Source of the DNA: a virus
Reading direction: 5' to 3' (one strand)
Length of the DNA: 53,997 nt
IMG/VR virus record: IMGVR_UViG_3300033153_006956
Span: 1 to 53,997 of that record
Of this stretch, positions 1 to 53,997 are shown piece by piece; the stretch's first letter is position 1; every line of letters begins with the position of its first letter. The notes under the pieces were generated by a model. That model ran no database searches. It worked only from the letters and a program-made list of their open reading frames with translations, and was not told where the DNA came from. The translations under genes were made by a program, and so were the position numbers.

Positions 1-117
1 GATACTAGAGGATACTCTATGTCCTTGTTGCGGCAAGTCTTTTGCCCGTTTGTTTTTTGCTGCGAGACATTCGGACTGTAGGTTATAATCGTCAGTATCG
101 AAAAACTCTTGTTTCAT
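1..117 (-). CDS. Partial small phage protein, C-terminus cut by window edge
   Basis: This is the N-terminal 39 codons of the protein encoded complete at 53557-53772. It starts MKQEFFDTDDYNL and the frame runs off the left edge. Its ATG overlaps the stop of the 76-codon gene to its right (ATGA), exactly as in the right-end copy, so the pair is translationally coupled. On a circular map it would continue into the right-end copy. Function unknown; the protein is charged and has no recognisable motif. Confidence 0.7.
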   Translation of the reverse strand, partial: MKQEFFDTDDYNLQSECLAAKNKRAKDLPQQGHRVSSSI

Positions 118-342
118 GATTGTATCCTTTTTGTTGTTTTTCTCTCGGGTTTTTTTCTTTTTTTCTCAGCCAAAACCGCCAGGTAGAAGCATTTTTCAAT
201 CGGCAAATTATACTCTTTTGATTGTCCTTTTAACCGTAAACCAATCAGTTTAGGTTTTATGGTTACTACAATCGGCCTATATTTGCCAACTTCAAACATT
301 TCTGCTTCTGTTTCCCGTGTTACGTTTTTTTTGGTTTTTGTC
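1..342. repeat. Left copy of imperfect terminal direct repeat
   Basis: These 342 bases align without gaps to 53656-53997, with about 16 mismatches by eye (about 95% identity). Six mismatches cluster near 155-174, where the left copy has a T-rich stretch and the right copy has a mixed one. Both copies keep the same two reading frames open. A perfect overlap would be a routine circular-contig artefact. A diverged overlap instead suggests two strain variants joined at the ends, or a true duplicated cassette. Confidence 0.9.
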
Positions 343-344
343 AT
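114..344 (-). CDS. Small phage protein, 76 aa, unknown function
   Basis: I chose the ATG at 344 because a GAGGTG Shine-Dalgarno sequence lies seven bases upstream. The upstream in-frame Met at 386 lacks one. The protein is basic at both ends (MTKTKKNVTRETEAE at the start, KKPERKTTKRIQS at the end) with a hydrophobic beta-rich middle. It is the first gene after the promoter at 481-508 and overlaps the next gene by ATGA. A near-copy lies at 53769-53997, where the tail reads EVESQ instead of EKKRK, a local substitution block that keeps the frame. I do not recognise the family. Confidence 0.75.
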   Translation of the reverse strand: MTKTKKNVTRETEAEMFEVGKYRPIVVTIKPKLIGLRLKGQSKEYNLPIEKCFYLAVLAEKKRKKPERKTTKRIQS

Positions 345-457
345 TTTTTCACCTCGAAAAAATGCTTTACAGTAAACCCGATTCACTCTTCAAATAACTG
401 ATAGTCTCAATACATACTATCCTTGTCGATTTTTCCGCAATCGACCGATTTTTTTCC

Positions 458-473
458 GGCGATTTTTTTCGCC
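458..473. promoter_or_regulatory. Inverted repeat at the start point of the left promoter
   Basis: The sequence GGCGA-N6-TCGCC forms a 5-bp perfect inverted repeat placed where transcription from the 481-508 promoter should begin. A similar GGCGA/TCGCC repeat sits at the start point of the promoter at 16163-16191 (16141-16157). The same position relative to two promoters suggests an operator or an early 5' hairpin. This is inferred from position only. Confidence 0.35.
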
Positions 474-480
474 GCTAATT

Positions 481-508
481 ATTATACGCTTCGCATTTTT
501 TTTGTTCA
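481..508 (-). promoter_or_regulatory. Promoter, TGAACA/TATAAT class
   Basis: On the minus strand TTGAAC is followed after 17 bases by TATAAT, a near-consensus sigma70-type promoter. The spacer ends in GCG, as in the other members of this set. It points at the 76-aa gene ending at 114 and, across the presumed circle join, at the small genes of the right end. Confidence 0.7.
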
Positions 509-633
509 AGATTTTTTTTGGTTTTTTTTTTCGATTTTTTCAAAATTTTTTTTCGTGTCATAGAACAGGGCCAGGCATTGTCGAGATACAACAAAAGAGA
601 TATTACTGATACTTATTTATCTTATTACCTTCA

Positions 634-657
634 GGAAATCAGGAATTATCACTCGCT
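634..657. repeat. 24-bp dispersed direct repeat, copy 1
   Basis: These 24 bases (starting GGAAATCAGGAATTATCACT) are identical to 5807-5830. A third, imperfect copy lies at 52362-52381 (2 mismatches in 20). Copy 1 overlaps the last codons and stop of the 75-aa gene. Copies 2 and 3 are in non-coding DNA. Confidence 0.75.
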
Positions 658-866
658 ACTTCCTCATCATTCACAATCTCTACTTCAGTCCATCCCGCCA
701 AATGAACCACCCTCCCATTCTCATCCTGACAAAATGAGTACATACCATCCAGATGGTCAAAATACACCACATCATCAGTCTTAATGGCCGGTGCTCCTGG
801 TGGCACGCTCATATCCCTATCCACTACCCTTATTTTACTGCCTCTTGGCACATCATACAGCTTCAT
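639..866 (-). CDS. Small conserved phage protein, 75 aa
   Basis: The protein starts MKLYDVPRGSKIRVVDRD and contains YFDHLDGMYSFC followed by HLAGWTEVEIV. This looks like a compact all-beta, SH3-like small protein that I associate with many phage genomes but cannot name. Its start is preceded by GGAGGTGAAAAA, which also carries the stop of the short upstream frame. It is the last gene of the accessory operon that begins near 5656. Enzymatic motifs are absent, so the role is unknown. Confidence 0.75.
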   Translation of the reverse strand: MKLYDVPRGSKIRVVDRDMSVPPGAPAIKTDDVVYFDHLDGMYSFCQDENGRVVHLAGWTEVEIVNDEEVASDNS

Positions 867-870
867 TTTT

Positions 871-942
871 TCACCTCCATAAGTTCTGGTTTATCATATC
901 GCCGTTATCAAGTCGTTTGCCTCGAAATTTTATATTTCTCAT
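871..942 (-). pseudogene. YopX-like N-terminal fragment, 23 aa
   Basis: A 23-codon frame starts MRNIKFRGKRLDNGDM, which resembles the conserved N-terminus of phage YopX-family proteins (usually 100-150 aa). The frame then stops after NQNLWR. It has a good Shine-Dalgarno (GAGGTGAAGAA before the ATG), and its stop overlaps the Shine-Dalgarno of the next gene. It is therefore either a truncated YopX gene whose start region is kept for coupling, or a real micropeptide. The family assignment rests on the first 12 residues. Confidence 0.45.
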
Positions 943-980
943 TTCTTCACCTCTGCTTTTTTCATCTCTTCCTAAAGACC

Positions 981-1084
981 AGCCGGTGGCCTGATTGGCT
1001 AAATCAGAGCTATCGTGCAGGAGTCGAACCTGCTCAGGCCGCCACAGACCATCATTTTCGCTGGCAACCACGCCACCACCGGCT
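981..1084 (-). ncRNA. Candidate tRNA-like structured RNA
   Basis: The minus strand between the Gly-rich gene and the YopX fragment folds by eye into a closed multibranch element. A 9-bp perfect outer stem pairs 1076-1084 with 981-989 (AGCCGGTGG/CCACCGGCT). A canonical tRNA T-arm (GCAGG-TTCGACT-CCTGC, 1033-1017) and a 6-bp hairpin (CTGATT/AATCAG, 1007-991) lie inside it. A D-arm-like GGC/GCC hairpin follows the outer stem. It is not a normal tRNA: no anticodon arm can be drawn and about 25 extra bases separate the T-arm from the outer stem. Confidence 0.35.
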
Positions 1085-1103
1085 TTATTCAGTTTTCAAT
1101 TTT

Positions 1104-1505
1104 TTAGCCACAACCAGAGCCAGAGCCGCAACCAGAGCCATAGCCATAGCCAGAGCCGCAGCCAGAGCCATAGCCAGAGCCACAACCAGAGCCATAGCCA
1201 TCCCCAGAGCCACCGCCAGAGCCATAGCCAGAGCCATCCCCAGAGCCACCGCCAGAGCCATAGCCATCCCCAGAGCCACAACCATCCCCAGAGCCGCAGC
1301 CATGGCCACAGTCATAGCCACAGCCATAGCCATAGCCAGAGCCATAGCCAGAGCCATCCCCAGAGCCACCGCCATAGCCACAATCATCCTCAGAGCCACA
1401 ACCAGAGCCATAGCCATAGCCGCAACCAGAGCCATAGCCATAGCCACAACCAGAGCCGCAGCCATAGCCACAACCAGAACCATCGCCATCCTTTATACTT
1501 TCCAT
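1104..1505 (-). CDS. Gly/Ser/Tyr/Cys-rich low-complexity repeat protein, 133 aa
   Basis: After a short MESIKDGD start the protein is almost entirely Gly-Ser/Tyr/Asp-Gly-Cys/Tyr/Ser repeats. It has many cysteines and tyrosines and a few Asp residues. The start overlaps the end of the DUF6948 gene by 13 bases, so translation is coupled. Similar Gly-Ser-Gly-Tyr/Asp repeat proteins next to DUF6948 genes occur, from memory, in other phages; their function is unknown. The repeat leaves all frames open, but this frame has the coupled start and ends cleanly before the structured RNA. Possible roles are a disordered scaffold, metal/redox-active tail or phase-separating protein; none is shown. Confidence 0.65.
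   Translation of the reverse strand: MESIKDGDGSGCGYGCGSGCGYGYGSGCGYGYGSGCGSEDDCGYGGGSGDGSGYGSGYGYGCGYDCGHGCGSGDGCGSGDGYGSGGGSGDGSGYGSGGGSGDGYGSGCGSGYGSGCGSGYGYGSGCGSGSGCG
1108..1490. repeat. Degenerate 6/12-bp tandem repeat
   Basis: About 380 bases of degenerate CCAGAGCCATAG-type units on the plus strand, built on a 6-bp period. It encodes the Gly-Ser/Tyr repeat on the minus strand. The strong strand asymmetry (almost no G-C balance within units) and variable unit order suggest growth by slippage. Confidence 0.85.
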
Positions 1506-1864
1506 TGGGGGACCTCCTCTATACTTTCCTGTGCTTTCAGGGTACAGGGGATAATCTCGATTGTTTCTGTAAGCGTGATTTTTGAAACCGGCACAGAGAA
1601 TCGACAGCTTTTAGGTTTAGAAACCCCATCAGTGGCTAATTGTGATAGAGATGCCGCTCCAGCCCAATAGTGGATACGCCTGGAATTTACCAAAACAGAC
1701 TCTTTCCCTGCTCTTTTTTGCAAATACCCCACATGAACACCAGCTGAGTATGTGCGGATTACTACATACTCCATACCATCAAGCTGGTGTGCTCTTTGGT
1801 GAACACAGTCTTTGCGGATATATTCTACCTCATCAATTTTTATTGTTTTAACATCTGTACTCAT
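1493..1864 (-). CDS. DUF6948-type phage protein, 123 aa
   Basis: The central part reads YVVIRTYSAGVHVGYLQ, then RRIHYWAGAASLSQLATDG, then IEIIPCT. This matches the pattern I know for DUF6948-like phage proteins (RTxxAGVHxGxL, then WxGAxxLxxLA, then EIIPCT). The function of that family is not established. The start overlaps the stop of the 47-aa gene (ATGA) and the end overlaps the repeat-protein gene, placing it in the middle of the accessory operon. The length is normal for the family. Confidence 0.8.
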   Translation of the reverse strand: MSTDVKTIKIDEVEYIRKDCVHQRAHQLDGMEYVVIRTYSAGVHVGYLQKRAGKESVLVNSRRIHYWAGAASLSQLATDGVSKPKSCRFSVPVSKITLTETIEIIPCTLKAQESIEEVPQWKV

Positions 1865-2004
1865 AATACTCTCCTTTTCAGTTTTCTTTTTACCTTCGAT
1901 TTTCTTTTTGTTTTTTTTTTATGCCCCCATATCCCTTTCAAAAGAGGGCTGAGTGCCCCTGACACGACACCCAGCCACACACGAGATGAAGGAGATGAGT
2001 TCAT
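1861..2004 (-). CDS. Small basic protein, 47 aa
   Basis: A 47-codon frame starts MNSSPSSRVWLGVVSG and ends in a run of Lys/Arg (KKKTKRKSKVKRKLKRR). Its ATG overlaps the stop of the E1-like gene and its stop overlaps the DUF6948 start, both as ATGA. That double coupling is the main reason to call it. The N-terminal half is short and hydrophobic and the C-terminal half strongly basic, suggesting nucleic-acid or membrane-surface binding. No family recognised. Confidence 0.6.
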   Translation of the reverse strand: MNSSPSSRVWLGVVSGALSPLLKGIWGHKKKTKRKSKVKRKLKRRVL

Positions 2005-2759
2005 TTTGGCCTCGTTTCTTCCAGACCTAGTGGTATAGTTGACATTCTTTGAGTCTCGAATATAAAATCTCTCACTAATGGTATTTCATTGAGCCAGTTC
2101 GCCAATTGAGATACCATTAGACCTGCTGCAATACAGGCCCCATACATCGTCATTCTATCCGTACAACTGCCGTCAAATGCCTCTGTATCACTAAACAATG
2201 TTTGGCGATAGTAGTCTCTTGCGGCCCCGTCCGCCAGTGGAATAGTGATTATCCTCATCACTCTGGTCGTCATTCGGGCATCAATCCACAACCCCTGCAA
2301 ATTCTCTTTCGGGTATAATGGTGTTGTCGGAAAGGCTGTTTTGGTCTTTGCCTCCATTGTCACCTTCTGCCATATCGCTTCCCTTGCCTGCATCTTGTCA
2401 ACACAGCAGAAAAATACATCCGTAGCTAGAAGGTATTTAGGAAGCACCTTTTCAAATTCCCAGAAGAAACCACTAAAAGTGGTGTCCTGGGTGGTCAACT
2501 GGTGTTCAAGGATATGGGCTTTGTGGTGTCTAATATCCCCCCTATCCCACCCTTGAGTCCCTACATTCTTCAGCTCCACCTTGTCGGGGTCAGCTCCATA
2601 CAGCTTCTTGTGCCCCATTGCCGCCAGAAGAATAGCGACTTGCCGACCAACTGCCCCAAGACCAGCTATGCCGATTGTTAATCCCCGATACTTTTGCAGG
2701 GGTAAAGAATCCTTAAACCGCAAATCTGCTGTCTCTTTTTGTTTCTTATTTTGTGTCAT
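2001..2759 (-). CDS. E1-like/ThiF-family ubiquitin-activating enzyme, 252 aa
   Basis: It should adenylate the C-terminus of the Ubl encoded at 5021-5266 and pass it to the E2. The Rossmann ATP-binding loop GLGAVG is at residues 33-38. The acidic strand ADPDKVELKNVGTQ (56-69) matches the E1 D-x-V-E-x-N-x-x-x-Q pattern, KA follows at 80-81, and the FFCCVDKMQAR strand is at 116-126. A conserved Cys (C199, GSCTDRM) before the C-terminal helix is the best candidate for thioester transfer. It is a single adenylation domain of ThiF/MoeB size. It is the last enzyme of the Ubl-E2-JAB-E1 cassette, about 70 bases after JAB, and overlaps the next gene by ATGA. Confident of the superfamily; the substrate is inferred from neighbours. 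Confidence 0.9.
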   Translation of the reverse strand: MTQNKKQKETADLRFKDSLPLQKYRGLTIGIAGLGAVGRQVAILLAAMGHKKLYGADPDKVELKNVGTQGWDRGDIRHHKAHILEHQLTTQDTTFSGFFWEFEKVLPKYLLATDVFFCCVDKMQAREAIWQKVTMEAKTKTAFPTTPLYPKENLQGLWIDARMTTRVMRIITIPLADGAARDYYRQTLFSDTEAFDGSCTDRMTMYGACIAAGLMVSQLANWLNEIPLVRDFIFETQRMSTIPLGLEETRPK

Positions 2760-2827
2760 TTTTCATCTCCTCATTCAAGTATCATTATCTCATTTGGTTT
2801 AAGCATAGATTCCCCTTAGAATTTTAC

Positions 2828-3853
2828 TCATTCCCACCCATATTTTAGCATTTCTAGTTCCTCGTCAGTATATTCCTCATCAAACCGGCTGTTCTTTAGT
2901 CCCATACTGGCGAGGCTGGCCTCCCTGTTGGTGTCTTTATTTGTTACCTGAAATATCTTACTTTTGTTACCTTGTTTGTTTTTATTCTTTCTGGTGTTGC
3001 CTTTTCTTCCGCTGTTTTTCTTCCCAGTAACTCTCACCTCTGCCGCACGGAGGGTAAGTGGGTCAAAGTCCTCGACAATCCGTCCCCATCTCAATATTTC
3101 CACCGGAGTGTAACCTTTCGTTCTGGCGATATTGTATTCTGTCAGTGTCAAGATGGTAGATGACCTTATCCATTCGCTTATTATATATTGTTTTATCCCC
3201 TGTTGGCCAGCAGATTGAACGAGTCTTTTCCGGTAAGACTCGCCACTACGGGGGTTTTGGCGGAATCCTATTTGTCTCCCCTCCATTACAGTAGGCGATT
3301 GTAGAGCTGGTGCGGGTCGTTTGATATTTTTTTTGTATTCTTTGTTCCACTCACTACTTTTTGCGTCCCAAATAGAGGACGTCCAGTCTACATACAGAGT
3401 CAAGGGCACGGCGGCGTGCATTTCTATTCCTGGTATCTTCAAGGCTGCATGGAGTTCAGCAAAATGTTCTTCGCCACCCCCAAGTATTATCATTATGGCA
3501 TAGTCCGTTCCCCTCAAAAGTTTATCTTCAAGAGTCGAAATATCTACAGAGCTGGGAGATGGTTTCCCAGCAGAAAATGGATGAGTGTGAATCCATACCC
3601 GCATACAGTTGGATGGGTCAACCCCCCGCCTGGCGTTCCTCTCCACATGTTTTGCCAGTGCCATATCTTCTAACTCTGTAGTTGCAGAGGTATTCTCTTG
3701 ACTAACGGTTTGGAAGTCAATAACAGTTAGCGGATTCTCTTTCTCGGTTATCCCAAATCCGCTAATCTCTAAATTACCGGCTTTCTTCATAAACCATCGT
3801 ATTTTGGCCCATGCTGTTGGTGAAATTGTGAGTCTTTTGTTTTCTTTTTTCAT
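2828..3853 (-). CDS. JAB/JAMM metalloprotease (deubiquitinase-like), 341 aa
   Basis: The zinc isopeptidase motif is complete: E29 in NLEISGFG, H89-T-H91-P in WIHTHPFSAGKP, then S101-x2-D104 (HxH-x9-SxxD). This catalytic core occupies about residues 1-150. A second helical region (180-260) and a Lys/Arg/Asn-rich linker (about 270-310) precede an acidic C-terminus. JAB enzymes in such operons mature the Ubl by C-terminal trimming or remove it from targets. The start overlaps the E2 stop (ATGA), so the two are co-translated. It is longer than stand-alone bacterial JAB domains (about 120-160 aa); the extension is unassigned. Confidence 0.92.
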   Translation of the reverse strand: MKKENKRLTISPTAWAKIRWFMKKAGNLEISGFGITEKENPLTVIDFQTVSQENTSATTELEDMALAKHVERNARRGVDPSNCMRVWIHTHPFSAGKPSPSSVDISTLEDKLLRGTDYAIMIILGGGEEHFAELHAALKIPGIEMHAAVPLTLYVDWTSSIWDAKSSEWNKEYKKNIKRPAPALQSPTVMEGRQIGFRQNPRSGESYRKRLVQSAGQQGIKQYIISEWIRSSTILTLTEYNIARTKGYTPVEILRWGRIVEDFDPLTLRAAEVRVTGKKNSGRKGNTRKNKNKQGNKSKIFQVTNKDTNREASLASMGLKNSRFDEEYTDEELEMLKYGWE

Positions 3854-4929
3854 TGGTCTTTCCTTTCATTTTTGGTATCCTTCATATCTTTCATATTCTC
3901 CACGTTCTCCACGTTCTCCACGTTCTCCATGCAGCGTGGACATTTATCCAGACAGTTAATGCAAAGTGTGCTTCCGCACTCAGAACATGCGGCAGAGTGC
4001 TCTTGACAAATTTGTCTCCCACAGGAACTACATGTTTTCTGGGAGTAAGAACAAAGAGAGCAAAGAACTCGTGCCTTTTTTTTCGTCTCCGCACAAATAT
4101 AACAGTGCATGGTAGTCCTCTTAGGGGCACATTTCTTACAGTATGTAGTACCACATGTATCACAAGCAACTATTTCCTCCCGTGGAACCCATCTCCTACA
4201 GTGCCCCTCGGAGCACCAACCGCCTTGTTGGTCAGTGAACGTCACCAGGGGGGAATAGGCTCCTCTCGCACTGTAATTTTTCAGTATAATAACGAATGTG
4301 TTATAGGCGGTAATAATATCCCAGTTCACGGTAGCATGAGCCATAAGCTGGGCTGATTGTCCCATACACAGGTTCCCCATAGAGGCGTGGGGATGGAGTC
4401 TACCGGAACTTCCCTTGTGTGGCACATCTGTTGCTTTCAACCTGAAATTTAGTCGGCCCCCCTCTTGTCTTTCCCCCATAACATGTACTACAAAATGGTT
4501 AAACGGCACTTTCAATCCTCTATGGGACAAGATTATAGTCGGCTGTGGGATATCAAGAGAAAACCACGAGTGAGCCGGATTATCAGAAAATTCCAATACC
4601 CATCCATCCGGTAAACTATTGAAAAATCCATCCAGGTTTCTTTTAGATAGATACCCCTTAAAGTGGTCTCCCACGACCATAGCTGCTCTTATCGCTAGAC
4701 GGTGGGCATCAACTAACTTATGGGCTGCCGATTCTAGCGCGGAGGCCATGCCAATCCAACTTTCACAACTTCTCGCTTCCGCGACTCCCTCTCTGATTAT
4801 CCTCAAACCTCGTCTCCTCGGGAGTGTACTGAGCTGTCGTATTTTAGCCCGAAATGCTTTCCCCGCCAGTTCTGGACTATGTTCACTGGTGAAGACAGTT
4901 TTTGTTTTCTCTTTTGTTCCCTTTACCAT
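3850..4929 (-). CDS. E2-like ubiquitin-conjugating protein fused to Cys-rich zinc-finger tail, 359 aa
   Basis: The ATG at 4929 is chosen because TTGGAG precedes it at good spacing. An upstream in-frame GTG (5001) has no Shine-Dalgarno and would translate through the hairpin. Numbered from that GTG, the protein has a helical N-terminus (45-130) and an E2/UBC-like core (130-245). The core carries the signature HPH-x6-C (H203, H205, candidate catalytic C212 in GNLCMG). About 19 cysteines follow at 263-357, mostly as CxxC pairs, as in RING, B-box or other treble-clef domains. The tail ends in ENV/KDM micro-repeats from a 9-bp tandem repeat. A single chain could hold E2 and E3-like functions. The fold of the tail needs structure prediction. 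Confidence 0.85.
   Translation of the reverse strand: MVKGTKEKTKTVFTSEHSPELAGKAFRAKIRQLSTLPRRRGLRIIREGVAEARSCESWIGMASALESAAHKLVDAHRLAIRAAMVVGDHFKGYLSKRNLDGFFNSLPDGWVLEFSDNPAHSWFSLDIPQPTIILSHRGLKVPFNHFVVHVMGERQEGGRLNFRLKATDVPHKGSSGRLHPHASMGNLCMGQSAQLMAHATVNWDIITAYNTFVIILKNYSARGAYSPLVTFTDQQGGWCSEGHCRRWVPREEIVACDTCGTTYCKKCAPKRTTMHCYICAETKKKARVLCSLCSYSQKTCSSCGRQICQEHSAACSECGSTLCINCLDKCPRCMENVENVENVENMKDMKDTKNERKDQ
3901..3930. repeat. 9-bp tandem repeat in the 3' end of the E2 gene
   Basis: Three to four copies of a CACGTTCTC-type 9-mer encode the repeated Glu-Asn-Val in the last residues of the E2-like protein. Similar short in-frame repeats occur near the 3' ends of other genes here, for example 51701-51727. 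Confidence 0.8.
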
Positions 4930-4947
4930 TTTATCATCTCCAAAAAA

Positions 4948-4999
4948 GCTGGGGTTATTCACCTTTATGGGTCCTTTATGGTTTTGGAATAACCCCAGC
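4948..4999 (-). terminator. Hairpin plus T-run between Ubl and E2 genes (attenuator-like)
   Basis: A 13-bp perfect inverted repeat (GCTGGGGTTATTC and its complement, 4987-4999 with 4948-4960) encloses a 26-base loop holding two CCTTTATGG copies. On the minus strand the second arm is followed at once by TTTTTTGG. This is the form of an intrinsic terminator whose T-run overlaps the E2 Shine-Dalgarno (TTGGAG). Partial termination would give more Ubl than enzyme; the stem could also mask or expose the ribosome site. Confidence 0.75.
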
Positions 5000-5020
5000 A
5001 CCCAAGATTGATTACAGGAG

Positions 5021-5266
5021 CTATACTTCCTTTGCTCCCTTCATATTGCTGGGGACGATAATGACAAAGTCCCCATCCTTAAGTACGCATTTTGAAGGCT
5101 CGGGGACAGGCTCACCGTTGACAACAACCGACAAGTTCTTGGGGTTTTGAATCCCCAGTTCGCCGTAGAGAGCTTCCTGTGCTGTCATTCCCTTTGCAAT
5201 CTGGACTACCCTAGTTGACCCCGTGCCTTTATTACTGACCAGTGTGATTTTACCGTTCATACCCAT
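5021..5266 (-). CDS. Ubiquitin-like beta-grasp protein (ThiS/MoaD/Ub fold), 81 aa
   Basis: The pattern fits a beta-grasp modifier. Strand KITLVSNKG is followed by strand TRVVQIAKG and the helix TAQEALYGELGI. Strand LSVVVNGEPVPE comes next, then VLKDGDFVIIVP, where LKDGD is the typical ThiS/MoaD/Ubl turn. The C-terminus is PSNMKGAKEV: no terminal GG, but one Gly four residues before the end, so trimming by the neighbouring JAB could expose it. AAAGGA precedes the ATG at good spacing. It is the first Ubl-cassette gene, upstream of E2, JAB and E1. Confident of the fold class; the conjugation role is inferred from the operon. Confidence 0.85.
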   Translation of the reverse strand: MGMNGKITLVSNKGTGSTRVVQIAKGMTAQEALYGELGIQNPKNLSVVVNGEPVPEPSKCVLKDGDFVIIVPSNMKGAKEV

Positions 5267-5293
5267 TTTTCTGTTCCTTTCTTGTCTAACTAC

Positions 5294-5656
5294 TTAATTA
5301 ACCTCTTTTACCACTATTCCCCGACCCCTCGCCACTGTTTTTACCAGGTTTTTATGCTTCGTAGTTGTTATACAGTGGAAAATACTGGACTCGGGCATCA
5401 CAATCTCATCCCCGTCCCACCTCGCAATAACAACCCCATACGACTTCAGGTTTTCCCCATCCGTACTGATTGCCCCTTCCAACGGATAGCCACTTAGGAA
5501 GGCTGAAACTACATCTATATTCTTTGCCATAGGCAATCCCCTTTCCCCCATCTCCATCAAACTATCAATCTTTGCATCTATACTTAGCCACACAATCACA
5601 ATAGTAGTGTATAAACATACCGCTAAAATCAAATTATTAGTATTATGGTTTTTCAT
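5294..5656 (-). CDS. Small membrane-anchored protein, 120 aa
   Basis: The ATG at 5656 has a GGCAGGA Shine-Dalgarno; an earlier in-frame start would give an implausible Lys/Phe-rich leader. One transmembrane helix (NNLILAVCLYTTIVIVWLSI, residues 7-26) is followed by a soluble domain with beta-like segments (YGVVIARWDGDEIVM, then IFHCITTTK). It is the first gene of the accessory operon, 28 bases before the Ubl gene, so it may anchor or be a target of the Ubl pathway. No family recognised. Confidence 0.75.
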   Translation of the reverse strand: MKNHNTNNLILAVCLYTTIVIVWLSIDAKIDSLMEMGERGLPMAKNIDVVSAFLSGYPLEGAISTDGENLKSYGVVIARWDGDEIVMPESSIFHCITTTKHKNLVKTVARGRGIVVKEVN

Positions 5657-5702
5657 TTTTTCCTGCCTTATCCTCGAAAATTTTTTATTTTTTTTCCTAC
5701 AC

Positions 5703-5732
5703 TTTATACGCCGCACAAAAAAAAAGTTTGCA
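5703..5732 (-). promoter_or_regulatory. Weak candidate promoter for the Ubl operon
   Basis: TATAAA preceded by GCG matches the -10 end of the other promoters here, but the -35 is only TGCAAA at 18 bases. It lies about 45 bases before the first gene of the operon in a very AT-rich stretch. The region 5733-5870 otherwise holds A/T tracts and the 24-bp repeat at 5807-5830. Confidence 0.4.
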
Positions 5733-5806
5733 AAAAAATAAAAAATTTTTCGCAAAAAAGTTAAATCGTATTATCTTTTTATCATTTTTGAGATAAAAAA
5801 ATCGCC

Positions 5807-5830
5807 GGAAATCAGGAATTATCACTCGCT
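5807..5830. repeat. 24-bp dispersed direct repeat, copy 2
   Basis: Identical over 24 bases to 634-657 and similar to 52362-52381. Here it lies in non-coding DNA between the 34-aa frame and the candidate promoter of the Ubl operon, so it is not explained by protein coding. Confidence 0.75.
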
Positions 5831-5870
5831 GACTGTCCGGCTAGAAATGCACCCCTGCAAATAAAAACCG

Positions 5871-5975
5871 CTATTCTTCACAGTAAAGGGGCATACCCCC
5901 CTTATAGTGGTCTGGTTTTGGTCTCGGCAACACCCACGCTAGGTTTTTCTTTTGTGTCTCACTATTATATCCCAT
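5871..5975 (-). CDS. 34-aa frame resembling part of a phage DNA methyltransferase
   Basis: MGYNSETQKKNLAW leads into VLPRPKPDHYKGGMPLYCEE and then a stop. The RPKPDHYKGGMPLYCEE pattern is one I know from the N-terminal part of larger phage DNA methyltransferase-like proteins. This looks like a truncated remnant or a small peptide derived from one. The ATG overlaps the end of the macro-like gene and is preceded by GGAG at seven bases. Two other methyltransferase genes lie upstream. Confidence 0.45.
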   Translation of the reverse strand: MGYNSETQKKNLAWVLPRPKPDHYKGGMPLYCEE

Positions 5976-6339
5976 TTTTGAACTCCGGCGGTAAAATTAC
6001 ATTCGATGGGCAATCCGTGAACATTTTCCCTATTTTGCAGGGGGAAATTCCAGCTAACCCTGTCCCAATCGGTGTTACTAGAAATACCAACTCTGGGCGT
6101 GCTCGTGCGTAGGACAAAAAAGATTTCACATACTCGTGGATAACACAGAGAGGTAAAGTCTTTAAGTTTTTATCTTTTGTAGGGATAGCGAAGGACTGAC
6201 CTTGTAACCCATACCCCTGTCCATACACAGCCCCAAACTCTTCTGCCGCCTGCTTTGCCGCACCCGCACCGTGTCTACCCGCCTCATTCGACCCAAACAC
6301 AAAAATCTCGTTATCTTTTAGCTCTGTGATAAATTCCAT
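5965..6339 (-). CDS. Macro-domain-like phage protein, 124 aa
   Basis: The start at 6339 overlaps the stop of the upstream methyltransferase (TAATG). The N-terminus reads EIFVFGSNEAGRHGAGAA, and FLVTPIGTGLAGI appears near residue 95. These Gly-rich loops resemble macro-type ADP-ribose or nucleotide-binding proteins found in phages. A binding role for ADP-ribose-like ligands is possible, for example countering ADP-ribosylation defences, but substrate residues cannot be verified by eye. Length is normal for a stand-alone macro-like domain. Confidence 0.7.
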   Translation of the reverse strand: MEFITELKDNEIFVFGSNEAGRHGAGAAKQAAEEFGAVYGQGYGLQGQSFAIPTKDKNLKTLPLCVIHEYVKSFLSYARARPELVFLVTPIGTGLAGISPCKIGKMFTDCPSNVILPPEFKNGI

Positions 6340-6818
6340 TATTCTACTTTTTGCTCCACTAAACATATTGTATCGTTGTGGTCTCCACCGTGACAAACCA
6401 GACAAACCGCTATCTTCTCGAACCCTCTACTCTTCGACATCCCCACGCTATCATACCCCAAACTGATAACCCTTGCCCTGTCATTCAGTATTCCTGGCAA
6501 AGCATTTTTAATTTTAGTGAGGTGTCCAATATACTTGCCGTTATACTTTTCTCTCGACTTGCGGATGTTGTATGGTGGGTCAAGAATCACGGTATCAAAT
6601 TGCAGGGGGGTGGTAGTAACAAACTCGAACGCATCACTGCACACATCGGGTCGGAACTCATTGGACAAATCAACCCTGAACTCATTTACACCAAGTCTGA
6701 CTTTACCCGCAAATAAATTGAGAGTCTTGCCCACGCACCAATGCTCAACCCACGTTTTGAGTTTCGGCTGCTCAAAAGTCCATCGTTTAGGGGGTTGTTG
6801 TAGATATGTTATTTCCAT
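6339..6818 (-). CDS. DNA methyltransferase-like protein with DPPY motif, 159 aa
   Basis: The AdoMet-site strand LNLFAGKVRLG is followed by the acidic RVDLSNEFRPDV. The catalytic motif FDTVILDPPYNIRKS is near residues 93-107, as in N6-adenine or N4-cytosine methyltransferases. No target recognition domain is obvious, so it is a compact enzyme. It could protect phage DNA from restriction or modify nucleic acid otherwise. The start lies inside the end of the 47-aa gene (32-base overlap) and the stop overlaps the macro-like gene start. Confident of the fold, not of the base modified. Confidence 0.8.
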   Translation of the reverse strand: MEITYLQQPPKRWTFEQPKLKTWVEHWCVGKTLNLFAGKVRLGVNEFRVDLSNEFRPDVCSDAFEFVTTTPLQFDTVILDPPYNIRKSREKYNGKYIGHLTKIKNALPGILNDRARVISLGYDSVGMSKSRGFEKIAVCLVCHGGDHNDTICLVEQKVE

Positions 6819-6930
6819 TTTTCTTTCCTTTCAATTTTTTTCGCCTCTTTTTAGAGAAGACTCTGTCGTAGTTTCGTCCATACTCTTCATGACTTACGAA
6901 GCAGGGTCGTCTGCGGCTTCCCTTACTCAT
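6787..6930 (-). CDS. Small basic phage protein, 47 aa
   Basis: MSKGSRRRPCFVSHEEYGRN starts a 47-codon frame. MSKGS-x-x-RP followed by an E-x-x-x-N-x-D-x-x-F segment is a recurring short phage protein pattern known to me, function unknown. The ATG overlaps the stop of the membrane protein gene (TAATG) and the frame overlaps the methyltransferase start by 32 bases, which supports coupled translation. Confidence 0.6.
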   Translation of the reverse strand: MSKGSRRRPCFVSHEEYGRNYDRVFSKKRRKKLKGKKNGNNISTTTP

Positions 6931-7151
6931 TATTTTTTACTCCCGAACCAATGTATTCCAAGCCAAACCATAAGTCCTATCATAATCCATCCAAACAACG
7001 GCTGTGCTGTCCACCTGTGGGTGACGTACTGGCTGAGGGTGGGAAGTGGTTTGTAGACAGCCAAGAATAAATCCGTCAGCCCCACCACCAGTATCAAACT
7101 AATGCCAATCCATCCCGTCACTTTGAATGGTTTTGTTTTCCACTTGTCCAC
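6930..7151 (-). CDS. Two-helix membrane protein, 73 aa
   Basis: Starts with GTG at 7151 behind a strong AGGAGG eight bases upstream. Two hydrophobic segments (WIGISLILVVGLTDLFLAV and FGWIMIGLMVWLGIHWF) flank a short polar loop with Arg and Pro. The size and topology would suit a holin-like or accessory inner-membrane protein. It sits between a methyltransferase and small basic protein, not in a lysis cassette, so the role is left open. Confidence 0.75.
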   Translation of the reverse strand: MDKWKTKPFKVTGWIGISLILVVGLTDLFLAVYKPLPTLSQYVTHRWTAQPLFGWIMIGLMVWLGIHWFGSKK

Positions 7152-7155
7152 GCTG

Positions 7156-7707
7156 CTATCCTCCTTTCAGTAATTCCACATCACTTTCAACTTCGTCCCC
7201 CCATACATCCCAACCCTTTGTCTTTTCTCTGGCAAATAACTCAATTCGGGGTAGGTCTCCAACAAGTCTAACAATTTCATCTCTAATTTGTGGTGGTTTG
7301 GCGGAGTGTCTGGTGCGTGGGAACATTTGTATTTGTTTAACAGATTTGCAAATTCGTTTTGGATGTCCCTTCTTGGCAAACAAACATAATTCTGCGTTCC
7401 CATTTGTCCAGTGCCCCATCCCAGAGTAGATTCCCTTTCCCAGCGGATTGAGTTTAACCCACGTAAAAGCACATGTCCTATACCAGAACCCCCAGGCTTT
7501 AATGACACTTAAAGCCTCCTGTAGCATTGGCATTGTAGCCCAGCAGAATAAGGCACAATCTTTGTCTACTAGCTGATTTATTGGTAACTGTTTGATTGCT
7601 TCAAGCGACATAGTGGGATATGTTATTCCACCTAACCTGGGCAAATTCCCTTTTTTATCGGAGTAGTTCCAGGGTGGGTCAGCATAGATTATTTGATATT
7701 TTTTCAT
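7156..7707 (-). CDS. MT-A70-family adenine methyltransferase, 183 aa
   Basis: The catalytic motif is YADPPWNY (residues 8-15), typical of MT-A70 N6-adenine methyltransferases. It is followed by GGITYPTMSLEAIKQLP and CALFCWATMPMLQEAL, both family features. AFTWVKLNP and the late RHSAKPPQIRDEI segment also match phage members. It would methylate adenine in DNA (or RNA), likely to evade restriction. The start overlaps the exonuclease stop (ATGA). Full-length for the family. Confidence 0.92.
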   Translation of the reverse strand: MKKYQIIYADPPWNYSDKKGNLPRLGGITYPTMSLEAIKQLPINQLVDKDCALFCWATMPMLQEALSVIKAWGFWYRTCAFTWVKLNPLGKGIYSGMGHWTNGNAELCLFAKKGHPKRICKSVKQIQMFPRTRHSAKPPQIRDEIVRLVGDLPRIELFAREKTKGWDVWGDEVESDVELLKGG

Positions 7708-8405
7708 ATTTTTGTCCTCGTCCCCCGATACTTGATGACCGCCTTGTACAGCTCTTCCAGCGACCGGACATCCTGCTCGTTATGTTTCATTATATAGTCC
7801 AACGCTGGTTGATGTCCGGCCAAAGCATCCTGCCATACCTCCATATTAAACGGCAGTCCCTTTGACTTAATGCCGAGTAGACGACAAGCATTTTGCATTG
7901 ACCGTTTAGATAATTTGAACTTGGCTTTTACAATATCAAAAACATCAATAACTTTAATCTGCTTCCATTCTGGGAATCCTTCGACACCCCACTTGGCTGC
8001 TCGTGTTCGCAGGAAGGGGATGTCGTGTCGCTGATACCGCCCACCGGTATCTTTACCGTAATAAACCACCAGTGTATCAAACTCCCAGACATCCTTGCAG
8101 AATTGTTCCATTAGTCGTTTGTCTTTAGTTCCTGTACCGTCCATCAATGGTTTTTTTATCTCCGCTGGTGTGATGCTTCTCTTAATAATATCGCCGTCCA
8201 TTCGTTTGATACAATACGTCAACACGAAGCCCCAATCAGCATCAAGACTGCCCCCGCTCTCTATGTCAAGAAACCCAATTCGTTCCTCCTTCTGTCGAGC
8301 TTTATCGTAGCACTTGGGGTGGGTAAAACCATTATGCCGATGCTTGCAGCGGAAATTATATCTGTCCAAGATTTCTGTTTTTAGCATATTATTTAAGTTA
8401 ATCAT
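7704..8405 (-). CDS. RNase H-fold 3'-5' exonuclease (DEDD type), 233 aa
   Basis: The DEDD motifs are visible. D-x-E lies in IGFLDIESGG (about residues 43-52), VVYYGKDTGGRYQRHDIPFL supplies the second Asp region, and the last Asp is in NEQDVRSLEELY. This matches YprB/RNase_H_2-type exonucleases common in phages. The N-terminal CKHRHNGFTHPKC segment adds a possible zinc site. It sits with replication and modification genes and overlaps the MT-A70 gene by ATGA. Likely roles are DNA repair, host DNA degradation or primer removal. Confidence 0.85.
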   Translation of the reverse strand: MINLNNMLKTEILDRYNFRCKHRHNGFTHPKCYDKARQKEERIGFLDIESGGSLDADWGFVLTYCIKRMDGDIIKRSITPAEIKKPLMDGTGTKDKRLMEQFCKDVWEFDTLVVYYGKDTGGRYQRHDIPFLRTRAAKWGVEGFPEWKQIKVIDVFDIVKAKFKLSKRSMQNACRLLGIKSKGLPFNMEVWQDALAGHQPALDYIMKHNEQDVRSLEELYKAVIKYRGTRTKI

Positions 8406-8406
8406 T

Positions 8407-8922
8407 TTAGCTCCTTATAAAATTTTTATTGTCCGGTTTACCCGACATAATAACTTTAATGCGATGCCAGGAGACAGGGTAATAATTGTTGTTATCCACA
8501 CCTATGTCATATTGTTTACTTTCCAGAGTAAGTTGCCCATGAGAATGACCAAAAAGTTGCCACGAATTATAATGACTACATTCCCATGTTCTCATCGCGT
8601 AATGGCACACAACTACTAAATTCCCATCAATTCGTTTACGCCAAATATATTTAGCACTTTTCGGTTGCCAGTGGTCGTGACTCCCAACAAGCAATATATG
8701 TGTCCCCTGCAATCGTCTGATATATTTTTTGTAAACATCTTCTTTCTTGTTAAGCCAGCAAAAGTCTCCAGCATGTATGGTTACATCTTGTGGTTGAACA
8801 ACACTATTAAAATTCCAGATAAGTTGTTCATCCATTTGCTCGACACTGGAAAAAGGCCTATTGCAATATTTAATTATTTTTTCATGCCCATAATGCTCAT
8901 CTGCTGTGAACCAATACATCAT
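8407..8922 (-). CDS. Calcineurin-like metallophosphoesterase, 171 aa
   Basis: The metal-binding motifs are complete: D-x-H in TADEHYGH, GDFCW, GSHDHW and GHSHG. They appear in the usual order for small bacterial and phage phosphoesterases. The start overlaps the upstream stop (ATGA), giving MMYWFTADEH. The substrate is unknown; small relatives act on phosphodiesters or nucleotides. It lies in a row of nucleotide and DNA metabolism genes. Confidence 0.92.
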   Translation of the reverse strand: MMYWFTADEHYGHEKIIKYCNRPFSSVEQMDEQLIWNFNSVVQPQDVTIHAGDFCWLNKKEDVYKKYIRRLQGTHILLVGSHDHWQPKSAKYIWRKRIDGNLVVVCHYAMRTWECSHYNSWQLFGHSHGQLTLESKQYDIGVDNNNYYPVSWHRIKVIMSGKPDNKNFIRS

Positions 8923-9350
8923 CTTATCCCTTTTTTCAACCACTTTTCAAATTCTCGGAGAGTTGAGAATATTTTCTGTGCGTGATATTGCAACCAGTAG
9001 TGTTGAGAGTGTCCGGTAGTACAAATTATGTAAACCGGTTTCTGGAAGAGACAACCATATACTATTTCCATAACAGTCCCGTATTTTTCATTACCGTCCA
9101 AGATAACTGCCACCCCCATCGAGTCCCTCATTGCTCTTAAATCCCGTACGACTATCTCAGCAGCATTTCCAGTATATAGTCTCCCATTTTCACATTTTCC
9201 ATCTTCTATTACATCTTCTCGTGCTTCCTTTGTGTCGTAGAATGGGTTATAAAATTCAACATTCAGTTTTTCCTCTATCCTTAACTCCCAGTTTCTCATA
9301 TATTGTCGTGAGGGGAAAGGGTGTGCGAGATACAGTTTAAGTTTTTCCAT
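8919..9350 (-). CDS. Nucleoside 2-deoxyribosyltransferase-like (DUF4406-type), 143 aa
   Basis: The N-terminus LYLAHPFPSRQYMRNWE and the YNPFYDT segment fit the nucleoside deoxyribosyltransferase-like fold. So do AAEIVVRDLRAMRDSMGVAV and YGTVMEIVYGCLFQKPVYII (a G-T-x-M-E active-site pattern). Enzymes of this fold cleave or exchange bases on nucleosides. With the adjacent dNTP-pool enzyme it suggests remodelling of nucleotide supply. The gene overlaps its upstream neighbour by 14 bases. Exact substrate unknown. Confidence 0.82.
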   Translation of the reverse strand: MEKLKLYLAHPFPSRQYMRNWELRIEEKLNVEFYNPFYDTKEAREDVIEDGKCENGRLYTGNAAEIVVRDLRAMRDSMGVAVILDGNEKYGTVMEIVYGCLFQKPVYIICTTGHSQHYWLQYHAQKIFSTLREFEKWLKKGIR

Positions 9351-9816
9351 TTACTTTATCCTTCAAAATTTCGTGCAATAATCCTTGGGCATTGAAAATT
9401 ACCCCGCAAATAGAGTCTTCGATTGTTACGGGGCCGTGATTATCAGATGCTGGAAATCCATCAAACAACAACCATGTAGACAAGAAATGTCTTGCTAGCC
9501 CATCGAGATATACATCTTGTGGTATGCCTTTTTTCCAGTTGTCCCAATCACGTAAACTCCCGTCAGATTGAACACGATGTTTCCCAATATATTCAACATA
9601 ATGTCTTAACACTGATGGAGACAACGCTTTCACATAACTAGGTTTATTGGCTAAGGTATCACGAGTAGCCCCCCCTGCAAACGTCCTCATCTTTTTAGAT
9701 ATATCAATAGCATCCTCATTGGCATTTCCTCTTACTCCCATCTGTTCTATGTCCATATTCTTTGTATTCTCAATCTTATGTTCTTGCACCAATCTGTGCA
9801 TTTCTTCATTTGTCAT
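9337..9816 (-). CDS. dATP/dGTP diphosphohydrolase-domain protein (DUF5664-like), 159 aa
   Basis: The ATG at 9816 follows GGAAAG at good spacing; the longer in-frame start lacks support. The segments FAGGATRDTLANKPSY, LSPSVLRHYVEYIGKHR, DNWKKGIPQDVYLDGLARH and ICGVIFNAQGLLHE match the phage dATP/dGTP diphosphohydrolase N-terminal (DUF5664) pattern. That family is helical and MazG-like. It would remove particular dNTPs from the pool, either for host shutdown or to favour a modified base. No PurZ-like gene is seen, so a diaminopurine genome is not indicated. Confidence 0.82.
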   Translation of the reverse strand: MTNEEMHRLVQEHKIENTKNMDIEQMGVRGNANEDAIDISKKMRTFAGGATRDTLANKPSYVKALSPSVLRHYVEYIGKHRVQSDGSLRDWDNWKKGIPQDVYLDGLARHFLSTWLLFDGFPASDNHGPVTIEDSICGVIFNAQGLLHEILKDKVNGKT

Positions 9817-9861
9817 TCGTCTTTCCTTTCTCCAGCATTTCCATACTTGCAAACTCTGTGT

Positions 9862-11034
9862 TTATACCCATTTTAGTAGCCTTGTTTTCTCCAACGATTT
9901 ATAAATATCTGGTGTCAGCTTGTACCAAATTTCACTCCCTTCTTCCTGTGCCTCTAAGAGACCACTAAACACAAACTGATTTGCGATTGGCCCAAGCTCT
10001 CTTGTTGTACTCCGGCATGCCTGGGCTAACTGATTTAATGGTGCTGCCGGCCTGTGTGCACCACGCCGGAATAGAAACAACATCAATCGTTGTCGAATCA
10101 AGCTCAAACTATCCAGCACTACTCGCTTAATTAACCACATATCAGAATCATTCCATCTATCTCTTTCGTCAGCAAAGGCATGTGCGTGTCCCAGGTTTAT
10201 TAGTTGTTGTACTATGCGAGTTGCCAGCTCAGGTCTTGTGGCCGTCTCATTCGCCGATGTGGTTCTCATTAGTGCCAGCAAGTCGGCCAAAATTTGAACT
10301 TCCTCTCTCATTTCTGCCGGTAACTCTGGGACTTTCACATCATCCTTTTCACACATCAGTATTATCTGGGTTATGGTTGCTTGTACTAATTTACGGAGCC
10401 ATTCTTTCCATTCCTTCTTGCCTTCCATCGCAGTTATAACTCTGTTGAGATTTTTAACCCTCTGTGTGTGGCCTAGACGTAAACGGTTTATTCTAATGGA
10501 CAAAAACCTCTGCCCCAACTGCTGGTGTTTCTCCATAAATGCATCAATAGCATCTGTTACGCAGGCTATCATACCAAAACCGGCCTCATATTCCCTCACC
10601 CCAACCTTCCCCGATGCTTTACTACAATATTGGTCATAGAGGTCTCTAAATTCCCCCAACACCTTGTCTACCAGGTTTCTACCGGCTTCCATTAGTGCCG
10701 TAAAATCTTTCCATATTAATACATTCCCGTTCAACTGCAATACCAGTGAAGGGTCTTCACCTTTCTCATCACTGTACCCGCTTATCAGAGCGTTCTCAGT
10801 GGGCGTAGTCAACAACAAACATCTTGGATGGCCTCTCATTGTTAATACTGTTTCCGTTTTTCCTGAACCAGGAGGCCCGATAAAATACATCCAGAGAGCC
10901 TCATATAATTTTGGGTGGTATGCAGCGGTTAATACCGCCACAAAACAATCAATTATCAATTCATCATCCTTCTCAAACTGAAGGATTTTCCCATATGCTT
11001 TCTTGATGATTTGCAGGGGGGATTTCTCATCCAT
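9862..11034 (-). CDS. AAA+/helicase-type ATPase of the replication module, 390 aa
   Basis: Walker A GPPGSGKTE is at residues 53-61 and a Walker B-like NVLIWKDF at about 103-110. A sensor/arginine-finger segment GQRFLSIRINR is near 173. The C-terminal 120 residues look like winged-helix DNA-binding segments. The layout fits phage replicative helicase or primase-helicase C-terminal ATPases (helicase superfamily 3 or DUF927-like). No primase domain is present and no separate primase was recognised. The start overlaps the stop of the upstream gene by one base (TAATG). Confidence 0.8.
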   Translation of the reverse strand: MDEKSPLQIIKKAYGKILQFEKDDELIIDCFVAVLTAAYHPKLYEALWMYFIGPPGSGKTETVLTMRGHPRCLLLTTPTENALISGYSDEKGEDPSLVLQLNGNVLIWKDFTALMEAGRNLVDKVLGEFRDLYDQYCSKASGKVGVREYEAGFGMIACVTDAIDAFMEKHQQLGQRFLSIRINRLRLGHTQRVKNLNRVITAMEGKKEWKEWLRKLVQATITQIILMCEKDDVKVPELPAEMREEVQILADLLALMRTTSANETATRPELATRIVQQLINLGHAHAFADERDRWNDSDMWLIKRVVLDSLSLIRQRLMLFLFRRGAHRPAAPLNQLAQACRSTTRELGPIANQFVFSGLLEAQEEGSEIWYKLTPDIYKSLEKTRLLKWV

Positions 11035-11519
11035 TACTTCTCCTTTTTGTACCGTCTTCTCAAGTAGGTTCGGGATAATAAGGGGAGGGTCAGGATATGA
11101 TAATGCCCTCCCCCTATTCCACTAACAATCGAGACAAGCGACTGGGTTTTGATTGTTTTCCGATAGTCCCCTTCCCCTACTTCCCACATAAAACGAGGAA
11201 GAAAATACCACAAACCCTTTTGAATTACAGAGCAACTCACAGCGGATACCCAAGTAGCATTACCATATCCAGGTATCTGAGGAAGGTCGGCTGCTGCCCC
11301 CAGAAGGTCTTCAATGTAGTCTGGATAATTTATGGTTACAAACAGGTGGTTGTGCACACCCATAAATTGTCGATGCTTAAGATTGGGAGCACCGAGTTGG
11401 AATATACTCCCAATCCTAATATACCGACCATCCACCTTGCCCCCATCCTTTTTAGACCTTCGGTGAGTATATATTCTAGTGTTGTTAAATTTAGCAGCTT
11501 CTTTTTGGATAAGTTTCAT
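11034..11519 (-). CDS. Unknown protein of the replication block, 161 aa
   Basis: I do not recognise it. It has a basic N-terminus (MKLIQKEAAKFNNTR, THRRSKKDGGK), a beta-rich middle (RYIRIGSIFQLG, GVHNHLFVTINYPDY) and a Gly-rich segment IVSGIGGGHYHI, ending in basic YLRRRYKKEK. It lies between the SSB-like gene and the helicase-type ATPase and overlaps the latter by one base. A DNA-binding or helicase-loading partner would fit the position, which is inference only. Confidence 0.75.
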   Translation of the reverse strand: MKLIQKEAAKFNNTRIYTHRRSKKDGGKVDGRYIRIGSIFQLGAPNLKHRQFMGVHNHLFVTINYPDYIEDLLGAAADLPQIPGYGNATWVSAVSCSVIQKGLWYFLPRFMWEVGEGDYRKTIKTQSLVSIVSGIGGGHYHILTLPLLSRTYLRRRYKKEK

Positions 11520-11530
11520 ACCACTTAGCC

Positions 11531-12037
11531 TTAATTGGTGGGTATTTCTTCAACAGCTTCTGGGGCCTCATCTATGGAGTCCATTCGTTCTAATATCCTA
11601 TGATTTACCCACGGTTCACCCCCTTCTTTTCTGGGGGTTCTAGTGGTGGAGATTCGCAACAGCGTGCCGATGTTCTCATACAGAACATCTAGACCCTCGG
11701 CGAGTTTATTGATGGGTTCACCAGCCAAGACAGATGCCAGAGTTTTTAAGCCCACGAAATTTCTGGCAGTCCATCCAAACATTCCACTTATGTCGAAAGA
11801 TTTACCTTCAAGCTCACCCTGTTGAATTTGCACAGTAGCTCGTATTTGAAGAACATCCTTCTTGAGTTTGGGGTCATTTACTTTGTTGGCCTGAACATTC
11901 GACAACGCACAGATTGTCTCCCCATTTGGTGGTTCCCACCTATAAAAAGATGCTGCGTCTTCGTAGTAACTCTCACTCTCCGCTAAAATTTTCGCAAATT
12001 CTGGGTCACCCATAGCTTCTTGTAATGTTGGATTCAT
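11531..12037 (-). CDS. Possible single-stranded DNA-binding protein, 168 aa
   Basis: Positions 30-110 read like an OB-fold or DUF669-type phage protein. Strand FYRWEPPNGETICALSNVQA is followed by LQIRATVQIQQGELEGKSFD and GWTARNFVGLKTLASVL. The C-terminus is acidic (EEIPTN after EAPEAVEE), as in SSBs that recruit partners. It sits between the Sak4-like ATPase/RyR gene and the helicase gene, where phages usually keep their ssDNA-binding protein. Family assignment is tentative. Confidence 0.65.
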   Translation of the reverse strand: MNPTLQEAMGDPEFAKILAESESYYEDAASFYRWEPPNGETICALSNVQANKVNDPKLKKDVLQIRATVQIQQGELEGKSFDISGMFGWTARNFVGLKTLASVLAGEPINKLAEGLDVLYENIGTLLRISTTRTPRKEGGEPWVNHRILERMDSIDEAPEAVEEIPTN

Positions 12038-12073
12038 TCTTTTTCTCCTTTGTTTAGGTTTAATTATTGTTTT

Positions 12074-12610
12074 TTACAATAGTATTTTCAATGCTCTTAC
12101 TATCCCAACAAATAATGCGTCTTTCACTTTCTGCTCAACTGGCAGATTCTCGTATGGTACACAACAAGGATGCTCCCTCTTTTCGGGGTCTTTCACCTCC
12201 CCATATTTCCACCCTTCTGCATATTTTTCTTTTAGCCAGCTCTCATGTGAAGCTGAACAGCCGGCTTCTGGATTATCAAGATGAAACTGAACTCCATTTA
12301 TAGCACTTTTTTTCTGCCAGTCTGGTGCAGCACCCCAAGGTAATTGACTAAAATCACCTGTTAATTCACAATAAACTCTGTTTGTTTCGTGTGCTACCTG
12401 TGCAATCTGCTCTATTGTCATTTTTTTTCTTCCTTTCAAATTATTGTTACTTGAATTCCTTCTTTTCTTTTTCTTTCTTCTTTTTTTTGGTTTACTTTCC
12501 TCCTCACAATATGGGCACATATCTGGGAACTGGGTATGCCCAGCCAAATGGTCAAACCACATATCCTCGCCCTGTTCAGTTAGATACTCTGCCATATCAC
12601 CCATTGCCAT
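12074..12610 (-). CDS. Zn-binding leader in frame with RyR-domain protein, 178 aa
   Basis: One open frame joins two units. Residues 1-63 form a small Cys-containing protein (MWFDHLAGHTQFPDMCPYC, then a Lys/Arg run). Residues 64-178 form an RyR-domain protein (MTIEQIAQVAHETNRVYCEL, LPWGAAPDWQKKSAINGVQF, ASHESWLKEKYAEGWKYGEV, HPCCVPYENLP). The internal ATG at 12421 has its own GAAAGGAAG site, so the RyR protein is probably also, or only, made separately. The A-run just before it makes a fused frame by indel possible. RyR domains in phages have no proven role. The start overlaps the Sak4-like gene end by 14 bases. Confidence 0.8.
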   Translation of the reverse strand: MAMGDMAEYLTEQGEDMWFDHLAGHTQFPDMCPYCEEESKPKKRRKKKKRRNSSNNNLKGRKKMTIEQIAQVAHETNRVYCELTGDFSQLPWGAAPDWQKKSAINGVQFHLDNPEAGCSASHESWLKEKYAEGWKYGEVKDPEKREHPCCVPYENLPVEQKVKDALFVGIVRALKILL

Positions 12611-13535
12611 TCTCTTTTCTTGATTTACTCACAGCCTCATCATATGCCTTTTTGAGAACATCCCAACCACCAATCATTGGAACTTCTAGACTTGCTACCA
12701 AATTGGGGACACCACGTTGTTTGCCCTCCATTGCTTTTCTCTCCGTTGGTTTGGTATAGAGGTGATACCTGGTTTTCACTTCTTCTTTAGCCCCTCTTAT
12801 AGTTCTTCCTTTTATAACCACATCAGTTTTTTCTTTGCGGGTAGTACTGTTTATAGTCAAGTGGAGTTCTGCCTTTCGTACTATGGGGCCAACATATCCC
12901 TTTGAAAGTATAGGCCTAATCTTAGTGGATGCCTTAAACGTAATAGGGTCTGTTTCTTCAACATAGGTTAAATGCCCAATAACCGCCCAGGTGTAGCCGA
13001 CACTCTCAATTTCGCTGAGGATTCTTTTAATCCTCCCCTGCAAAAGAGAATGCCCATGTCCCTTCTGGCCATACTCCCCTATATCCTCATAAGTTTTAGC
13101 CGCCGAGCTTTTTTCATCCAGCAAGTGTGTTGATTCAAGTTCAACCAGCCCGTCATGGGTGTCAAAAATAACGCGGCCCCACCTACGTTTACCTCCTTTA
13201 GCATCAGCTATCAACTTATCGAGAATGGCTCGGTGAATTTCATAAGCAGTTTTCCCTGTTTTTTTCGCCGCCTCATAGATATTAAAGTAGCCGCTTTTCC
13301 GCCCAGGAACACCATTAGCACCACGCTCATAATCTATTGTTACGGCGTTGGGGATACTGCCAGCAAAGGTGCTCTTCCCTTCTCCGGACAAACCAGTGAT
13401 ATACAGTCGTGCTTCTTCTAATGTGCAGGGGTTATATCCAGTTGTTAACCCAAGTGCCACATAGTCCGCCGGCAGTGGTATATTTGCAGGGGTTGTGGAT
13501 ACAACTACGTTACTTTTTGCATCTACATTTACCAT
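12597..13535 (-). CDS. RecA-fold ATPase, Sak4-like, 312 aa
   Basis: Walker A is GLSGEGKSTF at residues 48-57, followed by AVTIDYERG and a Walker B-like WGRVIFDTHDGLVEL near 119-133. The segment YTWAVIGHLTYVEE and the late Lys/Arg-rich beta region match AAA_24/Sak4-type phage ATPases that aid ssDNA annealing and recombination. The neighbours, an SSB-like protein and PD-(D/E)XK nuclease, complete a phage recombination set. The C-terminal GNG tail is flexible. Confidence 0.85.
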   Translation of the reverse strand: MVNVDAKSNVVVSTTPANIPLPADYVALGLTTGYNPCTLEEARLYITGLSGEGKSTFAGSIPNAVTIDYERGANGVPGRKSGYFNIYEAAKKTGKTAYEIHRAILDKLIADAKGGKRRWGRVIFDTHDGLVELESTHLLDEKSSAAKTYEDIGEYGQKGHGHSLLQGRIKRILSEIESVGYTWAVIGHLTYVEETDPITFKASTKIRPILSKGYVGPIVRKAELHLTINSTTRKEKTDVVIKGRTIRGAKEEVKTRYHLYTKPTERKAMEGKQRGVPNLVASLEVPMIGGWDVLKKAYDEAVSKSRKENGNG

Positions 13536-13574
13536 AATCGTCTTTCCAACTCATTTCCCTAAAAATTTCCTTAA

Positions 13575-13805
13575 TTATTCAATCCTCAATTCTTGAAATA
13601 ACCTCTTAAACGCCCGATTCTCTATATACCATCCTTTGTGTGGCGGGACGAACGGCACGTTAGGGTCAACAGTACACAACTGGGTTTTATCCAGCAGAAT
13701 CACCTTCGCCCTAGGTTGACAACCACTATTCAGTATCATTAAAAGCATCAATAACACCAATACGGTCGCCATCATCGACTGCCTTATCAAATTTCCTCTT
13801 CGCAT
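13575..13805 (-). CDS. Small lipoprotein, possible Rz1-like spanin subunit, 76 aa
   Basis: The N-terminus has a basic n-region (MRRGNLIRQS), a hydrophobic core (MMATVLVLLMLLMIL) and a lipobox-like LNSGC, so Cys29 is the likely lipidated residue. The mature part is about 47 residues with several prolines (FVPPHKG). It overlaps the upstream small membrane gene by about 80 bases in another frame, as Rz1 genes often overlap Rz. Together with nearby membrane genes it suggests a lysis cassette, though no endolysin is beside it. Confidence 0.65.
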   Translation of the reverse strand: MRRGNLIRQSMMATVLVLLMLLMILNSGCQPRAKVILLDKTQLCTVDPNVPFVPPHKGWYIENRAFKRLFQELRIE

Positions 13806-13911
13806 TTCTTTTCGCCTTTGCTTTCGGAGACAAGTAGTATTTGTAAATAATAGTTATCAGCCCAGCCAGTGCTGCCACCGCCGCCGCTACCTGTGTAATG
13901 ACGTTAATCAT
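13726..13911 (-). CDS. Small membrane protein, 61 aa, overlapping the lipoprotein gene
   Basis: An N-terminal hydrophobic helix (VITQVAAAVAALAGLITIIYKYYL) is followed by a highly charged segment (KAKAKRNAKRKFDKAVDDGDR). The arrangement resembles a miniature i-spanin or small phage membrane protein. It overlaps the holin-like gene by ATGA and the lipoprotein gene by about 80 bases. It is short for an i-spanin, which normally spans the periplasm, so function is uncertain. Confidence 0.6.
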   Translation of the reverse strand: MINVITQVAAAVAALAGLITIIYKYYLSPKAKAKRNAKRKFDKAVDDGDRIGVIDAFNDTE

Positions 13912-14138
13912 CGTACAATCTTCTTATCTGCTGTTAGTCTACCATAAAACGCCATAGCAGCACCAATAAGAGATACAATAGAAGACACCCATTCGACTAT
14001 GCCGGTAGATTCAGCTTCGATATTTTCAGCTAAAGATTCTTTATCAAATAATCGTAATATCATCGCCACCACTACAATAATAGAACCCCACAAACTCTTT
14101 GATTGATACCATTTTTTTGTTTCCATTTTTTTCTCCAT
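13908..14138 (-). CDS. Holin-like membrane protein, about 76 aa
   Basis: Two hydrophobic segments are present: SLWGSIIVVVAMILRLF and VEWVSSIVSLIGAAMAFYGRLTA. They are preceded by KKWYQSKS and followed by a charged tail KKIVR. This WYQSK-W...GRLTA layout matches small phage holin-like proteins. Three tandem ATGGAGAAAAA units give several start codons (14150, 14138, 14126), each of the last two with GGAG seven bases upstream. I take 14138. A GTG start further upstream would overlap the 39-aa frame out of register. Confidence 0.65.
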   Translation of the reverse strand: MEKKMETKKWYQSKSLWGSIIVVVAMILRLFDKESLAENIEAESTGIVEWVSSIVSLIGAAMAFYGRLTADKKIVR

Positions 14139-14166
14139 TTTTTTCTCCATTTTTGTGTTTATTGAC

Positions 14167-14286
14167 CTATTTATTCCTTCCCCTGCCACCACCGGATCTC
14201 CTGGAATTACGACCGCCTCTATTTGGTTTAACATCGCCTGGTTTACCAACTCTTGGCGTTCCTCCACATTCACCTTTTTTAGCCAT
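14167..14286 (-). CDS. Small Gly/Arg-rich protein, 39 aa
   Basis: MAKKGECGGTPRVGKPGDV begins a Gly/Arg-rich frame ending RRSGGGRGRNK. The ATG overlaps the last codons of the PD-(D/E)XK gene and is preceded by GAAGGGAAAG. The alternative is an N-terminal extension of the holin-like frame over the same bases; the Shine-Dalgarno favours this one. RGG-like composition suggests nucleic acid binding. Moderate support only. Confidence 0.45.
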   Translation of the reverse strand: MAKKGECGGTPRVGKPGDVKPNRGGRNSRRSGGGRGRNK

Positions 14287-15325
14287 TTTCTTTCCCTTCT
14301 AATTTCTTTACTTTTTCTGTTTTTGGAACTTCTCTAACTTCATAATACTGGTCGATGAGTGATGGCCAAGCTGACACATCGGAACTACATAAAGCATAGT
14401 ATGGACAGACCTTCCGGTTGTAAACACATCGACTTCTGGTTAAGTCTTTGGAGAATAATCGGGGGGCTGGTTCCTGCCCCCACAAGTCGAGGGTATGTGA
14501 GAGTGCGTTCATTATCTCGGAGTTGTGAATATCCTCGTTGAAGATAATCGCATCCGATCTCATCGGGTCTTCAGCCTGAGTTTCATACCATTCCTTTACT
14601 CTCTGAACGTAAGCCTCGAACGGGGTACAGCCTAGCTTGGCAGCCATCTTCTCGTCTTTACCACAGAGTTTAATGGTGGGTACTTGAATCATATCAAGGA
14701 TGAAACCCCTAATCTTATCTCCCCATTCTTCTTGGGCTGCCATCATCCGATAGAACCGAGCCTGAACACAATAAAGAAACCCCGTCAAAATAGATGAGAA
14801 ATTCTCACCAGTAGTTTTGGCATCACGAATCCATACTGACCCATCCCGTTTATCTCTCACTACCCAGTCAGCTATCCATACACAGGGAATAGTCGCATTG
14901 GGTGCGAAACATTCTTTCCGTTCTTCTCTGCAAATAGTCTCCATATTTTTACTGGGTGGAAACTTTTCCCAGAAGATGGTAACTATCGCCAGAGCTTTCT
15001 GGTACAAATGATTGAGGTCATTCGCAGCTCTGGCTAAATCACCAGTCAAATCTTCACCCGCCTTAATCCTCTCGACCAATTTCGAGTGTTGCTTGATTAC
15101 ATCCTGATGAATTTTCTCCTGCCCAGCCTTACCAGCTTTCAATAATCTGTGGACAAGCTGGCCGGTGGTAGCACCTTTACTGTATTGTCTCACTTTCGGC
15201 CTGATAGCTATCCGGTATTTGTAGTAGAACAATCTCTCACACCTGAGACCATCCACGATAGAGGACGCACTAATCGGTCTCTTTTGGTCTACCAGATTAT
15301 CCTGCAACCACTGTTCAGCTTTCAT
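14279..15325 (-). CDS. PD-(D/E)XK nuclease, RecB/Cas4-like, 348 aa
   Basis: The N-terminus has the ISASSIVDGLRCERLFYYKY pattern of Cas4/RecB-type nucleases, with its first Cys. The active site reads WIADWVV, then VWIRDAKTT (D-x(n)-D-x-K) at about residues 155-175. A C-terminal cysteine cluster (CVYNRKVCPYYALC) could complete an iron-sulfur site. It would act as a 5'-3' or ss-DNA exonuclease in recombination beside the Sak4-like ATPase and SSB-like protein. No CRISPR array or other cas gene is present, so a Cas4 immunity role is not indicated. Confidence 0.88.
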   Translation of the reverse strand: MKAEQWLQDNLVDQKRPISASSIVDGLRCERLFYYKYRIAIRPKVRQYSKGATTGQLVHRLLKAGKAGQEKIHQDVIKQHSKLVERIKAGEDLTGDLARAANDLNHLYQKALAIVTIFWEKFPPSKNMETICREERKECFAPNATIPCVWIADWVVRDKRDGSVWIRDAKTTGENFSSILTGFLYCVQARFYRMMAAQEEWGDKIRGFILDMIQVPTIKLCGKDEKMAAKLGCTPFEAYVQRVKEWYETQAEDPMRSDAIIFNEDIHNSEIMNALSHTLDLWGQEPAPRLFSKDLTRSRCVYNRKVCPYYALCSSDVSAWPSLIDQYYEVREVPKTEKVKKLEGKENG

Positions 15326-15641
15326 CTTGTTTTTCCTCCGGCCTACTTAATTTATCTTCTGGGGGGTGCTCAAGTTCATCGACACGACTATTTAACTCTG
15401 TAAGACCAACTAATACTGCTTCACTGAGCCTAATAAACCTATTCTTACACACATCTGATTCATCTTCTGTTTTCTTTCGCAATCGTTGAGATTCTCCCTT
15501 CAACCAATCGACACTGTTCCCCAGGGCCTCAATTTTTGTGGTAGTGCCCTCACACCATTCTACTATCTTCCGTGCCCCGATAACTAGTGCCAAAGCAGCA
15601 GCACCAATCACAATACCTACACCTATAAACGTGGCCGCCAT
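15315..15641 (-). CDS. Membrane-anchored coiled-coil protein, 108 aa
   Basis: The first 25 residues form one hydrophobic helix (FIGVGIVIGAAALALVIGA). A long helical, heptad-like region follows (KIEALGNSVDWLKGESQRL, AVLVGLTELNSRVDELE) with an acidic proline-containing tail. It sits directly after the HTH regulator (one-base overlap) and overlaps the nuclease gene by 11 bases. Function unknown; phages often carry such small anchored coiled-coil proteins. Confidence 0.75.
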   Translation of the reverse strand: MAATFIGVGIVIGAAALALVIGARKIVEWCEGTTTKIEALGNSVDWLKGESQRLRKKTEDESDVCKNRFIRLSEAVLVGLTELNSRVDELEHPPEDKLSRPEEKQDES

Positions 15642-15946
15642 TATATGTTCTCCTTTAATTTTCTGTTTCTAATAATCGGATAAAATTCAGAATCCAGATG
15701 ATTAAGAAGCCGCACCAACTCTGACAGTGTGAGGTCTCGACTCCAAATCCATTTCCGTAACTCCTTCTGTTTTAACTTCATCTCCTTCGCCAGCTTCTCC
15801 ACAGTACAGTCCTGCTCTTTCATTACAGCGAGAACATCCTCTGCAATCTTCATCCGTAACCTCTCGTATAACATCCTCCGTCTGCTGGTTGGAAGAACCT
15901 GGAATATCCTATGTAGTTGTCTAAGAACAGATTTCATTTTTTCCAT
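15641..15946 (-). CDS. HTH (XRE/Cro-like) regulator, 101 aa
   Basis: The middle has the helix-turn-helix pattern CTVEKLAKEMKLKQKELRKW followed by LTLSELVRLLNHLDSEF, typical of XRE/Cro-type DNA-binding domains. The N-terminal 40 residues are basic and helical. It is the first gene behind the promoter at 15983-16011 and so probably controls early genes. No partner repressor or integrase exists nearby, so an early-gene switch is more likely than lysogeny control. Confidence 0.8.
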   Translation of the reverse strand: MEKMKSVLRQLHRIFQVLPTSRRRMLYERLRMKIAEDVLAVMKEQDCTVEKLAKEMKLKQKELRKWIWSRDLTLSELVRLLNHLDSEFYPIIRNRKLKENI

Positions 15947-15982
15947 TTTTCACCAAAAAAATTTTGCGACTTTGTGCTACTT

Positions 15983-16011
15983 ATAATACGCGGGTCGTTC
16001 GGATTTGTTCA
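15983..16011 (-). promoter_or_regulatory. Promoter of the early operon, TGAACA/TATTAT
   Basis: TGAACA, 17 bases, then TATTAT on the minus strand, with the spacer ending in GCG as in the other phage promoters. The expected start (about 15976) lies some 30 bases before the HTH gene. The upstream side carries phased A-tracts (16024-16056). Confidence 0.75.
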
Positions 16012-16023
16012 GATTTTTTTAAT

Positions 16024-16056
16024 TTTTTCTGAGCTTTTTCTGAGCTTTTTCTGAAT
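16024..16056. repeat. Three 11-bp phased A-tract repeats upstream of the early promoter
   Basis: TTTTTCTGAGC-type units are repeated at an 11-bp period on the plus strand, giving A5-A6 tracts once per helical turn on the minus strand. They lie just upstream of the -35 of the early promoter. Phased A-tracts bend DNA and can act as UP elements. Confidence 0.7.
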
Positions 16057-16069
16057 TTTTTTGTACGAT

Positions 16070-16117
16070 AAAAATAAAAACTGGGCGGAAGAAAAGGAAG
16101 CCCTAATCCACCGCCCA
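16070..16117 (-). terminator. Intrinsic terminator
   Basis: TGGGCGG pairs with CCGCCCA (16111-16117 with 16082-16088) in a 7-bp GC-rich stem, followed on the minus strand by AGTTTTTATTTTT. It lies only about 40 bases beyond the start point expected for the promoter at 16163-16191, so that promoter would make a very short transcript. Confidence 0.75.
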
Positions 16118-16156
16118 TTTGCAGGGGTCTATTTTATATCGGCGAAAATCGCTCGC
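16072..16156 (-). ncRNA. Candidate 85-nt small RNA
   Basis: A good promoter (16163-16191) and a good terminator (16070-16117) bracket about 85 bases with no sensible reading frame. The RNA would start at a GGCGA/TCGCC hairpin, then carry CCCCTGCAAA (the genome-wide repeated word) in a single-stranded stretch, then the terminator stem. This is inferred from sequence signals only. The alternative is a leader/attenuator for the early operon. Confidence 0.45.
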
Positions 16157-16162
16157 CTACAT

Positions 16163-16191
16163 ACTATACGTTGCTGGTTCAAATTTGTTCG
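16163..16191 (-). promoter_or_regulatory. Promoter, CGAACA/TATAGT
   Basis: CGAACA, 17 bases, TATAGT on the minus strand, spacer ending in ACG. It directly follows the stop of the 53-aa gene. A GGCGA/TCGCC inverted repeat covers the start point, as at the left-end promoter. It feeds the short transcript ending at 16070. Confidence 0.65.
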
Positions 16192-16209
16192 TAAAAAAAT
16201 AATTTTTTT

Positions 16210-16371
16210 TTATTTTTTTTTCATCTTCCCAGCGACTTTTCTCAATGTAGAGTACGCCACCGCCAGCCGCTGCTTGTAGTCTGGAAATTCTTTTTTCATA
16301 GCAGTATTAGCCATAAATCGAGCGATAAACTTCTTACCCTTCTCCCCAGACTTAGGTTTTGGTATCGGCAT
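16210..16371 (-). CDS. Small conserved phage protein, 53 aa
   Basis: MPIPKPKSGEKGKKFIARFM begins a 53-codon frame with KKEFPDYKQRLAVAYS. This MPxPKxxE-x-x-x-x-F(I)-x-x-x-M...FPDxKQRxAVxY pattern is a recurrent small phage protein, often near head genes, of unknown function. The ATG overlaps the ERCC4-type nuclease stop (TAATG). The stop is immediately before the promoter region. Confidence 0.8.
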   Translation of the reverse strand: MPIPKPKSGEKGKKFIARFMANTAMKKEFPDYKQRLAVAYSTLRKVAGKMKKK

Positions 16372-16937
16372 TATTCTATCACCTCGGGGAGTATTTCATA
16401 ACTGTTTTTCAGAGCATAAGTTAGCATCAGGTGAGCAAGGAATGTCCCCAGTTGTCCCCGCCTTGTTCTTTTTCGAGACCTCCAGGGTATCCAGAGGATA
16501 TGAAACCCATACTTAGCGAATACCATCCCCAGACGGTTCAGTAAGATTTCGGTATCCGGTATATGCGGGTTCTGTTGAAGGATTTCTGCTGGCGTCAGTT
16601 CAATTAACAGATATGGAAACTCGCACTGAGATAACTTCCTGAAACTCTTGGCTTGCCTCACCGCGTCCCTGGGGTTAAAGATGTTCTTATAAAGTTCTCG
16701 TTGCCCCGCCTTTCGTTCAATAACACAGCAGTCAGGGTATTTCGCCAGCCGATAATCCCCATACGGCAAGGCAATCTTTCTCGTCTTCACCTTAATCAGA
16801 ATCTGCTTTCGTGGCCGTTCAGGGTGCACAATCTTTAGTGTTGCTGGGAACTTAATAGGGCATCGCTCTCTGCTGTCCACATCCACAGTGATAGTGGACG
16901 GAATATTAAACCGGCTTTGTAAGTCAGCTTTCGTCAT
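16371..16937 (-). CDS. ERCC4/XPF-type structure-specific nuclease, 188 aa
   Basis: The ATG at 16937 overlaps the HNH gene stop (ATGA); a longer in-frame start would overlap the HNH gene by 31 bases. The active-site pattern V-D-x-R-E is seen in VDVDSRERC. It is followed by LPYGDYRL, VIERKAGQRELYKNIF and YLLIELTPAEIL, the ordered motifs of ERCC4 nucleases. It should cut branched or flapped DNA during phage replication, recombination or packaging. It lies just after DNA polymerase. Length suits a single nuclease domain without the HhH2 domain. Confidence 0.88.
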   Translation of the reverse strand: MTKADLQSRFNIPSTITVDVDSRERCPIKFPATLKIVHPERPRKQILIKVKTRKIALPYGDYRLAKYPDCCVIERKAGQRELYKNIFNPRDAVRQAKSFRKLSQCEFPYLLIELTPAEILQQNPHIPDTEILLNRLGMVFAKYGFHILWIPWRSRKRTRRGQLGTFLAHLMLTYALKNSYEILPEVIE

Positions 16938-17314
16938 TTTAACCACGCCCAAACTCTTCGACATTTAATATGGCTAACTTCTTTATGAGAGATGTCGTAT
17001 ATATATGCTATTATATACTGCTTTATGCCATCTGTCAACATCTTTCTAATTGTTAATACATCTGACGAAGATAATTTTCGGTTGTGATTACCATCACTTA
17101 CCCGTCTCCGAAAACTAACTGTTCGTTTTAACCCCCGAAGATGATGGGATGTGTGAACACCACGAGTCATTACTTGAAGATTTTCTATGTTATTGTTTGC
17201 TGAATTACCATCTTTATGGTGAACTACCTCATTTTCGGATAACTCTCTCCCAAGAACTCTCTCCATCATGATTCGTGAAGCTGTATATCTTTTGTATCTA
17301 AATCGTTTCTTCAT
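16934..17314 (-). CDS. HNH endonuclease (HNH_3-like), free-standing homing type, 126 aa
   Basis: The HNH core is VVHHKDGNSANNNIENLQVM with a later RGVHTSHHLRG. An N-terminal basic segment (FRYKRYTASRIMMERVLGR) and a C-terminal segment with HTH character (SSSDVLTIRKMLTDGIKQYI) follow the AP2/HNH homing-enzyme plan. It overlaps both the polymerase stop and the ERCC4 start by ATGA, as if dropped between two coupled genes. Probably a selfish homing endonuclease. Confidence 0.88.
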   Translation of the reverse strand: MKKRFRYKRYTASRIMMERVLGRELSENEVVHHKDGNSANNNIENLQVMTRGVHTSHHLRGLKRTVSFRRRVSDGNHNRKLSSSDVLTIRKMLTDGIKQYIIAYIYDISHKEVSHIKCRRVWAWLK

Positions 17315-19923
17315 TTTATTGTTCTTTCATACTCAATGGGAATACTTCTTCCCAATTCTTGTTCTAAAACCTTCATAAGTGGTGGGTTTGTCAAGTGTTT
17401 TTTCGCTATCTCGTCCACTTTTTCTACCTCGTCATAAGGGGTATCAATGGTAATAGAATCATACTTATTGGTACAGATAACCGACCTCATTCTGTTACGT
17501 CTCAGTTCCTGCAAGATAACAAACTGTGAACTCAATGGTATCTGCCCGCTTCCCAGTGTCTGTATCGGGAAGTTACAAATCTCGTTCATAGCACCCATCG
17601 CATTTGACATCCCCCTCCCGAATGTTCGGCTCCATCCTGTCGGTAATTCCAAATAGCCCTGCTTGGCCACTGTCTCAATTAACTCGTCCTGCCACGCCTT
17701 AAATACAGGGTGCTCTGCATACCAAGTATCAATATGTGCCTTCGCCTGCTCGAATGGTATCTCCAGTCCACAATCAGAACGTGCTGTCATCTGGTACGCC
17801 TTTGGCCCACCACGATAAATAATCAAAAAGTTCAAAGCCTTCGATGACCTGTACTCCTTCGTGTCTTTCACCTCAGATATTGGGAGAGTCAGCAAATGTG
17901 GGTACAGTGAGTAGGTCGTGTTTAAGTGGATACTCTGTCCTGGATTTTGGTACACATCCATCAGCACCGGACATCCAGACAGGAAGGCAGCCATCCGCAA
18001 TTCAATCTGGCTGAAGTCATAAGTTCTAAGAGTGCCAGCGTGGAATCTTGATTTCAAGCACGCCTTCACTGGCCGTGGGAAAGTTTGTGCTGGCGGCTTA
18101 CGTGGTGTTATCCTCCCCTGTATAGTCCCCCCCTTTTTCTCTTCCCCATTCGTACCACCCTTCTCGAACACTGTGGGAACCGGATACCATACAGGCCAAA
18201 ACCAGCCGGTTTTACGGTCTCGATAAATAATGCCCTCTCGTGGATGTGTGAGCATTTTGTTGGTATATGTATTTCTTAAATGTGAATATTCATCGTACAC
18301 TTTCATTTGCTCTGCTACTTCCCGCAACTCCCCCTCCGGCAGATACTGTAAAACCAAATTCACGTTAGCCTTGTTAGCACTTATTTCTTTTCTGACTTTA
18401 GTTCGCTCGACTCTTTTATCCCCCTGCAAATTACATTCCTCAATGGCGGCGGTCATAAATTCTACTTTTGATTTCCTCGACCCCTCCCCTCCGAAGACAA
18501 CCCCACTTTCTTCCCCTTTTTCTAATGCCCCGATACAAATTTTTTCATACTCATCATTGACAGCCTGCAATTTGGGGATGTCTATTCGTTCCCCAGCCTT
18601 CTCCATCCCCACTACATTCCAGATAATATCATTTCTCATCTTGGCACATACGCTGCCGAGTTTGGCGGAATCAGGACCATATCTGATTTTGATTCTCTCG
18701 TCTATTTCTTCCCCAAGTACAAGAGTAGCAGCGGCATCAAGACAGTTGTAGTACAGAAGGTCTGGGTCTCTGGCCGTCCCCGCATTTCCCTTTGAGCCAG
18801 TTACATTCAACCCCTGATAGTTAGCTATACCATACAGGAGAGACAATTCTTTTAAGCCCTTCTCTGGTTGACTCTCGTCCAGCAGAAAAGTTTTTATCAG
18901 CGTGTCGTCCACCGTCAAATGATTGGGGTCAAGTAGTCTGTCCAGTAGTGGGTCATTCATAATCAGGTACAGAAGGTCATACTTAAAATTTTGCCCCTGC
19001 AAAACACTCTTCGCACCTATAGCCCTTCTCACCCAGCTTCTGATTAGTTTCTGGTGTATAGGGTCGGCGAATATATAAACCGGAGTTCGTATCTTGCAGG
19101 GGCTGGAACTAAAATGAGTATCCCGATAAGCAAATGACACGGTAACTACTTGCTTCCCATAAGGCACTCCATCTACGTATTTGGATTTTGCAGGGGTAAA
19201 AACACTCTGATTAAACCCCTTCAGTATCCCGTAGGTTTCAATATCACAGGTCAACAGTGACGGCATTTTGTCTGGTACTTCCGCACCCAGTTCTGGTACA
19301 ATCTGTAGTTTATTTGGTACAAACTCCCCAGTCAGATACCGTCTCAACAGCATAAAGTGAGCCTGGATAGTACCCACCCTCTCTGGTTTTCTTCCAGGAT
19401 ACAGGATGGCTGGGTGATTAGTAAAGAAGAGAGTCGGCATCCTTGACAGTATTTCCATCGACATTGTTCCCTCTGTCAATCCCTGTAGCTTCAGCCCCTC
19501 CCCCAGACTCGACACCCCAGCTACCGACTTAGCGGCGTCAGCACCGCAGGCCAGCACCACTACCTCGTCATAGTTATCCAGCAGCTTCTGGATGTCGTAT
19601 AGTAGATGTGGCCGGCAGGCATTTATCTGTGTTTTGGTCGGTTTCTCTTTGATGGGCACACGACACCGGAGAGCATTGGACAAATAGATATCCACCAGCT
19701 CGGGTAGCTTGATAGCATTGATAAACTTCCCAAGAATATCACCACTCCATCCTATCCACGATTTACCGGCCTGGTCTTCGTGATAGCCAGGAGCCATTCC
19801 AACGACCAGCAGAGCACGGTTGTGTCCTCTAACCTCAAACTCCCGTGTGGGAATTCCAGGATTTATCGCCTCTTTACACAGTTGACAATCTTCACAATCT
19901 TGATGGCTCGGAAATTCAATCAT
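17311..19923 (-). CDS. Uracil-DNA glycosylase/DNA polymerase I (family A) fusion, 870 aa
   Basis: Residues 1-205 are a family-4-type uracil-DNA glycosylase: C13, C16, C87 and C103 as iron-sulfur ligands, GMAPGYHEDQAGK at 42-54 and a late NHPAIL. Residues 220-420 are a 3'-5' exonuclease (D227-x-E229; YYNCLDAAATL as exo III). Residues 430-870 are a family A polymerase: motif A YDFSQIELR (D636), motif B K695-x3-F699-x3-Y703, motif C Y821-D822-S823 in place of HDE. F699 aligns with E. coli Phe762, a state linked to virulent phages. In motif B, Gly after the Tyr is replaced by Arg. The fusion may screen uracil before or during synthesis. Single replicative polymerase; no Shine-Dalgarno of note. 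Confidence 0.93.
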   Translation of the reverse strand: MIEFPSHQDCEDCQLCKEAINPGIPTREFEVRGHNRALLVVGMAPGYHEDQAGKSWIGWSGDILGKFINAIKLPELVDIYLSNALRCRVPIKEKPTKTQINACRPHLLYDIQKLLDNYDEVVVLACGADAAKSVAGVSSLGEGLKLQGLTEGTMSMEILSRMPTLFFTNHPAILYPGRKPERVGTIQAHFMLLRRYLTGEFVPNKLQIVPELGAEVPDKMPSLLTCDIETYGILKGFNQSVFTPAKSKYVDGVPYGKQVVTVSFAYRDTHFSSSPCKIRTPVYIFADPIHQKLIRSWVRRAIGAKSVLQGQNFKYDLLYLIMNDPLLDRLLDPNHLTVDDTLIKTFLLDESQPEKGLKELSLLYGIANYQGLNVTGSKGNAGTARDPDLLYYNCLDAAATLVLGEEIDERIKIRYGPDSAKLGSVCAKMRNDIIWNVVGMEKAGERIDIPKLQAVNDEYEKICIGALEKGEESGVVFGGEGSRKSKVEFMTAAIEECNLQGDKRVERTKVRKEISANKANVNLVLQYLPEGELREVAEQMKVYDEYSHLRNTYTNKMLTHPREGIIYRDRKTGWFWPVWYPVPTVFEKGGTNGEEKKGGTIQGRITPRKPPAQTFPRPVKACLKSRFHAGTLRTYDFSQIELRMAAFLSGCPVLMDVYQNPGQSIHLNTTYSLYPHLLTLPISEVKDTKEYRSSKALNFLIIYRGGPKAYQMTARSDCGLEIPFEQAKAHIDTWYAEHPVFKAWQDELIETVAKQGYLELPTGWSRTFGRGMSNAMGAMNEICNFPIQTLGSGQIPLSSQFVILQELRRNRMRSVICTNKYDSITIDTPYDEVEKVDEIAKKHLTNPPLMKVLEQELGRSIPIEYERTIK

Positions 19924-19956
19924 CTTTTTTCTTTTTTTTCATCCAAAGAGCGGCGT

Positions 19957-19986
19957 GTGTGGTCTACCAACCCGCCCTGACCACAC
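19957..19986 (-). promoter_or_regulatory. Hairpin in the polymerase leader
   Basis: GTGTGGTC and GACCACAC pair perfectly (8 bp) around a G-rich 14-base loop in the roughly 140-base leader between the promoter at 20068-20096 and the polymerase ATG. The leader is much more GC-rich than the AT-rich DNA around it. A short MKKKKKDD frame overlaps the polymerase start. Possible site of translational self-control; inference. Confidence 0.45.
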
Positions 19987-20067
19987 CAGAGACCTCCCAG
20001 CTTACCCGCAGGTTTGCCTATCTCGCAGTCACCGCCGCCCAAAAATTAAAAAAATTTCTGTCTATTT

Positions 20068-20096
20068 AATGTACGCCTGGCAATTTGATTTGTTCA
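20068..20096 (-). promoter_or_regulatory. Promoter of the polymerase operon, TGAACA/TACATT
   Basis: TGAACA, 17 bases, TACATT on the minus strand, spacer ending in GCG, preceded by long T-runs. It lies between the end of the virion operon and the polymerase gene. The stretch 20097-20173 holds T-runs and a weak GGTGAA/TTCACC stem that may end the virion transcript. Confidence 0.65.
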
Positions 20097-20173
20097 AAAA
20101 AAAAATAAAAAAAAAGTGAGTTTGAACACGATTTTAGCGAAAAAAATTAAGTGGGTGAAAAAAATTTCTGTGT

Positions 20174-23100
20174 TCACCTAAGTGTCTGTGTGAGTGGGAG
20201 ATACGTTTCGAGGGCAGTCGGCTGGCTTTCTATATCCCTCGTCATTTCTGACAATCCAGCCTGCGAAACCATATGCCCGAACAGTGGTTGGTATGCTTTT
20301 GGAAATCCCTTCAGTATCCTGTTTAGCCTGCTAATCTCACGCCGATTCTGTACGGCTTTAATGTCAGATTTTTTCAGTTGGAGCGGCCCAAGTTCTGGGT
20401 ACGCCTTTTGAAATTTCTCATTTATTCTTCCCGCTTTATCCACATCATTTTCAGATAGAGCCTCTAAATACTCACGCCGGTATGCTCGCACTTTCTCCCG
20501 CTGGGACAATAACCATTTGGCTGCTCCATACTCTGCCTGCTGTGAACTTGGGGATAGCCCCATCGCTCTCAATGCCAACTGCCAGGGTGAGTAAGCTCCA
20601 ATCAATGCGTGTTTATCATTGTAAACAGGGATACGACCATCCGGCAGCCTGTTCTCATAATCAGCGTTCTTGGGGCCGAGTGTTTTATACAATCGGCGGA
20701 GTGCTAAACCACTGGGGATTAACATCGCCGCCGACCGCTTAATATGTTCTGCTTCCCCAGTTGCGAGGGATTTAACCGCTGACCCAGCTATACTGGCGAT
20801 AGGAGGAACAAGTGGGAATGGGTAGAATGGAGCGTTCTCATATGTTGGAAAAGGTAAAGCCCCATACATCAGCCCCTGACTTATATCCGCCCCTAAAAGA
20901 TTCTTAGCCCCGATATAGGCGGCGGTGGATGCGGCAGCGGTTCTCCCAATTGTGGTGAGTCTGCCAGCTCCTTCTCCCCATCTCAGTGAGGAAGTAAGAA
21001 AACCAAGATACCGCAACGGGAAGTGCATAAACTGACGTGCTGGCCCCCACATACCCAATAATGCTCTCGGCATACCAAGCGGCCCGCCCGCGAAGTGTCC
21101 AACGTGCATCATATTAGCACCAAACTCAAGGGCGTTGGCTGCAACCTGTTTCTCAGTTAAACCCTTTAGTGTGGCAGTCGCCAAGTAACCTTGCTTTCCT
21201 GAATAGAATCCAAGTAGTCTATTGAATGTCTCCGAGCCACCAAATGGAGATAACATTATTTTCTTTACTGTTTCCCAGGTTGTTCCTGCTCTACCAACAG
21301 CAGTCAATCCTTCCTTCATTCTATCCCCTGTCATCAATGCTCTTGTTACATTTGCTGCCTTTCCCGATGCCTTAACAAAATCGGGGAAAGCAATATCAAA
21401 AGCTGCATCTGCTTTCGTTCCCTTTAGAAGTTCATCTGCATATACTTTCACTTTCGGCATAAGTTCTTTGAAGCCTCTGAATATTCCAGTCATACCAATT
21501 CCTGGGGTGTGCATAAGGGTAATAAAATTCTGGAGAAGGTTCTTGGATATTGGGGACATATTTAATCCAAGAGTTGAAAGATAAAAATACTCCCCAATCT
21601 TTGCTCCAAGAGACTCAGAACTTAGAGAACTAAAATCACTGTAGTATTTTGCCAGCCACTTCTTCGTGTCTGGTGGCAACATTTTTTGGGGCAGTGGGTG
21701 AATAGTAAGCCACGTCATCATTCTATCTTTCACCTCACCAAACCGAACACTCCGTATAAAAGACTTCCAGGGTTTCATCCCCCTCATAAAAGGAGTTAAT
21801 TCGTGAGCCAAATATGTATTTTGCCAACCTCTAGTTTTATCAATAATTGGGTTGATAAGACTACTGAAACCATGTACAATTTTTCCTGGTACTGTAGGGT
21901 GTGCCACATCCGCTATGTGCCAGGCGTATGTAGAGGCTGTCGTAGTTAAGTATCTTCTAAGAGCTGGGATTACTCTCATATCGTAATGGGCTGGCTCAGT
22001 TAAAATACCTGCCACCTCTGCAATCTTCCTGTCAAATTTAGCAGACCCCGCCGCCGACCGCAACTCTCCGGCGACTTGAGCTAAAGCCCCTTCCCTGACT
22101 ATCCTGTTTCCCAAACGAGCCGAGATGTTAGAGCCAGCTCCTTTTAATGTATCGAGCACATTTCTAGTAAAGGAGGATGCCTGTACAACTGGGTCACTTA
22201 TTCTCTCAACACTTGCCCAAGAAGACCGGATAACATCCTCCATTCCTGCACCACTTCTTTTGACAATTTCCTGTAACCACCCAGTTATAGGGGTCATCCC
22301 CAGCTGCTCTGCTCGCCGTAACTGCTCCCATCTGCCAATGCTAAGTCCAGAAACCTTCTTTAGGTTGCTTGAAACATACGCATCAACCACGCCCTCCAGC
22401 TTAGCAGTATATTGTTTCCGGCTGCCCATCCAGTTTGCCAAACCTCTTGACTGTAGCCGACTGTATCGGGAATGTTCAGGGAAGTACCACTTTTGCCAGA
22501 ATCCTAGATGGGTTCCTTTTGTTTGTAACTCCGCCCTTATTACCTTTTCTTTTATAGGGTCTGGAAATATTTCTTTCCAGTAAGAATCAAGCCAGTTTCG
22601 TATCTTTTGGCTTGTACTAACCAATTCACGCCCCATTTTTTTCTGTAGACCAGGGAACAAAACTTTGGCTTTTATCTCATTCATCCCCAGTTTTCTTGCT
22701 CTTGCATTCCAAACTTTCAGAAATGCCTCAGTGCCACCCTCTGTATGTAATCCCTTTTGGTATGCCCACGACATTAACTGCTGGTCATTAGTAAGCCGAA
22801 ACCCAAAGGCATTACTCAAACTCTCGCTGTGTTTATGCAAGAAATTTCCAGTTGCCTTGCCCCATTCAGCCAACGCCTTAAAAGCTCCTTTAACATTACG
22901 AAGATTCTCAAAGGCACTATGCGTGAGAGATTCTATTGCGAAAGGTGCTTTGTCCGCCATTCCACGACCAATCTTGAACAGGACATCCGCTTTCCCCAGT
23001 GGCACCTTCAAAGCCAACAATGCCCCAATAATAAAAATTGGGTTTGTTGATATATCCACAAGGGTTTTAGTAATCGGATTTTTATTTTTCCCCTGCAAAA

Positions 23101-23317
23101 AATGTCCAGAAATTGTTTTCATTTCGGCAGGGGTTAAGGATTGCGGACTAAAAATCGCACGGGTAGCTGCGTCAACATCTCCTCTTAAAAGCAGATTGGA
23201 AAATGCAAGTTGTGGGCGGTCGTAAATCGTAATTGGAAAATCCCCAGCGTCCAGTTCCCACATTGGATTTTCATCATTCCTGAGAACAAAACCTGGGGCC
23301 TTAAATAAATCGTCCAT
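20174..23317 (-). CDS. Large internal virion/DNA-ejection protein, 1047 aa
   Basis: By position (last virion gene, after tail-tube-like and small Ala/Gly-rich proteins) and size it corresponds to the large ejection proteins of podoviruses. Most of it is helical with hydrophobic stretches such as NPIFIIGALLALKVPL near residue 95 and repeated Arg/Lys-rich helices. I see no lytic transglycosylase signature. It probably leaves the head with the DNA and crosses the envelope. The family is not recognised by motif, so the call rests on context. Confidence 0.72.
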   Translation of the reverse strand: MDDLFKAPGFVLRNDENPMWELDAGDFPITIYDRPQLAFSNLLLRGDVDAATRAIFSPQSLTPAEMKTISGHFLQGKNKNPITKTLVDISTNPIFIIGALLALKVPLGKADVLFKIGRGMADKAPFAIESLTHSAFENLRNVKGAFKALAEWGKATGNFLHKHSESLSNAFGFRLTNDQQLMSWAYQKGLHTEGGTEAFLKVWNARARKLGMNEIKAKVLFPGLQKKMGRELVSTSQKIRNWLDSYWKEIFPDPIKEKVIRAELQTKGTHLGFWQKWYFPEHSRYSRLQSRGLANWMGSRKQYTAKLEGVVDAYVSSNLKKVSGLSIGRWEQLRRAEQLGMTPITGWLQEIVKRSGAGMEDVIRSSWASVERISDPVVQASSFTRNVLDTLKGAGSNISARLGNRIVREGALAQVAGELRSAAGSAKFDRKIAEVAGILTEPAHYDMRVIPALRRYLTTTASTYAWHIADVAHPTVPGKIVHGFSSLINPIIDKTRGWQNTYLAHELTPFMRGMKPWKSFIRSVRFGEVKDRMMTWLTIHPLPQKMLPPDTKKWLAKYYSDFSSLSSESLGAKIGEYFYLSTLGLNMSPISKNLLQNFITLMHTPGIGMTGIFRGFKELMPKVKVYADELLKGTKADAAFDIAFPDFVKASGKAANVTRALMTGDRMKEGLTAVGRAGTTWETVKKIMLSPFGGSETFNRLLGFYSGKQGYLATATLKGLTEKQVAANALEFGANMMHVGHFAGGPLGMPRALLGMWGPARQFMHFPLRYLGFLTSSLRWGEGAGRLTTIGRTAAASTAAYIGAKNLLGADISQGLMYGALPFPTYENAPFYPFPLVPPIASIAGSAVKSLATGEAEHIKRSAAMLIPSGLALRRLYKTLGPKNADYENRLPDGRIPVYNDKHALIGAYSPWQLALRAMGLSPSSQQAEYGAAKWLLSQREKVRAYRREYLEALSENDVDKAGRINEKFQKAYPELGPLQLKKSDIKAVQNRREISRLNRILKGFPKAYQPLFGHMVSQAGLSEMTRDIESQPTALETYLPLTQTLR

Positions 23318-23326
23318 ATTTTCCTT

Positions 23327-23749
23327 CTAAATAATTCGTTCCCCTGGGACAGTCGGCATTTGCCCCCCACTGGAAAGAATAGCCTGGAGCATTGCAGTTT
23401 GGGCCATTTGCTTTTGTTGGGATAATTGAGGCAGCATAGACTGGTAGTAAACATCTTCTGGGCTAGCGGCCATTTGTGCTTCTATTTGTTGTCTTTGCAG
23501 GGGTTGGTCTATCACCAAGGTTTGTGTGTGTTTTTTTATCTGATTCATTATCATTTGAAGGAGAAAAAGAGCACCAAGACCTGTGCTTATTGCCCCCCCA
23601 GGGGCAGCTTTGGCCGCAGCACCAAGTCCCTTACCCGACATTAGCATTTTCAGGAAGCCTTCTTTTACAGCTTCTGCTCCAGCAGTTCCAGTCGCTTTAC
23701 TCCCAAATCCGGCAATAGTAGGAATAACTCCTGTTGTTCCATCTGGCAT
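23327..23749 (-). CDS. Small internal virion protein, 140 aa
   Basis: Rich in Ala, Gly, Gln and Met, with a hydrophobic helix GAISTGLGALFLLQMIMNQI near residue 55 and a Gln-rich C-terminal half (LSQQKQMAQTAMLQAI). It lies between two ejection-type genes, with only 9 bases to the large protein. Likely a membrane-active internal or ejection protein; no named family. Confidence 0.7.
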   Translation of the reverse strand: MPDGTTGVIPTIAGFGSKATGTAGAEAVKEGFLKMLMSGKGLGAAAKAAPGGAISTGLGALFLLQMIMNQIKKHTQTLVIDQPLQRQQIEAQMAASPEDVYYQSMLPQLSQQKQMAQTAMLQAILSSGGQMPTVPGERII

Positions 23750-23761
23750 TTCTTGTCTCCT

Positions 23762-24166
23762 TTATCTCAACAAACTCAAATAAGATGAGGGGACGCCGCC
23801 GCCGCCGGAGATACTGGCAGCCTGTTGTCCCATCCCACTCATCGCCTGCATTAAGCCCATCAGCATTGCGGTTTGTCTCCCCCGACTCGCCTCCAACATC
23901 CGCATTGTTTCCAGCTCTCGACTTTCCCTTTTTTCCTCTTTACGGAATCCAAGTAATTGCTTCATAAGAGCTTCCATCCGCTCTTGCTCCCGTTTCCCCA
24001 TCTCTGCTTGGGTTTTTTGGCTTTTTATCATTGCTTCTATCTGACGCATACCAATATTCTTTTGGCCCAAAGCCTCATATCCTTTTAGCCCAAAATGTGC
24101 CGCACCTCCCGCCACTATCCAAGGAAGAAGTTTCAATGCTAGTGCTGTTGTTGTTATTGGCTCCAT
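23762..24166 (-). CDS. Small membrane-active internal virion protein, 134 aa
   Basis: The ATG at 24166 follows AAGGAG; the preceding gene ends just two bases upstream. The N-terminus is hydrophobic (TTTALALKLLPWIVAGGAAHFGLKGYEAL). It is followed by a long charged helix (IKSQKTQAEMGKREQERM) and a Met/Gly-rich end. Size, composition and order match podoviral internal core proteins. Function inferred from context. Confidence 0.7.
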   Translation of the reverse strand: MEPITTTALALKLLPWIVAGGAAHFGLKGYEALGQKNIGMRQIEAMIKSQKTQAEMGKREQERMEALMKQLLGFRKEEKRESRELETMRMLEASRGRQTAMLMGLMQAMSGMGQQAASISGGGGVPSSYLSLLR

Positions 24167-24167
24167 T

Positions 24168-25676
24168 TTAATCTCCTTCATCCCAGGGGAAAGCCCCAAT
24201 TTCTTCTGCTCCAAATTCTGGTTCTTCTCTGCCAAGCCCTGTCATATATGCTTCTCTCATCGCATCCTGCTTGGCGGCGAGTCTATCTATCAATTCTTTT
24301 GGCATACCTTTGAATAGGTCTCCCTTAAACAATTCTATAATTTCATCCCCACCCATCATACTTGCATTTTTATATATCCTTGTTGCGATGTCGATTTGCT
24401 CCTCAATACTTGACTCAGGGGCAGCACGAAGTGGTTTGAGTCGCCCCATTGGGCCATTAAGCCAATCACTTACTACTTGACCGACTTTTGGTTTCTTCCC
24501 AGCTTCTTCTCCAACTGCACCTGCCGAAATTGGTATATCTACATTCTGCAAGTTCAGAAGAGAGTTCTTGGCCGCCTGGATTTGGAGAAGCTGTTTCTCC
24601 AATACCCCAAGCTCTTTGCCTTTTTTTGATAATCTTTCTTTCTTTGGCCTAGCCTCATAGACAAGTCCTTTTCTTGTTATTTTGGTTTTTGGTAGTTCAC
24701 CTCTAAATATTGCCTCTTTCGCCATCTGAAGATTTTTTACTCCACCAACAAAAGGAACCACAGTTTGCCACCATTTAAGAGTTATATCTTCTTCGGGTAT
24801 AAATAGTGCGTCTCCCTCCCCCTTCAAACTATTCACTCGTTCCCCCGTTACTCTCTCCGCTGCTGTGAGGACTCTATACATTCCCTGAACATCACTTTTG
24901 CGTATTTGTGTACCAACCAATTTACTATTCGATACCTCATTTCCAGGGGTCAGCATCCCCACAGTAAGACCTGTTATATTACTTCTCTGTAATTCTTTTT
25001 CAACAGCCTTTTGCCACCCACCAGGTTCCCCTGCTGGAATGTCAAACAAAGGTTCACCGACCATATCGGGGTCTTTCCTTAAGTTTTCAAGGCTTTTAGC
25101 CTTTTCAGTATTATATATAGTAGTCTCTTTATCGATTGAATCTACCATCTGTTGATACTTAATATCACGAGCTTCCTTATCAGCTTCCCCCGCCATATTC
25201 AGTTTGGTTAATTCAAATAAAGCCCTTGTATTTTCCCCAAGAGCATTTATTGCGTTCATATTTCCGATAAAACCCATCGCCTGAGCTTCCTGTATAACAG
25301 GTAAAATATTTTTTTCAATATGCTCTGTATGCAACCTATGCGTAAGTTTTACATTATCACTACTGTGCTGTGCCCGCAAATTTTCCAAGGCTACCCTGTG
25401 TTTCCGTTCGGCCTCTGCGTTTCTTAAACTCTCAGCCGCTCGTCTATCTGAAACCGCCGCCTGCATAGCTGCCACAGCCTGTCGACTACTTGCTCCAATC
25501 TGTGCAGTCCGAACTTGTGCCCCAGCCTGTATCTTCCCCCGCTCGGTAGCTCCAGCCTGCCTCATAGACTCAAGCAGCCGATTCTCCGCAAGTGCTCTCG
25601 CCCGCCCTGCCGACTCCAACACTCCTGGAGCCATTTGTCCGCCCACACTTGGCCTTGGTTCTTGTGCTCTTGCCAT
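24168..25676 (-). CDS. Coiled-coil internal virion protein, 502 aa
   Basis: Residues 20-190 are almost entirely helical, rich in Ala, Arg, Glu and Gln (SGRARALAENRLLES-like helices; AQTR repeats). A mixed domain follows at about 220-330 (TGLTVGMLTPGNEVS, KWWQTVVPFVGGV). It probably forms part of the internal core or ejection machinery between the tail-tube-like gene and the large ejection protein. No enzymatic motif seen. Confidence 0.72.
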   Translation of the reverse strand: MARAQEPRPSVGGQMAPGVLESAGRARALAENRLLESMRQAGATERGKIQAGAQVRTAQIGASSRQAVAAMQAAVSDRRAAESLRNAEAERKHRVALENLRAQHSSDNVKLTHRLHTEHIEKNILPVIQEAQAMGFIGNMNAINALGENTRALFELTKLNMAGEADKEARDIKYQQMVDSIDKETTIYNTEKAKSLENLRKDPDMVGEPLFDIPAGEPGGWQKAVEKELQRSNITGLTVGMLTPGNEVSNSKLVGTQIRKSDVQGMYRVLTAAERVTGERVNSLKGEGDALFIPEEDITLKWWQTVVPFVGGVKNLQMAKEAIFRGELPKTKITRKGLVYEARPKKERLSKKGKELGVLEKQLLQIQAAKNSLLNLQNVDIPISAGAVGEEAGKKPKVGQVVSDWLNGPMGRLKPLRAAPESSIEEQIDIATRIYKNASMMGGDEIIELFKGDLFKGMPKELIDRLAAKQDAMREAYMTGLGREEPEFGAEEIGAFPWDEGD

Positions 25677-25681
25677 ATTTT

Positions 25682-26773
25682 TTAACTCCTATACCATACA
25701 GGGGTCATTGCCTTTGAACCGCCGCCCCTCGCTGCCGCTTCTGATATTCCGTATTTATAACCAGCCTCCTCCATCCTAGCGTATTTTTGAGCTGGAGTTT
25801 CTGGAGCTGGGCCTCTCGCTGCTATATTTGCTCTTATCTCTGCATTTCTTGACGCCACTAAATCACTAGCGAATGTCACCAACGGCATGACATCCATAGA
25901 GAACACCGGAGTCTGCACTATCCAATTAGCTATATTTTCCATCTCAGTACCTCTCATTTGCTCTATTGCAAGATTGAACTGACTCAACTGCATATCATAA
26001 GCGTCATTTGCCTGGGACAGATACCGCAGTGTCTCAACGTGTTGCTGTTCCTGGAAACTCTTATACATATCTTCTTTCCATTGAAGTTCATTACTGGCGT
26101 TCATATATGTCAGACTCTGCTGCTCGGCCAACTGCCGGTAGCTGGTCTCAATCTGGCTCTGTGTAGTAGAGAGAGTTTGTGCCTTCTTCGCTTGGAACTG
26201 TTGGTATTCTTTACTATCAACACCATATTTCTGAACAACCTGGTCTTCATATTCACTCATCGACCCAATAACACCCTGTACAGCAGCGTTCATAGCGTGA
26301 GCTTTCGCAAAATCTCTTCCCTGAGAGATTTCTGCATTTATACTATCGAGCCTATTTAGAGCCTGTCTAGTCCGCAGTTCCGCCGACTGCACATATTCCC
26401 CAGCTTTCTCTGCCGCCGCCCCCCACGCCTCAGAAGCCTTTTGCCGTCTCCCCATGGCCTCCGTCTGTAGCTCAGCCAGTCTCCGCATAGTAGCCTCAGT
26501 TCCAGCACCTTTCAGTGCCAGAGCTTGTGCCGCCTTTGCCGCCTCTTGTTTTTTTGCAGCCGCTTGTGTTCCAAAACCTTTTATCGCCGCTTTAACTTCT
26601 GGCAACTGCTGCCCAGGAACATCGGCGGTACTTGGAATTGGCACTTGTTTAGTCTTTTCCGCTATATCTTTAACAGCTTCCCGAAACACATCATACTTAA
26701 AAGGGTCTTCCCCCTGTCCCAGTGTTGAGGGGTCTTTCAAAAACATACCTGGACTTGTCGTAATATCTGGCAT
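25682..26773 (-). CDS. Coiled-coil internal virion protein, 363 aa
   Basis: Opens with MPDITTSPGMFLKDPSTLGQ, then long helices rich in Ala, Gln, Glu and Lys up to about residue 290. The C-terminal 70 residues are Ala/Pro rich. Composition is like that of the neighbouring 502-aa protein, and the two may assemble together. Five bases separate the genes. Family not recognised. Confidence 0.7.
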   Translation of the reverse strand: MPDITTSPGMFLKDPSTLGQGEDPFKYDVFREAVKDIAEKTKQVPIPSTADVPGQQLPEVKAAIKGFGTQAAAKKQEAAKAAQALALKGAGTEATMRRLAELQTEAMGRRQKASEAWGAAAEKAGEYVQSAELRTRQALNRLDSINAEISQGRDFAKAHAMNAAVQGVIGSMSEYEDQVVQKYGVDSKEYQQFQAKKAQTLSTTQSQIETSYRQLAEQQSLTYMNASNELQWKEDMYKSFQEQQHVETLRYLSQANDAYDMQLSQFNLAIEQMRGTEMENIANWIVQTPVFSMDVMPLVTFASDLVASRNAEIRANIAARGPAPETPAQKYARMEEAGYKYGISEAAARGGGSKAMTPVWYRS

Positions 26774-26830
26774 TATATTATTCCTTTCCCCTTTATTATA
26801 CCATCAATCACTCTCTTTGTCAATTACGAA

Positions 26831-29449
26831 TTAGCTTGTTGCTGCATATCTACTATACCCTATTGTTACCGGAATCTCAATAGCGGTAAGTTCAAAACTT
26901 GTCCCACAGCTAATTTGTTCTATATATGGCTCAACCGTAATACCGTCTGCAACAATAACCCCTGCATCTGCCGCTGGGTTTTCACTTATCGCAAGAGTCT
27001 CATCCGTGCTGGCCTCAAGACTCGTGCCGCCATTTCGGTATGCCCCAATTCTCCAATACCCGTTGGCGTTGCCGGAAACCCCACTGGTGTTGACAACCTT
27101 GACGACCATCCCCTTCATAGTCCATCGGCGGAATTTCGAGACCATCCCCTCTATTTGCAGGGGCCACATTCTGGCACTAAAAGGAACTGGACTAATCGAA
27201 TATCTATCCCCTGCCGCAATCGCTGACCCGAAAGCTGACACAGTCAAATCCCCAGATGCTACCCCAGTAATTTCTCTGGCAGTCCCAGCATTATCCCCTG
27301 TTGTCATATACACCATCGCCCCTACCATATCAGCGTGGAAGGTGGCAGACGCATCGAGGATATGAGTTCCACCAGACGAGGCGGTATCAACAACCCCATC
27401 CAGTGTGAGTCCTGTACTTAATCCCCACATTGTCCCAGTACCAGTTTCTGTGTCATCAGGACGCACGATAAGCCCAGTAGCCGTAATGAAGTAAGCCCGT
27501 GTTTTTTTGCCGGTTGTAATATCCGGAGTTTGTGAACACGCCACAAAGTTGGCCCCCTCAATCATAGTAACCATTTGGGTGGCGTGCCATACCACCAGCA
27601 TTTCCTTCTGAGTTACATTTAGGAAGAACGAAGCATCGAGTTGAGAATCATAGGCACTCTGGATATCGGCCAGCTCATCCCTCCACTCGATAGATAACAC
27701 ACGATTAGCCGCCGAGATTTGTCCCATACTCCCATTGGTGGCATTAAGTACCATTAGATTGCTGCCAGTAATCATAAGGATACTATTACCGACCGCGTGT
27801 GCCGCTGCCTTACCAACCAGCCCACGATTTTCGTGAAGTACAGTATATACCAACGGCTGTTTATCAACAGACTTGAAGACGTGAACAACAGCATTTGGCT
27901 CCAGGATAAACATAGAGTCCCCCGCGGTTATATATCGTAGTGGTCTTCCCTCTTCTGCACAGCCGGTTCGTTTGTTGTAGGTCGTGAAATATTCCGCCGA
28001 CACGTGTTCTGGACTGCTGTTCAGGGTATCATATCCACCATCTGTGCTGCTGGCCTGTGCCATAAACGTTAATCCCTGATACCGCCCTATCGTTCCAGAC
28101 TGTGGAGGAGCACTGACAATATCTTTTTCTGGGTCAAACATCCGCTGGAATGGCAGAGCTTCATCCAACACAGTCCCGAGAGTGACCGTCAGTGGTGCAT
28201 CCCAAAGTCCTTCATTGGCTGGCATATCCAACGTTTGTTCTTTATAGTAAACCGCTCCACCACTGGTTATAGCGTCCCCCAAATCAATAGTCCTGAATAC
28301 TTCCACCTTATCGAACAGGGCATTAAATCCTGCAAATGTGCTTGACCCGACACTCAGCACAGCATCATCAGCAGGGAAATTCAAAACAGCCTTGCAGTGT
28401 TCCTCCGGCTCTGTTGTACTTTCTCCACCACCTGTCAAATAAGCACCACTAAGGGAAAAATCACTACCCGTTTCACTTACGGCGAGGCCATATGCATTTC
28501 CAGCAGAGCCTCGTGTTATGGCCTCTAAAAGTACAGTAGTTGACCCAGCTCTTGCTGAGACTGTTGCCGATGAATCCCCGTTAATAGCATCGGCCAATGC
28601 TATACAGTGGGCGGCGACCGTAGCAGACCCCGCCGCCGAGATTGTAACATCTGAACCACTATCAATATACTCATAAGTTCTACCCCCGATAGTAAACACA
28701 TCACCAGCTACCATTAGACCGTTATCTGCACCACCAGAGTCAAATGTAATTGTTCCAGTAGCCTTAGTGGTTTTCATTATGTCCAATGACACCACTAATG
28801 GGGCGCTCAACGCTGAATAAATCCCTCTTGTGGAATCATAAAACCTCCAAGCTACTCTATATTTCCCATTCCCCCGAAGTTGATAACTGGAATCTACACT
28901 CTTAGTGTCTGGGTCAGTTAGGGCAGTCAACTCTTCATCATAGACACCAGGGCCGGAACTCACACAAGTTAGAGAAGACCCATTCCAATAAACTGTCTTG
29001 GTTGCCTTCCCATCCACAGCAATCATCAAGTATCCGCCATCTACTGCACAACTCATCTCAGTCGTACTGGTAATTCCACTTCCCGACTGTGCCCATATTT
29101 CAATAGGAGTCTCCCAGGTAGCCCCATTATCATCTGTATAAAATAAATCTACTGCCTCATTATCATTATCATCCCCTTCATCCCATCGCACCACAAATCC
29201 ACGATACACGGTTGACGTCCCTCGTTTCTGGAATGTAACAGCCTGCATAAAAGAAGGGTCATTTATATCATCTAAGTCCACAACTTCAGTCATCCCATAA
29301 AACTTATGGAGTCCCCCCAAGAACCGACCGTCCACGCCAACCAACCGACCAAACTTACCGGCAGGGACTTCCACAGACGGCACACTCGTGTCCATCATAG
29401 GGGCTTTAATATAGTATGGTACAATGTCAATCGAACTTGGCGCTGGCAT
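26831..29449 (-). CDS. Tail tube/nozzle-like protein, 872 aa
   Basis: It is long, beta-rich and soluble, opening with MPAPSSIDIVPYYIKAPMMD. Repeated beta strands include VYRGFVVRWDEGDDND, KYRVAWRFYDSTRGIYSALS and FLNVTQKEMLVVWHATQM. Its size and place after the connector-side genes and before ejection proteins match tail tubular B/nozzle proteins of short-tailed phages. A segment at 225-330 (TITFDSGG..., GSAGNAYGLAVSETG) resembles inserted Ig-like or tail-decoration repeats. Structure comparison would settle it. Confidence 0.7.
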   Translation of the reverse strand: MPAPSSIDIVPYYIKAPMMDTSVPSVEVPAGKFGRLVGVDGRFLGGLHKFYGMTEVVDLDDINDPSFMQAVTFQKRGTSTVYRGFVVRWDEGDDNDNEAVDLFYTDDNGATWETPIEIWAQSGSGITSTTEMSCAVDGGYLMIAVDGKATKTVYWNGSSLTCVSSGPGVYDEELTALTDPDTKSVDSSYQLRGNGKYRVAWRFYDSTRGIYSALSAPLVVSLDIMKTTKATGTITFDSGGADNGLMVAGDVFTIGGRTYEYIDSGSDVTISAAGSATVAAHCIALADAINGDSSATVSARAGSTTVLLEAITRGSAGNAYGLAVSETGSDFSLSGAYLTGGGESTTEPEEHCKAVLNFPADDAVLSVGSSTFAGFNALFDKVEVFRTIDLGDAITSGGAVYYKEQTLDMPANEGLWDAPLTVTLGTVLDEALPFQRMFDPEKDIVSAPPQSGTIGRYQGLTFMAQASSTDGGYDTLNSSPEHVSAEYFTTYNKRTGCAEEGRPLRYITAGDSMFILEPNAVVHVFKSVDKQPLVYTVLHENRGLVGKAAAHAVGNSILMITGSNLMVLNATNGSMGQISAANRVLSIEWRDELADIQSAYDSQLDASFFLNVTQKEMLVVWHATQMVTMIEGANFVACSQTPDITTGKKTRAYFITATGLIVRPDDTETGTGTMWGLSTGLTLDGVVDTASSGGTHILDASATFHADMVGAMVYMTTGDNAGTAREITGVASGDLTVSAFGSAIAAGDRYSISPVPFSARMWPLQIEGMVSKFRRWTMKGMVVKVVNTSGVSGNANGYWRIGAYRNGGTSLEASTDETLAISENPAADAGVIVADGITVEPYIEQISCGTSFELTAIEIPVTIGYSRYAATS

Positions 29450-29646
29450 TATTTGTTTTTCTCCTTTATTCCTGGGAGTTCACCAGAAATTTGTATTTTA
29501 TGGGTAATATCTATATCTTTGCTGCTATTCGACTCTACCGCCATTATCTTAATCCCTTTTTTTATTTTGTCAGCGAAAGTTTGTTTGGTTGTATAACCAC
29601 TCCGGAGAATATTACCACTATCATCATATTCTATATAATATGGCAT
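29449..29646 (-). CDS. Small virion-associated protein, 65 aa
   Basis: MPYYIEYDDSGNILRSGYTT leads into a Lys-rich C-terminus (IKEKNK). It is joined by one-base overlaps to both neighbours (TAATG on each side), showing tight coupling within the tail operon. The short beta segment YIEYDDSGNI suggests a small tail-associated or chaperone protein. Not recognised. Confidence 0.65.
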   Translation of the reverse strand: MPYYIEYDDSGNILRSGYTTKQTFADKIKKGIKIMAVESNSSKDIDITHKIQISGELPGIKEKNK

Positions 29647-31535
29647 TATTTACCCTTTGATTCATCCGCTGACATACTACGAAATTTTGCGTCTATAGCA
29701 TCACTAGCAACAGTATCATATTCTGCCTTAAGATAGTATGTAACAGACCCAGCGGGTGGAAAATGTACTGCACTTATAGATGACCCCCATTCTGCATCAG
29801 GGGAATAATTGAAAGTTCCATCCCACTGAGCTATAAGAGTTGACCCATAATACAAATATAAATGTACTCCAGTACTGCTAGTGGTTGAACTAGTATAATG
29901 CCACATCATAGAACCAAATATTTGAGTCATGCCACCCAAACTTGTATATGTGAGTGTCTGAACAGTAACCTCAGTTTGAACTTGTAAATTTATACTACCA
30001 GCGGTATAAGCAGTTTCGTAAACTTTAGTAGCATCATCAGCTATTTTTTCAGTTTCCACCGCTAATCCATTTATTTTTTCTGTGGTAATACTCAGAGCGT
30101 TTAAATGAACTGTATCAATCGTATCGGCCTCTATAATCCCACCGTGCATAATTTTGTTGCCTGCTGCTGGATAAGGAGTCCCGCCGTCATTGTAACACAT
30201 CGCCCATTTATCAGCACCCAAAATATCTGCTAGAGTATTGGTGGTTTTGAATGTGGTATTTGAGCTGTCCAAATCCCAGTAGATGTACTTGTTAGTATCG
30301 CCGGTTATCTCGGATGCTATTGTGTATTCTATTCCCTTGTACCGGAGAACCCCAGTCGTCCACAATACCTTAGCCGTACCAGCACCCGAAACATCTTCAG
30401 TTCCACTACCATAGCTCCATAGTTTTGTTATATTTGCTGCCGAAAGCTCTTCTCCCACTATCCCCACGTTATCAATTTTATTCGCAAAGTGCAGTGTCGG
30501 TACTGTTGTACCAGTTGTAGTATAAATCGCCCCAATTAAAAGACCTATGGCCGTATCCCTCATTTGTGTATATGTTCCAGTAGCCCCGACAGTGGAATTA
30601 ACAGCCGACCCATCCACATAGAGAGTTATTCCAGTCGCCGCATTAGTTCCCCCTGTACTATCATATGTTGCAACCACAAGATGCCAACCCTCAGACAGGG
30701 CGGCATCTGTTGTTCTCCAGCGCCCTCCGCCATCTGTTTCATCAATAAGACTCATCCGCAACTTCCCGTCTACAGTAAGATAAAGTGCCCACTCTCTTAT
30801 ACTATTTTGATTTGATTTACTCAAGATGTACTGACGAGTTCCAGGAGTTGAAGTTACATAAATCCACGCCCATATACTAAACGGATTAGAGCCAGAGTCA
30901 TCAAAACTCAAAGCGGCATCATCGTCAACCGCCACTGAATATTGTCCGTCCAAGTCAAAACAAGTATTAGTTTTTCCAGTCGCAGTTAAGTTTGAGGCAT
31001 CAGTGGATGATGTTCCATCCAAACCAGCAGTCCCCTCAGCGTTATCTACTGTCGTACCAGTAGTCTCATTCAACAACCAGTGAGCTACAAGATTCGCCGA
31101 TATGTCCAGTTGACCCCCCTGATGAAATATAATGCCGTCCGTGACTGGTATATCGGAAGTCAACACGGAGCTTGGCGTTGCAGCCCCGCCTACATAGTTT
31201 GTAATCCCGACCCCAGGTGGCCCAGGCGGCCCTGGAACCCCCTGTGGCCCAACTAATCCCTCGAAGTTATAATTATAATTGATATTCCCCGCTGGTAGTA
31301 CAGAGTTGACAAGTGCTGCTATTTGTTGGGTCTCCGAGGGTTCAACCCCTGCAAATATGCTGGCCGTATTATTCAACATACTCTCCCGAATAGTTGCACC
31401 TCCGCCCCACGGAACTACATATCCAAGTCCCCCGTAAAAAGTTGGCTTATCTATGGCCGGTATAAATTCTCCGGTCAGCCTCGGCATAAGAGCAACATTC
31501 GCCGCCTCGCCAGATTGTGCTATTACTTCTGCCAT
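29646..31535 (-). CDS. Tail fibre/receptor-binding protein with collagen-like and LamG-like regions, 629 aa
   Basis: A collagen-like run GPQGVPGPPGPPG is near residue 95. It is followed by a LamG/concanavalin-type domain at about 150-375 (LVAHWLLNETTGTTVDNAEG, SIWAWIYVTS, WHLVVATYDSTGG, ITLYVDGS, HFANKIDNVGIV). The C-terminal 150 residues are beta-rich. Such domain order is typical of fibres that bind host-surface glycans. It is the best receptor-binding candidate in the window. A paralogous LamG protein lies at 37215-37847. Confidence 0.82.
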   Translation of the reverse strand: MAEVIAQSGEAANVALMPRLTGEFIPAIDKPTFYGGLGYVVPWGGGATIRESMLNNTASIFAGVEPSETQQIAALVNSVLPAGNINYNYNFEGLVGPQGVPGPPGPPGVGITNYVGGAATPSSVLTSDIPVTDGIIFHQGGQLDISANLVAHWLLNETTGTTVDNAEGTAGLDGTSSTDASNLTATGKTNTCFDLDGQYSVAVDDDAALSFDDSGSNPFSIWAWIYVTSTPGTRQYILSKSNQNSIREWALYLTVDGKLRMSLIDETDGGGRWRTTDAALSEGWHLVVATYDSTGGTNAATGITLYVDGSAVNSTVGATGTYTQMRDTAIGLLIGAIYTTTGTTVPTLHFANKIDNVGIVGEELSAANITKLWSYGSGTEDVSGAGTAKVLWTTGVLRYKGIEYTIASEITGDTNKYIYWDLDSSNTTFKTTNTLADILGADKWAMCYNDGGTPYPAAGNKIMHGGIIEADTIDTVHLNALSITTEKINGLAVETEKIADDATKVYETAYTAGSINLQVQTEVTVQTLTYTSLGGMTQIFGSMMWHYTSSTTSSTGVHLYLYYGSTLIAQWDGTFNYSPDAEWGSSISAVHFPPAGSVTYYLKAEYDTVASDAIDAKFRSMSADESKGK

Positions 31536-31801
31536 TTATTTTCCTTCAACCAACGCCATAAAAATTTAGCAGCATCAATAGTTGCAGGGGTTCCATCCTT
31601 AAAGTGCATACACGAATCGCAAAAGCCAGAAGCCTCCAGTGATTCGTGGAACGCTGAGTGGAAAGCCCTAAAATCATTTCCTGTCAAAATTGCCATTTCC
31701 AGCAATCCTCCGGCTTTTTCAATAACATCGGTGGCTCCATCAATAGCATCCACAAAATCTATTTTGTACTTTGTCCCATTAAAAGAGTGAGTATGTATCA
31801 T
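31523..31801 (-). CDS. Degenerate HExxH-type phage protein, 92 aa
   Basis: MIHTHSFNGTKYKIDF, FHSAFHESLEASGFC and AAKFLWRWL match a recurrent small phage protein (HxFNGxKYxI...HExLHA...FLWR) resembling a metallopeptidase-type HExxH helix. Here the last His of HExxH is Glu (HESLE), so metal-dependent activity is doubtful. It overlaps the fibre gene by 13 bases. Confidence 0.7.
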   Translation of the reverse strand: MIHTHSFNGTKYKIDFVDAIDGATDVIEKAGGLLEMAILTGNDFRAFHSAFHESLEASGFCDSCMHFKDGTPATIDAAKFLWRWLKENKWQK

Positions 31802-31803
31802 TC

Positions 31804-32712
31804 TTAATACCTCCGATTGTCGAAGTTGTCTCCATGCAGATGAGTTGCGTCCTGTACGTTGCTGTAATAGGCAGAGAGACGAACATGGCGAATTGCTTCC
31901 GCGTATGCTTTTTCGATATTAGCAGCACGACCAAGACCCTCAATCTGGGCGATAGTCTTTGCGGCGTGTAGAGCGACCACCATATCTAATCCCTTGTGGA
32001 TTGCAGGGGCTATTTCGTAGATAATCTCGCCATCATCAGTAGTTGGAACTGTGGTGAGTGCCGGAGTTAATGTAGCTGCTCGTGTGGCATTGTTGTAGGC
32101 TGATATAGTTCTTTCCTGCTGGTAGTTTCCTGTTACCGTAGTCCCTATCACATTCACAATCCTGAATGTACATCCGACATAAGCATCGTGATGAGTATCC
32201 AAAGTACCAACAGTCGGGGTAGCCCCAAAAGTTGCGATAGTCCCACCAGCATTTAGAGTACATTCCCCGTGATGAAGTCTGGCGATGCCGGCTGGTGTGT
32301 ATTCTACTGTTAATTCAGCGCCGAGACTTAAAAATCCGGTACTCTGGAATCTAATTACATTTCCTTCAACCCAGAGAAATCTACCAAGTGGGTTATACTG
32401 ACCACGAGAGGAATAAAATATTCTCCCCCCGCCAGAAGTCCCTTCGTAGATGGCTTCTATCGACCCTACCGTATAAGGCAGGATATACTCGGTTGTTCCA
32501 GAGGCAAGAGTAATAGTAACACGGCCAACAGCAGGTGTTAAAGCATTGCGATTTTTTTCACCAAGCACCAAAATATACGAAAGTTCAATTTGCTTAATGA
32601 GGTCAGCATCGCTGTATTTTGCTTTAACTGTTGGCTCATCAATATGTTTTCTAATATCCGCCAATGCACGGGTTAAGAATGAATCAGCGTAATCTGTTGC
32701 CGTTATTGCCAT
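31804..32712 (-). CDS. Head-tail connector/adaptor-like protein, 302 aa
   Basis: The N-terminal helices (DYADSFLTRALADIRKHIDE, YSDADLIKQIELSYILVLGE) and the later IHKGLDMVVALHAAKTIAQI form a helical bundle. A beta-rich insert (TVTITLASGTTEYILPYTVG and following) lies between them. This is the general design of phage adaptor/tail tubular A-type connectors, and its place between head and tail-tube genes fits. The insert may be decoration. Good context, moderate family certainty. Confidence 0.7.
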   Translation of the reverse strand: MAITATDYADSFLTRALADIRKHIDEPTVKAKYSDADLIKQIELSYILVLGEKNRNALTPAVGRVTITLASGTTEYILPYTVGSIEAIYEGTSGGGRIFYSSRGQYNPLGRFLWVEGNVIRFQSTGFLSLGAELTVEYTPAGIARLHHGECTLNAGGTIATFGATPTVGTLDTHHDAYVGCTFRIVNVIGTTVTGNYQQERTISAYNNATRAATLTPALTTVPTTDDGEIIYEIAPAIHKGLDMVVALHAAKTIAQIEGLGRAANIEKAYAEAIRHVRLSAYYSNVQDATHLHGDNFDNRRY

Positions 32713-32885
32713 TAGTTTTCTCCTTTATCCCCGATTTTGTTAAGAGTTTCTTTTATCGCGTATAGAATATTACTAACGGCTATCTCTTTCTCAAATGCCT
32801 CTGTGTCCATTTTCTTCTTTCTGATTAGAAGTTCGGCTTCAGTCTCTAGTAAAAATCTATATAGCGATTTATATTTTTTGCTCAT
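32712..32885 (-). CDS. Small helical protein, 57 aa
   Basis: MSKKYKSLYRFLLETEAELL begins a 57-codon, highly charged helical frame ending in IGDKGEN. It overlaps the holin-like stop by ATGA and the connector start by TAATG, which makes it a convincing coupled gene. Function unknown. Confidence 0.7.
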   Translation of the reverse strand: MSKKYKSLYRFLLETEAELLIRKKKMDTEAFEKEIAVSNILYAIKETLNKIGDKGEN

Positions 32886-33049
32886 GATAATTTCGTTAAT
32901 GCAATTATTAAAGCTATAATTGCGGAACCGGCAACCGACCAGGCGAACAGAGTATACTTAAAATGATGGGTAAGATGGTTACTCAGTGATTTCTTTATCC
33001 AGCAAACATCGGTTTCTATTTTAATTATCTTCTCTATTATTTCACTCAT
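32882..33049 (-). CDS. XhlA-like small membrane protein, possible holin, 55 aa
   Basis: A charged helix (MSEIIEKIIKIETDVCWIKK) is followed by HLTHHFKYTLFAWSVAGS and one transmembrane helix (IIALIIALTKL). The pattern kIetDv-WiKk-L...hHfkY...AlIiAl matches the haemolysin XhlA family used as holin accessories. It overlaps the next gene by ATGA. A role in lysis is likely but unproven. Confidence 0.7.
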   Translation of the reverse strand: MSEIIEKIIKIETDVCWIKKSLSNHLTHHFKYTLFAWSVAGSAIIALIIALTKLS

Positions 33050-33052
33050 TTT

Positions 33053-33424
33053 TTACACCTTTTTTACACTCTCTAAAGACTCAATAGATTTGAAAATTGG
33101 TAAACTAATTTCGTATGCGTAAATTATGGCGATTGGATAAGTTGTTGGCCTCCCGCTTAATTTCCAGTTACCATCAGCATCCATTGTAGTAGTAACAATT
33201 TTTCCCCTCTTGGTTACTGGACTTTCGCAGGTCGGCTTCCCATTCTCGGAAATTTTGCTAACCAACGCATCGATTTTTTCACCCCAGCTGTCGAGAACAA
33301 TTTTTGCTCCCTTCGGTGGTTCAACTCTCCCTTTTGTTCCGCTATCAACTCTGGCAAAGAACGTGGCTCTGACATTTTTCTTCTCCTGATTTTCCTTGTT
33401 TTCAGTATAAGCGTATCTGCTCAC
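33053..33424 (-). CDS. Unknown protein of the structural operon, 123 aa
   Basis: Charged N-terminus (SRYAYTENKENQEKKNVRAT), beta-like middle (AKIVLDSWGEKIDALVSK, GKIVTTTMDADGNWKL) and a hydrophobic end (IAIIYAYEISLPIFK). It overlaps the preceding gene by ATGA. Not recognised; could be a minor head-completion protein by position. Confidence 0.65.
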   Translation of the reverse strand: MSRYAYTENKENQEKKNVRATFFARVDSGTKGRVEPPKGAKIVLDSWGEKIDALVSKISENGKPTCESPVTKRGKIVTTTMDADGNWKLSGRPTTYPIAIIYAYEISLPIFKSIESLESVKKV

Positions 33425-33648
33425 AATCTACCTCTCACTTTCCGATGGGGGAATTTCCATCTACCCCTTGTTGCCAATCTGAACCAAGCATGGTCGAACA
33501 AGCTCATAGCTATTAAGTTCCCACAGTACACACTAGCTACCTGCATCCGTGCCTTTTGGTCTATATCACCGCCCACAAGCGGCATCTTTGGCATCCAGGG
33601 GAATATAGCCTGCACACTAAATCTATTTGTTTTACTCTCAAACGCCAT
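33421..33648 (-). CDS. Small protein of the structural operon, 75 aa
   Basis: MAFESKTNRFSVQAIFPWMP begins a basic, aromatic-rich small protein ending in HRKVRGRL. It is coupled on both sides (TAATG upstream, ATGA downstream). No motif recognised. Confidence 0.65.
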   Translation of the reverse strand: MAFESKTNRFSVQAIFPWMPKMPLVGGDIDQKARMQVASVYCGNLIAMSLFDHAWFRLATRGRWKFPHRKVRGRL

Positions 33649-34223
33649 TAGTCTGCCGCTCCGAATTTACCTTTCGTGAACAAATTACCATCATCTGATA
33701 TATCCGCCTCACAGAGTTTTTCGCTCCCATCATCTCGATAGATTATCAACTCGCTGTTCGTTTTATCCGTGACAGTTTTATTTCTCAAGGCCTCGTACAG
33801 ATAATTTATTGCTTTAAGAACACTGCAATCCTTACCCATATCACCAGCCGCCAAATCACTCATTGGTTCTGCCCACATCTCATCAACAGTTGCCGCTATT
33901 GACACCTCCGTGGACCCGTCCCATCGTAGTTCACCGTGAGCAATACAAGTATCATTATCAGCATGGGGGGAACCACCCGCCTGCTTAAAAATAGTTACTC
34001 TATAAATTCCTGCTGTAGTTATCGCCGCAGGAAAATCTACAGAGTAATAATTTCCATCGTGGTCTGTCATTGGAACATCATAATTATCCACATTGGAATC
34101 ATTCCACACTTCCCAAGTATCGCCACCATCAACATTATCAAAGACCTTATCATCTGTTTTTCTGTGTATGATAGCATATAGCGTACTGCCTTCATCAAAA
34201 TTATGATAAATTTCATTCGCCAT
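33648..34223 (-). CDS. Virion-associated beta-rich protein, 191 aa
   Basis: The segment MANEIYHNFDEGSTLYAIIHR, then YYSVDFPAAITTAGIYRVTIF forms an Ig-like or fibre-head type beta domain. It is followed by the helical DEMWAEPMSDLAAGD...VLKAINYLYEALRN, a small repeat found in phage surface proteins. It probably decorates the virion or links fibre parts. It overlaps the coiled-coil gene by 11 bases. Confidence 0.7.
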   Translation of the reverse strand: MANEIYHNFDEGSTLYAIIHRKTDDKVFDNVDGGDTWEVWNDSNVDNYDVPMTDHDGNYYSVDFPAAITTAGIYRVTIFKQAGGSPHADNDTCIAHGELRWDGSTEVSIAATVDEMWAEPMSDLAAGDMGKDCSVLKAINYLYEALRNKTVTDKTNSELIIYRDDGSEKLCEADISDDGNLFTKGKFGAAD

Positions 34224-34416
34224 CGATTGATTTTTTCTCCCCCACTTTTTCTTGTTTCTTCTGTTGCTTCTCCTGTTGCTTCTCCTGTTGCTCCTCTTGT
34301 TGTTTTATAATTTTACTTTTGACAATTTCCATCTGTTGATTAACACGCTGTAGGTTACCAACATGGATTTCCCTCTCCAGTTGTAACTTACCATATTGTT
34401 CCAAAAGTTTTTCCAT
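34213..34416 (-). CDS. Small coiled-coil protein with QQEK repeats, 67 aa
   Basis: The entire protein is helical; the second half is a run of EEQQEKQQEKQQKKQEK encoded by a short tandem DNA repeat. It may trimerise and act as a fibre-neck or chaperone coil. It follows a 66-aa coil protein by four bases. Not a named family. Confidence 0.65.
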   Translation of the reverse strand: MEKLLEQYGKLQLEREIHVGNLQRVNQQMEIVKSKIIKQQEEQQEKQQEKQQKKQEKVGEKKSIDGE

Positions 34417-34420
34417 TTTT

Positions 34421-34621
34421 CTATCCCTTAAAAGTATCTATCTGTGTTAAATAATCATCAATCTTTTCCAATCCCGCAACGATGGGGTCAATAAACATCG
34501 CCTGAGACCTTGCCAGGTCTTTCTCGTACTTCTTCTTTTTAGCTAATAGTTCTTCGCGAGTAAAATTATCAACCTTAGTGGTTGTAATTTCTATATGGTC
34601 TTTGTCAATTACTTTTATCAT
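34421..34621 (-). CDS. Small coiled-coil protein, 66 aa
   Basis: MIKVIDKDHIEITTTKVDN is followed by FTREELLAKKKKYEKDLARS and a second helix. The size and order suggest a small chaperone or tail-fibre accessory near the fibre gene at 34632. Not recognised. Confidence 0.65.
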   Translation of the reverse strand: MIKVIDKDHIEITTTKVDNFTREELLAKKKKYEKDLARSQAMFIDPIVAGLEKIDDYLTQIDTFKG

Positions 34622-34631
34622 AATTTTATCC

Positions 34632-36284
34632 TTATGTTCCCCCTATTTGAATTACACTTATATTGGCACTGCCTATTGTCAAATCTACATCCCCGCCATT
34701 ATCGTGTCTAACTCTAAAATCTATATCTTTGGTTGCCGCAACGTCAAGCAGCCCAACAATGCTCGAAGAACAATTTTTATCCGCCGCAACAAATTCAATT
34801 TTACATCTGCAATTATTCTGTATTGTCCCGTCAACAAATATTGCTCCTTCAAATTCAACATTAGCCGTGTCTGATTTTCCATCAAAATGAGCTGAAATTT
34901 TATAGATGCCTGCCTTTGTTATTGTGATTTTAGTATTTGCTCCATCAGCCGTGCAGTTATTAGCCGCTCCATTCGTAGCAGTTCCAGTAAGTTTAGTATA
35001 AGTTGCTCCTGTTCCTATTGTTTGAGCAACGTCATTGTCGGAAATATATATTTCAGCAAAAGCAAGTCCGGCAGTTCCTGCAAAAATAACATCGCCGGTA
35101 GAACTTACCTGTAATTCGTTAGTACCGTCCCCAATTTTAGCAGCACCTGTAACGTCAAGAGCAACAGTTGGAGCGACATTAGAACCTATCCTGAAATCGC
35201 CTGCGTGAGAACTATCGCCGCCTGCTGAGTATATCGCCCAGTTTGCAGTAGCCCCAGTAATAGCTGGTAATTTCAATCCATAAGCAGCAGTTACTGGCAC
35301 GCCAGCAATTAAACTGAGAGCAACCCCTCTGAATAATGCTACATCTGAAAAAGTAGGCGGGGACGCAAAATGATTGGCTATAGAAATACTTGCTTTGAAT
35401 CCACTTGCCTCAGCACACGTACCTGTATATCCGCTATTGAGAGCGACTGCTATATCACCACTAACACCAGAAAGCTCGCTCACATTATCAGAAGATGACG
35501 CAAGTCTCGCCGCAAAACCCATACTTCTGTACTGCTGATTTGCAACAGACGGTTCGCCGGTTATATCTATCGACATACCTTGATAAGTTGATGTCAAGCC
35601 TGTTTGGCTATTTATAATACCAGCACTTGAATCAGGCGTTGTGTTTATGCCGAGATAGGCAAATTTACCTGTACCGGTTGTTAATAGATTTTCATTGCCA
35701 AAACTAATCGCACCTCCACTATCGGTAATCGAGCCATTGGCTAAGGTGAGAGTGCCTATGGTAGCACCACTATCAATGCCGTTTAGAGTACCGCCATTTA
35801 TGTCAAACGCCGAGCCTTCAATTTCATTCGCACCAGCCGTCAGTTTACCAGTAAGATTGAAAGCACCTATGTTGGTGGCTGTGAGGTTAGTTATGGCGGC
35901 GTTGGCCATAGCAGCAGTGTTTGTTGCACCTTCTAATTGCAAAGTGAGATTTGACACCTCACCAATTTGAGTAAAAAACTTTATGTCTTTGGCTGTATTT
36001 GTATTATAAAACGTAAGGTCATCAAAAACATCGAGGATACTATGGTTGTTTGTAGCAGCATCCACGCTGAAAGTAGAAGCAGTAACAGTGTCCGCCGTTA
36101 CAGCATTATCTTTCAGCAACACCCCATCGATGGTTACGCCGTTGCCGGCTCCTTCCTCGCTAATAGTGTCAGTAATAAAAGAATTAGCAGTAATACTAAA
36201 CGCACCGGCATCCCAATCGGCAGTTAGACCTTGACTACCGTCTCTTAATACAACTAAACCCCGTAATATTTCCTGCATATCCAT
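34632..36284 (-). CDS. Tail fibre/appendage protein with C-terminal C1q-like jelly roll, 550 aa
   Basis: The first 400 residues are Ala/Gly/Thr/Asn-rich with beta-helix-like repeats (GGTLNGIDSGATIGTLTLAN). The last 140 residues resemble a C1q/TNF-like beta sandwich (YTKLTGTATNGAANNCTADG, KITITKAGIYKISAHFDGKS, CKIEFVAADKNCSSS). Such C-terminal domains bind surfaces and trimerise. A region with LGINTTPDSSAGI resembles head domains of tail appendages. It shares the operon with the other surface proteins. Confidence 0.75.
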   Translation of the reverse strand: MDMQEILRGLVVLRDGSQGLTADWDAGAFSITANSFITDTISEEGAGNGVTIDGVLLKDNAVTADTVTASTFSVDAATNNHSILDVFDDLTFYNTNTAKDIKFFTQIGEVSNLTLQLEGATNTAAMANAAITNLTATNIGAFNLTGKLTAGANEIEGSAFDINGGTLNGIDSGATIGTLTLANGSITDSGGAISFGNENLLTTGTGKFAYLGINTTPDSSAGIINSQTGLTSTYQGMSIDITGEPSVANQQYRSMGFAARLASSSDNVSELSGVSGDIAVALNSGYTGTCAEASGFKASISIANHFASPPTFSDVALFRGVALSLIAGVPVTAAYGLKLPAITGATANWAIYSAGGDSSHAGDFRIGSNVAPTVALDVTGAAKIGDGTNELQVSSTGDVIFAGTAGLAFAEIYISDNDVAQTIGTGATYTKLTGTATNGAANNCTADGANTKITITKAGIYKISAHFDGKSDTANVEFEGAIFVDGTIQNNCRCKIEFVAADKNCSSSIVGLLDVAATKDIDFRVRHDNGGDVDLTIGSANISVIQIGGT

Positions 36285-36818
36285 TTAGTATATTCTAAAA
36301 ATAGGTATAACCCCGAGATTACCACTATCACTATCTATATCCGTAAGTTCAATAAACATTTCGCAACAACCTTCCGCGTCAAACGCCAGTTTAGCCAGCC
36401 CATTATCACCGGCATTATCACCATACCCAATCTCTGTTGGCCAATACCTTGCAGTATTAGACAGCGTATCCGCGTATTTTCCGGTGTGTGCAGAACCTTT
36501 ACTGCCGCCGTAGGGTGTACTTATAACCTGCTGTGCTCCAATTATAGCATCTCCGGTACAAACTATCTCCGCACCACCGTTTTCACCATAGACAAAAATC
36601 TTGTAACTAAATGTATCACCATCTGGATTCCCGCCATCTTGAGCATCCCCGATAAACGCAACCACGACACCATTTGTCCCAATCGGCAACTCAACAATTT
36701 TCGCAACCGGCCTAAGACTCCAACTCTTGGTTGTGTTTCCTAGGGGGGTATCACCAGTTGTAACTATTACATCTTTGCGACCTATCATCCAACCAGACTT
36801 AAAAGTATGAATCAGCAT
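36285..36818 (-). CDS. Virion surface-associated protein, 177 aa
   Basis: Beta-rich protein opening with MLIHTFKSGWMIGRKDVIVT, containing GVVVAFIGDAQDGGNPDGD and TFSYKIFVYGENGGAEIV. It ends in an acidic segment (ELTDIDSDSGNLG) and FRIY. It abuts the 550-aa fibre gene (stop beside the next start). Probably a fibre partner; not recognised. Confidence 0.65.
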   Translation of the reverse strand: MLIHTFKSGWMIGRKDVIVTTGDTPLGNTTKSWSLRPVAKIVELPIGTNGVVVAFIGDAQDGGNPDGDTFSYKIFVYGENGGAEIVCTGDAIIGAQQVISTPYGGSKGSAHTGKYADTLSNTARYWPTEIGYGDNAGDNGLAKLAFDAEGCCEMFIELTDIDSDSGNLGVIPIFRIY

Positions 36819-36825
36819 TTATCTT

Positions 36826-37203
36826 TTACCCCTGCAAAATCCTTTGTCTATTTTCTTGATTCTCCCCATCCTCGTTTATTCTGTTTGTGGTGTAGTCTCT
36901 GGCGTTCTGCTGGATTGCCCTGGCCATTTTAGTCGCCGAGATGGGGGCAAACAAACGCTGGCGGAATTCTTCTGCTTTCTTCCTGTCAAATTCCGCCAGT
37001 GAATGGCCGATATGCAGGAAGTCGGTGAAGATGCCAAACGCCCTATCTTTAGCCCACCGCCCAATTACAAAGGTGTCGGCTATCCTATGATGGTAGAGGA
37101 AAAAACTGTCGGCGTCTTTTGCAGGGGGGACTGTTTTAATCCACCTACTGAGTTCTCCACCCAGAATTTCGTGCTGAGCTCTATCATACATGCAAGGTAT
37201 CAT
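36826..37203 (-). CDS. Unknown helical protein, 125 aa
   Basis: MIPCMYDRAQHEILGGELSR begins a mixed helical protein with FFLYHHRIADTFVIGRWAK and FRQRLFAPISATKMARAIQ. No catalytic motif was found. It contains the repeated TTTTGCAGGGG word and starts 12 bases after its LamG neighbour. It was considered as an endolysin for lack of a better one, but nothing supports that. Confidence 0.6.
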   Translation of the reverse strand: MIPCMYDRAQHEILGGELSRWIKTVPPAKDADSFFLYHHRIADTFVIGRWAKDRAFGIFTDFLHIGHSLAEFDRKKAEEFRQRLFAPISATKMARAIQQNARDYTTNRINEDGENQENRQRILQG

Positions 37204-37214
37204 ATAATTATCTC

Positions 37215-37847
37215 CTACGCAGCGTATCTATCTCTTAGGGCTAAACCACGTACCCGACTCTCCTCACCCTCTGCCGGAATCTCCGAGCCGTGTCCATCGT
37301 TGTACAGTCGCCGTATTTCAGCAGCAGTGAGGGTATCACTAAATAACATTACATTGTCTATCCCGCCATTAAAATAACCACTGCCTTCAAGTCTCCCAAT
37401 ATCCAAATCACTGGCAGTAAAGGCAGCGGTGGCAGTAATGACAACGTGATGCCAGGCACCAGCAGTTAAAGTCGAGGCCACTGCCCCATTAACATATATA
37501 ATTTCTGTAGACGACCCAAAACCATTAACAGTGACTGTGCCGTTAACTACCGTAATATAATTAGTGCCGTCAAGGTCGATAAGGTAGTCAGTAACATTTA
37601 CAGCGTCTGGATTGCACCAAAGAGAAATGGTCTTTACACTACCAGCTTGGTTACCAACATTTATCCACCGGATAGTGTTGAGGTCTAATGCATTGTTTAT
37701 TTTTCCAGCTATATCGGCAGTATCAGTGTTATATGGTGTTGATATTTGTGTGAACACCCCATTAGCAGTGCCCACAACATCTTCAACAACAGAAGACGCT
37801 GTGTTATCATTCATCGGCCAGTGGGCTATTGGAGTTAATCTTGCCAT
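37215..37847 (-). CDS. LamG/concanavalin-like surface protein, 210 aa
   Basis: MARLTPIAHWPMNDNTASSV, then KTISLWCNPDAV, AWHHVVITATAAFTASDLD and FNGGIDNVMLFSDTLTAAEI follow the LamG pattern, ending with NDGHGSEIP. A paralogue forms the core of the 629-aa fibre at 29646-31535. It may bind glycans on the host surface and sits with the other surface proteins. Confidence 0.8.
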   Translation of the reverse strand: MARLTPIAHWPMNDNTASSVVEDVVGTANGVFTQISTPYNTDTADIAGKINNALDLNTIRWINVGNQAGSVKTISLWCNPDAVNVTDYLIDLDGTNYITVVNGTVTVNGFGSSTEIIYVNGAVASTLTAGAWHHVVITATAAFTASDLDIGRLEGSGYFNGGIDNVMLFSDTLTAAEIRRLYNDGHGSEIPAEGEESRVRGLALRDRYAA

Positions 37848-37861
37848 CTTGAACCCCCATT

Positions 37862-38371
37862 TTAATAGCCCGAAATTAGAACAGTGCAGTCACGGTCGAA
37901 AGTTCCATAGCCATGAAATGCCACTAAATCATATCCACATAGGTCAAACACGAGTCTCGCCCAAGCATCTGTACCAGGCTCCACAGCCGCCACAGTTTTG
38001 AGCCACTTATTGTTAGTGATGGTTATAGTATCCGCATATTCAAGTCCAGAAAGAGATGAGATACTTGAAGCCTGTTGTCCGGTTGTTACATCGAGAGTAC
38101 ATGCTCTGGACAAATCAGCTTTGCCATCAGAATCTAATCGACCTAACCATACATCTATATAGGTAAGGTCATCATTATTGGTTGATGTAAGAAACGAGAC
38201 TTCAATAGTGTTGATACCGGTTGGGATTTCCTTATAAACAAAATTATCCAGACCGGCATTGGTTGTAAGGTTTCTTTCTCCTACTGCCAGTGTATCATCA
38301 GCGGCGGCGGCAGTGGCATCTATTACCCCAATGTTAATCCAGGGCATCCGAATTGTTTTTAGTGCCAACAT
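37862..38371 (-). CDS. Phage structural beta-sandwich protein, 169 aa
   Basis: The ATG at 38371 follows AAGGAG with good spacing; the longer in-frame start gives a Pro-rich leader with no Shine-Dalgarno. The protein is beta-rich (TIEVSFLTSTNNDDLTYIDV, DAWARLVFDLCGYDLVAFHG) and probably a decoration or fibre-linked protein. It lies between the beta-helix paralogues and the LamG gene. Confidence 0.65.
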   Translation of the reverse strand: MLALKTIRMPWINIGVIDATAAAADDTLAVGERNLTTNAGLDNFVYKEIPTGINTIEVSFLTSTNNDDLTYIDVWLGRLDSDGKADLSRACTLDVTTGQQASSISSLSGLEYADTITITNNKWLKTVAAVEPGTDAWARLVFDLCGYDLVAFHGYGTFDRDCTVLISGY

Positions 38372-38449
38372 TCTTAACTCCTTAAAAGTTAAAGGGGGAC
38401 TGACGGGTGGGGGTGACCCGCCAATCAATCCCCCTTATTTTTGGTGCTA

Positions 38450-39403
38450 TTAACTGTCAGTTGCGGGATTTAGAATCGCAGCACTTGCGGCCTCAACGTT
38501 GGTATAATAGTTTTGTGCTGTCAACATTCCAGCAGTAGCGTTGGGGGCTGTACCGTCCTTGCCTCCGTGATGAAGATTATTGATGCAGACACCGGTTGTA
38601 CTTGCGTGTACTGTCAAAGTTAATCCGGCACTGGCATCCAAATTATTCATCGCATTGTTGATAACTTCCCAATCATAACCGGCAGCAGTATCAGCATCAA
38701 CTACGTGTTCATTCCAATCACCACGCCAGATATTATCGTATAGTTTCAGGCGAGTTACAGCACCCTCACAGTCGATGCTACAAAGAGATAAGTCCCCACC
38801 AGCAACATTGTAGAAGCGACAACCACGAATAGTTACATCAGTAAGTCCGGTTGTAAGGATTATCTGGACAGCGGCTTCGGCATCATTAGCTGACGCATAG
38901 AACATACAGTTATCCAAAGTAAATCCGTGAGCACCAGCTTGAACATCCATCATCGCCACGTTTGCGTCTATGGTATTGTAGAAGACCAAGTTGTACATCG
39001 AACAGTTGCTATTCCGGATGTCGATACAAGCGTCAGTAGCCCCAGCGAGAGTAAATTTGGGCCGTCTTGTTCCAACCCCTAAACCGATAATAGTAATACC
39101 TGCCTTATCTACACAGAATTCATCAGTTGTAGTACCACTAACGTTATTATCATTGGTATCTGCGATTGTCTCAGCGTGATTAGCAGCAATCAGAATAATA
39201 TCTCCGGCATCATTGGAACAACGGCTTATTGCATAATTCACAGTTGAGAAGGGCTTGTCCCAACTCGCCCCCTGGCCTTCAACAGCAGAGTTCGCAGCAT
39301 TTCCAGAATTGATGTCAACATAAAAAACACTCCCACCGGCAGCGGCGGCATCAGCGGCATAGCCGCTCCAGCCAAATCTGGTTATTGAATCATAAATATT
39401 CAT
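38450..39403 (-). CDS. Beta-helix surface protein, paralogue 2, 317 aa
   Basis: YVDINSGNAANSAVEGQGASWDKPF-type opening then repeated short strands (GDIILIAANHAETI, ITIIGLGVGTRRPKFTLAGA, FTLDNCMFYAS, VTIRGCRFYNV) as in parallel beta-helix proteins. It aligns along its length with 39445-40422, sharing the AxNHAET, TIIGLGxGxxRPxxTLxG and GDW segments. No catalytic lyase residues are evident. Likely virion surface protein. Confidence 0.78.
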   Translation of the reverse strand: MNIYDSITRFGWSGYAADAAAAGGSVFYVDINSGNAANSAVEGQGASWDKPFSTVNYAISRCSNDAGDIILIAANHAETIADTNDNNVSGTTTDEFCVDKAGITIIGLGVGTRRPKFTLAGATDACIDIRNSNCSMYNLVFYNTIDANVAMMDVQAGAHGFTLDNCMFYASANDAEAAVQIILTTGLTDVTIRGCRFYNVAGGDLSLCSIDCEGAVTRLKLYDNIWRGDWNEHVVDADTAAGYDWEVINNAMNNLDASAGLTLTVHASTTGVCINNLHHGGKDGTAPNATAGMLTAQNYYTNVEAASAAILNPATDS

Positions 39404-39444
39404 CCTTCATTTCCCCTAAAAACTAAATTAATCTACACTTTTAA

Positions 39445-40422
39445 TTATGCAGCGAAATCGGTTGAGGTTTTACTCCCCAGACCAAGATACCCAACAGCTC
39501 CAGCTTCACAACCATAGCAACCCATCTCAAACGATGCTGAGACATCGCCGACCGGATAAGCGTCACCCTTACCAGAAGCAACCCGCAGATTGACCATTAT
39601 TGCTTTAGTGGAGCTGTCAAGGTCAATGGCATCACCAGCAGAAGTATCGTAGTTGACAATCAAACAGTCCTTAATAATTGGGTAGTTAATTGCTGCTGCA
39701 TCAAGGTCAAGAGCCGCATTTGTCCAATCACCAATAAAAGTACAGTTCTCGATTGTCAGGAAATCGTGCTCATCAGCTTCTGTAATGATAGCATCAGTGT
39801 TGTCTCCGCTACAGAGATTTCTGAATACACAATTCTTGATAGTACATTGGTCAGTCTTATCCTCAAGTGTTATACACCCAAGAATTTCCTTGGTGCTCAC
39901 TGTCTCGAAGAATTCAAGTCCGTCCAGCGTCACATAATCAGACCCACTCTTGATGTCAATAGCTCTGGTTGTGCCATCAGTGTCCCCACCAACAATTCGT
40001 AAGTTCATCACGGTAATATTATCGCCGTTGATTTCGATAGTTGTTGAGGCATCAGTTCCACCAAGTGTCAGAGTCGGTCTTGCTGAGCCGGAACCAAGAC
40101 CAATAATGGTAACCTGGTTGACATCAATATCAAGGTCGGCAGCACCACTCAGCGTTTCAGCGTGATTGGGAGCGACCAGAATAACATCACCTTGGTCAGC
40201 AGTACATAAGCCAATCGCATAGTCGATAGTGGCCAGTGGTTGTTCAAAGGAATGTCCGTGAGTAGCATCATCGGCATCCAAGGCATTAGTGTGCTGGCTA
40301 TCAACAAACAGGATTTGAGCTTCACTTAATAGAGTAACACCAAGGTTAGACAGGTAGGGCATAACCGCCCATCCATACTTCTTAATTAAATCACTTACCA
40401 AAAACGGATTTGTAGCAGCCAT
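39445..40422 (-). CDS. Beta-helix surface protein, paralogue 1, 325 aa
   Basis: VDSQHTNALDADDATHGHSFEQPL opening, APNHAETL, VTIIGLGSGSARPTLTLGG and repeated strands (VMNLRIVGG, VTLDGLEFFET, CTIKNCVFRN, LTIENCTFIGDW) follow the parallel beta-helix pattern. It is tandemly duplicated with the gene at 38450-39403. It is the first gene after the major capsid protein, so abundant surface decoration (capsid fibre) is plausible. Confidence 0.78.
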   Translation of the reverse strand: MAATNPFLVSDLIKKYGWAVMPYLSNLGVTLLSEAQILFVDSQHTNALDADDATHGHSFEQPLATIDYAIGLCTADQGDVILVAPNHAETLSGAADLDIDVNQVTIIGLGSGSARPTLTLGGTDASTTIEINGDNITVMNLRIVGGDTDGTTRAIDIKSGSDYVTLDGLEFFETVSTKEILGCITLEDKTDQCTIKNCVFRNLCSGDNTDAIITEADEHDFLTIENCTFIGDWTNAALDLDAAAINYPIIKDCLIVNYDTSAGDAIDLDSSTKAIMVNLRVASGKGDAYPVGDVSASFEMGCYGCEAGAVGYLGLGSKTSTDFAA

Positions 40423-40441
40423 TTTTTCATCTCCTAAACTA

Positions 40442-40624
40442 TTACGCTGGTTGAACTGCTCTCAGTTGCCATCTTCGCAAGTACGCCCTTGCCTCATTGA
40501 TTATTTGTGGTTTATTCTCTAACGCACCAATGAGTAGATTGCATCGGACACAGAGCAACCCTCGTATTTGACCTGTATGACGATTATGGTCGAGACTTAA
40601 TTTAGTCTTTACACTATTCATCAC
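40442..40624 (-). pseudogene. Truncated Endo VII-type HNH nuclease, C-terminal 60 aa
   Basis: LSLDHNRHTGQIRGLLCVRC, then NLLIGALEN, is the second half of an Endo VII-like HNH motif. The first Cys pair and N-terminal half are absent, and the frame upstream is closed. It resembles the intact gene at 45807-46349 (LDHNHKTKQIRGLLCQHCN). Apparently the remnant of a homing endonuclease that once sat behind the capsid gene. Confidence 0.7.
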
Positions 40625-40660
40625 AGACCAAAAACTAATCTATTTTACTTTGAGGGCGAA

Positions 40661-40684
40661 GGGGCAGCATTTTCCAGCTACCCC
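40661..40684 (-). terminator. Hairpin behind the capsid gene
   Basis: GGGGTAGC pairs with GCTGCCCC (one T-G wobble) around TGGAAAAT on the minus strand, about 70 bases after the capsid stop. There is no clean T-run, so it may be a processing or stability element rather than a full terminator. The flanking CCCCTGCA is one of the repeated words. Confidence 0.4.
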
Positions 40685-40751
40685 TGCACCTTACTTTTTA
40701 TGAGCGTCCTAATGCTCTAATTTTGATATTCGTTGTAACTCCTTGCTGTTA

Positions 40752-42344
40752 TTAAGCCTCTGTCAACCCAGTAAGTTTGACCCCTCTCGGGTCTATAGGG
40801 GCTATCAACTGGTACTGCCAGAAGGGGGCCTCAAGAACATCCAACGCCTGCCCACTTGTTCCTCTAGCTACCATAAAGATGCCAGTATGCCCACCAACGG
40901 GGGCTAAGAACTGGATCTCACCATCCATGCCGGCACCTACATTCAACCGGTTATCACCGCTACTAATTGTTGGGGGAACATATCGTTTGATATTCCCACC
41001 CTGTAGTTTAATAGCATACAGACGATTCTTCAAGCACAGGGGGTCAACAACCCATCTGAGAACTCGACCGTTAAACTCATAATTCACCTCAGACCAACCA
41101 CCCCTAGCGTTCAAAGATTTACCCTGTCGGTCATAGAATTGGCGGTTGTTGTACAGGCCGTATTGCTGAAGGTGTTTCTGGGTAACGCCATTCGTAGTCA
41201 AAATAGTATCGACAGTCAGACCAGGATACGCATCCAGGTACTGGCCGACATACTTATTCAGCACATCCTCAGTCAACGGGCCATTAACTGCCGCCACCGA
41301 AGACTTGAACTGTGGGTAAAGAGCGAGACCAAGTGCCTCGGAACTTGCACTTCCGCCCATCAGATTCCCTGAACTTTTCATCCAGTCCTCAAGTCCCCAA
41401 GTAGACATCGGGCGAGTTCCACCTGTATACTGACTACAACCAGCATTTACTATGTAGTCATACTGAACGATAGCTTTACTGGCCGCAGCGGTCCAACCAT
41501 GTGTGGTATCGTAATCCTGGATTGAACCATCATCATCACCAATACCAACACAGTCAAATGTTCGACTGATATAATCCACCCTTTGAATCATCACATGAAT
41601 CTTGTTAGTCCCATCGGTATTGAGAATGTCTGTCCCATCCAGAGCTGTACCATCACAAAGTGTTCCGCCGGCTGTTCCATCACTATTATCCACAAAATCA
41701 ATCATCATACCAGGACGGAAATTATGGATAGTTCCATACCTTTCATCAATGGTAACCGTTACCACATTACTGGAATCACTAACACTTGTAACAGAGCCAA
41801 GAATTTTTGTCTCATAAGTTGAAGTGCCAGTAACAGACATTGAGTGGAAACTTGTTGCTTCTATCATCGCCCTTAGCTTACCAACTGCCTTGATGTCTCT
41901 CGCCACTGACTTAATTTGTGTGGCAGAGAGAGCGTCAGCCTGCATCCACGCGACTGGAACACTAAAGTTACCAGTATTGTAGTGGAGAGACAACTGACGT
42001 TTCAAACTACCGGCGTGTGCAGCTTCCAACGCATTTGGGAACGGTGTTGACGTTTCAGCCGTATAAAACTGCAACATCTGTGCTTGTTTACCAGTTGTAG
42101 TACCAGCTACCATTGCTGGGCCGAGAGGATCTCCATACTTCATAACACCGGAAATGCCAGCATCATAAATATGGATTACTTTCCAGTCTCTGCCGAGCAT
42201 GCTAGTCTCATCTCTCTTAACACCAACGGATGTGGCAATTATATCTTTGAAAAACGGAGCTACCAGTGGCAGGCTCTCGTGCATGACTTTGGGCAACTCT
42301 TCTCTCATAAAGTTAGAGAGATTTTCTATGGCCGTATCTCCCAT
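40752..42344 (-). CDS. Major capsid protein, 530 aa
   Basis: Its place after portal and scaffold and its domains fit a major head protein. MGDTAIENLSNFMREELPKV leads into a helix-rich N-arm. Central beta-rich regions (HVMIQRVDYISRTFDCVGIG) and a C-terminal GHTGIFMVARGTSGQALDVL block follow. The acidic/Gly-rich insert at 215-290 is probably a surface domain. An HK97-type fold is assumed. It is followed directly by the HNH remnant and beta-helix genes. Confidence 0.85.
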   Translation of the reverse strand: MGDTAIENLSNFMREELPKVMHESLPLVAPFFKDIIATSVGVKRDETSMLGRDWKVIHIYDAGISGVMKYGDPLGPAMVAGTTTGKQAQMLQFYTAETSTPFPNALEAAHAGSLKRQLSLHYNTGNFSVPVAWMQADALSATQIKSVARDIKAVGKLRAMIEATSFHSMSVTGTSTYETKILGSVTSVSDSSNVVTVTIDERYGTIHNFRPGMMIDFVDNSDGTAGGTLCDGTALDGTDILNTDGTNKIHVMIQRVDYISRTFDCVGIGDDDGSIQDYDTTHGWTAAASKAIVQYDYIVNAGCSQYTGGTRPMSTWGLEDWMKSSGNLMGGSASSEALGLALYPQFKSSVAAVNGPLTEDVLNKYVGQYLDAYPGLTVDTILTTNGVTQKHLQQYGLYNNRQFYDRQGKSLNARGGWSEVNYEFNGRVLRWVVDPLCLKNRLYAIKLQGGNIKRYVPPTISSGDNRLNVGAGMDGEIQFLAPVGGHTGIFMVARGTSGQALDVLEAPFWQYQLIAPIDPRGVKLTGLTEA

Positions 42345-42400
42345 TACTCATCTCCTTAATTAAACACATTTACTTTCTACAAAACGTCTAGCGAGACTAA

Positions 42401-43402
42401 CTATTTTACTTTGTTGGCAAGACTCTGAACCATCTTTTGTCCGAGTCTTTTCACCACGTTGTCCTCATAGTCTGCCTCAGTTGATGGTATCCTCTCAATT
42501 TTGTCATTGGATTGGACTTCAGCTGGGAGACCTCCAGTCGGCCCAAGGGCTGCCAACACATTCGATATGGCAGATTGCTTGGACGACTTTGATGGGATAC
42601 CGTATTTTTTCAGCTCCGACCTCACAGTCTGTATAGAGTTCTGAATCATTCCGGCCCCAAATTTCTCCTGCGTATATGGAGAAGCCAAAATCTTTCCACG
42701 AACATCTCGATGTACCATCGCTAGAATAACTTCACGCTTATCCCCCCGATTCTCTTCGGGGGTTTCACTTATTATTTTACCAAAGAATTCATCTTTGTCA
42801 ACACTTTCTTTGCACATTCTCAAAATTTCTTTTTCAGCCTCAGCAATCTGTGCCTGCTTGGCCTGCTCAAGAATATCCTTAGTTTCATCGTCAAGTTGGT
42901 CTTTCCCGATTTTCTTGTCAGAATCCACAGTTTTGTCCTTTTTGCTGCCCTGTTTATCCAGCTCATCGTTGAACATTTTAACCATCTCCTCCTGGTCGAC
43001 TCCAAGAACCCCTGCAAGTTTCCTAATATCCGAAGTATCCACGTTATCCGACTTCATAACCTTCTCAAAAGCCTCTTTAATTTCTATTCCCGAAGCTGCC
43101 CCCTTCCGCATCTCGGCAGCTTCCCTCATCAATTTATCAGCACCAGCAGATTTACTGGCATATTCCTTCAATTCATCCAATGTCAGCAACTTTGTTTCAC
43201 CACCAATCTTGACCTCATAATTCTCAGGCTCCTTCTTGCCGCCCTCATTATCACCTTTGTCACCTTTGTTACCTTTGTCGCCGGCATCACCTCCATCGCC
43301 GGCATTGCCGTCTTCACCACCGCCACCTGTACCTTCGCCATCGTTGTCGAAACATCTTTGGATACCACCAAGCATCATCCATTTTTTCCATAAATCAAAC
43401 AT
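42401..43402 (-). CDS. Scaffolding protein, 333 aa
   Basis: The ATG at 43402 (MFDLWKKW) follows GGAGCACAAA with good spacing. A low-complexity Gly/Asp/Lys segment (DGEGTGGGGEDGNAGDGGDA) precedes long charged helices (KEYASKSAGADKLMREAAEM, DKEILRMCKES). Acidic helical proteins between portal and capsid are typical scaffolds. The C-terminus is basic (VQSLANKVK), as in capsid-binding tails. Confidence 0.82.
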   Translation of the reverse strand: MFDLWKKWMMLGGIQRCFDNDGEGTGGGGEDGNAGDGGDAGDKGNKGDKGDNEGGKKEPENYEVKIGGETKLLTLDELKEYASKSAGADKLMREAAEMRKGAASGIEIKEAFEKVMKSDNVDTSDIRKLAGVLGVDQEEMVKMFNDELDKQGSKKDKTVDSDKKIGKDQLDDETKDILEQAKQAQIAEAEKEILRMCKESVDKDEFFGKIISETPEENRGDKREVILAMVHRDVRGKILASPYTQEKFGAGMIQNSIQTVRSELKKYGIPSKSSKQSAISNVLAALGPTGGLPAEVQSNDKIERIPSTEADYEDNVVKRLGQKMVQSLANKVK

Positions 43403-43452
43403 TTTGTGCTCCTTTCCTCCCATACAGTATTTGCAGGGGGTAGAACTTAGAG

Positions 43453-45501
43453 TTACATTACCGGCATTTCTTCTCCACCAACGGCACCGGCTCCAGCCAT
43501 TGGTTCACGTTCTAGCAGTCGTTTAACCTCGTCAATTTGAGCCACAGATTCTTCAGCCGCCTCCTCGCCGTACGGCATCATGTCTGGATATTGACCCATC
43601 CCGTTAAGATGCTCCTCCCTATGCTCAACGAATTTCTTTCTCACCTCTGACGATGTAAGATAAAATTCCGGCCTCGCCATAAAAGCATCCAGCACCATCA
43701 GGTGAACCTGGTGCATATCTCGCTCAGAAAAAGTGATATTCCCTGGGATACGACCATCATTAAACAGGATAAGATTTTCAAGGGTCGCTCTCCTATAGTT
43801 CTGCCACTCTATCTCATTTCCAACGGGGAGGTCGAGGGACATCTTACGGACTTTAATATTGTATTCTGTTGGGGTTATAACACCCCCCTTCAGGGCATCT
43901 TTCAATTCGATTTTCTGCTGTTCTTTGGAACGTGGCACAGCAGAGGCAACACTGATAACTATTTCATCTGGGTGTGGGATGGCATTTTCTGTGAGTCTAA
44001 GTTTACCTGTACTTGGGTCTATTTGTATTCCAGCTACCGTGTCATCCAAATGAGTTATATCCAAGACTTTCTTGTCGTCCCACATCAATCTGGCAATATC
44101 AAGAATGACTCGGTAGCAGTTACTGAATCCCTCGGCGAGAACTTTGGCAGTGGGTGTGATGGGAACGTTGCTGGTTTCATACAGGAAGCCAAGCCCTGAG
44201 GATGAGTCCACCCTCCCAGGTGCTCCGCCCCCCATAAGCTCTGTTGGTTGATTAGCTATATTATTTTGGAGAGCAACTCCCAGTTTCACAATTTCTGACG
44301 GCAGCGTGCCGGTGTTGGAGGGGGATATGTTGTAGGGCTTGTGGTCAGGTGCGACTGGGTCAGGTTCATACCTAGCTCGTTTCACTCCGTCCTTCCCTCT
44401 TGTGATTCTGGCGACTACACCTGTAGTGGTCGGCTCCATAAGAATACCATACAAATCCCAGTCTTTAAGATTCTGGAACTGTCTGGCAATAGCTTCTTCC
44501 ATCTCACAATTTATTGGAATAAGAGTATCAACAAAACTGCGGCCCCAGAAATTACCAATCTCAACATCAGATATAACCTGTGCTGGGAATTGTCTTCTTT
44601 CCTGCTTATAATTCCGCCGGTCTAGCAACTTCCCACCAGCATAGAGCATATATTCATCCCAGTAACCATCTGGTGTTTTAGTCCAAATCTCGGCTACCTC
44701 TACAACCTTAACTTTGGTTTTATCGGCAGATTGACGACCAGCTCGACCGCTGCCCCCCGCCTTTGTTTCCATTGTGGTATAAGCTGTAGAACCTGATATT
44801 CCAATCGCAACAGAACCCTGGAATCTCTCCTTTTCATCTTGTGGGATTAAACCAACTGGTACTTCTATGGTGTCCATATCCTTATAGATTTTAGCTTTTT
44901 TTTCTCTCGTATTTGGTAGTTCTTTTACCCATTCAAGCGGAACCATCTTGACACGGGCTAGACCCTTTATTACTGCCGGACTATCGACCTCAATCGGGAT
45001 AGGTATAATTTCCCAGGGGGGCACAACCTCAATCCCGATAGAATCTGCATCAATTACCCAGGGAATCAAGGCAGTAGTTCCATACAACAATAATGTATTT
45101 ATGGCCTCTCTCTGAACTGATGACACTTTCGGGGCTGGAAAAATCGAATCAAGAACTACCTGCCCAACACTCGCCTTCCGCATACCATCAAGGCTTATTC
45201 CCTCTTTAGTAACGACTGGTGTGAGATTCAAGCCCATCAGTCTCCCCCGTTGTGCCTGATACTTGGAAACTATGTCCTCATACAGAAAATTAAGAACACC
45301 CTTCTCGTCATAATAACTAACCTGAATTTCTCCAGTTGTATAATTAAGATTAGAAAAATTTCGGCAGCCTCTCATATAATAACGGCAAATCCACCACCTA
45401 ATCGCCTGGGCGGCTCTCTTGGCTTTCCCCTCTTTTAATATAAACTTGACAGTTTGTTCCGCCTGGTCATTACTCTTGGGGAATGTAACGTTATAGGGCA
45501 T
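43453..45501 (-). CDS. Portal protein, 682 aa
   Basis: The order terminase, portal, scaffold, capsid is conserved. The sequence has portal-like features: WWICRYYMRGCRNFSNLNY helices, LNFLYEDIVSKYQAQRGRLM, a stretch SSVQREAINTLLLYGTTALI, and VEVVPPWEIIPIPIEVDSP. The C-terminus is acidic (KRLLEREPMAGAGAVGGEEM). It should form the ring through which DNA enters and leaves the head. Confidence 0.85.
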   Translation of the reverse strand: MPYNVTFPKSNDQAEQTVKFILKEGKAKRAAQAIRWWICRYYMRGCRNFSNLNYTTGEIQVSYYDEKGVLNFLYEDIVSKYQAQRGRLMGLNLTPVVTKEGISLDGMRKASVGQVVLDSIFPAPKVSSVQREAINTLLLYGTTALIPWVIDADSIGIEVVPPWEIIPIPIEVDSPAVIKGLARVKMVPLEWVKELPNTREKKAKIYKDMDTIEVPVGLIPQDEKERFQGSVAIGISGSTAYTTMETKAGGSGRAGRQSADKTKVKVVEVAEIWTKTPDGYWDEYMLYAGGKLLDRRNYKQERRQFPAQVISDVEIGNFWGRSFVDTLIPINCEMEEAIARQFQNLKDWDLYGILMEPTTTGVVARITRGKDGVKRARYEPDPVAPDHKPYNISPSNTGTLPSEIVKLGVALQNNIANQPTELMGGGAPGRVDSSSGLGFLYETSNVPITPTAKVLAEGFSNCYRVILDIARLMWDDKKVLDITHLDDTVAGIQIDPSTGKLRLTENAIPHPDEIVISVASAVPRSKEQQKIELKDALKGGVITPTEYNIKVRKMSLDLPVGNEIEWQNYRRATLENLILFNDGRIPGNITFSERDMHQVHLMVLDAFMARPEFYLTSSEVRKKFVEHREEHLNGMGQYPDMMPYGEEAAEESVAQIDEVKRLLEREPMAGAGAVGGEEMPVM

Positions 45502-45514
45502 CTTTTATCTCCTT

Positions 45515-45796
45515 TTATCCAAACTGTGTGATAGTCGCGGCAGGCTCGATTTCCCTTTTCTCTTCGGGTTGTGGACTGACGGATTTATCCTTAACCCCTG
45601 CACATAAATTCCTCAACACCCCCGCCGTCTTGAAATCTTTATCCACCATCGCCTGATAGAGCTTATACTCTCTGGTGGTCTCCTGTAAAAGTCGATGGAG
45701 TGTGGCGACCTGGCACTGTAGAGCTATAATACAACTTACCAGTAATATAAACATTGCTATAATGATGGATGCAATAACAGCTACGTTAATATTCAT
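45515..45796 (-). CDS. Small membrane protein, 93 aa
   Basis: One N-terminal hydrophobic helix (VAVIASIIIAMFILLVSCII) is followed by a helical, polar tail with a Pro/Glu end (SPQPEEKREIEPAATITQFG). It sits between the HNH gene and portal gene with a short gap on each side. It could be a holin-like or accessory protein; unclear. Confidence 0.65.
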   Translation of the reverse strand: MNINVAVIASIIIAMFILLVSCIIALQCQVATLHRLLQETTREYKLYQAMVDKDFKTAGVLRNLCAGVKDKSVSPQPEEKREIEPAATITQFG

Positions 45797-45806
45797 TTGA
45801 GACTCC

Positions 45807-46349
45807 TTATCCAGTTTTTGTCCCAGCTTTATTGTTCCAAAAACTCAAATATTCTTCGGCTTTCTTTACCTTTATAGATGCCTTTTCAAGATGACCAACG
45901 AGGAAATTACAATGCTGGCAAAGTAATCCTCTTATTTGCTTTGTTTTATGGTTATGGTCTAGGTGGAAACTCCTTTTGAATTCTGACTGATGGCGGCCAC
46001 AAATAGCACATCGATTATTTTGCTCCTTGGCTTTGTCATCAAATATAGTTGCTTTAAGGTTTATCTTATATTTATTTTTCCATTGGGACAATCTATTTCC
46101 CAACTTTATCTTCTCTAAATTTTGTTGGCGGCGTTCCTTTGCTTGTTTTAGCCGCTTATCTCGATGCTCCCAATAGTATCTTTTCCACCACCCAGGATTT
46201 TTAAGAGCAAGTTCTTTCCGCATCTCCCCTAGACAAATTTTGCAGTAACAGCCATATCCATTTTTAGCAGAACGATTCTTAGAGAACTCACCAACTGATT
46301 TAATTATACCACATCTGGGACATTTTTGCAACCCCTTTTTTATATTCAT
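45807..46349 (-). CDS. Endo VII-type HNH endonuclease, 180 aa
   Basis: The N-terminus carries a zinc ribbon (CPRCGIIKSVGEFSKN, then CYCKICLGEM), then a charged helix. The C-terminal Endo VII/HNH core is CAICGRHQSEFKRSFHLDHN followed by IRGLLCQHCNFLVGH. It lies just after terminase (5-base gap). Free-standing HNH genes beside terminase are common homing elements and can also support packaging. It is intact, unlike its relatives at 40442 and 49409. Confidence 0.88.
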   Translation of the reverse strand: MNIKKGLQKCPRCGIIKSVGEFSKNRSAKNGYGCYCKICLGEMRKELALKNPGWWKRYYWEHRDKRLKQAKERRQQNLEKIKLGNRLSQWKNKYKINLKATIFDDKAKEQNNRCAICGRHQSEFKRSFHLDHNHKTKQIRGLLCQHCNFLVGHLEKASIKVKKAEEYLSFWNNKAGTKTG

Positions 46350-46354
46350 TTCAT

Positions 46355-49300
46355 TTACCTCGTTATAATATTAGGCTTATTTCTTGTTTTATATTTACCC
46401 TCATTTTGGGGGGAATAGAAATTAGCAAGAAGATTCCGCATTTCTTCAGCAGTTAAATCTGACGGATTGACTCCACTCAACAATGGCAGACCAGGGGCTA
46501 TTGGTTCACCAGATTTTATTTGTTGGGAGAGGGTTTTTTTTGCAGGGGCTTTGGCCGACTCACGCCCACGAGTATGAACAAGGAAGATGCTCATAGCAAC
46601 AGTATCAATAGCATCATCATATCGAAGAAGGGCTAGGTCTCTTGTAAAATTTTCAGTTTGTTCATAGAGGGCGGAGAAAGGCCACTCATTAACACGATGG
46701 TGTGGATACTTGATTTTACCGGCGTTGAATCTCCATTCCAAACCAGCAATGCGGTCACCCTTTGACATTCTGGCCGGATAGCGAATGGGGATAACGCGGG
46801 GAACCCAAATGCTAGATTCCCCCCCGCTAGCTCCTAGTTTTCTGGTAAACTCATTTACATACTCTCCCATTGAATCAACGAGATTCCCCTGTGTCCCACA
46901 GGCCTCAATACCGATAGCCCTCACCAGCCACTTTTGTCCCATCTCATATATTTTACGGTAGAAGACCGAATCTTTTACCTTGCCCAACCATAAGTCTAGT
47001 ACCCACAAACAGTTGTTGTGGTCAAAGCCGAGGATGGCTATGGAGCGATAATCGTTCTTTGCCTCAAGCCCACTGGCTGTATCCACTAGAGCCACCCTAT
47101 ACATAGACCCGAAAACTTTGTGGATTTGTCCCTGCTTTTTTTCTGTCTCGAAATCGGGAGCTTCTCCTGGATTACCCACACGTTTTCGTTCATTCCAGAA
47201 TACCTCTTTGGTGGAGGAAAGAAGATGAGCTTGCTCCTGTGGTTCCATCGTCCGATAGTCGGGGATGATGTATTCGTTGAAGTCTGGGTCAATTTGGAGA
47301 AGTTTGGTTTCGTCCGTGAGTGGGCGATTCAAATACTCACTGGAATACGCTGAAGTTCCAATCTCCATCTCCCGTGCACGCAAGAACTCAAGCGGCCAAG
47401 CTGCGTCCCAGAGAGCTTTGGTGCGGGTGGTGTCCTCAGCAACATAAACACGCCGCATCCATACCCCAAATCGAGGGTCATCACCCTCGCAGGCCCGATA
47501 CAGGAGACACCGGCGGTTTATCATAGTCCCAATCCAAAAAATTGCCGAGCCTTTGGCAAGCATTGGGATAATCTGTCGAAATAGAATCTGCTCATACTTC
47601 TCAGTGATAAGATATTGGGAATTAGAGGAACCACCAGTTGCCTCGGAGTCAAATTCAGGGTCGTCAAGTATAAAAAGTCGTGGCCGAGCACCACGTTTGC
47701 GGCCCATTACACTGAATCCCTCTATAACTGAACCATTCGCCAGATGGAGATGGTGGTGATTCCAGATGGCAGTTCCCCTTAGCGGTTTTATTACCCCGAA
47801 ATCAGCGGTTATTTGGGGATTCTCGGTAAGTTCTATCATCAATCTGTCAAACCGCCCCTCTATAAGGCGGTCTGTGGACATACCCATCGCAATACTGAAG
47901 TATGGGCGGGTGAGGGCCAACAGCAATGGGGCTTCCACACCTATCACAGTAGAGTTATGAACAAATATTCCCTCACAAAGAAAATTGGCGTTATCTTCCA
48001 CTTGAATATCATAAGCATCATCAGCTCCCCCATCTTCTATTGAGATAACTGGGTCCCAGTAAATATCCGATGTGGCGAGATTCATCAAGTCTTGACGGCC
48101 AGTTATTTCTGCAACTTTTTTTAGTTTTAGTCGGGTTATTCGATAATGATTATCAATTCGTATACCATATTTCTGCCGGAATTTCCACATCGAGAGAGGA
48201 AGTCTTTGTTTTTCTTCAAATGGAAAATAGATATTGTCAGTCGCATCGTGTCCAATTTCAATATTGTCAAGCAAAATCATTTTTCGCTTGATGCGAAAAC
48301 CTACCAAATCTCGAAACTTCAATCGTGCCTCTGCTGAAGAAATATGAAGTCCCCATGAATCAAACTCTTTATCATATTTAGAGTATTTCGCTTTCCTATA
48401 TGTATATCGGGAACGTATCCCCAACCTGAGAAGAGCCAGTTGTACATCTCGAATTAAATCTTTATTGGCCAGGGTAAGTGAGATTGACCCATTTTGTTTG
48501 CTGACTGTACCATCTGTATCAAAAAGGCCGCGAAGAAAAGCTGCAAGACATTCATCAGATGCTTCCCAAACAGCCTGTGGGATACGTTTTTCTGTTGATT
48601 TATGGCCAAATAATCCATGTTTTTTGATAAAATCTATTCCCCCATTGGTTATACTCCATCTTCCTTTTGCCTTGGTTTTACGTAACTGCCAATCTGGATG
48701 ATGCTTTACAGCCTTCAAGACAGTTTGAATAATCTCTTTATCGAATGTCGTAATCTGGCAACAACTGGTGGTGCTGCCGTCACCTGTTAATATCCCTAAC
48801 AACTCCGAGTCTAATATAGTCAATTTTCCTCTAGCCTGTGTGGGTAATGATGTTCGAGGAGTTGCGATTAAATCACCAATTTTTAAATCCCCCCCTGCTA
48901 TCCAAGTGTTATTAGTTAAGATACGGTGTTCTTTTGAGCAGAATACTCTATGGCCTTGTTTGGTTGTAATTTTGAGAAAAGATTTTTTACCAGAATACTC
49001 TACAGCTATTACTTTCTTCCAGGAAAGTTTAAGAGAAGAATCAAGGCTTAAAATCTTTTCTCCTTTTTTGATATTTTTTAATTTTTTGTATCCCGATAAA
49101 GTGGAGATTAAAGAGTCCCATCGCCCACATTTGGCGAAACCTCGTGGGGCAGCTTGTGCATTACGGCTCCACTGCCCCAAATCCCGTATGAGCTGGTAAT
49201 GAAAGTCAGGACTTTTCTTAAACCCGCTCTGATAGAAGGCTTCTCCTCTTGGGCGGAGATAGAGATTACGGAATAACACCCACGCATTTACCAAGTCTTC

Positions 49301-49408
49301 CGGAGTGTCCTGCTTGCGAAGTGTGGATAGACGGGCCTCCTTCTGCCCCTCTACAGTAAGAGTCGGATAATCCTCTGGAAGAGGATAATATGGATTGGTT
49401 TCGTTCAT
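46355..49408 (-). CDS. Terminase large subunit interrupted by an intein, 1017 aa precursor
   Basis: The exteins form a DNA-packaging ATPase/nuclease of about 625 aa. Walker A is APRGFAK|STVIG, split by the intein. Walker B LFILDDPE follows RKRGARPR, and nuclease Asp residues lie in VALVDTASGLEAKNDYRS and LRYDDAIDTVAMSI. The intein is residues 94-485. TerL should cut concatemers and drive DNA into the portal. The start is preceded by the broken zinc-ribbon frame; the 3' side is followed by HNH and portal genes. Without splicing the P-loop cannot form, so packaging depends on protein splicing. Confidence 0.92.
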   Translation of the reverse strand: MNETNPYYPLPEDYPTLTVEGQKEARLSTLRKQDTPEDLVNAWVLFRNLYLRPRGEAFYQSGFKKSPDFHYQLIRDLGQWSRNAQAAPRGFAKCGRWDSLISTLSGYKKLKNIKKGEKILSLDSSLKLSWKKVIAVEYSGKKSFLKITTKQGHRVFCSKEHRILTNNTWIAGGDLKIGDLIATPRTSLPTQARGKLTILDSELLGILTGDGSTTSCCQITTFDKEIIQTVLKAVKHHPDWQLRKTKAKGRWSITNGGIDFIKKHGLFGHKSTEKRIPQAVWEASDECLAAFLRGLFDTDGTVSKQNGSISLTLANKDLIRDVQLALLRLGIRSRYTYRKAKYSKYDKEFDSWGLHISSAEARLKFRDLVGFRIKRKMILLDNIEIGHDATDNIYFPFEEKQRLPLSMWKFRQKYGIRIDNHYRITRLKLKKVAEITGRQDLMNLATSDIYWDPVISIEDGGADDAYDIQVEDNANFLCEGIFVHNSTVIGVEAPLLLALTRPYFSIAMGMSTDRLIEGRFDRLMIELTENPQITADFGVIKPLRGTAIWNHHHLHLANGSVIEGFSVMGRKRGARPRLFILDDPEFDSEATGGSSNSQYLITEKYEQILFRQIIPMLAKGSAIFWIGTMINRRCLLYRACEGDDPRFGVWMRRVYVAEDTTRTKALWDAAWPLEFLRAREMEIGTSAYSSEYLNRPLTDETKLLQIDPDFNEYIIPDYRTMEPQEQAHLLSSTKEVFWNERKRVGNPGEAPDFETEKKQGQIHKVFGSMYRVALVDTASGLEAKNDYRSIAILGFDHNNCLWVLDLWLGKVKDSVFYRKIYEMGQKWLVRAIGIEACGTQGNLVDSMGEYVNEFTRKLGASGGESSIWVPRVIPIRYPARMSKGDRIAGLEWRFNAGKIKYPHHRVNEWPFSALYEQTENFTRDLALLRYDDAIDTVAMSIFLVHTRGRESAKAPAKKTLSQQIKSGEPIAPGLPLLSGVNPSDLTAEEMRNLLANFYSPQNEGKYKTRNKPNIITR
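47954..49129 (-). mobile_element. Intein with LAGLIDADG homing endonuclease in TerL
   Basis: It spans 392 residues from C94 (CGRWDSLIST) to the terminal H-N before Ser+1 (STVIG). Block B-like HRVFCSKEHRI and block F NFLCEGIFVHN are present. The homing domain has two LAGLIDADG-like motifs, LLGILTGDGST and FLRGLFDTDGTV, both with the acidic residue. All splicing residues (Cys1, His-Asn, Ser+1) are intact, so it is probably active. Insertion inside the P-loop GKS/T is a classic intein site. Confidence 0.92.
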
Positions 49409-49622
49409 TTCTTAATCCTGGGAGCTTTAGCTTTTCTAATCGCAGGACCCATCTCTTTTTGTTATATTTTTTTGTGTGCCCCCGATATTGTTTGGGATTT
49501 TGTCTCTTATATTTACTTGTATATGCAAGATGACATTTCTTACATCTATAGAGGTAACGCCCCCGACGCAGATAAAAATCATCTGGGGGTAATAACTTTC
49601 CACAAGTTTTACATAGTTTATT
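49409..49622 (-). pseudogene. Broken zinc-ribbon (Endo VII N-terminal-like) frame
   Basis: In frame with the DUF4326 gene but beyond two stop codons, the minus strand reads KLCKTCGKLLPPDDFYLRRG, then YRCKKCHLAYTSKYKRQ and on to the TerL start. This is a CxxC-x(n)-CxxC ribbon like the first half of the 45807 HNH protein. There is no start codon in frame. It is either a decayed HNH gene or one broken by a change in the nearby A-run. Confidence 0.6.
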
Positions 49623-49643
49623 TTTTTAACTCATCTTCTTTTT

Positions 49644-49946
49644 TTACATAGTGTCGGCTAGTTCTGCAAGAATATCCCCATGACAATCCAAAGGAGCACA
49701 ATAGCAGCCAAGAATTTTACCCCTTAGTTCACTTATATGTTCAATCACCCACCTGTTGTTTACCCCATTTATACGAATCTCATTACCTTTTTTTAACCAA
49801 GCCCATAACCACTGTTGATGCTTGTCGATTGCCTGGGGTCTGGTGGTGTGTGAGTTAATTCTAAAGGGGTTTCCCCAGGGGCTACCACGACCGATATACA
49901 CATCGTATGGGTCTACTTTACAATTAACTACAGTTGTTGTTTTCAT
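49644..49946 (-). CDS. DUF4326 protein, 100 aa
   Basis: VYIGRGSPWGNPFRINSH, then RGKILGCYCAPLDCHGDILA, matches DUF4326 (IGRGSxWGNPF...LRGKxLGCWCxPxxCHGDxL). The cysteine/histidine pattern suggests metal binding. The function of the family is unknown. It starts by ATGA overlap with the upstream gene and is followed by the broken zinc-ribbon frame. Confidence 0.88.
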   Translation of the reverse strand: MKTTTVVNCKVDPYDVYIGRGSPWGNPFRINSHTTRPQAIDKHQQWLWAWLKKGNEIRINGVNNRWVIEHISELRGKILGCYCAPLDCHGDILAELADTM

Positions 49947-50488
49947 TTGGAATCCTCTAGAACTATGGGGAGTATTTTAATTATATTGAAGAGGGAAAGG
50001 ACAGAGGCTATACGGGCAGCCCACTCGAAGTTAGTAATGTCGTCTCCCATCATTATCACAATAGACGGCCATATCTCATCGATGAAGTTCTCGGTTTGTA
50101 CCTGCTCCCATACCAGACTAGCAACGTCAAGACTGGAGGGAATCTTCCAGCGAGTGGGGACTGGGATAGGAGGATAACCACCTGCGAAGAGGGCACGAAA
50201 CTGAACAACAACAGCAGGGAGACCCCATCTAGTGTTGAGAAATTCCTTAAAGCGAATCAACCGTTTTTCATCCTCAGATTTCTCTTGTAGGGGAATACCA
50301 AGAAAATTAGGTTTATCAGTAACCAGAGGTGTGGGTTCTGGTCTACCATCCTGGACTTCTGGTTCAGGCTCGGGGTATTGTTTAGATATAACTTCAGCTT
50401 CGGGGATAAGTTCAATATTAGGTTTAGATGAAGTCTCCGACTCCTGTATCATTTTCTCCTGACGTTGAAATTCCGTTAAAGTGTCCAT
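49943..50488 (-). CDS. Unknown protein near terminase, 181 aa
   Basis: The frame is open up to 50590, which would overlap the upstream gene by 167 bases. I choose the ATG at 50488, behind AGGAG, although 50452 is also possible. The N-terminal third is acidic and Pro/Glu-rich (EPEPEVQDGRPEPTP). The C-terminal part is helical and hydrophobic (FIDEIWPSIVIMMGDDITN). It might be a small terminase-type partner by position, but nothing in the sequence proves it. Confidence 0.6.
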   Translation of the reverse strand: MDTLTEFQRQEKMIQESETSSKPNIELIPEAEVISKQYPEPEPEVQDGRPEPTPLVTDKPNFLGIPLQEKSEDEKRLIRFKEFLNTRWGLPAVVVQFRALFAGGYPPIPVPTRWKIPSSLDVASLVWEQVQTENFIDEIWPSIVIMMGDDITNFEWAARIASVLSLFNIIKILPIVLEDSK

Positions 50489-50990
50489 TGTCTGCTTCTG
50501 CTCCTGTTGGTGGTTTGGAGATGTGGAGGCTACTTTTTCGTTCCCCCTCCCCGTTTTTGGTTGATTCACTCTTTGAGTTTTCATCTTCATTTTCCTTTTT
50601 TATTATGTCTGTTGATAATTCAGCCGGAGTTGTTTGCTCCTTCTGTCCTCTTAACACCGATTCAACAATATGCCCTGAAAATTTGTATTCCCCCCCGTCT
50701 TCTCCTACGAATTTTTTGGTGGCTATCATCATCATACCTGACCTCTCCATAGCGTCCACTACCAGCTGGTTGAGGTATTTGATGGTGGCAAGACGGGTGG
50801 AATCTTTGACCTTCTTCCCCTCGTCTTTAGCTATGGCCACGAGATGCTGGATAGATTCCTCAATAGTCCACCCCTCGTTGGCAAGAGAGGCCAGAATAGT
50901 GCCTGGGTCAGTAAAGCTGGCCAGCTGCTTGAGTTGTTTCTTGGTTAGTTTCTTGCGGGGAGTTTTAATTGCAATCTCGTTTTTCGCCAT
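50424..50990 (-). CDS. Unknown protein, possible small terminase, 188 aa
   Basis: The N-terminal half is basic and helical (KTPRKKLTKKQLKQLASF, then WTIEESIQHLVAIAKDEG), followed by RLATIKYLNQLVVDAM. It ends in a disordered Ser/Glu/Lys/Thr tail. The helices and position before TerL would suit a small terminase (DNA-recognition) subunit. The start overlaps the upstream gene by one base (TAATG). Assignment is contextual. Confidence 0.6.
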   Translation of the reverse strand: MAKNEIAIKTPRKKLTKKQLKQLASFTDPGTILASLANEGWTIEESIQHLVAIAKDEGKKVKDSTRLATIKYLNQLVVDAMERSGMMMIATKKFVGEDGGEYKFSGHIVESVLRGQKEQTTPAELSTDIIKKENEDENSKSESTKNGEGERKSSLHISKPPTGAEADNGHFNGISTSGENDTGVGDFI

Positions 50991-51418
50991 TAGTATATAC
51001 CTCCAACTTCGGGGGGGCTAGGGACGGGAAATGATTTCTCCTGTGCTTTACGGAAGCGGTCTATTTCATCCAGGTCAGGTTGTGAACAAATTTGACGATG
51101 GGTCTTTTTGTGTTCTCTCTTGAATTTCTTGTTATAAGCATTGCGGCAGTATTTACACTCATTCTGTAGCCCATCTTTCGTTTTTGGATGGTCAGTGAAG
51201 TAGGGGGGTGTTCCTGGATATATCTTGCCACATTTTCTACACCGCTTAAAACATTCAGGAAACTCAGAGTTTACACGGGCTATAATCCCCTGGGCGAGAG
51301 TGAGGGTTGAGATGTCGTCCTCACTAAAACTCAGGTCACAGAAGTTATCCCCGCCCAGTTCTTTGAGTGTCTCAATCCAGGCAATCAGATTATCGATTCT
51401 GTTTATGGTATTCGACAT
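50990..51418 (-). CDS. Zinc-ribbon protein at head of the packaging operon, 142 aa
   Basis: The ATG at 51418 follows AAAGGTGG at good spacing; an in-frame GTG lies four codons earlier. The middle has CRKCGKIYPGTPPYFTDHP and CKYCRNAYNKKFKREHKKTH, a double CxxC ribbon of the same plan as the HNH proteins here, but with no HNH core. It is the first gene behind the promoter at 51441-51469. It may be a transcriptional or packaging regulator, or an HNH-derived domesticated ribbon. Confidence 0.7.
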   Translation of the reverse strand: MSNTINRIDNLIAWIETLKELGGDNFCDLSFSEDDISTLTLAQGIIARVNSEFPECFKRCRKCGKIYPGTPPYFTDHPKTKDGLQNECKYCRNAYNKKFKREHKKTHRQICSQPDLDEIDRFRKAQEKSFPVPSPPEVGGIY

Positions 51419-51440
51419 TTTTTTCGCCACCTTTCTACTT

Positions 51441-51469
51441 TATATACGTCCCCCCTGCAAATTTGTTCG
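51441..51469 (-). promoter_or_regulatory. Promoter of the packaging/head operon, CGAACA/TATATA
   Basis: CGAACA, 17 bases, TATATA on the minus strand, spacer ending in ACG. The spacer contains TTTGCAGGGG, one copy of the repeated word, which could let a factor binding that word influence this promoter. The start point lies about 15-20 bases before the first ATG. Confidence 0.7.
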
Positions 51470-51494
51470 GAAAAAACCGGAGAAATTCAAAAAT

Positions 51495-51659
51495 ATGTTA
51501 AAAATTTTTAACATCCAGTTCTCTGGACTTTTTAACCTAGGGTAGTATAACTTTTTTAACATAATATAGGTATAATTCTAAATAAAAAAAACGGGAAGTA
51601 ACTATTTTTAACATCGGCGTTTTTAGTGTGAAAAATGAGGATTTTAAGAGGATGTTAAG
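51495..51659. promoter_or_regulatory. ATGTTAAAAA repeat cluster, palindromic operator and hairpin
   Basis: A 20-bp perfect palindrome (ATGTTAAAAATTTTTAACAT, 51495-51514) is followed by half-sites at 51553-51562 and 51605-51614, and a partial one at 51652-51659. A TCCAG-TTCT-CTGGA hairpin (51514-51527) separates the palindrome from the others and may terminate in either direction. These 255 bases (51431-51684) carry no gene. The arrangement suggests a regulator-binding array upstream of the packaging promoter. Confidence 0.5.
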
Positions 51660-51684
51660 CTGGGGTATTTGTGTCATCTGGAGA

Positions 51685-51960
51685 TTATGGGAAATCTGGG
51701 GACTCTGGGGACTCTGGGGACTCTGGGAGTTTGTGGTCTCGGTACCCCATTGCCCGCTCGGTGATGAACTCGAGGCCCCTTTCGTAACCGAGGTCACTGT
51801 GTCGAGCGAAGTAACTAGTGAGGCAGGCGGCGGGTTCTGTCCACATCTCTGGGATGTTCTTGAGTTCGGTGGGGATTACTACCTGAACGGCATAGTCATC
51901 AGTGCCGCCCATTTTGAAAATGAACAACTCCATTACTCCGACTGGGGTTAGTTCTGACAT
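51685..51960 (-). CDS. Unknown protein after the tRNAs, 91 aa
   Basis: The ATG at 51960 follows GAGGAAC at good spacing; the longer frame would run into tRNA-His. The sequence (MSELTPVGVMELFIFKMGGT, DDYAVQVVIPTELKNIPEMW) is a small mixed alpha/beta protein. It ends in a Pro/Glu/Ser tandem tail (ESPESPESP) from a 9-bp repeat. It is transcribed with the tRNAs. Function not recognised. Confidence 0.7.
   Translation of the reverse strand: MSELTPVGVMELFIFKMGGTDDYAVQVVIPTELKNIPEMWTEPAACLTSYFARHSDLGYERGLEFITERAMGYRDHKLPESPESPESPDFP
51701..51727. repeat. 9-bp tandem repeat at the 3' end of the 91-aa gene
   Basis: Three copies of GACTCTGGG encode the repeated Glu-Ser-Pro tail. Same style of slippage-prone repeat as at 3901-3930 in the E2-like gene. 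Confidence 0.8.
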
Positions 51961-51974
51961 TTTTAGTTCCTCAA

Positions 51975-52046
51975 GGTGACTGGTGTAACTCGAATCCACA
52001 CTCTCAGCATCACAGGCTGATGTGCTGCCATTACACTACAGCCATA
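51975..52046 (-). tRNA. tRNA-His (GTG)
   Basis: Cloverleaf by eye: acceptor ATGGCTG/CAGTCAC with an A-C first pair and C73, as expected for His. Anticodon stem TCAGC/GCTGA surrounds loop CTGTGAT, giving anticodon GTG. The T-loop is TTCGAGT. No encoded CCA, so host CCA addition is required. It lies two bases after tRNA-Ala. Confidence 0.85.
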
Positions 52047-52047
52047 A

Positions 52048-52120
52048 TGGAGATAGTAGGAGTCGAACCTACGACAAACTGCTTGCAAAACAGTTGCTCT
52101 CCCGACTGAGCTATATCCCC
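52048..52120 (-). tRNA. tRNA-Ala (TGC)
   Basis: GGGGATATAGCTCAG opens a standard cloverleaf. Acceptor GGGGATA pairs with TATCTCC (one G-T), the anticodon loop TTTGCAA gives TGC, and the T-arm is GTAGG-TTCGACT-CCTAC. Discriminator A, no encoded CCA. It is flanked closely by the other two tRNAs. Confidence 0.93.
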
Positions 52121-52123
52121 AAA

Positions 52124-52196
52124 TAGCGGGAGTGAGATTTGAACTCACGATTTCTGGCGTATGAGACCAGCGTCTTAACCACTCGACCATCCCGCA
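52124..52196 (-). tRNA. tRNA-Met/Ile-type (CAT)
   Basis: The anticodon loop CTCATAC gives CAT. Acceptor TGCGGGA/TCCCGCT pairs except the first position (T-T), an oddity that is initiator-like in place but not in bases. T-arm GTGAG-TTCAAAT-CTCAC. Discriminator A, no encoded CCA. The anticodon fits elongator Met, initiator Met or a lysidine-modified Ile; the sequence does not settle which. It is the first of the three tRNAs. Confidence 0.85.
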
Positions 52197-52203
52197 GCTA
52201 TTT

Positions 52204-52232
52204 ATTATACGCTGGGAGCGGCGGTTTGTTCA
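52204..52232 (-). promoter_or_regulatory. Promoter of the tRNA cluster, TGAACA/TATAAT
   Basis: TGAACA, 17 bases, TATAAT on the minus strand, spacer ending in GCG. The expected start (about 52197) is almost exactly the 5' end of tRNA-CAT, so the transcript may need little or no 5' trimming. A CCCCTGCAAA copy lies just upstream (52240). Confidence 0.8.
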
Positions 52233-52361
52233 GTAAAAACCCCTGCAAAACGGAATTTTTTTGAAAAATTTTTGTATCCTTATATATAGCGTTTTTAGCG
52301 ATTTCGGGTTTTTTGGCGATTTTGTTAACTGGGTGGAGGTTGGTTTACGAGTCGGTAGGTC

Positions 52362-52381
52362 GGAAATCGGGAATTTTCACT
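52362..52381. repeat. Dispersed repeat, imperfect copy 3
   Basis: Matches 18 of 20 bases of the 24-bp repeat at 634-657 and 5807-5830, same orientation. It lies in the otherwise gene-poor stretch 52233-52658, where I see only AT-rich DNA, GATTT/GGCGA words and no supported gene. Confidence 0.5.
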
Positions 52382-52658
52382 TGGAAATTAAAACGAGTGT
52401 GGTCTTTGGCCTATATTTTTCGCTCCTCATGGGGGGCCGATGGGCAGTCAAGGGGGGAATTTTATTGTTGACGTTGTGGATTGTGGACGTTTTGTATAGG
52501 ATAGAATTGTTCAGGCAGTCTCGATTTTCGCGGAACGCATATACCGGAAAGCCCCCAGGCCGGCTGAAAAAAGATTAAAGTATTGTTCGCTGCCAAGACG
52601 ACACATTTGTTATGGTTTGAGTAACGAAACGAATCGGGTTTTATTAGGGATTAGAATT

Positions 52659-52823
52659 ATGGAAACACCAAAAAACTATCAAAATGAAGTGAGATCCTCT
52701 AGCACATTCGATTATCTCTGGATTTTAACCATCCTAACAGAGCTTTGCATTGAGCATAAAATCACCATCGCCGAATATGACGCCCTGTACAATAACCTGC
52801 TCGATAATACTACGCCCTGCTAA
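52659..52823 (+). CDS. Possible rightward small gene, 54 aa
   Basis: METPKNYQNEVRSSSTFDYL continues to a segment LCIEHKITIAEYDALYNNLL that resembles the end of a SHOCT-like domain. AGGGA lies eight bases before the ATG. It would be the only rightward gene in the window, and no convincing rightward promoter is visible, so the call is tentative. Confidence 0.4.
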   Translation: METPKNYQNEVRSSSTFDYLWILTILTELCIEHKITIAEYDALYNNLLDNTTPC

Positions 52824-52871
52824 TATCTAACTGCCACGCCCGCAATCCCTTAGACACTATTTGCAGGGGCC

Positions 52872-52905
52872 AAAAAAAAAGACCGAACCTTTTACAGTCC
52901 GGTCT
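52872..52905 (-). terminator. Intrinsic terminator of the right-end operon
   Basis: AGACCG pairs with CGGTCT (52900-52905 with 52880-52885), and on the minus strand the second arm is followed by nine T residues. It ends the operon of the small genes 53997-53058. A TTTGCAGGGG copy lies directly beyond it (52862). Confidence 0.8.
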
Positions 52906-53057
52906 AATGATATTTGGTATGCTTTTGAAATGTTTTACCTTGCACTAAAAACAAGGCTCGTATATGCTGCATTTGCTGTACTTTGCGGTCGGTCTTTTGA
53001 GCCTTGTAGTCAATCCTATAGCCCTGTTCACTTTCCGTTTGACTGGTACAGCCAACC

Positions 53058-53312
53058 TTATTCGTTTTTTGCTGCTTTAATTTGCTGCTGATGTTCAAGG
53101 GCGTTTTTGTCAGTCGCCCTAACATAGGCATTGACCGAAAAAATCACGTTGTTATCCGTCTTTTTGTGTGGGTTCTCGATTGTGATTTCCGCCGGTATAT
53201 TACCGTGAGTCGAACATACCATCCTACTTTTGCCACTCGCACTCAATGGCAGTAATTTGTTAATGGGGGCGGTTATCACGAGATTATCATTCTTTTTTTC
53301 TACTGTAATCAT
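53058..53312 (-). CDS. Small conserved phage protein, 84 aa
   Basis: MITVEKKNDNLVITAPINKL, then SASGKSRMVCSTHGN, then NNVIFSVNAYVR follows a small all-beta phage protein pattern that I recognise from other phages (SxSGKxxxVxSTxGN...xxxxxNAYVR), function unknown. AGGAGC precedes the ATG. The 150 bases after its stop hold no convincing gene before the terminator. Confidence 0.75.
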   Translation of the reverse strand: MITVEKKNDNLVITAPINKLLPLSASGKSRMVCSTHGNIPAEITIENPHKKTDNNVIFSVNAYVRATDKNALEHQQQIKAAKNE

Positions 53313-53353
53313 TTTTTTGCTCCTTATCTAATTTACTCTTAATGTTTATTGGT

Positions 53354-53554
53354 TTAACTATCAACGTCAAATCCGTTTGCCTCTTCACCGTCAAGTTTAG
53401 CGTCACACAGTTTTTTTTGGATTTGCCCTAAAGTCATTGAAGCTACTAATTGACTATCAATAAACCCAAACGTCTCAATCAATGCATCGGCTAACTTGTC
53501 GGCACGTTCAAACATACTCGTCCCGTCTTCAGTTTTTGGTTTTTCCTTTGCCAT
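53354..53554 (-). CDS. Small phage protein, 66 aa
   Basis: The ATG at 53554 (MAKEKPKTEDGTSMFERADK) has AAGGA ten bases upstream; a TTG two codons earlier is also in frame. Helical, with LADALIETFGFIDSQLVASM, and an acidic end. Function not recognised. It follows the 71-aa gene by two bases. Confidence 0.7.
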   Translation of the reverse strand: MAKEKPKTEDGTSMFERADKLADALIETFGFIDSQLVASMTLGQIQKKLCDAKLDGEEANGFDVDS

Positions 53555-53556
53555 AA

Positions 53557-53772
53557 TCAATCGTCCTTACTACTGACGTCTAACATAAAAACGTCCCTAC
53601 AGCTGGTATCCTTTGCACTACCAAAACCGGAATATCCCCTTTGCTGGTTTTTCAAGATACTAGAGGATACTCTATATCCTTGTTGCCGCAATTCTTTTGC
53701 CCGTTTGTTTTTTGCTGCGATACATTCGGACCGTAGGTTATAATCGTCAGTATCGAAAAACTCTTGTTTCAT
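53557..53772 (-). CDS. Small phage protein, 71 aa (complete copy)
   Basis: MKQEFFDTDDYNLRSECIAA, then a basic helix KNKRAKELRQQGYRV and RGYSGFGSAKDTSC. The same protein begins at the left edge (1-117) with several substitutions, and its ATG overlaps the stop of the upstream gene in both copies (ATGA). Unknown function. Confidence 0.75.
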   Translation of the reverse strand: MKQEFFDTDDYNLRSECIAAKNKRAKELRQQGYRVSSSILKNQQRGYSGFGSAKDTSCRDVFMLDVSSKDD

Positions 53773-53997
53773 GATTGTATCCTTTTTGTTGTTTTTCTCT
53801 CGGGTTTTTGGCTTTCGACCTCAGCCAAAACCGCCAGGTAGAAGCATTTTTCAATCGGCAAATTATACTCTATTGATTGTCCGTTTAACCGTAAACCAAT
53901 CAGTTTAGGTTTTATGATTACTACAATCGGCCTATATTTGCCAACTTCAAACATTTCTGCTTCTGTTTCCCGTGTTACGTTTTCTTTGGTTCTTGTC
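53656..53997. repeat. Right copy of imperfect terminal direct repeat
   Basis: Pairs with 1-342 at about 95% identity without gaps and ends exactly at the window edge. On the minus strand it carries most of the 71-aa gene and the whole body of the 76-aa gene. Confidence 0.9.
53769..53997 (-). CDS. Partial small phage protein (copy of 114-344), start cut by window edge
   Basis: It reads TRTKENVTRETEAEMFEVGK from the edge; only the first two bases of the start codon are missing. The left-end copy (114-344) is complete. The C-terminal block EVESQKPERK differs from EKKRKKPERK in the left copy. The frame is otherwise conserved, as expected for two natural variants. Confidence 0.75.
   Translation of the reverse strand, partial: TRTKENVTRETEAEMFEVGKYRPIVVIIKPKLIGLRLNGQSIEYNLPIEKCFYLAVLAEVESQKPERKTTKRIQS

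Follow-up and report, generated by a model that had tools for sequence, protein, structure and literature searches.

Near the left end of the IMG/VR virus record IMGVR_UViG_3300033153_006956 (53,997 bases, analysed at full length and called the window here) lie four consecutive minus-strand genes, in the order Ubl, E2-like protein, JAB and E1, which probably constitute a self-contained phage pathway for conjugating a ubiquitin-like modifier (Ubl). The view of the first-pass annotation that the cassette is a Ubl conjugation and deconjugation set owned by the phage is well supported: terminase and DNA polymerase genes are present in the record, a sister phage (L070) carries the set at the same site, and the gene order recurs in about 40 further viral contigs. 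What is known of ubiquitin-like tagging in bacteria concerns mainly its use as an anti-phage weapon; here the pathway belongs to phages, among them cultured crAss-like gut phages whose E1 still bears the label 'thiamine biosynthesis protein'. Should the cassette be active, a very common group of human gut viruses would possess a post-translational modification system of its own.

The four adjacent open reading frames of the first-pass annotation were all recovered at the positions it had assigned, each on the minus strand. The Ubl gene (5021..5266) encodes an 81-aa ThiS/MoaD-like beta-grasp modifier. The E2-like gene (3850..4929) probably starts at the ATG at 4929, with GGAG upstream, giving 359 aa, rather than at the GTG at 5001, to which the frame remains open (383 aa; residues below are numbered from this GTG). 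The predicted JAMM (JAB/MPN+) metallopeptidase (2828..3853) has 341 aa, and the E1-like adenylating enzyme (2001..2759) is a single-domain protein of 252 aa. Three of the genes had been described as coupled closely or by ATGA; the ATGA overlap between the E2-like and JAB genes is present, but gaps of 91 nt (Ubl to E2) and 68 nt (JAB to E1) leave this as the one truly coupled junction. Other features of the window include an MT-A70-type methyltransferase gene (7156-7707), which shares the strand of the cassette and lies a short way upstream of it, tRNA genes for His, Ala and Met side by side (51975-52196), and a low-complexity repeat at 1085-1505, in which several frames are open and read as Gly/Tyr/Ser or Ala/Met/Val repeats, with stretches 72-78% similar in unrelated phage records. 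The large terminase (46355-49408) contains an intein (47954-49129, residues 94-485; Cys first, VHN|S last) within an apparent Walker A motif, which is lacking from the L070 terminase. The window ends (1-342 and 53656-53997) are 95% identical across 342 bases and so form an imperfect terminal repeat, which suggests that the genome is nearly complete or else that strains were mixed in the assembly.

At sequence level the homology of the E1-like enzyme is unambiguous, and its proposed identity as a ThiF/E1-like adenylating enzyme stands. Pfam ThiF matches it at 44.9 bits (1e-11; cut-off 28.1), and the phage E1 profile at 112 bits, compared with 6.8 bits for the best of 5000 shuffles. The protein displays the features of the ThiF/E1 superfamily, namely a Rossmann adenylation domain with GxGxxG, Asp, Asn and Lys residues and a catalytic Cys, and alignment shows that the nucleotide-binding/adenylation residues and the predicted catalytic Cys199 (codon 2163-2165) are conserved, the equivalent Cys being kept in all 46 E1 relatives. 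Its context, SCT, is the usual one for an E1 cysteine. In the PDB, the profile of phage E1s finds its strongest match in UBA5, a minimal E1 with a single Cys. In a phylogenetic tree the window and L070 enzymes pair with support of 100/97 and the phage E1s stand apart from those of PRTRC, the deeper branching order being unsure because of long branches.

The beta-grasp assignment of the Ubl holds as well, if by a small margin (Pfam ThiS 23.1 bits against a cut-off of 22.5; 31.7 bits for the L070 Ubl), and its best, weak PDB matches are SAMP2 and PF1061. Gly77 directly follows the last strand and precedes the tail AKEV, so that the protein presents a single Gly and no C-terminal GG; cleavage by JAB is predicted after this residue. 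Almost all phage Ubls have retained a Gly at this point, in most cases as part of (K/R/A)SG. Those with residues beyond it adjoin a JAB gene (KG-AKEV in the window, KG-A in L070, GG-I in L073, SG plus a domain in the crAss type), whereas the Ubl of Xanthomonas/Erwinia jumbo phages, a single phage group, ends exactly at GG and has no recognised JAB in its operon, a distribution that fits JAB as the maturation peptidase.

For JAB itself, previously called a complete JAMM peptidase, all metal-site residues are in place (E29, HTH89-91, S101, D104) and the L070 homologue is canonical (HTHPDGVTQPSGVD), although the window protein has no Pfam match and its loop, HxH-x9-S-x2-D, is two residues longer than the canonical HxH-x7-S-x2-D. 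A sequence search of the PDB matched the window protein to Rpn11-like JAMM proteins and to nothing else (E 0.025). At another locus (L036, 5588-7903) an insert interrupts the JAB gene exactly within the JAMM motif (GGIHTH | MNCFFSGTD) and bears, on the opposite strand, a homing-endonuclease-like ORF (6147-6929).

The E2-like protein contains HPHASMGNLCMG, followed by about 20 cysteines. The HPH-x6-C site (HPH203-205, C212) and the Cys-rich tail are as the first-pass annotation described them, but a UBC fold found no support. The proposed active site, HPHASMGNLC (4366..4395, minus strand), aligns with HPHVNTDGYLC of L070; HPH..G.LCxG is common to the E2-slot proteins of the window, L070 and the jumbo phage, HSH...C-x-G is nearly invariant in the E2 slot, and the proteins that occupy this slot in crAss-type and jumbo-phage operons have the motif in common with the window protein. 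No Pfam match above cut-off was obtained for the window protein, and neither it nor the crAss-type E2-slot proteins matched a UBC/E2 domain by Pfam, PDB profile search or Foldseek. The AlphaFold model of the window protein is poor (pLDDT 58) and constitutes weak evidence for that reason and because its input alignment presumes the motif match. The model of the crAss001 E2-slot protein is good (pLDDT 80); Foldseek retrieved no E2 for it from the PDB, and clear matches in BFVD were to uncharacterised viral proteins only. PaBG (BFVD rank 9) was considered as a possible carrier and has no annotated E1 or JAB in its first 50 kb. Since the window protein scored no better than shuffles against a profile of crAss-type E2 cores, we do not claim homology of the two on sequence. 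A PRTRC_B profile placed its best local match to the phage E2 on the Cys, at a non-significant score.

The tail of the E2-like protein (residues 263-357; 3931..4215, minus strand) has a RING/PHD/RBR-like zinc-ligand pattern, C4-[C/H]-C3, also seen in L070, with weak matches to the TRIM37 RING, AN1 and Prok-RING_1. RBR E3 ligases are among the top, non-significant Foldseek matches of the window model, which may reflect just the Cys pattern. The tail could possibly act as a built-in RING-like E3, and an E2 with such a zinc tail, if active, would bear on the origin of E3 ligases. Extended to a widespread phage-owned signalling pathway, on which crAss-like and other phages would draw during infection and in which the window, L070 and the Xanthomonas/Erwinia jumbo phages would fuse E2 with a RING/RBR-like E3 into a complete E1-E2-E3-Ubl set, joined in the window and L070 by a JAB deconjugase, this idea is speculative and we regard it as rather unlikely.

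The sister phage was found by a scan seeded with the E1s of the window and of a jumbo phage. L070, a 51.7-kb viral contig, has all four genes, their order and their place in the genome unchanged, and the genes adjoining the cassette are also common to both. Its Ubl ends in VNVKGA, and its E2-like protein has HPHVNTDGYLCLG and a Cys/His tail. Identities between window and L070 are 35% for E1 (4e-37), 31% for JAB (2e-36), 32% for Ubl (1e-8) and 26% for the E2-like protein over site and tail (2e-7), in contrast to the core proteins, where terminase reaches 54%, polymerase 47% and the protein encoded at 40752-42344 51%. With neighbours shared, the cassette has thus stayed put and its proteins have diverged faster than the core, a pattern that in two genomes is equally that of relaxed or of diversifying selection. 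Directly after E1, L070 has a second small ThiS-like beta-grasp ORF (8834-9043) without a terminal Gly, for which no window counterpart was noticed.

Beyond L070 the family was reached through E1. Single-protein scans of viral contigs with the window JAB, E1 or E2-like protein gave no match, nor did tblastn of JAB, the E2-like protein or Ubl against phage records, and tblastn of E1 retrieved Bacteroides crAss-like phages and Flavobacterium phages. An IMG/VR scan for E1 yielded 46 contigs, in which a script recognised a JAMM gene beside E1 in 43 and an HxH..C gene in 42, counts that are approximate as some contigs are incomplete and some duplicate. A search for the gene order, which the first-pass annotation had suggested, thus met with success: Ubl-E2-JAB-E1 recurs across Crassvirales, Flavobacterium phages and others, in the roughly 40 contigs mentioned above, including crAss001 (gp79-gp78-gp77-gp76, between primase and uracil-DNA glycosylase) and Flavobacterium phage FpV4. 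A pattern-limited search through 84,980 genomes of bacteria and archaea returned three small contigs only, indicating that the E1 clade is mainly viral. An Acinetobacter MD-2021a match was rejected on account of its bacterial MoeB context. The window JAB and Ubl gave no significant score against crAss-type profiles; by sequence, the window JAB, Ubl and E2-like protein are linked to L070 only, and L070 is tied to the crAss type via E1. We infer homology of these three proteins to their crAss-type counterparts from gene order and motifs, not from sequence scores.

In the Xanthomonas jumbo phage PhiXhv-15 (L067, 3757-7636) a Ubl ending in GG and an E1 accompany an 892-aa E2-like protein with HPH..GSLCLG and Cys-rich ends; no JAB was recognised. 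A further phage set (L076, 4324-8471) comprises a Ubl-like ORF ending in LVGGC, a JAB above the Pfam cut-off and an E1, with no E2 recognised. In the lineages examined the cassettes adjoin replication and DNA-metabolism genes, not virion genes. Of the roles that the first-pass annotation put forward as possible, namely tagging of virion parts, tagging of host defence proteins and protection of particles, this context makes the first slightly less likely, and it leans slightly towards an early role in the DNA-metabolism phase.

Between the Ubl and E2-like genes lies a terminator-like hairpin (4942..4999, minus strand), a 13-bp stem followed by TTTTTT, with an MFE of -28.4 and a z of -2.4 against dinucleotide shuffles. 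Of 29 related cassettes, 27 have a strong hairpin (z below -3) in the Ubl-E2 gap, a T run accompanying many of them; among other gaps of the same loci the figure is 21 of 90. This count is based on mononucleotide shuffles and related, non-independent loci, and some of the control gaps are duplicate Ubl-E2 gaps. L070 also has a Ubl-E2 hairpin, lacking the T run. The E2, JAB and E1 genes overlap or abut in related cassettes. With the hairpin placed after its gene, Ubl is probably made in excess, and leaky termination giving much Ubl and little enzyme is the probable function.

The four genes in their order, the conserved catalytic residues, the phage ownership and the position of the hairpin lead us to propose the following sequence of events. 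The hairpin would stop much of the transcript before the E2-like gene, leaving Ubl in excess, and JAB would trim the Ubl tail after Gly77. The single-domain E1 would then adenylate Gly77 and take Ubl as a thioester on Cys199, from which it would pass to Cys212 of the E2-like protein. The latter, with a putative E2 fold, would join Ubl to target proteins, its zinc-binding tail serving as built-in E3 or targeting module, and JAB would also take Ubl off the targets. These would most likely be proteins of the phage or the host that serve DNA replication/metabolism or host takeover, acted on early in infection.

Whether the protein in the E2 slot is an E2 at all bears on two competing explanations. 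It may be that E1 and JAB only process Ubl and attach it to a single dedicated partner (a virion or replication protein, or else the E2-slot protein), as the absence of fold support would allow and as might be read from a second conserved motif in the crAss-type family, ES-x2-G-x-P, for which we know of no E2 counterpart. We nevertheless think this improbable, since the HPH...G.LC.G found in the window, in L070 and in the jumbo phage closely resembles HPN...G.xC, the classical E2 site, and since the elements predicted along the chain (helix, strands, HxH, Cys, two helices) come in an order that fits an E2. The same negative fold searches would equally accommodate a sulfur-carrier system, in which Ubl, once adenylated and thiocarboxylated, hands on sulfur, for instance to a nucleotide or cofactor, with the E2-slot protein as acceptor enzyme. 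Ubl and E1 do belong to the ThiS and ThiF families, and JAB genes adjoin sulfur-transfer operons in bacteria (PMC1779556). Set against this are the transthiolation Cys of E1, the conserved His...Cys pair of the E2-slot protein, which resembles E2 sites, and the subset of window proteins that was scanned, which gave no match to a cysteine desulfurase, rhodanese, ThiG or MoaE; we hold a sulfur carrier to be quite improbable.

Defence or counter-defence concerns the target and purpose of the pathway and is compatible with conjugation chemistry. The cassette might tag proteins of competing phages or of host defence in a Bil-like manner, or JAB might strip Bil or CBASS conjugates off particles. Bacterial Bil and CBASS do use related parts against phages (PMC11354881, PMC10097602), and the faster divergence of the cassette relative to the core is as expected of conflict genes. 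However, the conserved order and the site among replication and DNA-metabolism genes in unrelated phages resemble a core function, and an anti-Bil peptidase needs less than a full E1-E2-Ubl set, leaving a defensive purpose conceivable and on the unlikely side. That the cassette is a captured bacterial PRTRC set in decay, as the PRTRC ThiF being the nearest bacterial E1 family found might imply, is mostly refuted and very improbable indeed: the window E1 reaches 32.1 bits with TIGR03736, far below the cut-off of 144.75, and falls in a separate clade, all active-site residues are intact, the gene order differs, and PRTRC ParB, E and F genes were not seen. Conjugation of Ubl by a phage-owned pathway remains our preferred reading.

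No report of a phage E1-E2-JAB-Ubl set was found in the literature searched, which mostly excluded subscription papers and preprints, and we do not present priority as proven. The nearest counterparts are crAss001 gp79-gp76 and the FpV4 cassette, annotated as hypothetical, metalloprotease and thiamine biosynthesis proteins. They share with the window a homologous E1, the order Ubl, HxH..C, JAMM, E1 and a hairpin after Ubl, but differ in the long C-terminal extension of their Ubl, an E2-slot protein without the Cys-rich tail and an extra conserved gene after E1. Among eukaryotic systems, UFM1-UBA5-UFC1 resembles the cassette in its single-domain E1, UBA5, and UFM1 also exposes a single Gly; UFC1, however, is a different E2, and UFM1 is matured by a Cys protease, not by a JAB.

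The tail assembly proteins I and K of lambda/T1 (Ubl plus JAB/NlpC) likewise pair a phage Ubl with a JAB, but are encoded among tail genes without E1 or E2; both such phage tail pairs and bacterial E1/E2/JAB/Ubl operons have been described (Iyer et al. 2006, PMC1779556). PRTRC, which we read as class 6d in the table of that paper, unites Ubl, E2-like protein, JAB and E1 on mobile elements. Apart from the profile score, the additional genes, the gene order and the separate E1 clade given above, it differs at the E2 site, where the His follows the Cys instead of preceding it, and in a Ubl ending in TKG or TKA, all of which place the window cassette outside PRTRC. Type II CBASS offers E1/E2-like transfer (Cap2) and a JAB (Cap3), but Cap2 is an E1-E2 fusion acting on a cGAS-like enzyme and there is no separate Ubl. 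In the window the E2-like protein is a separate gene, the PADLOC E1-E2 models match weakly and over the E1 half only, and no cGAS-like protein was recognised among the proteins scanned, so that by these features the cassette falls outside type II CBASS. BilABCD is likewise a four-part set of Ubl, E2, JAB and E1, whose JAB exposes the C-terminal Gly of Ubl. By its definition (PMC11354881), however, the window cassette falls outside Bil: BilA is a two-domain Ubl, BilD combines a Cys domain with two adenylation domains, and BilB has a CEHH site, whereas the window set, carried by a phage, combines a single-domain 81-aa Ubl, a single-domain 252-aa E1 and an HPH-C site.
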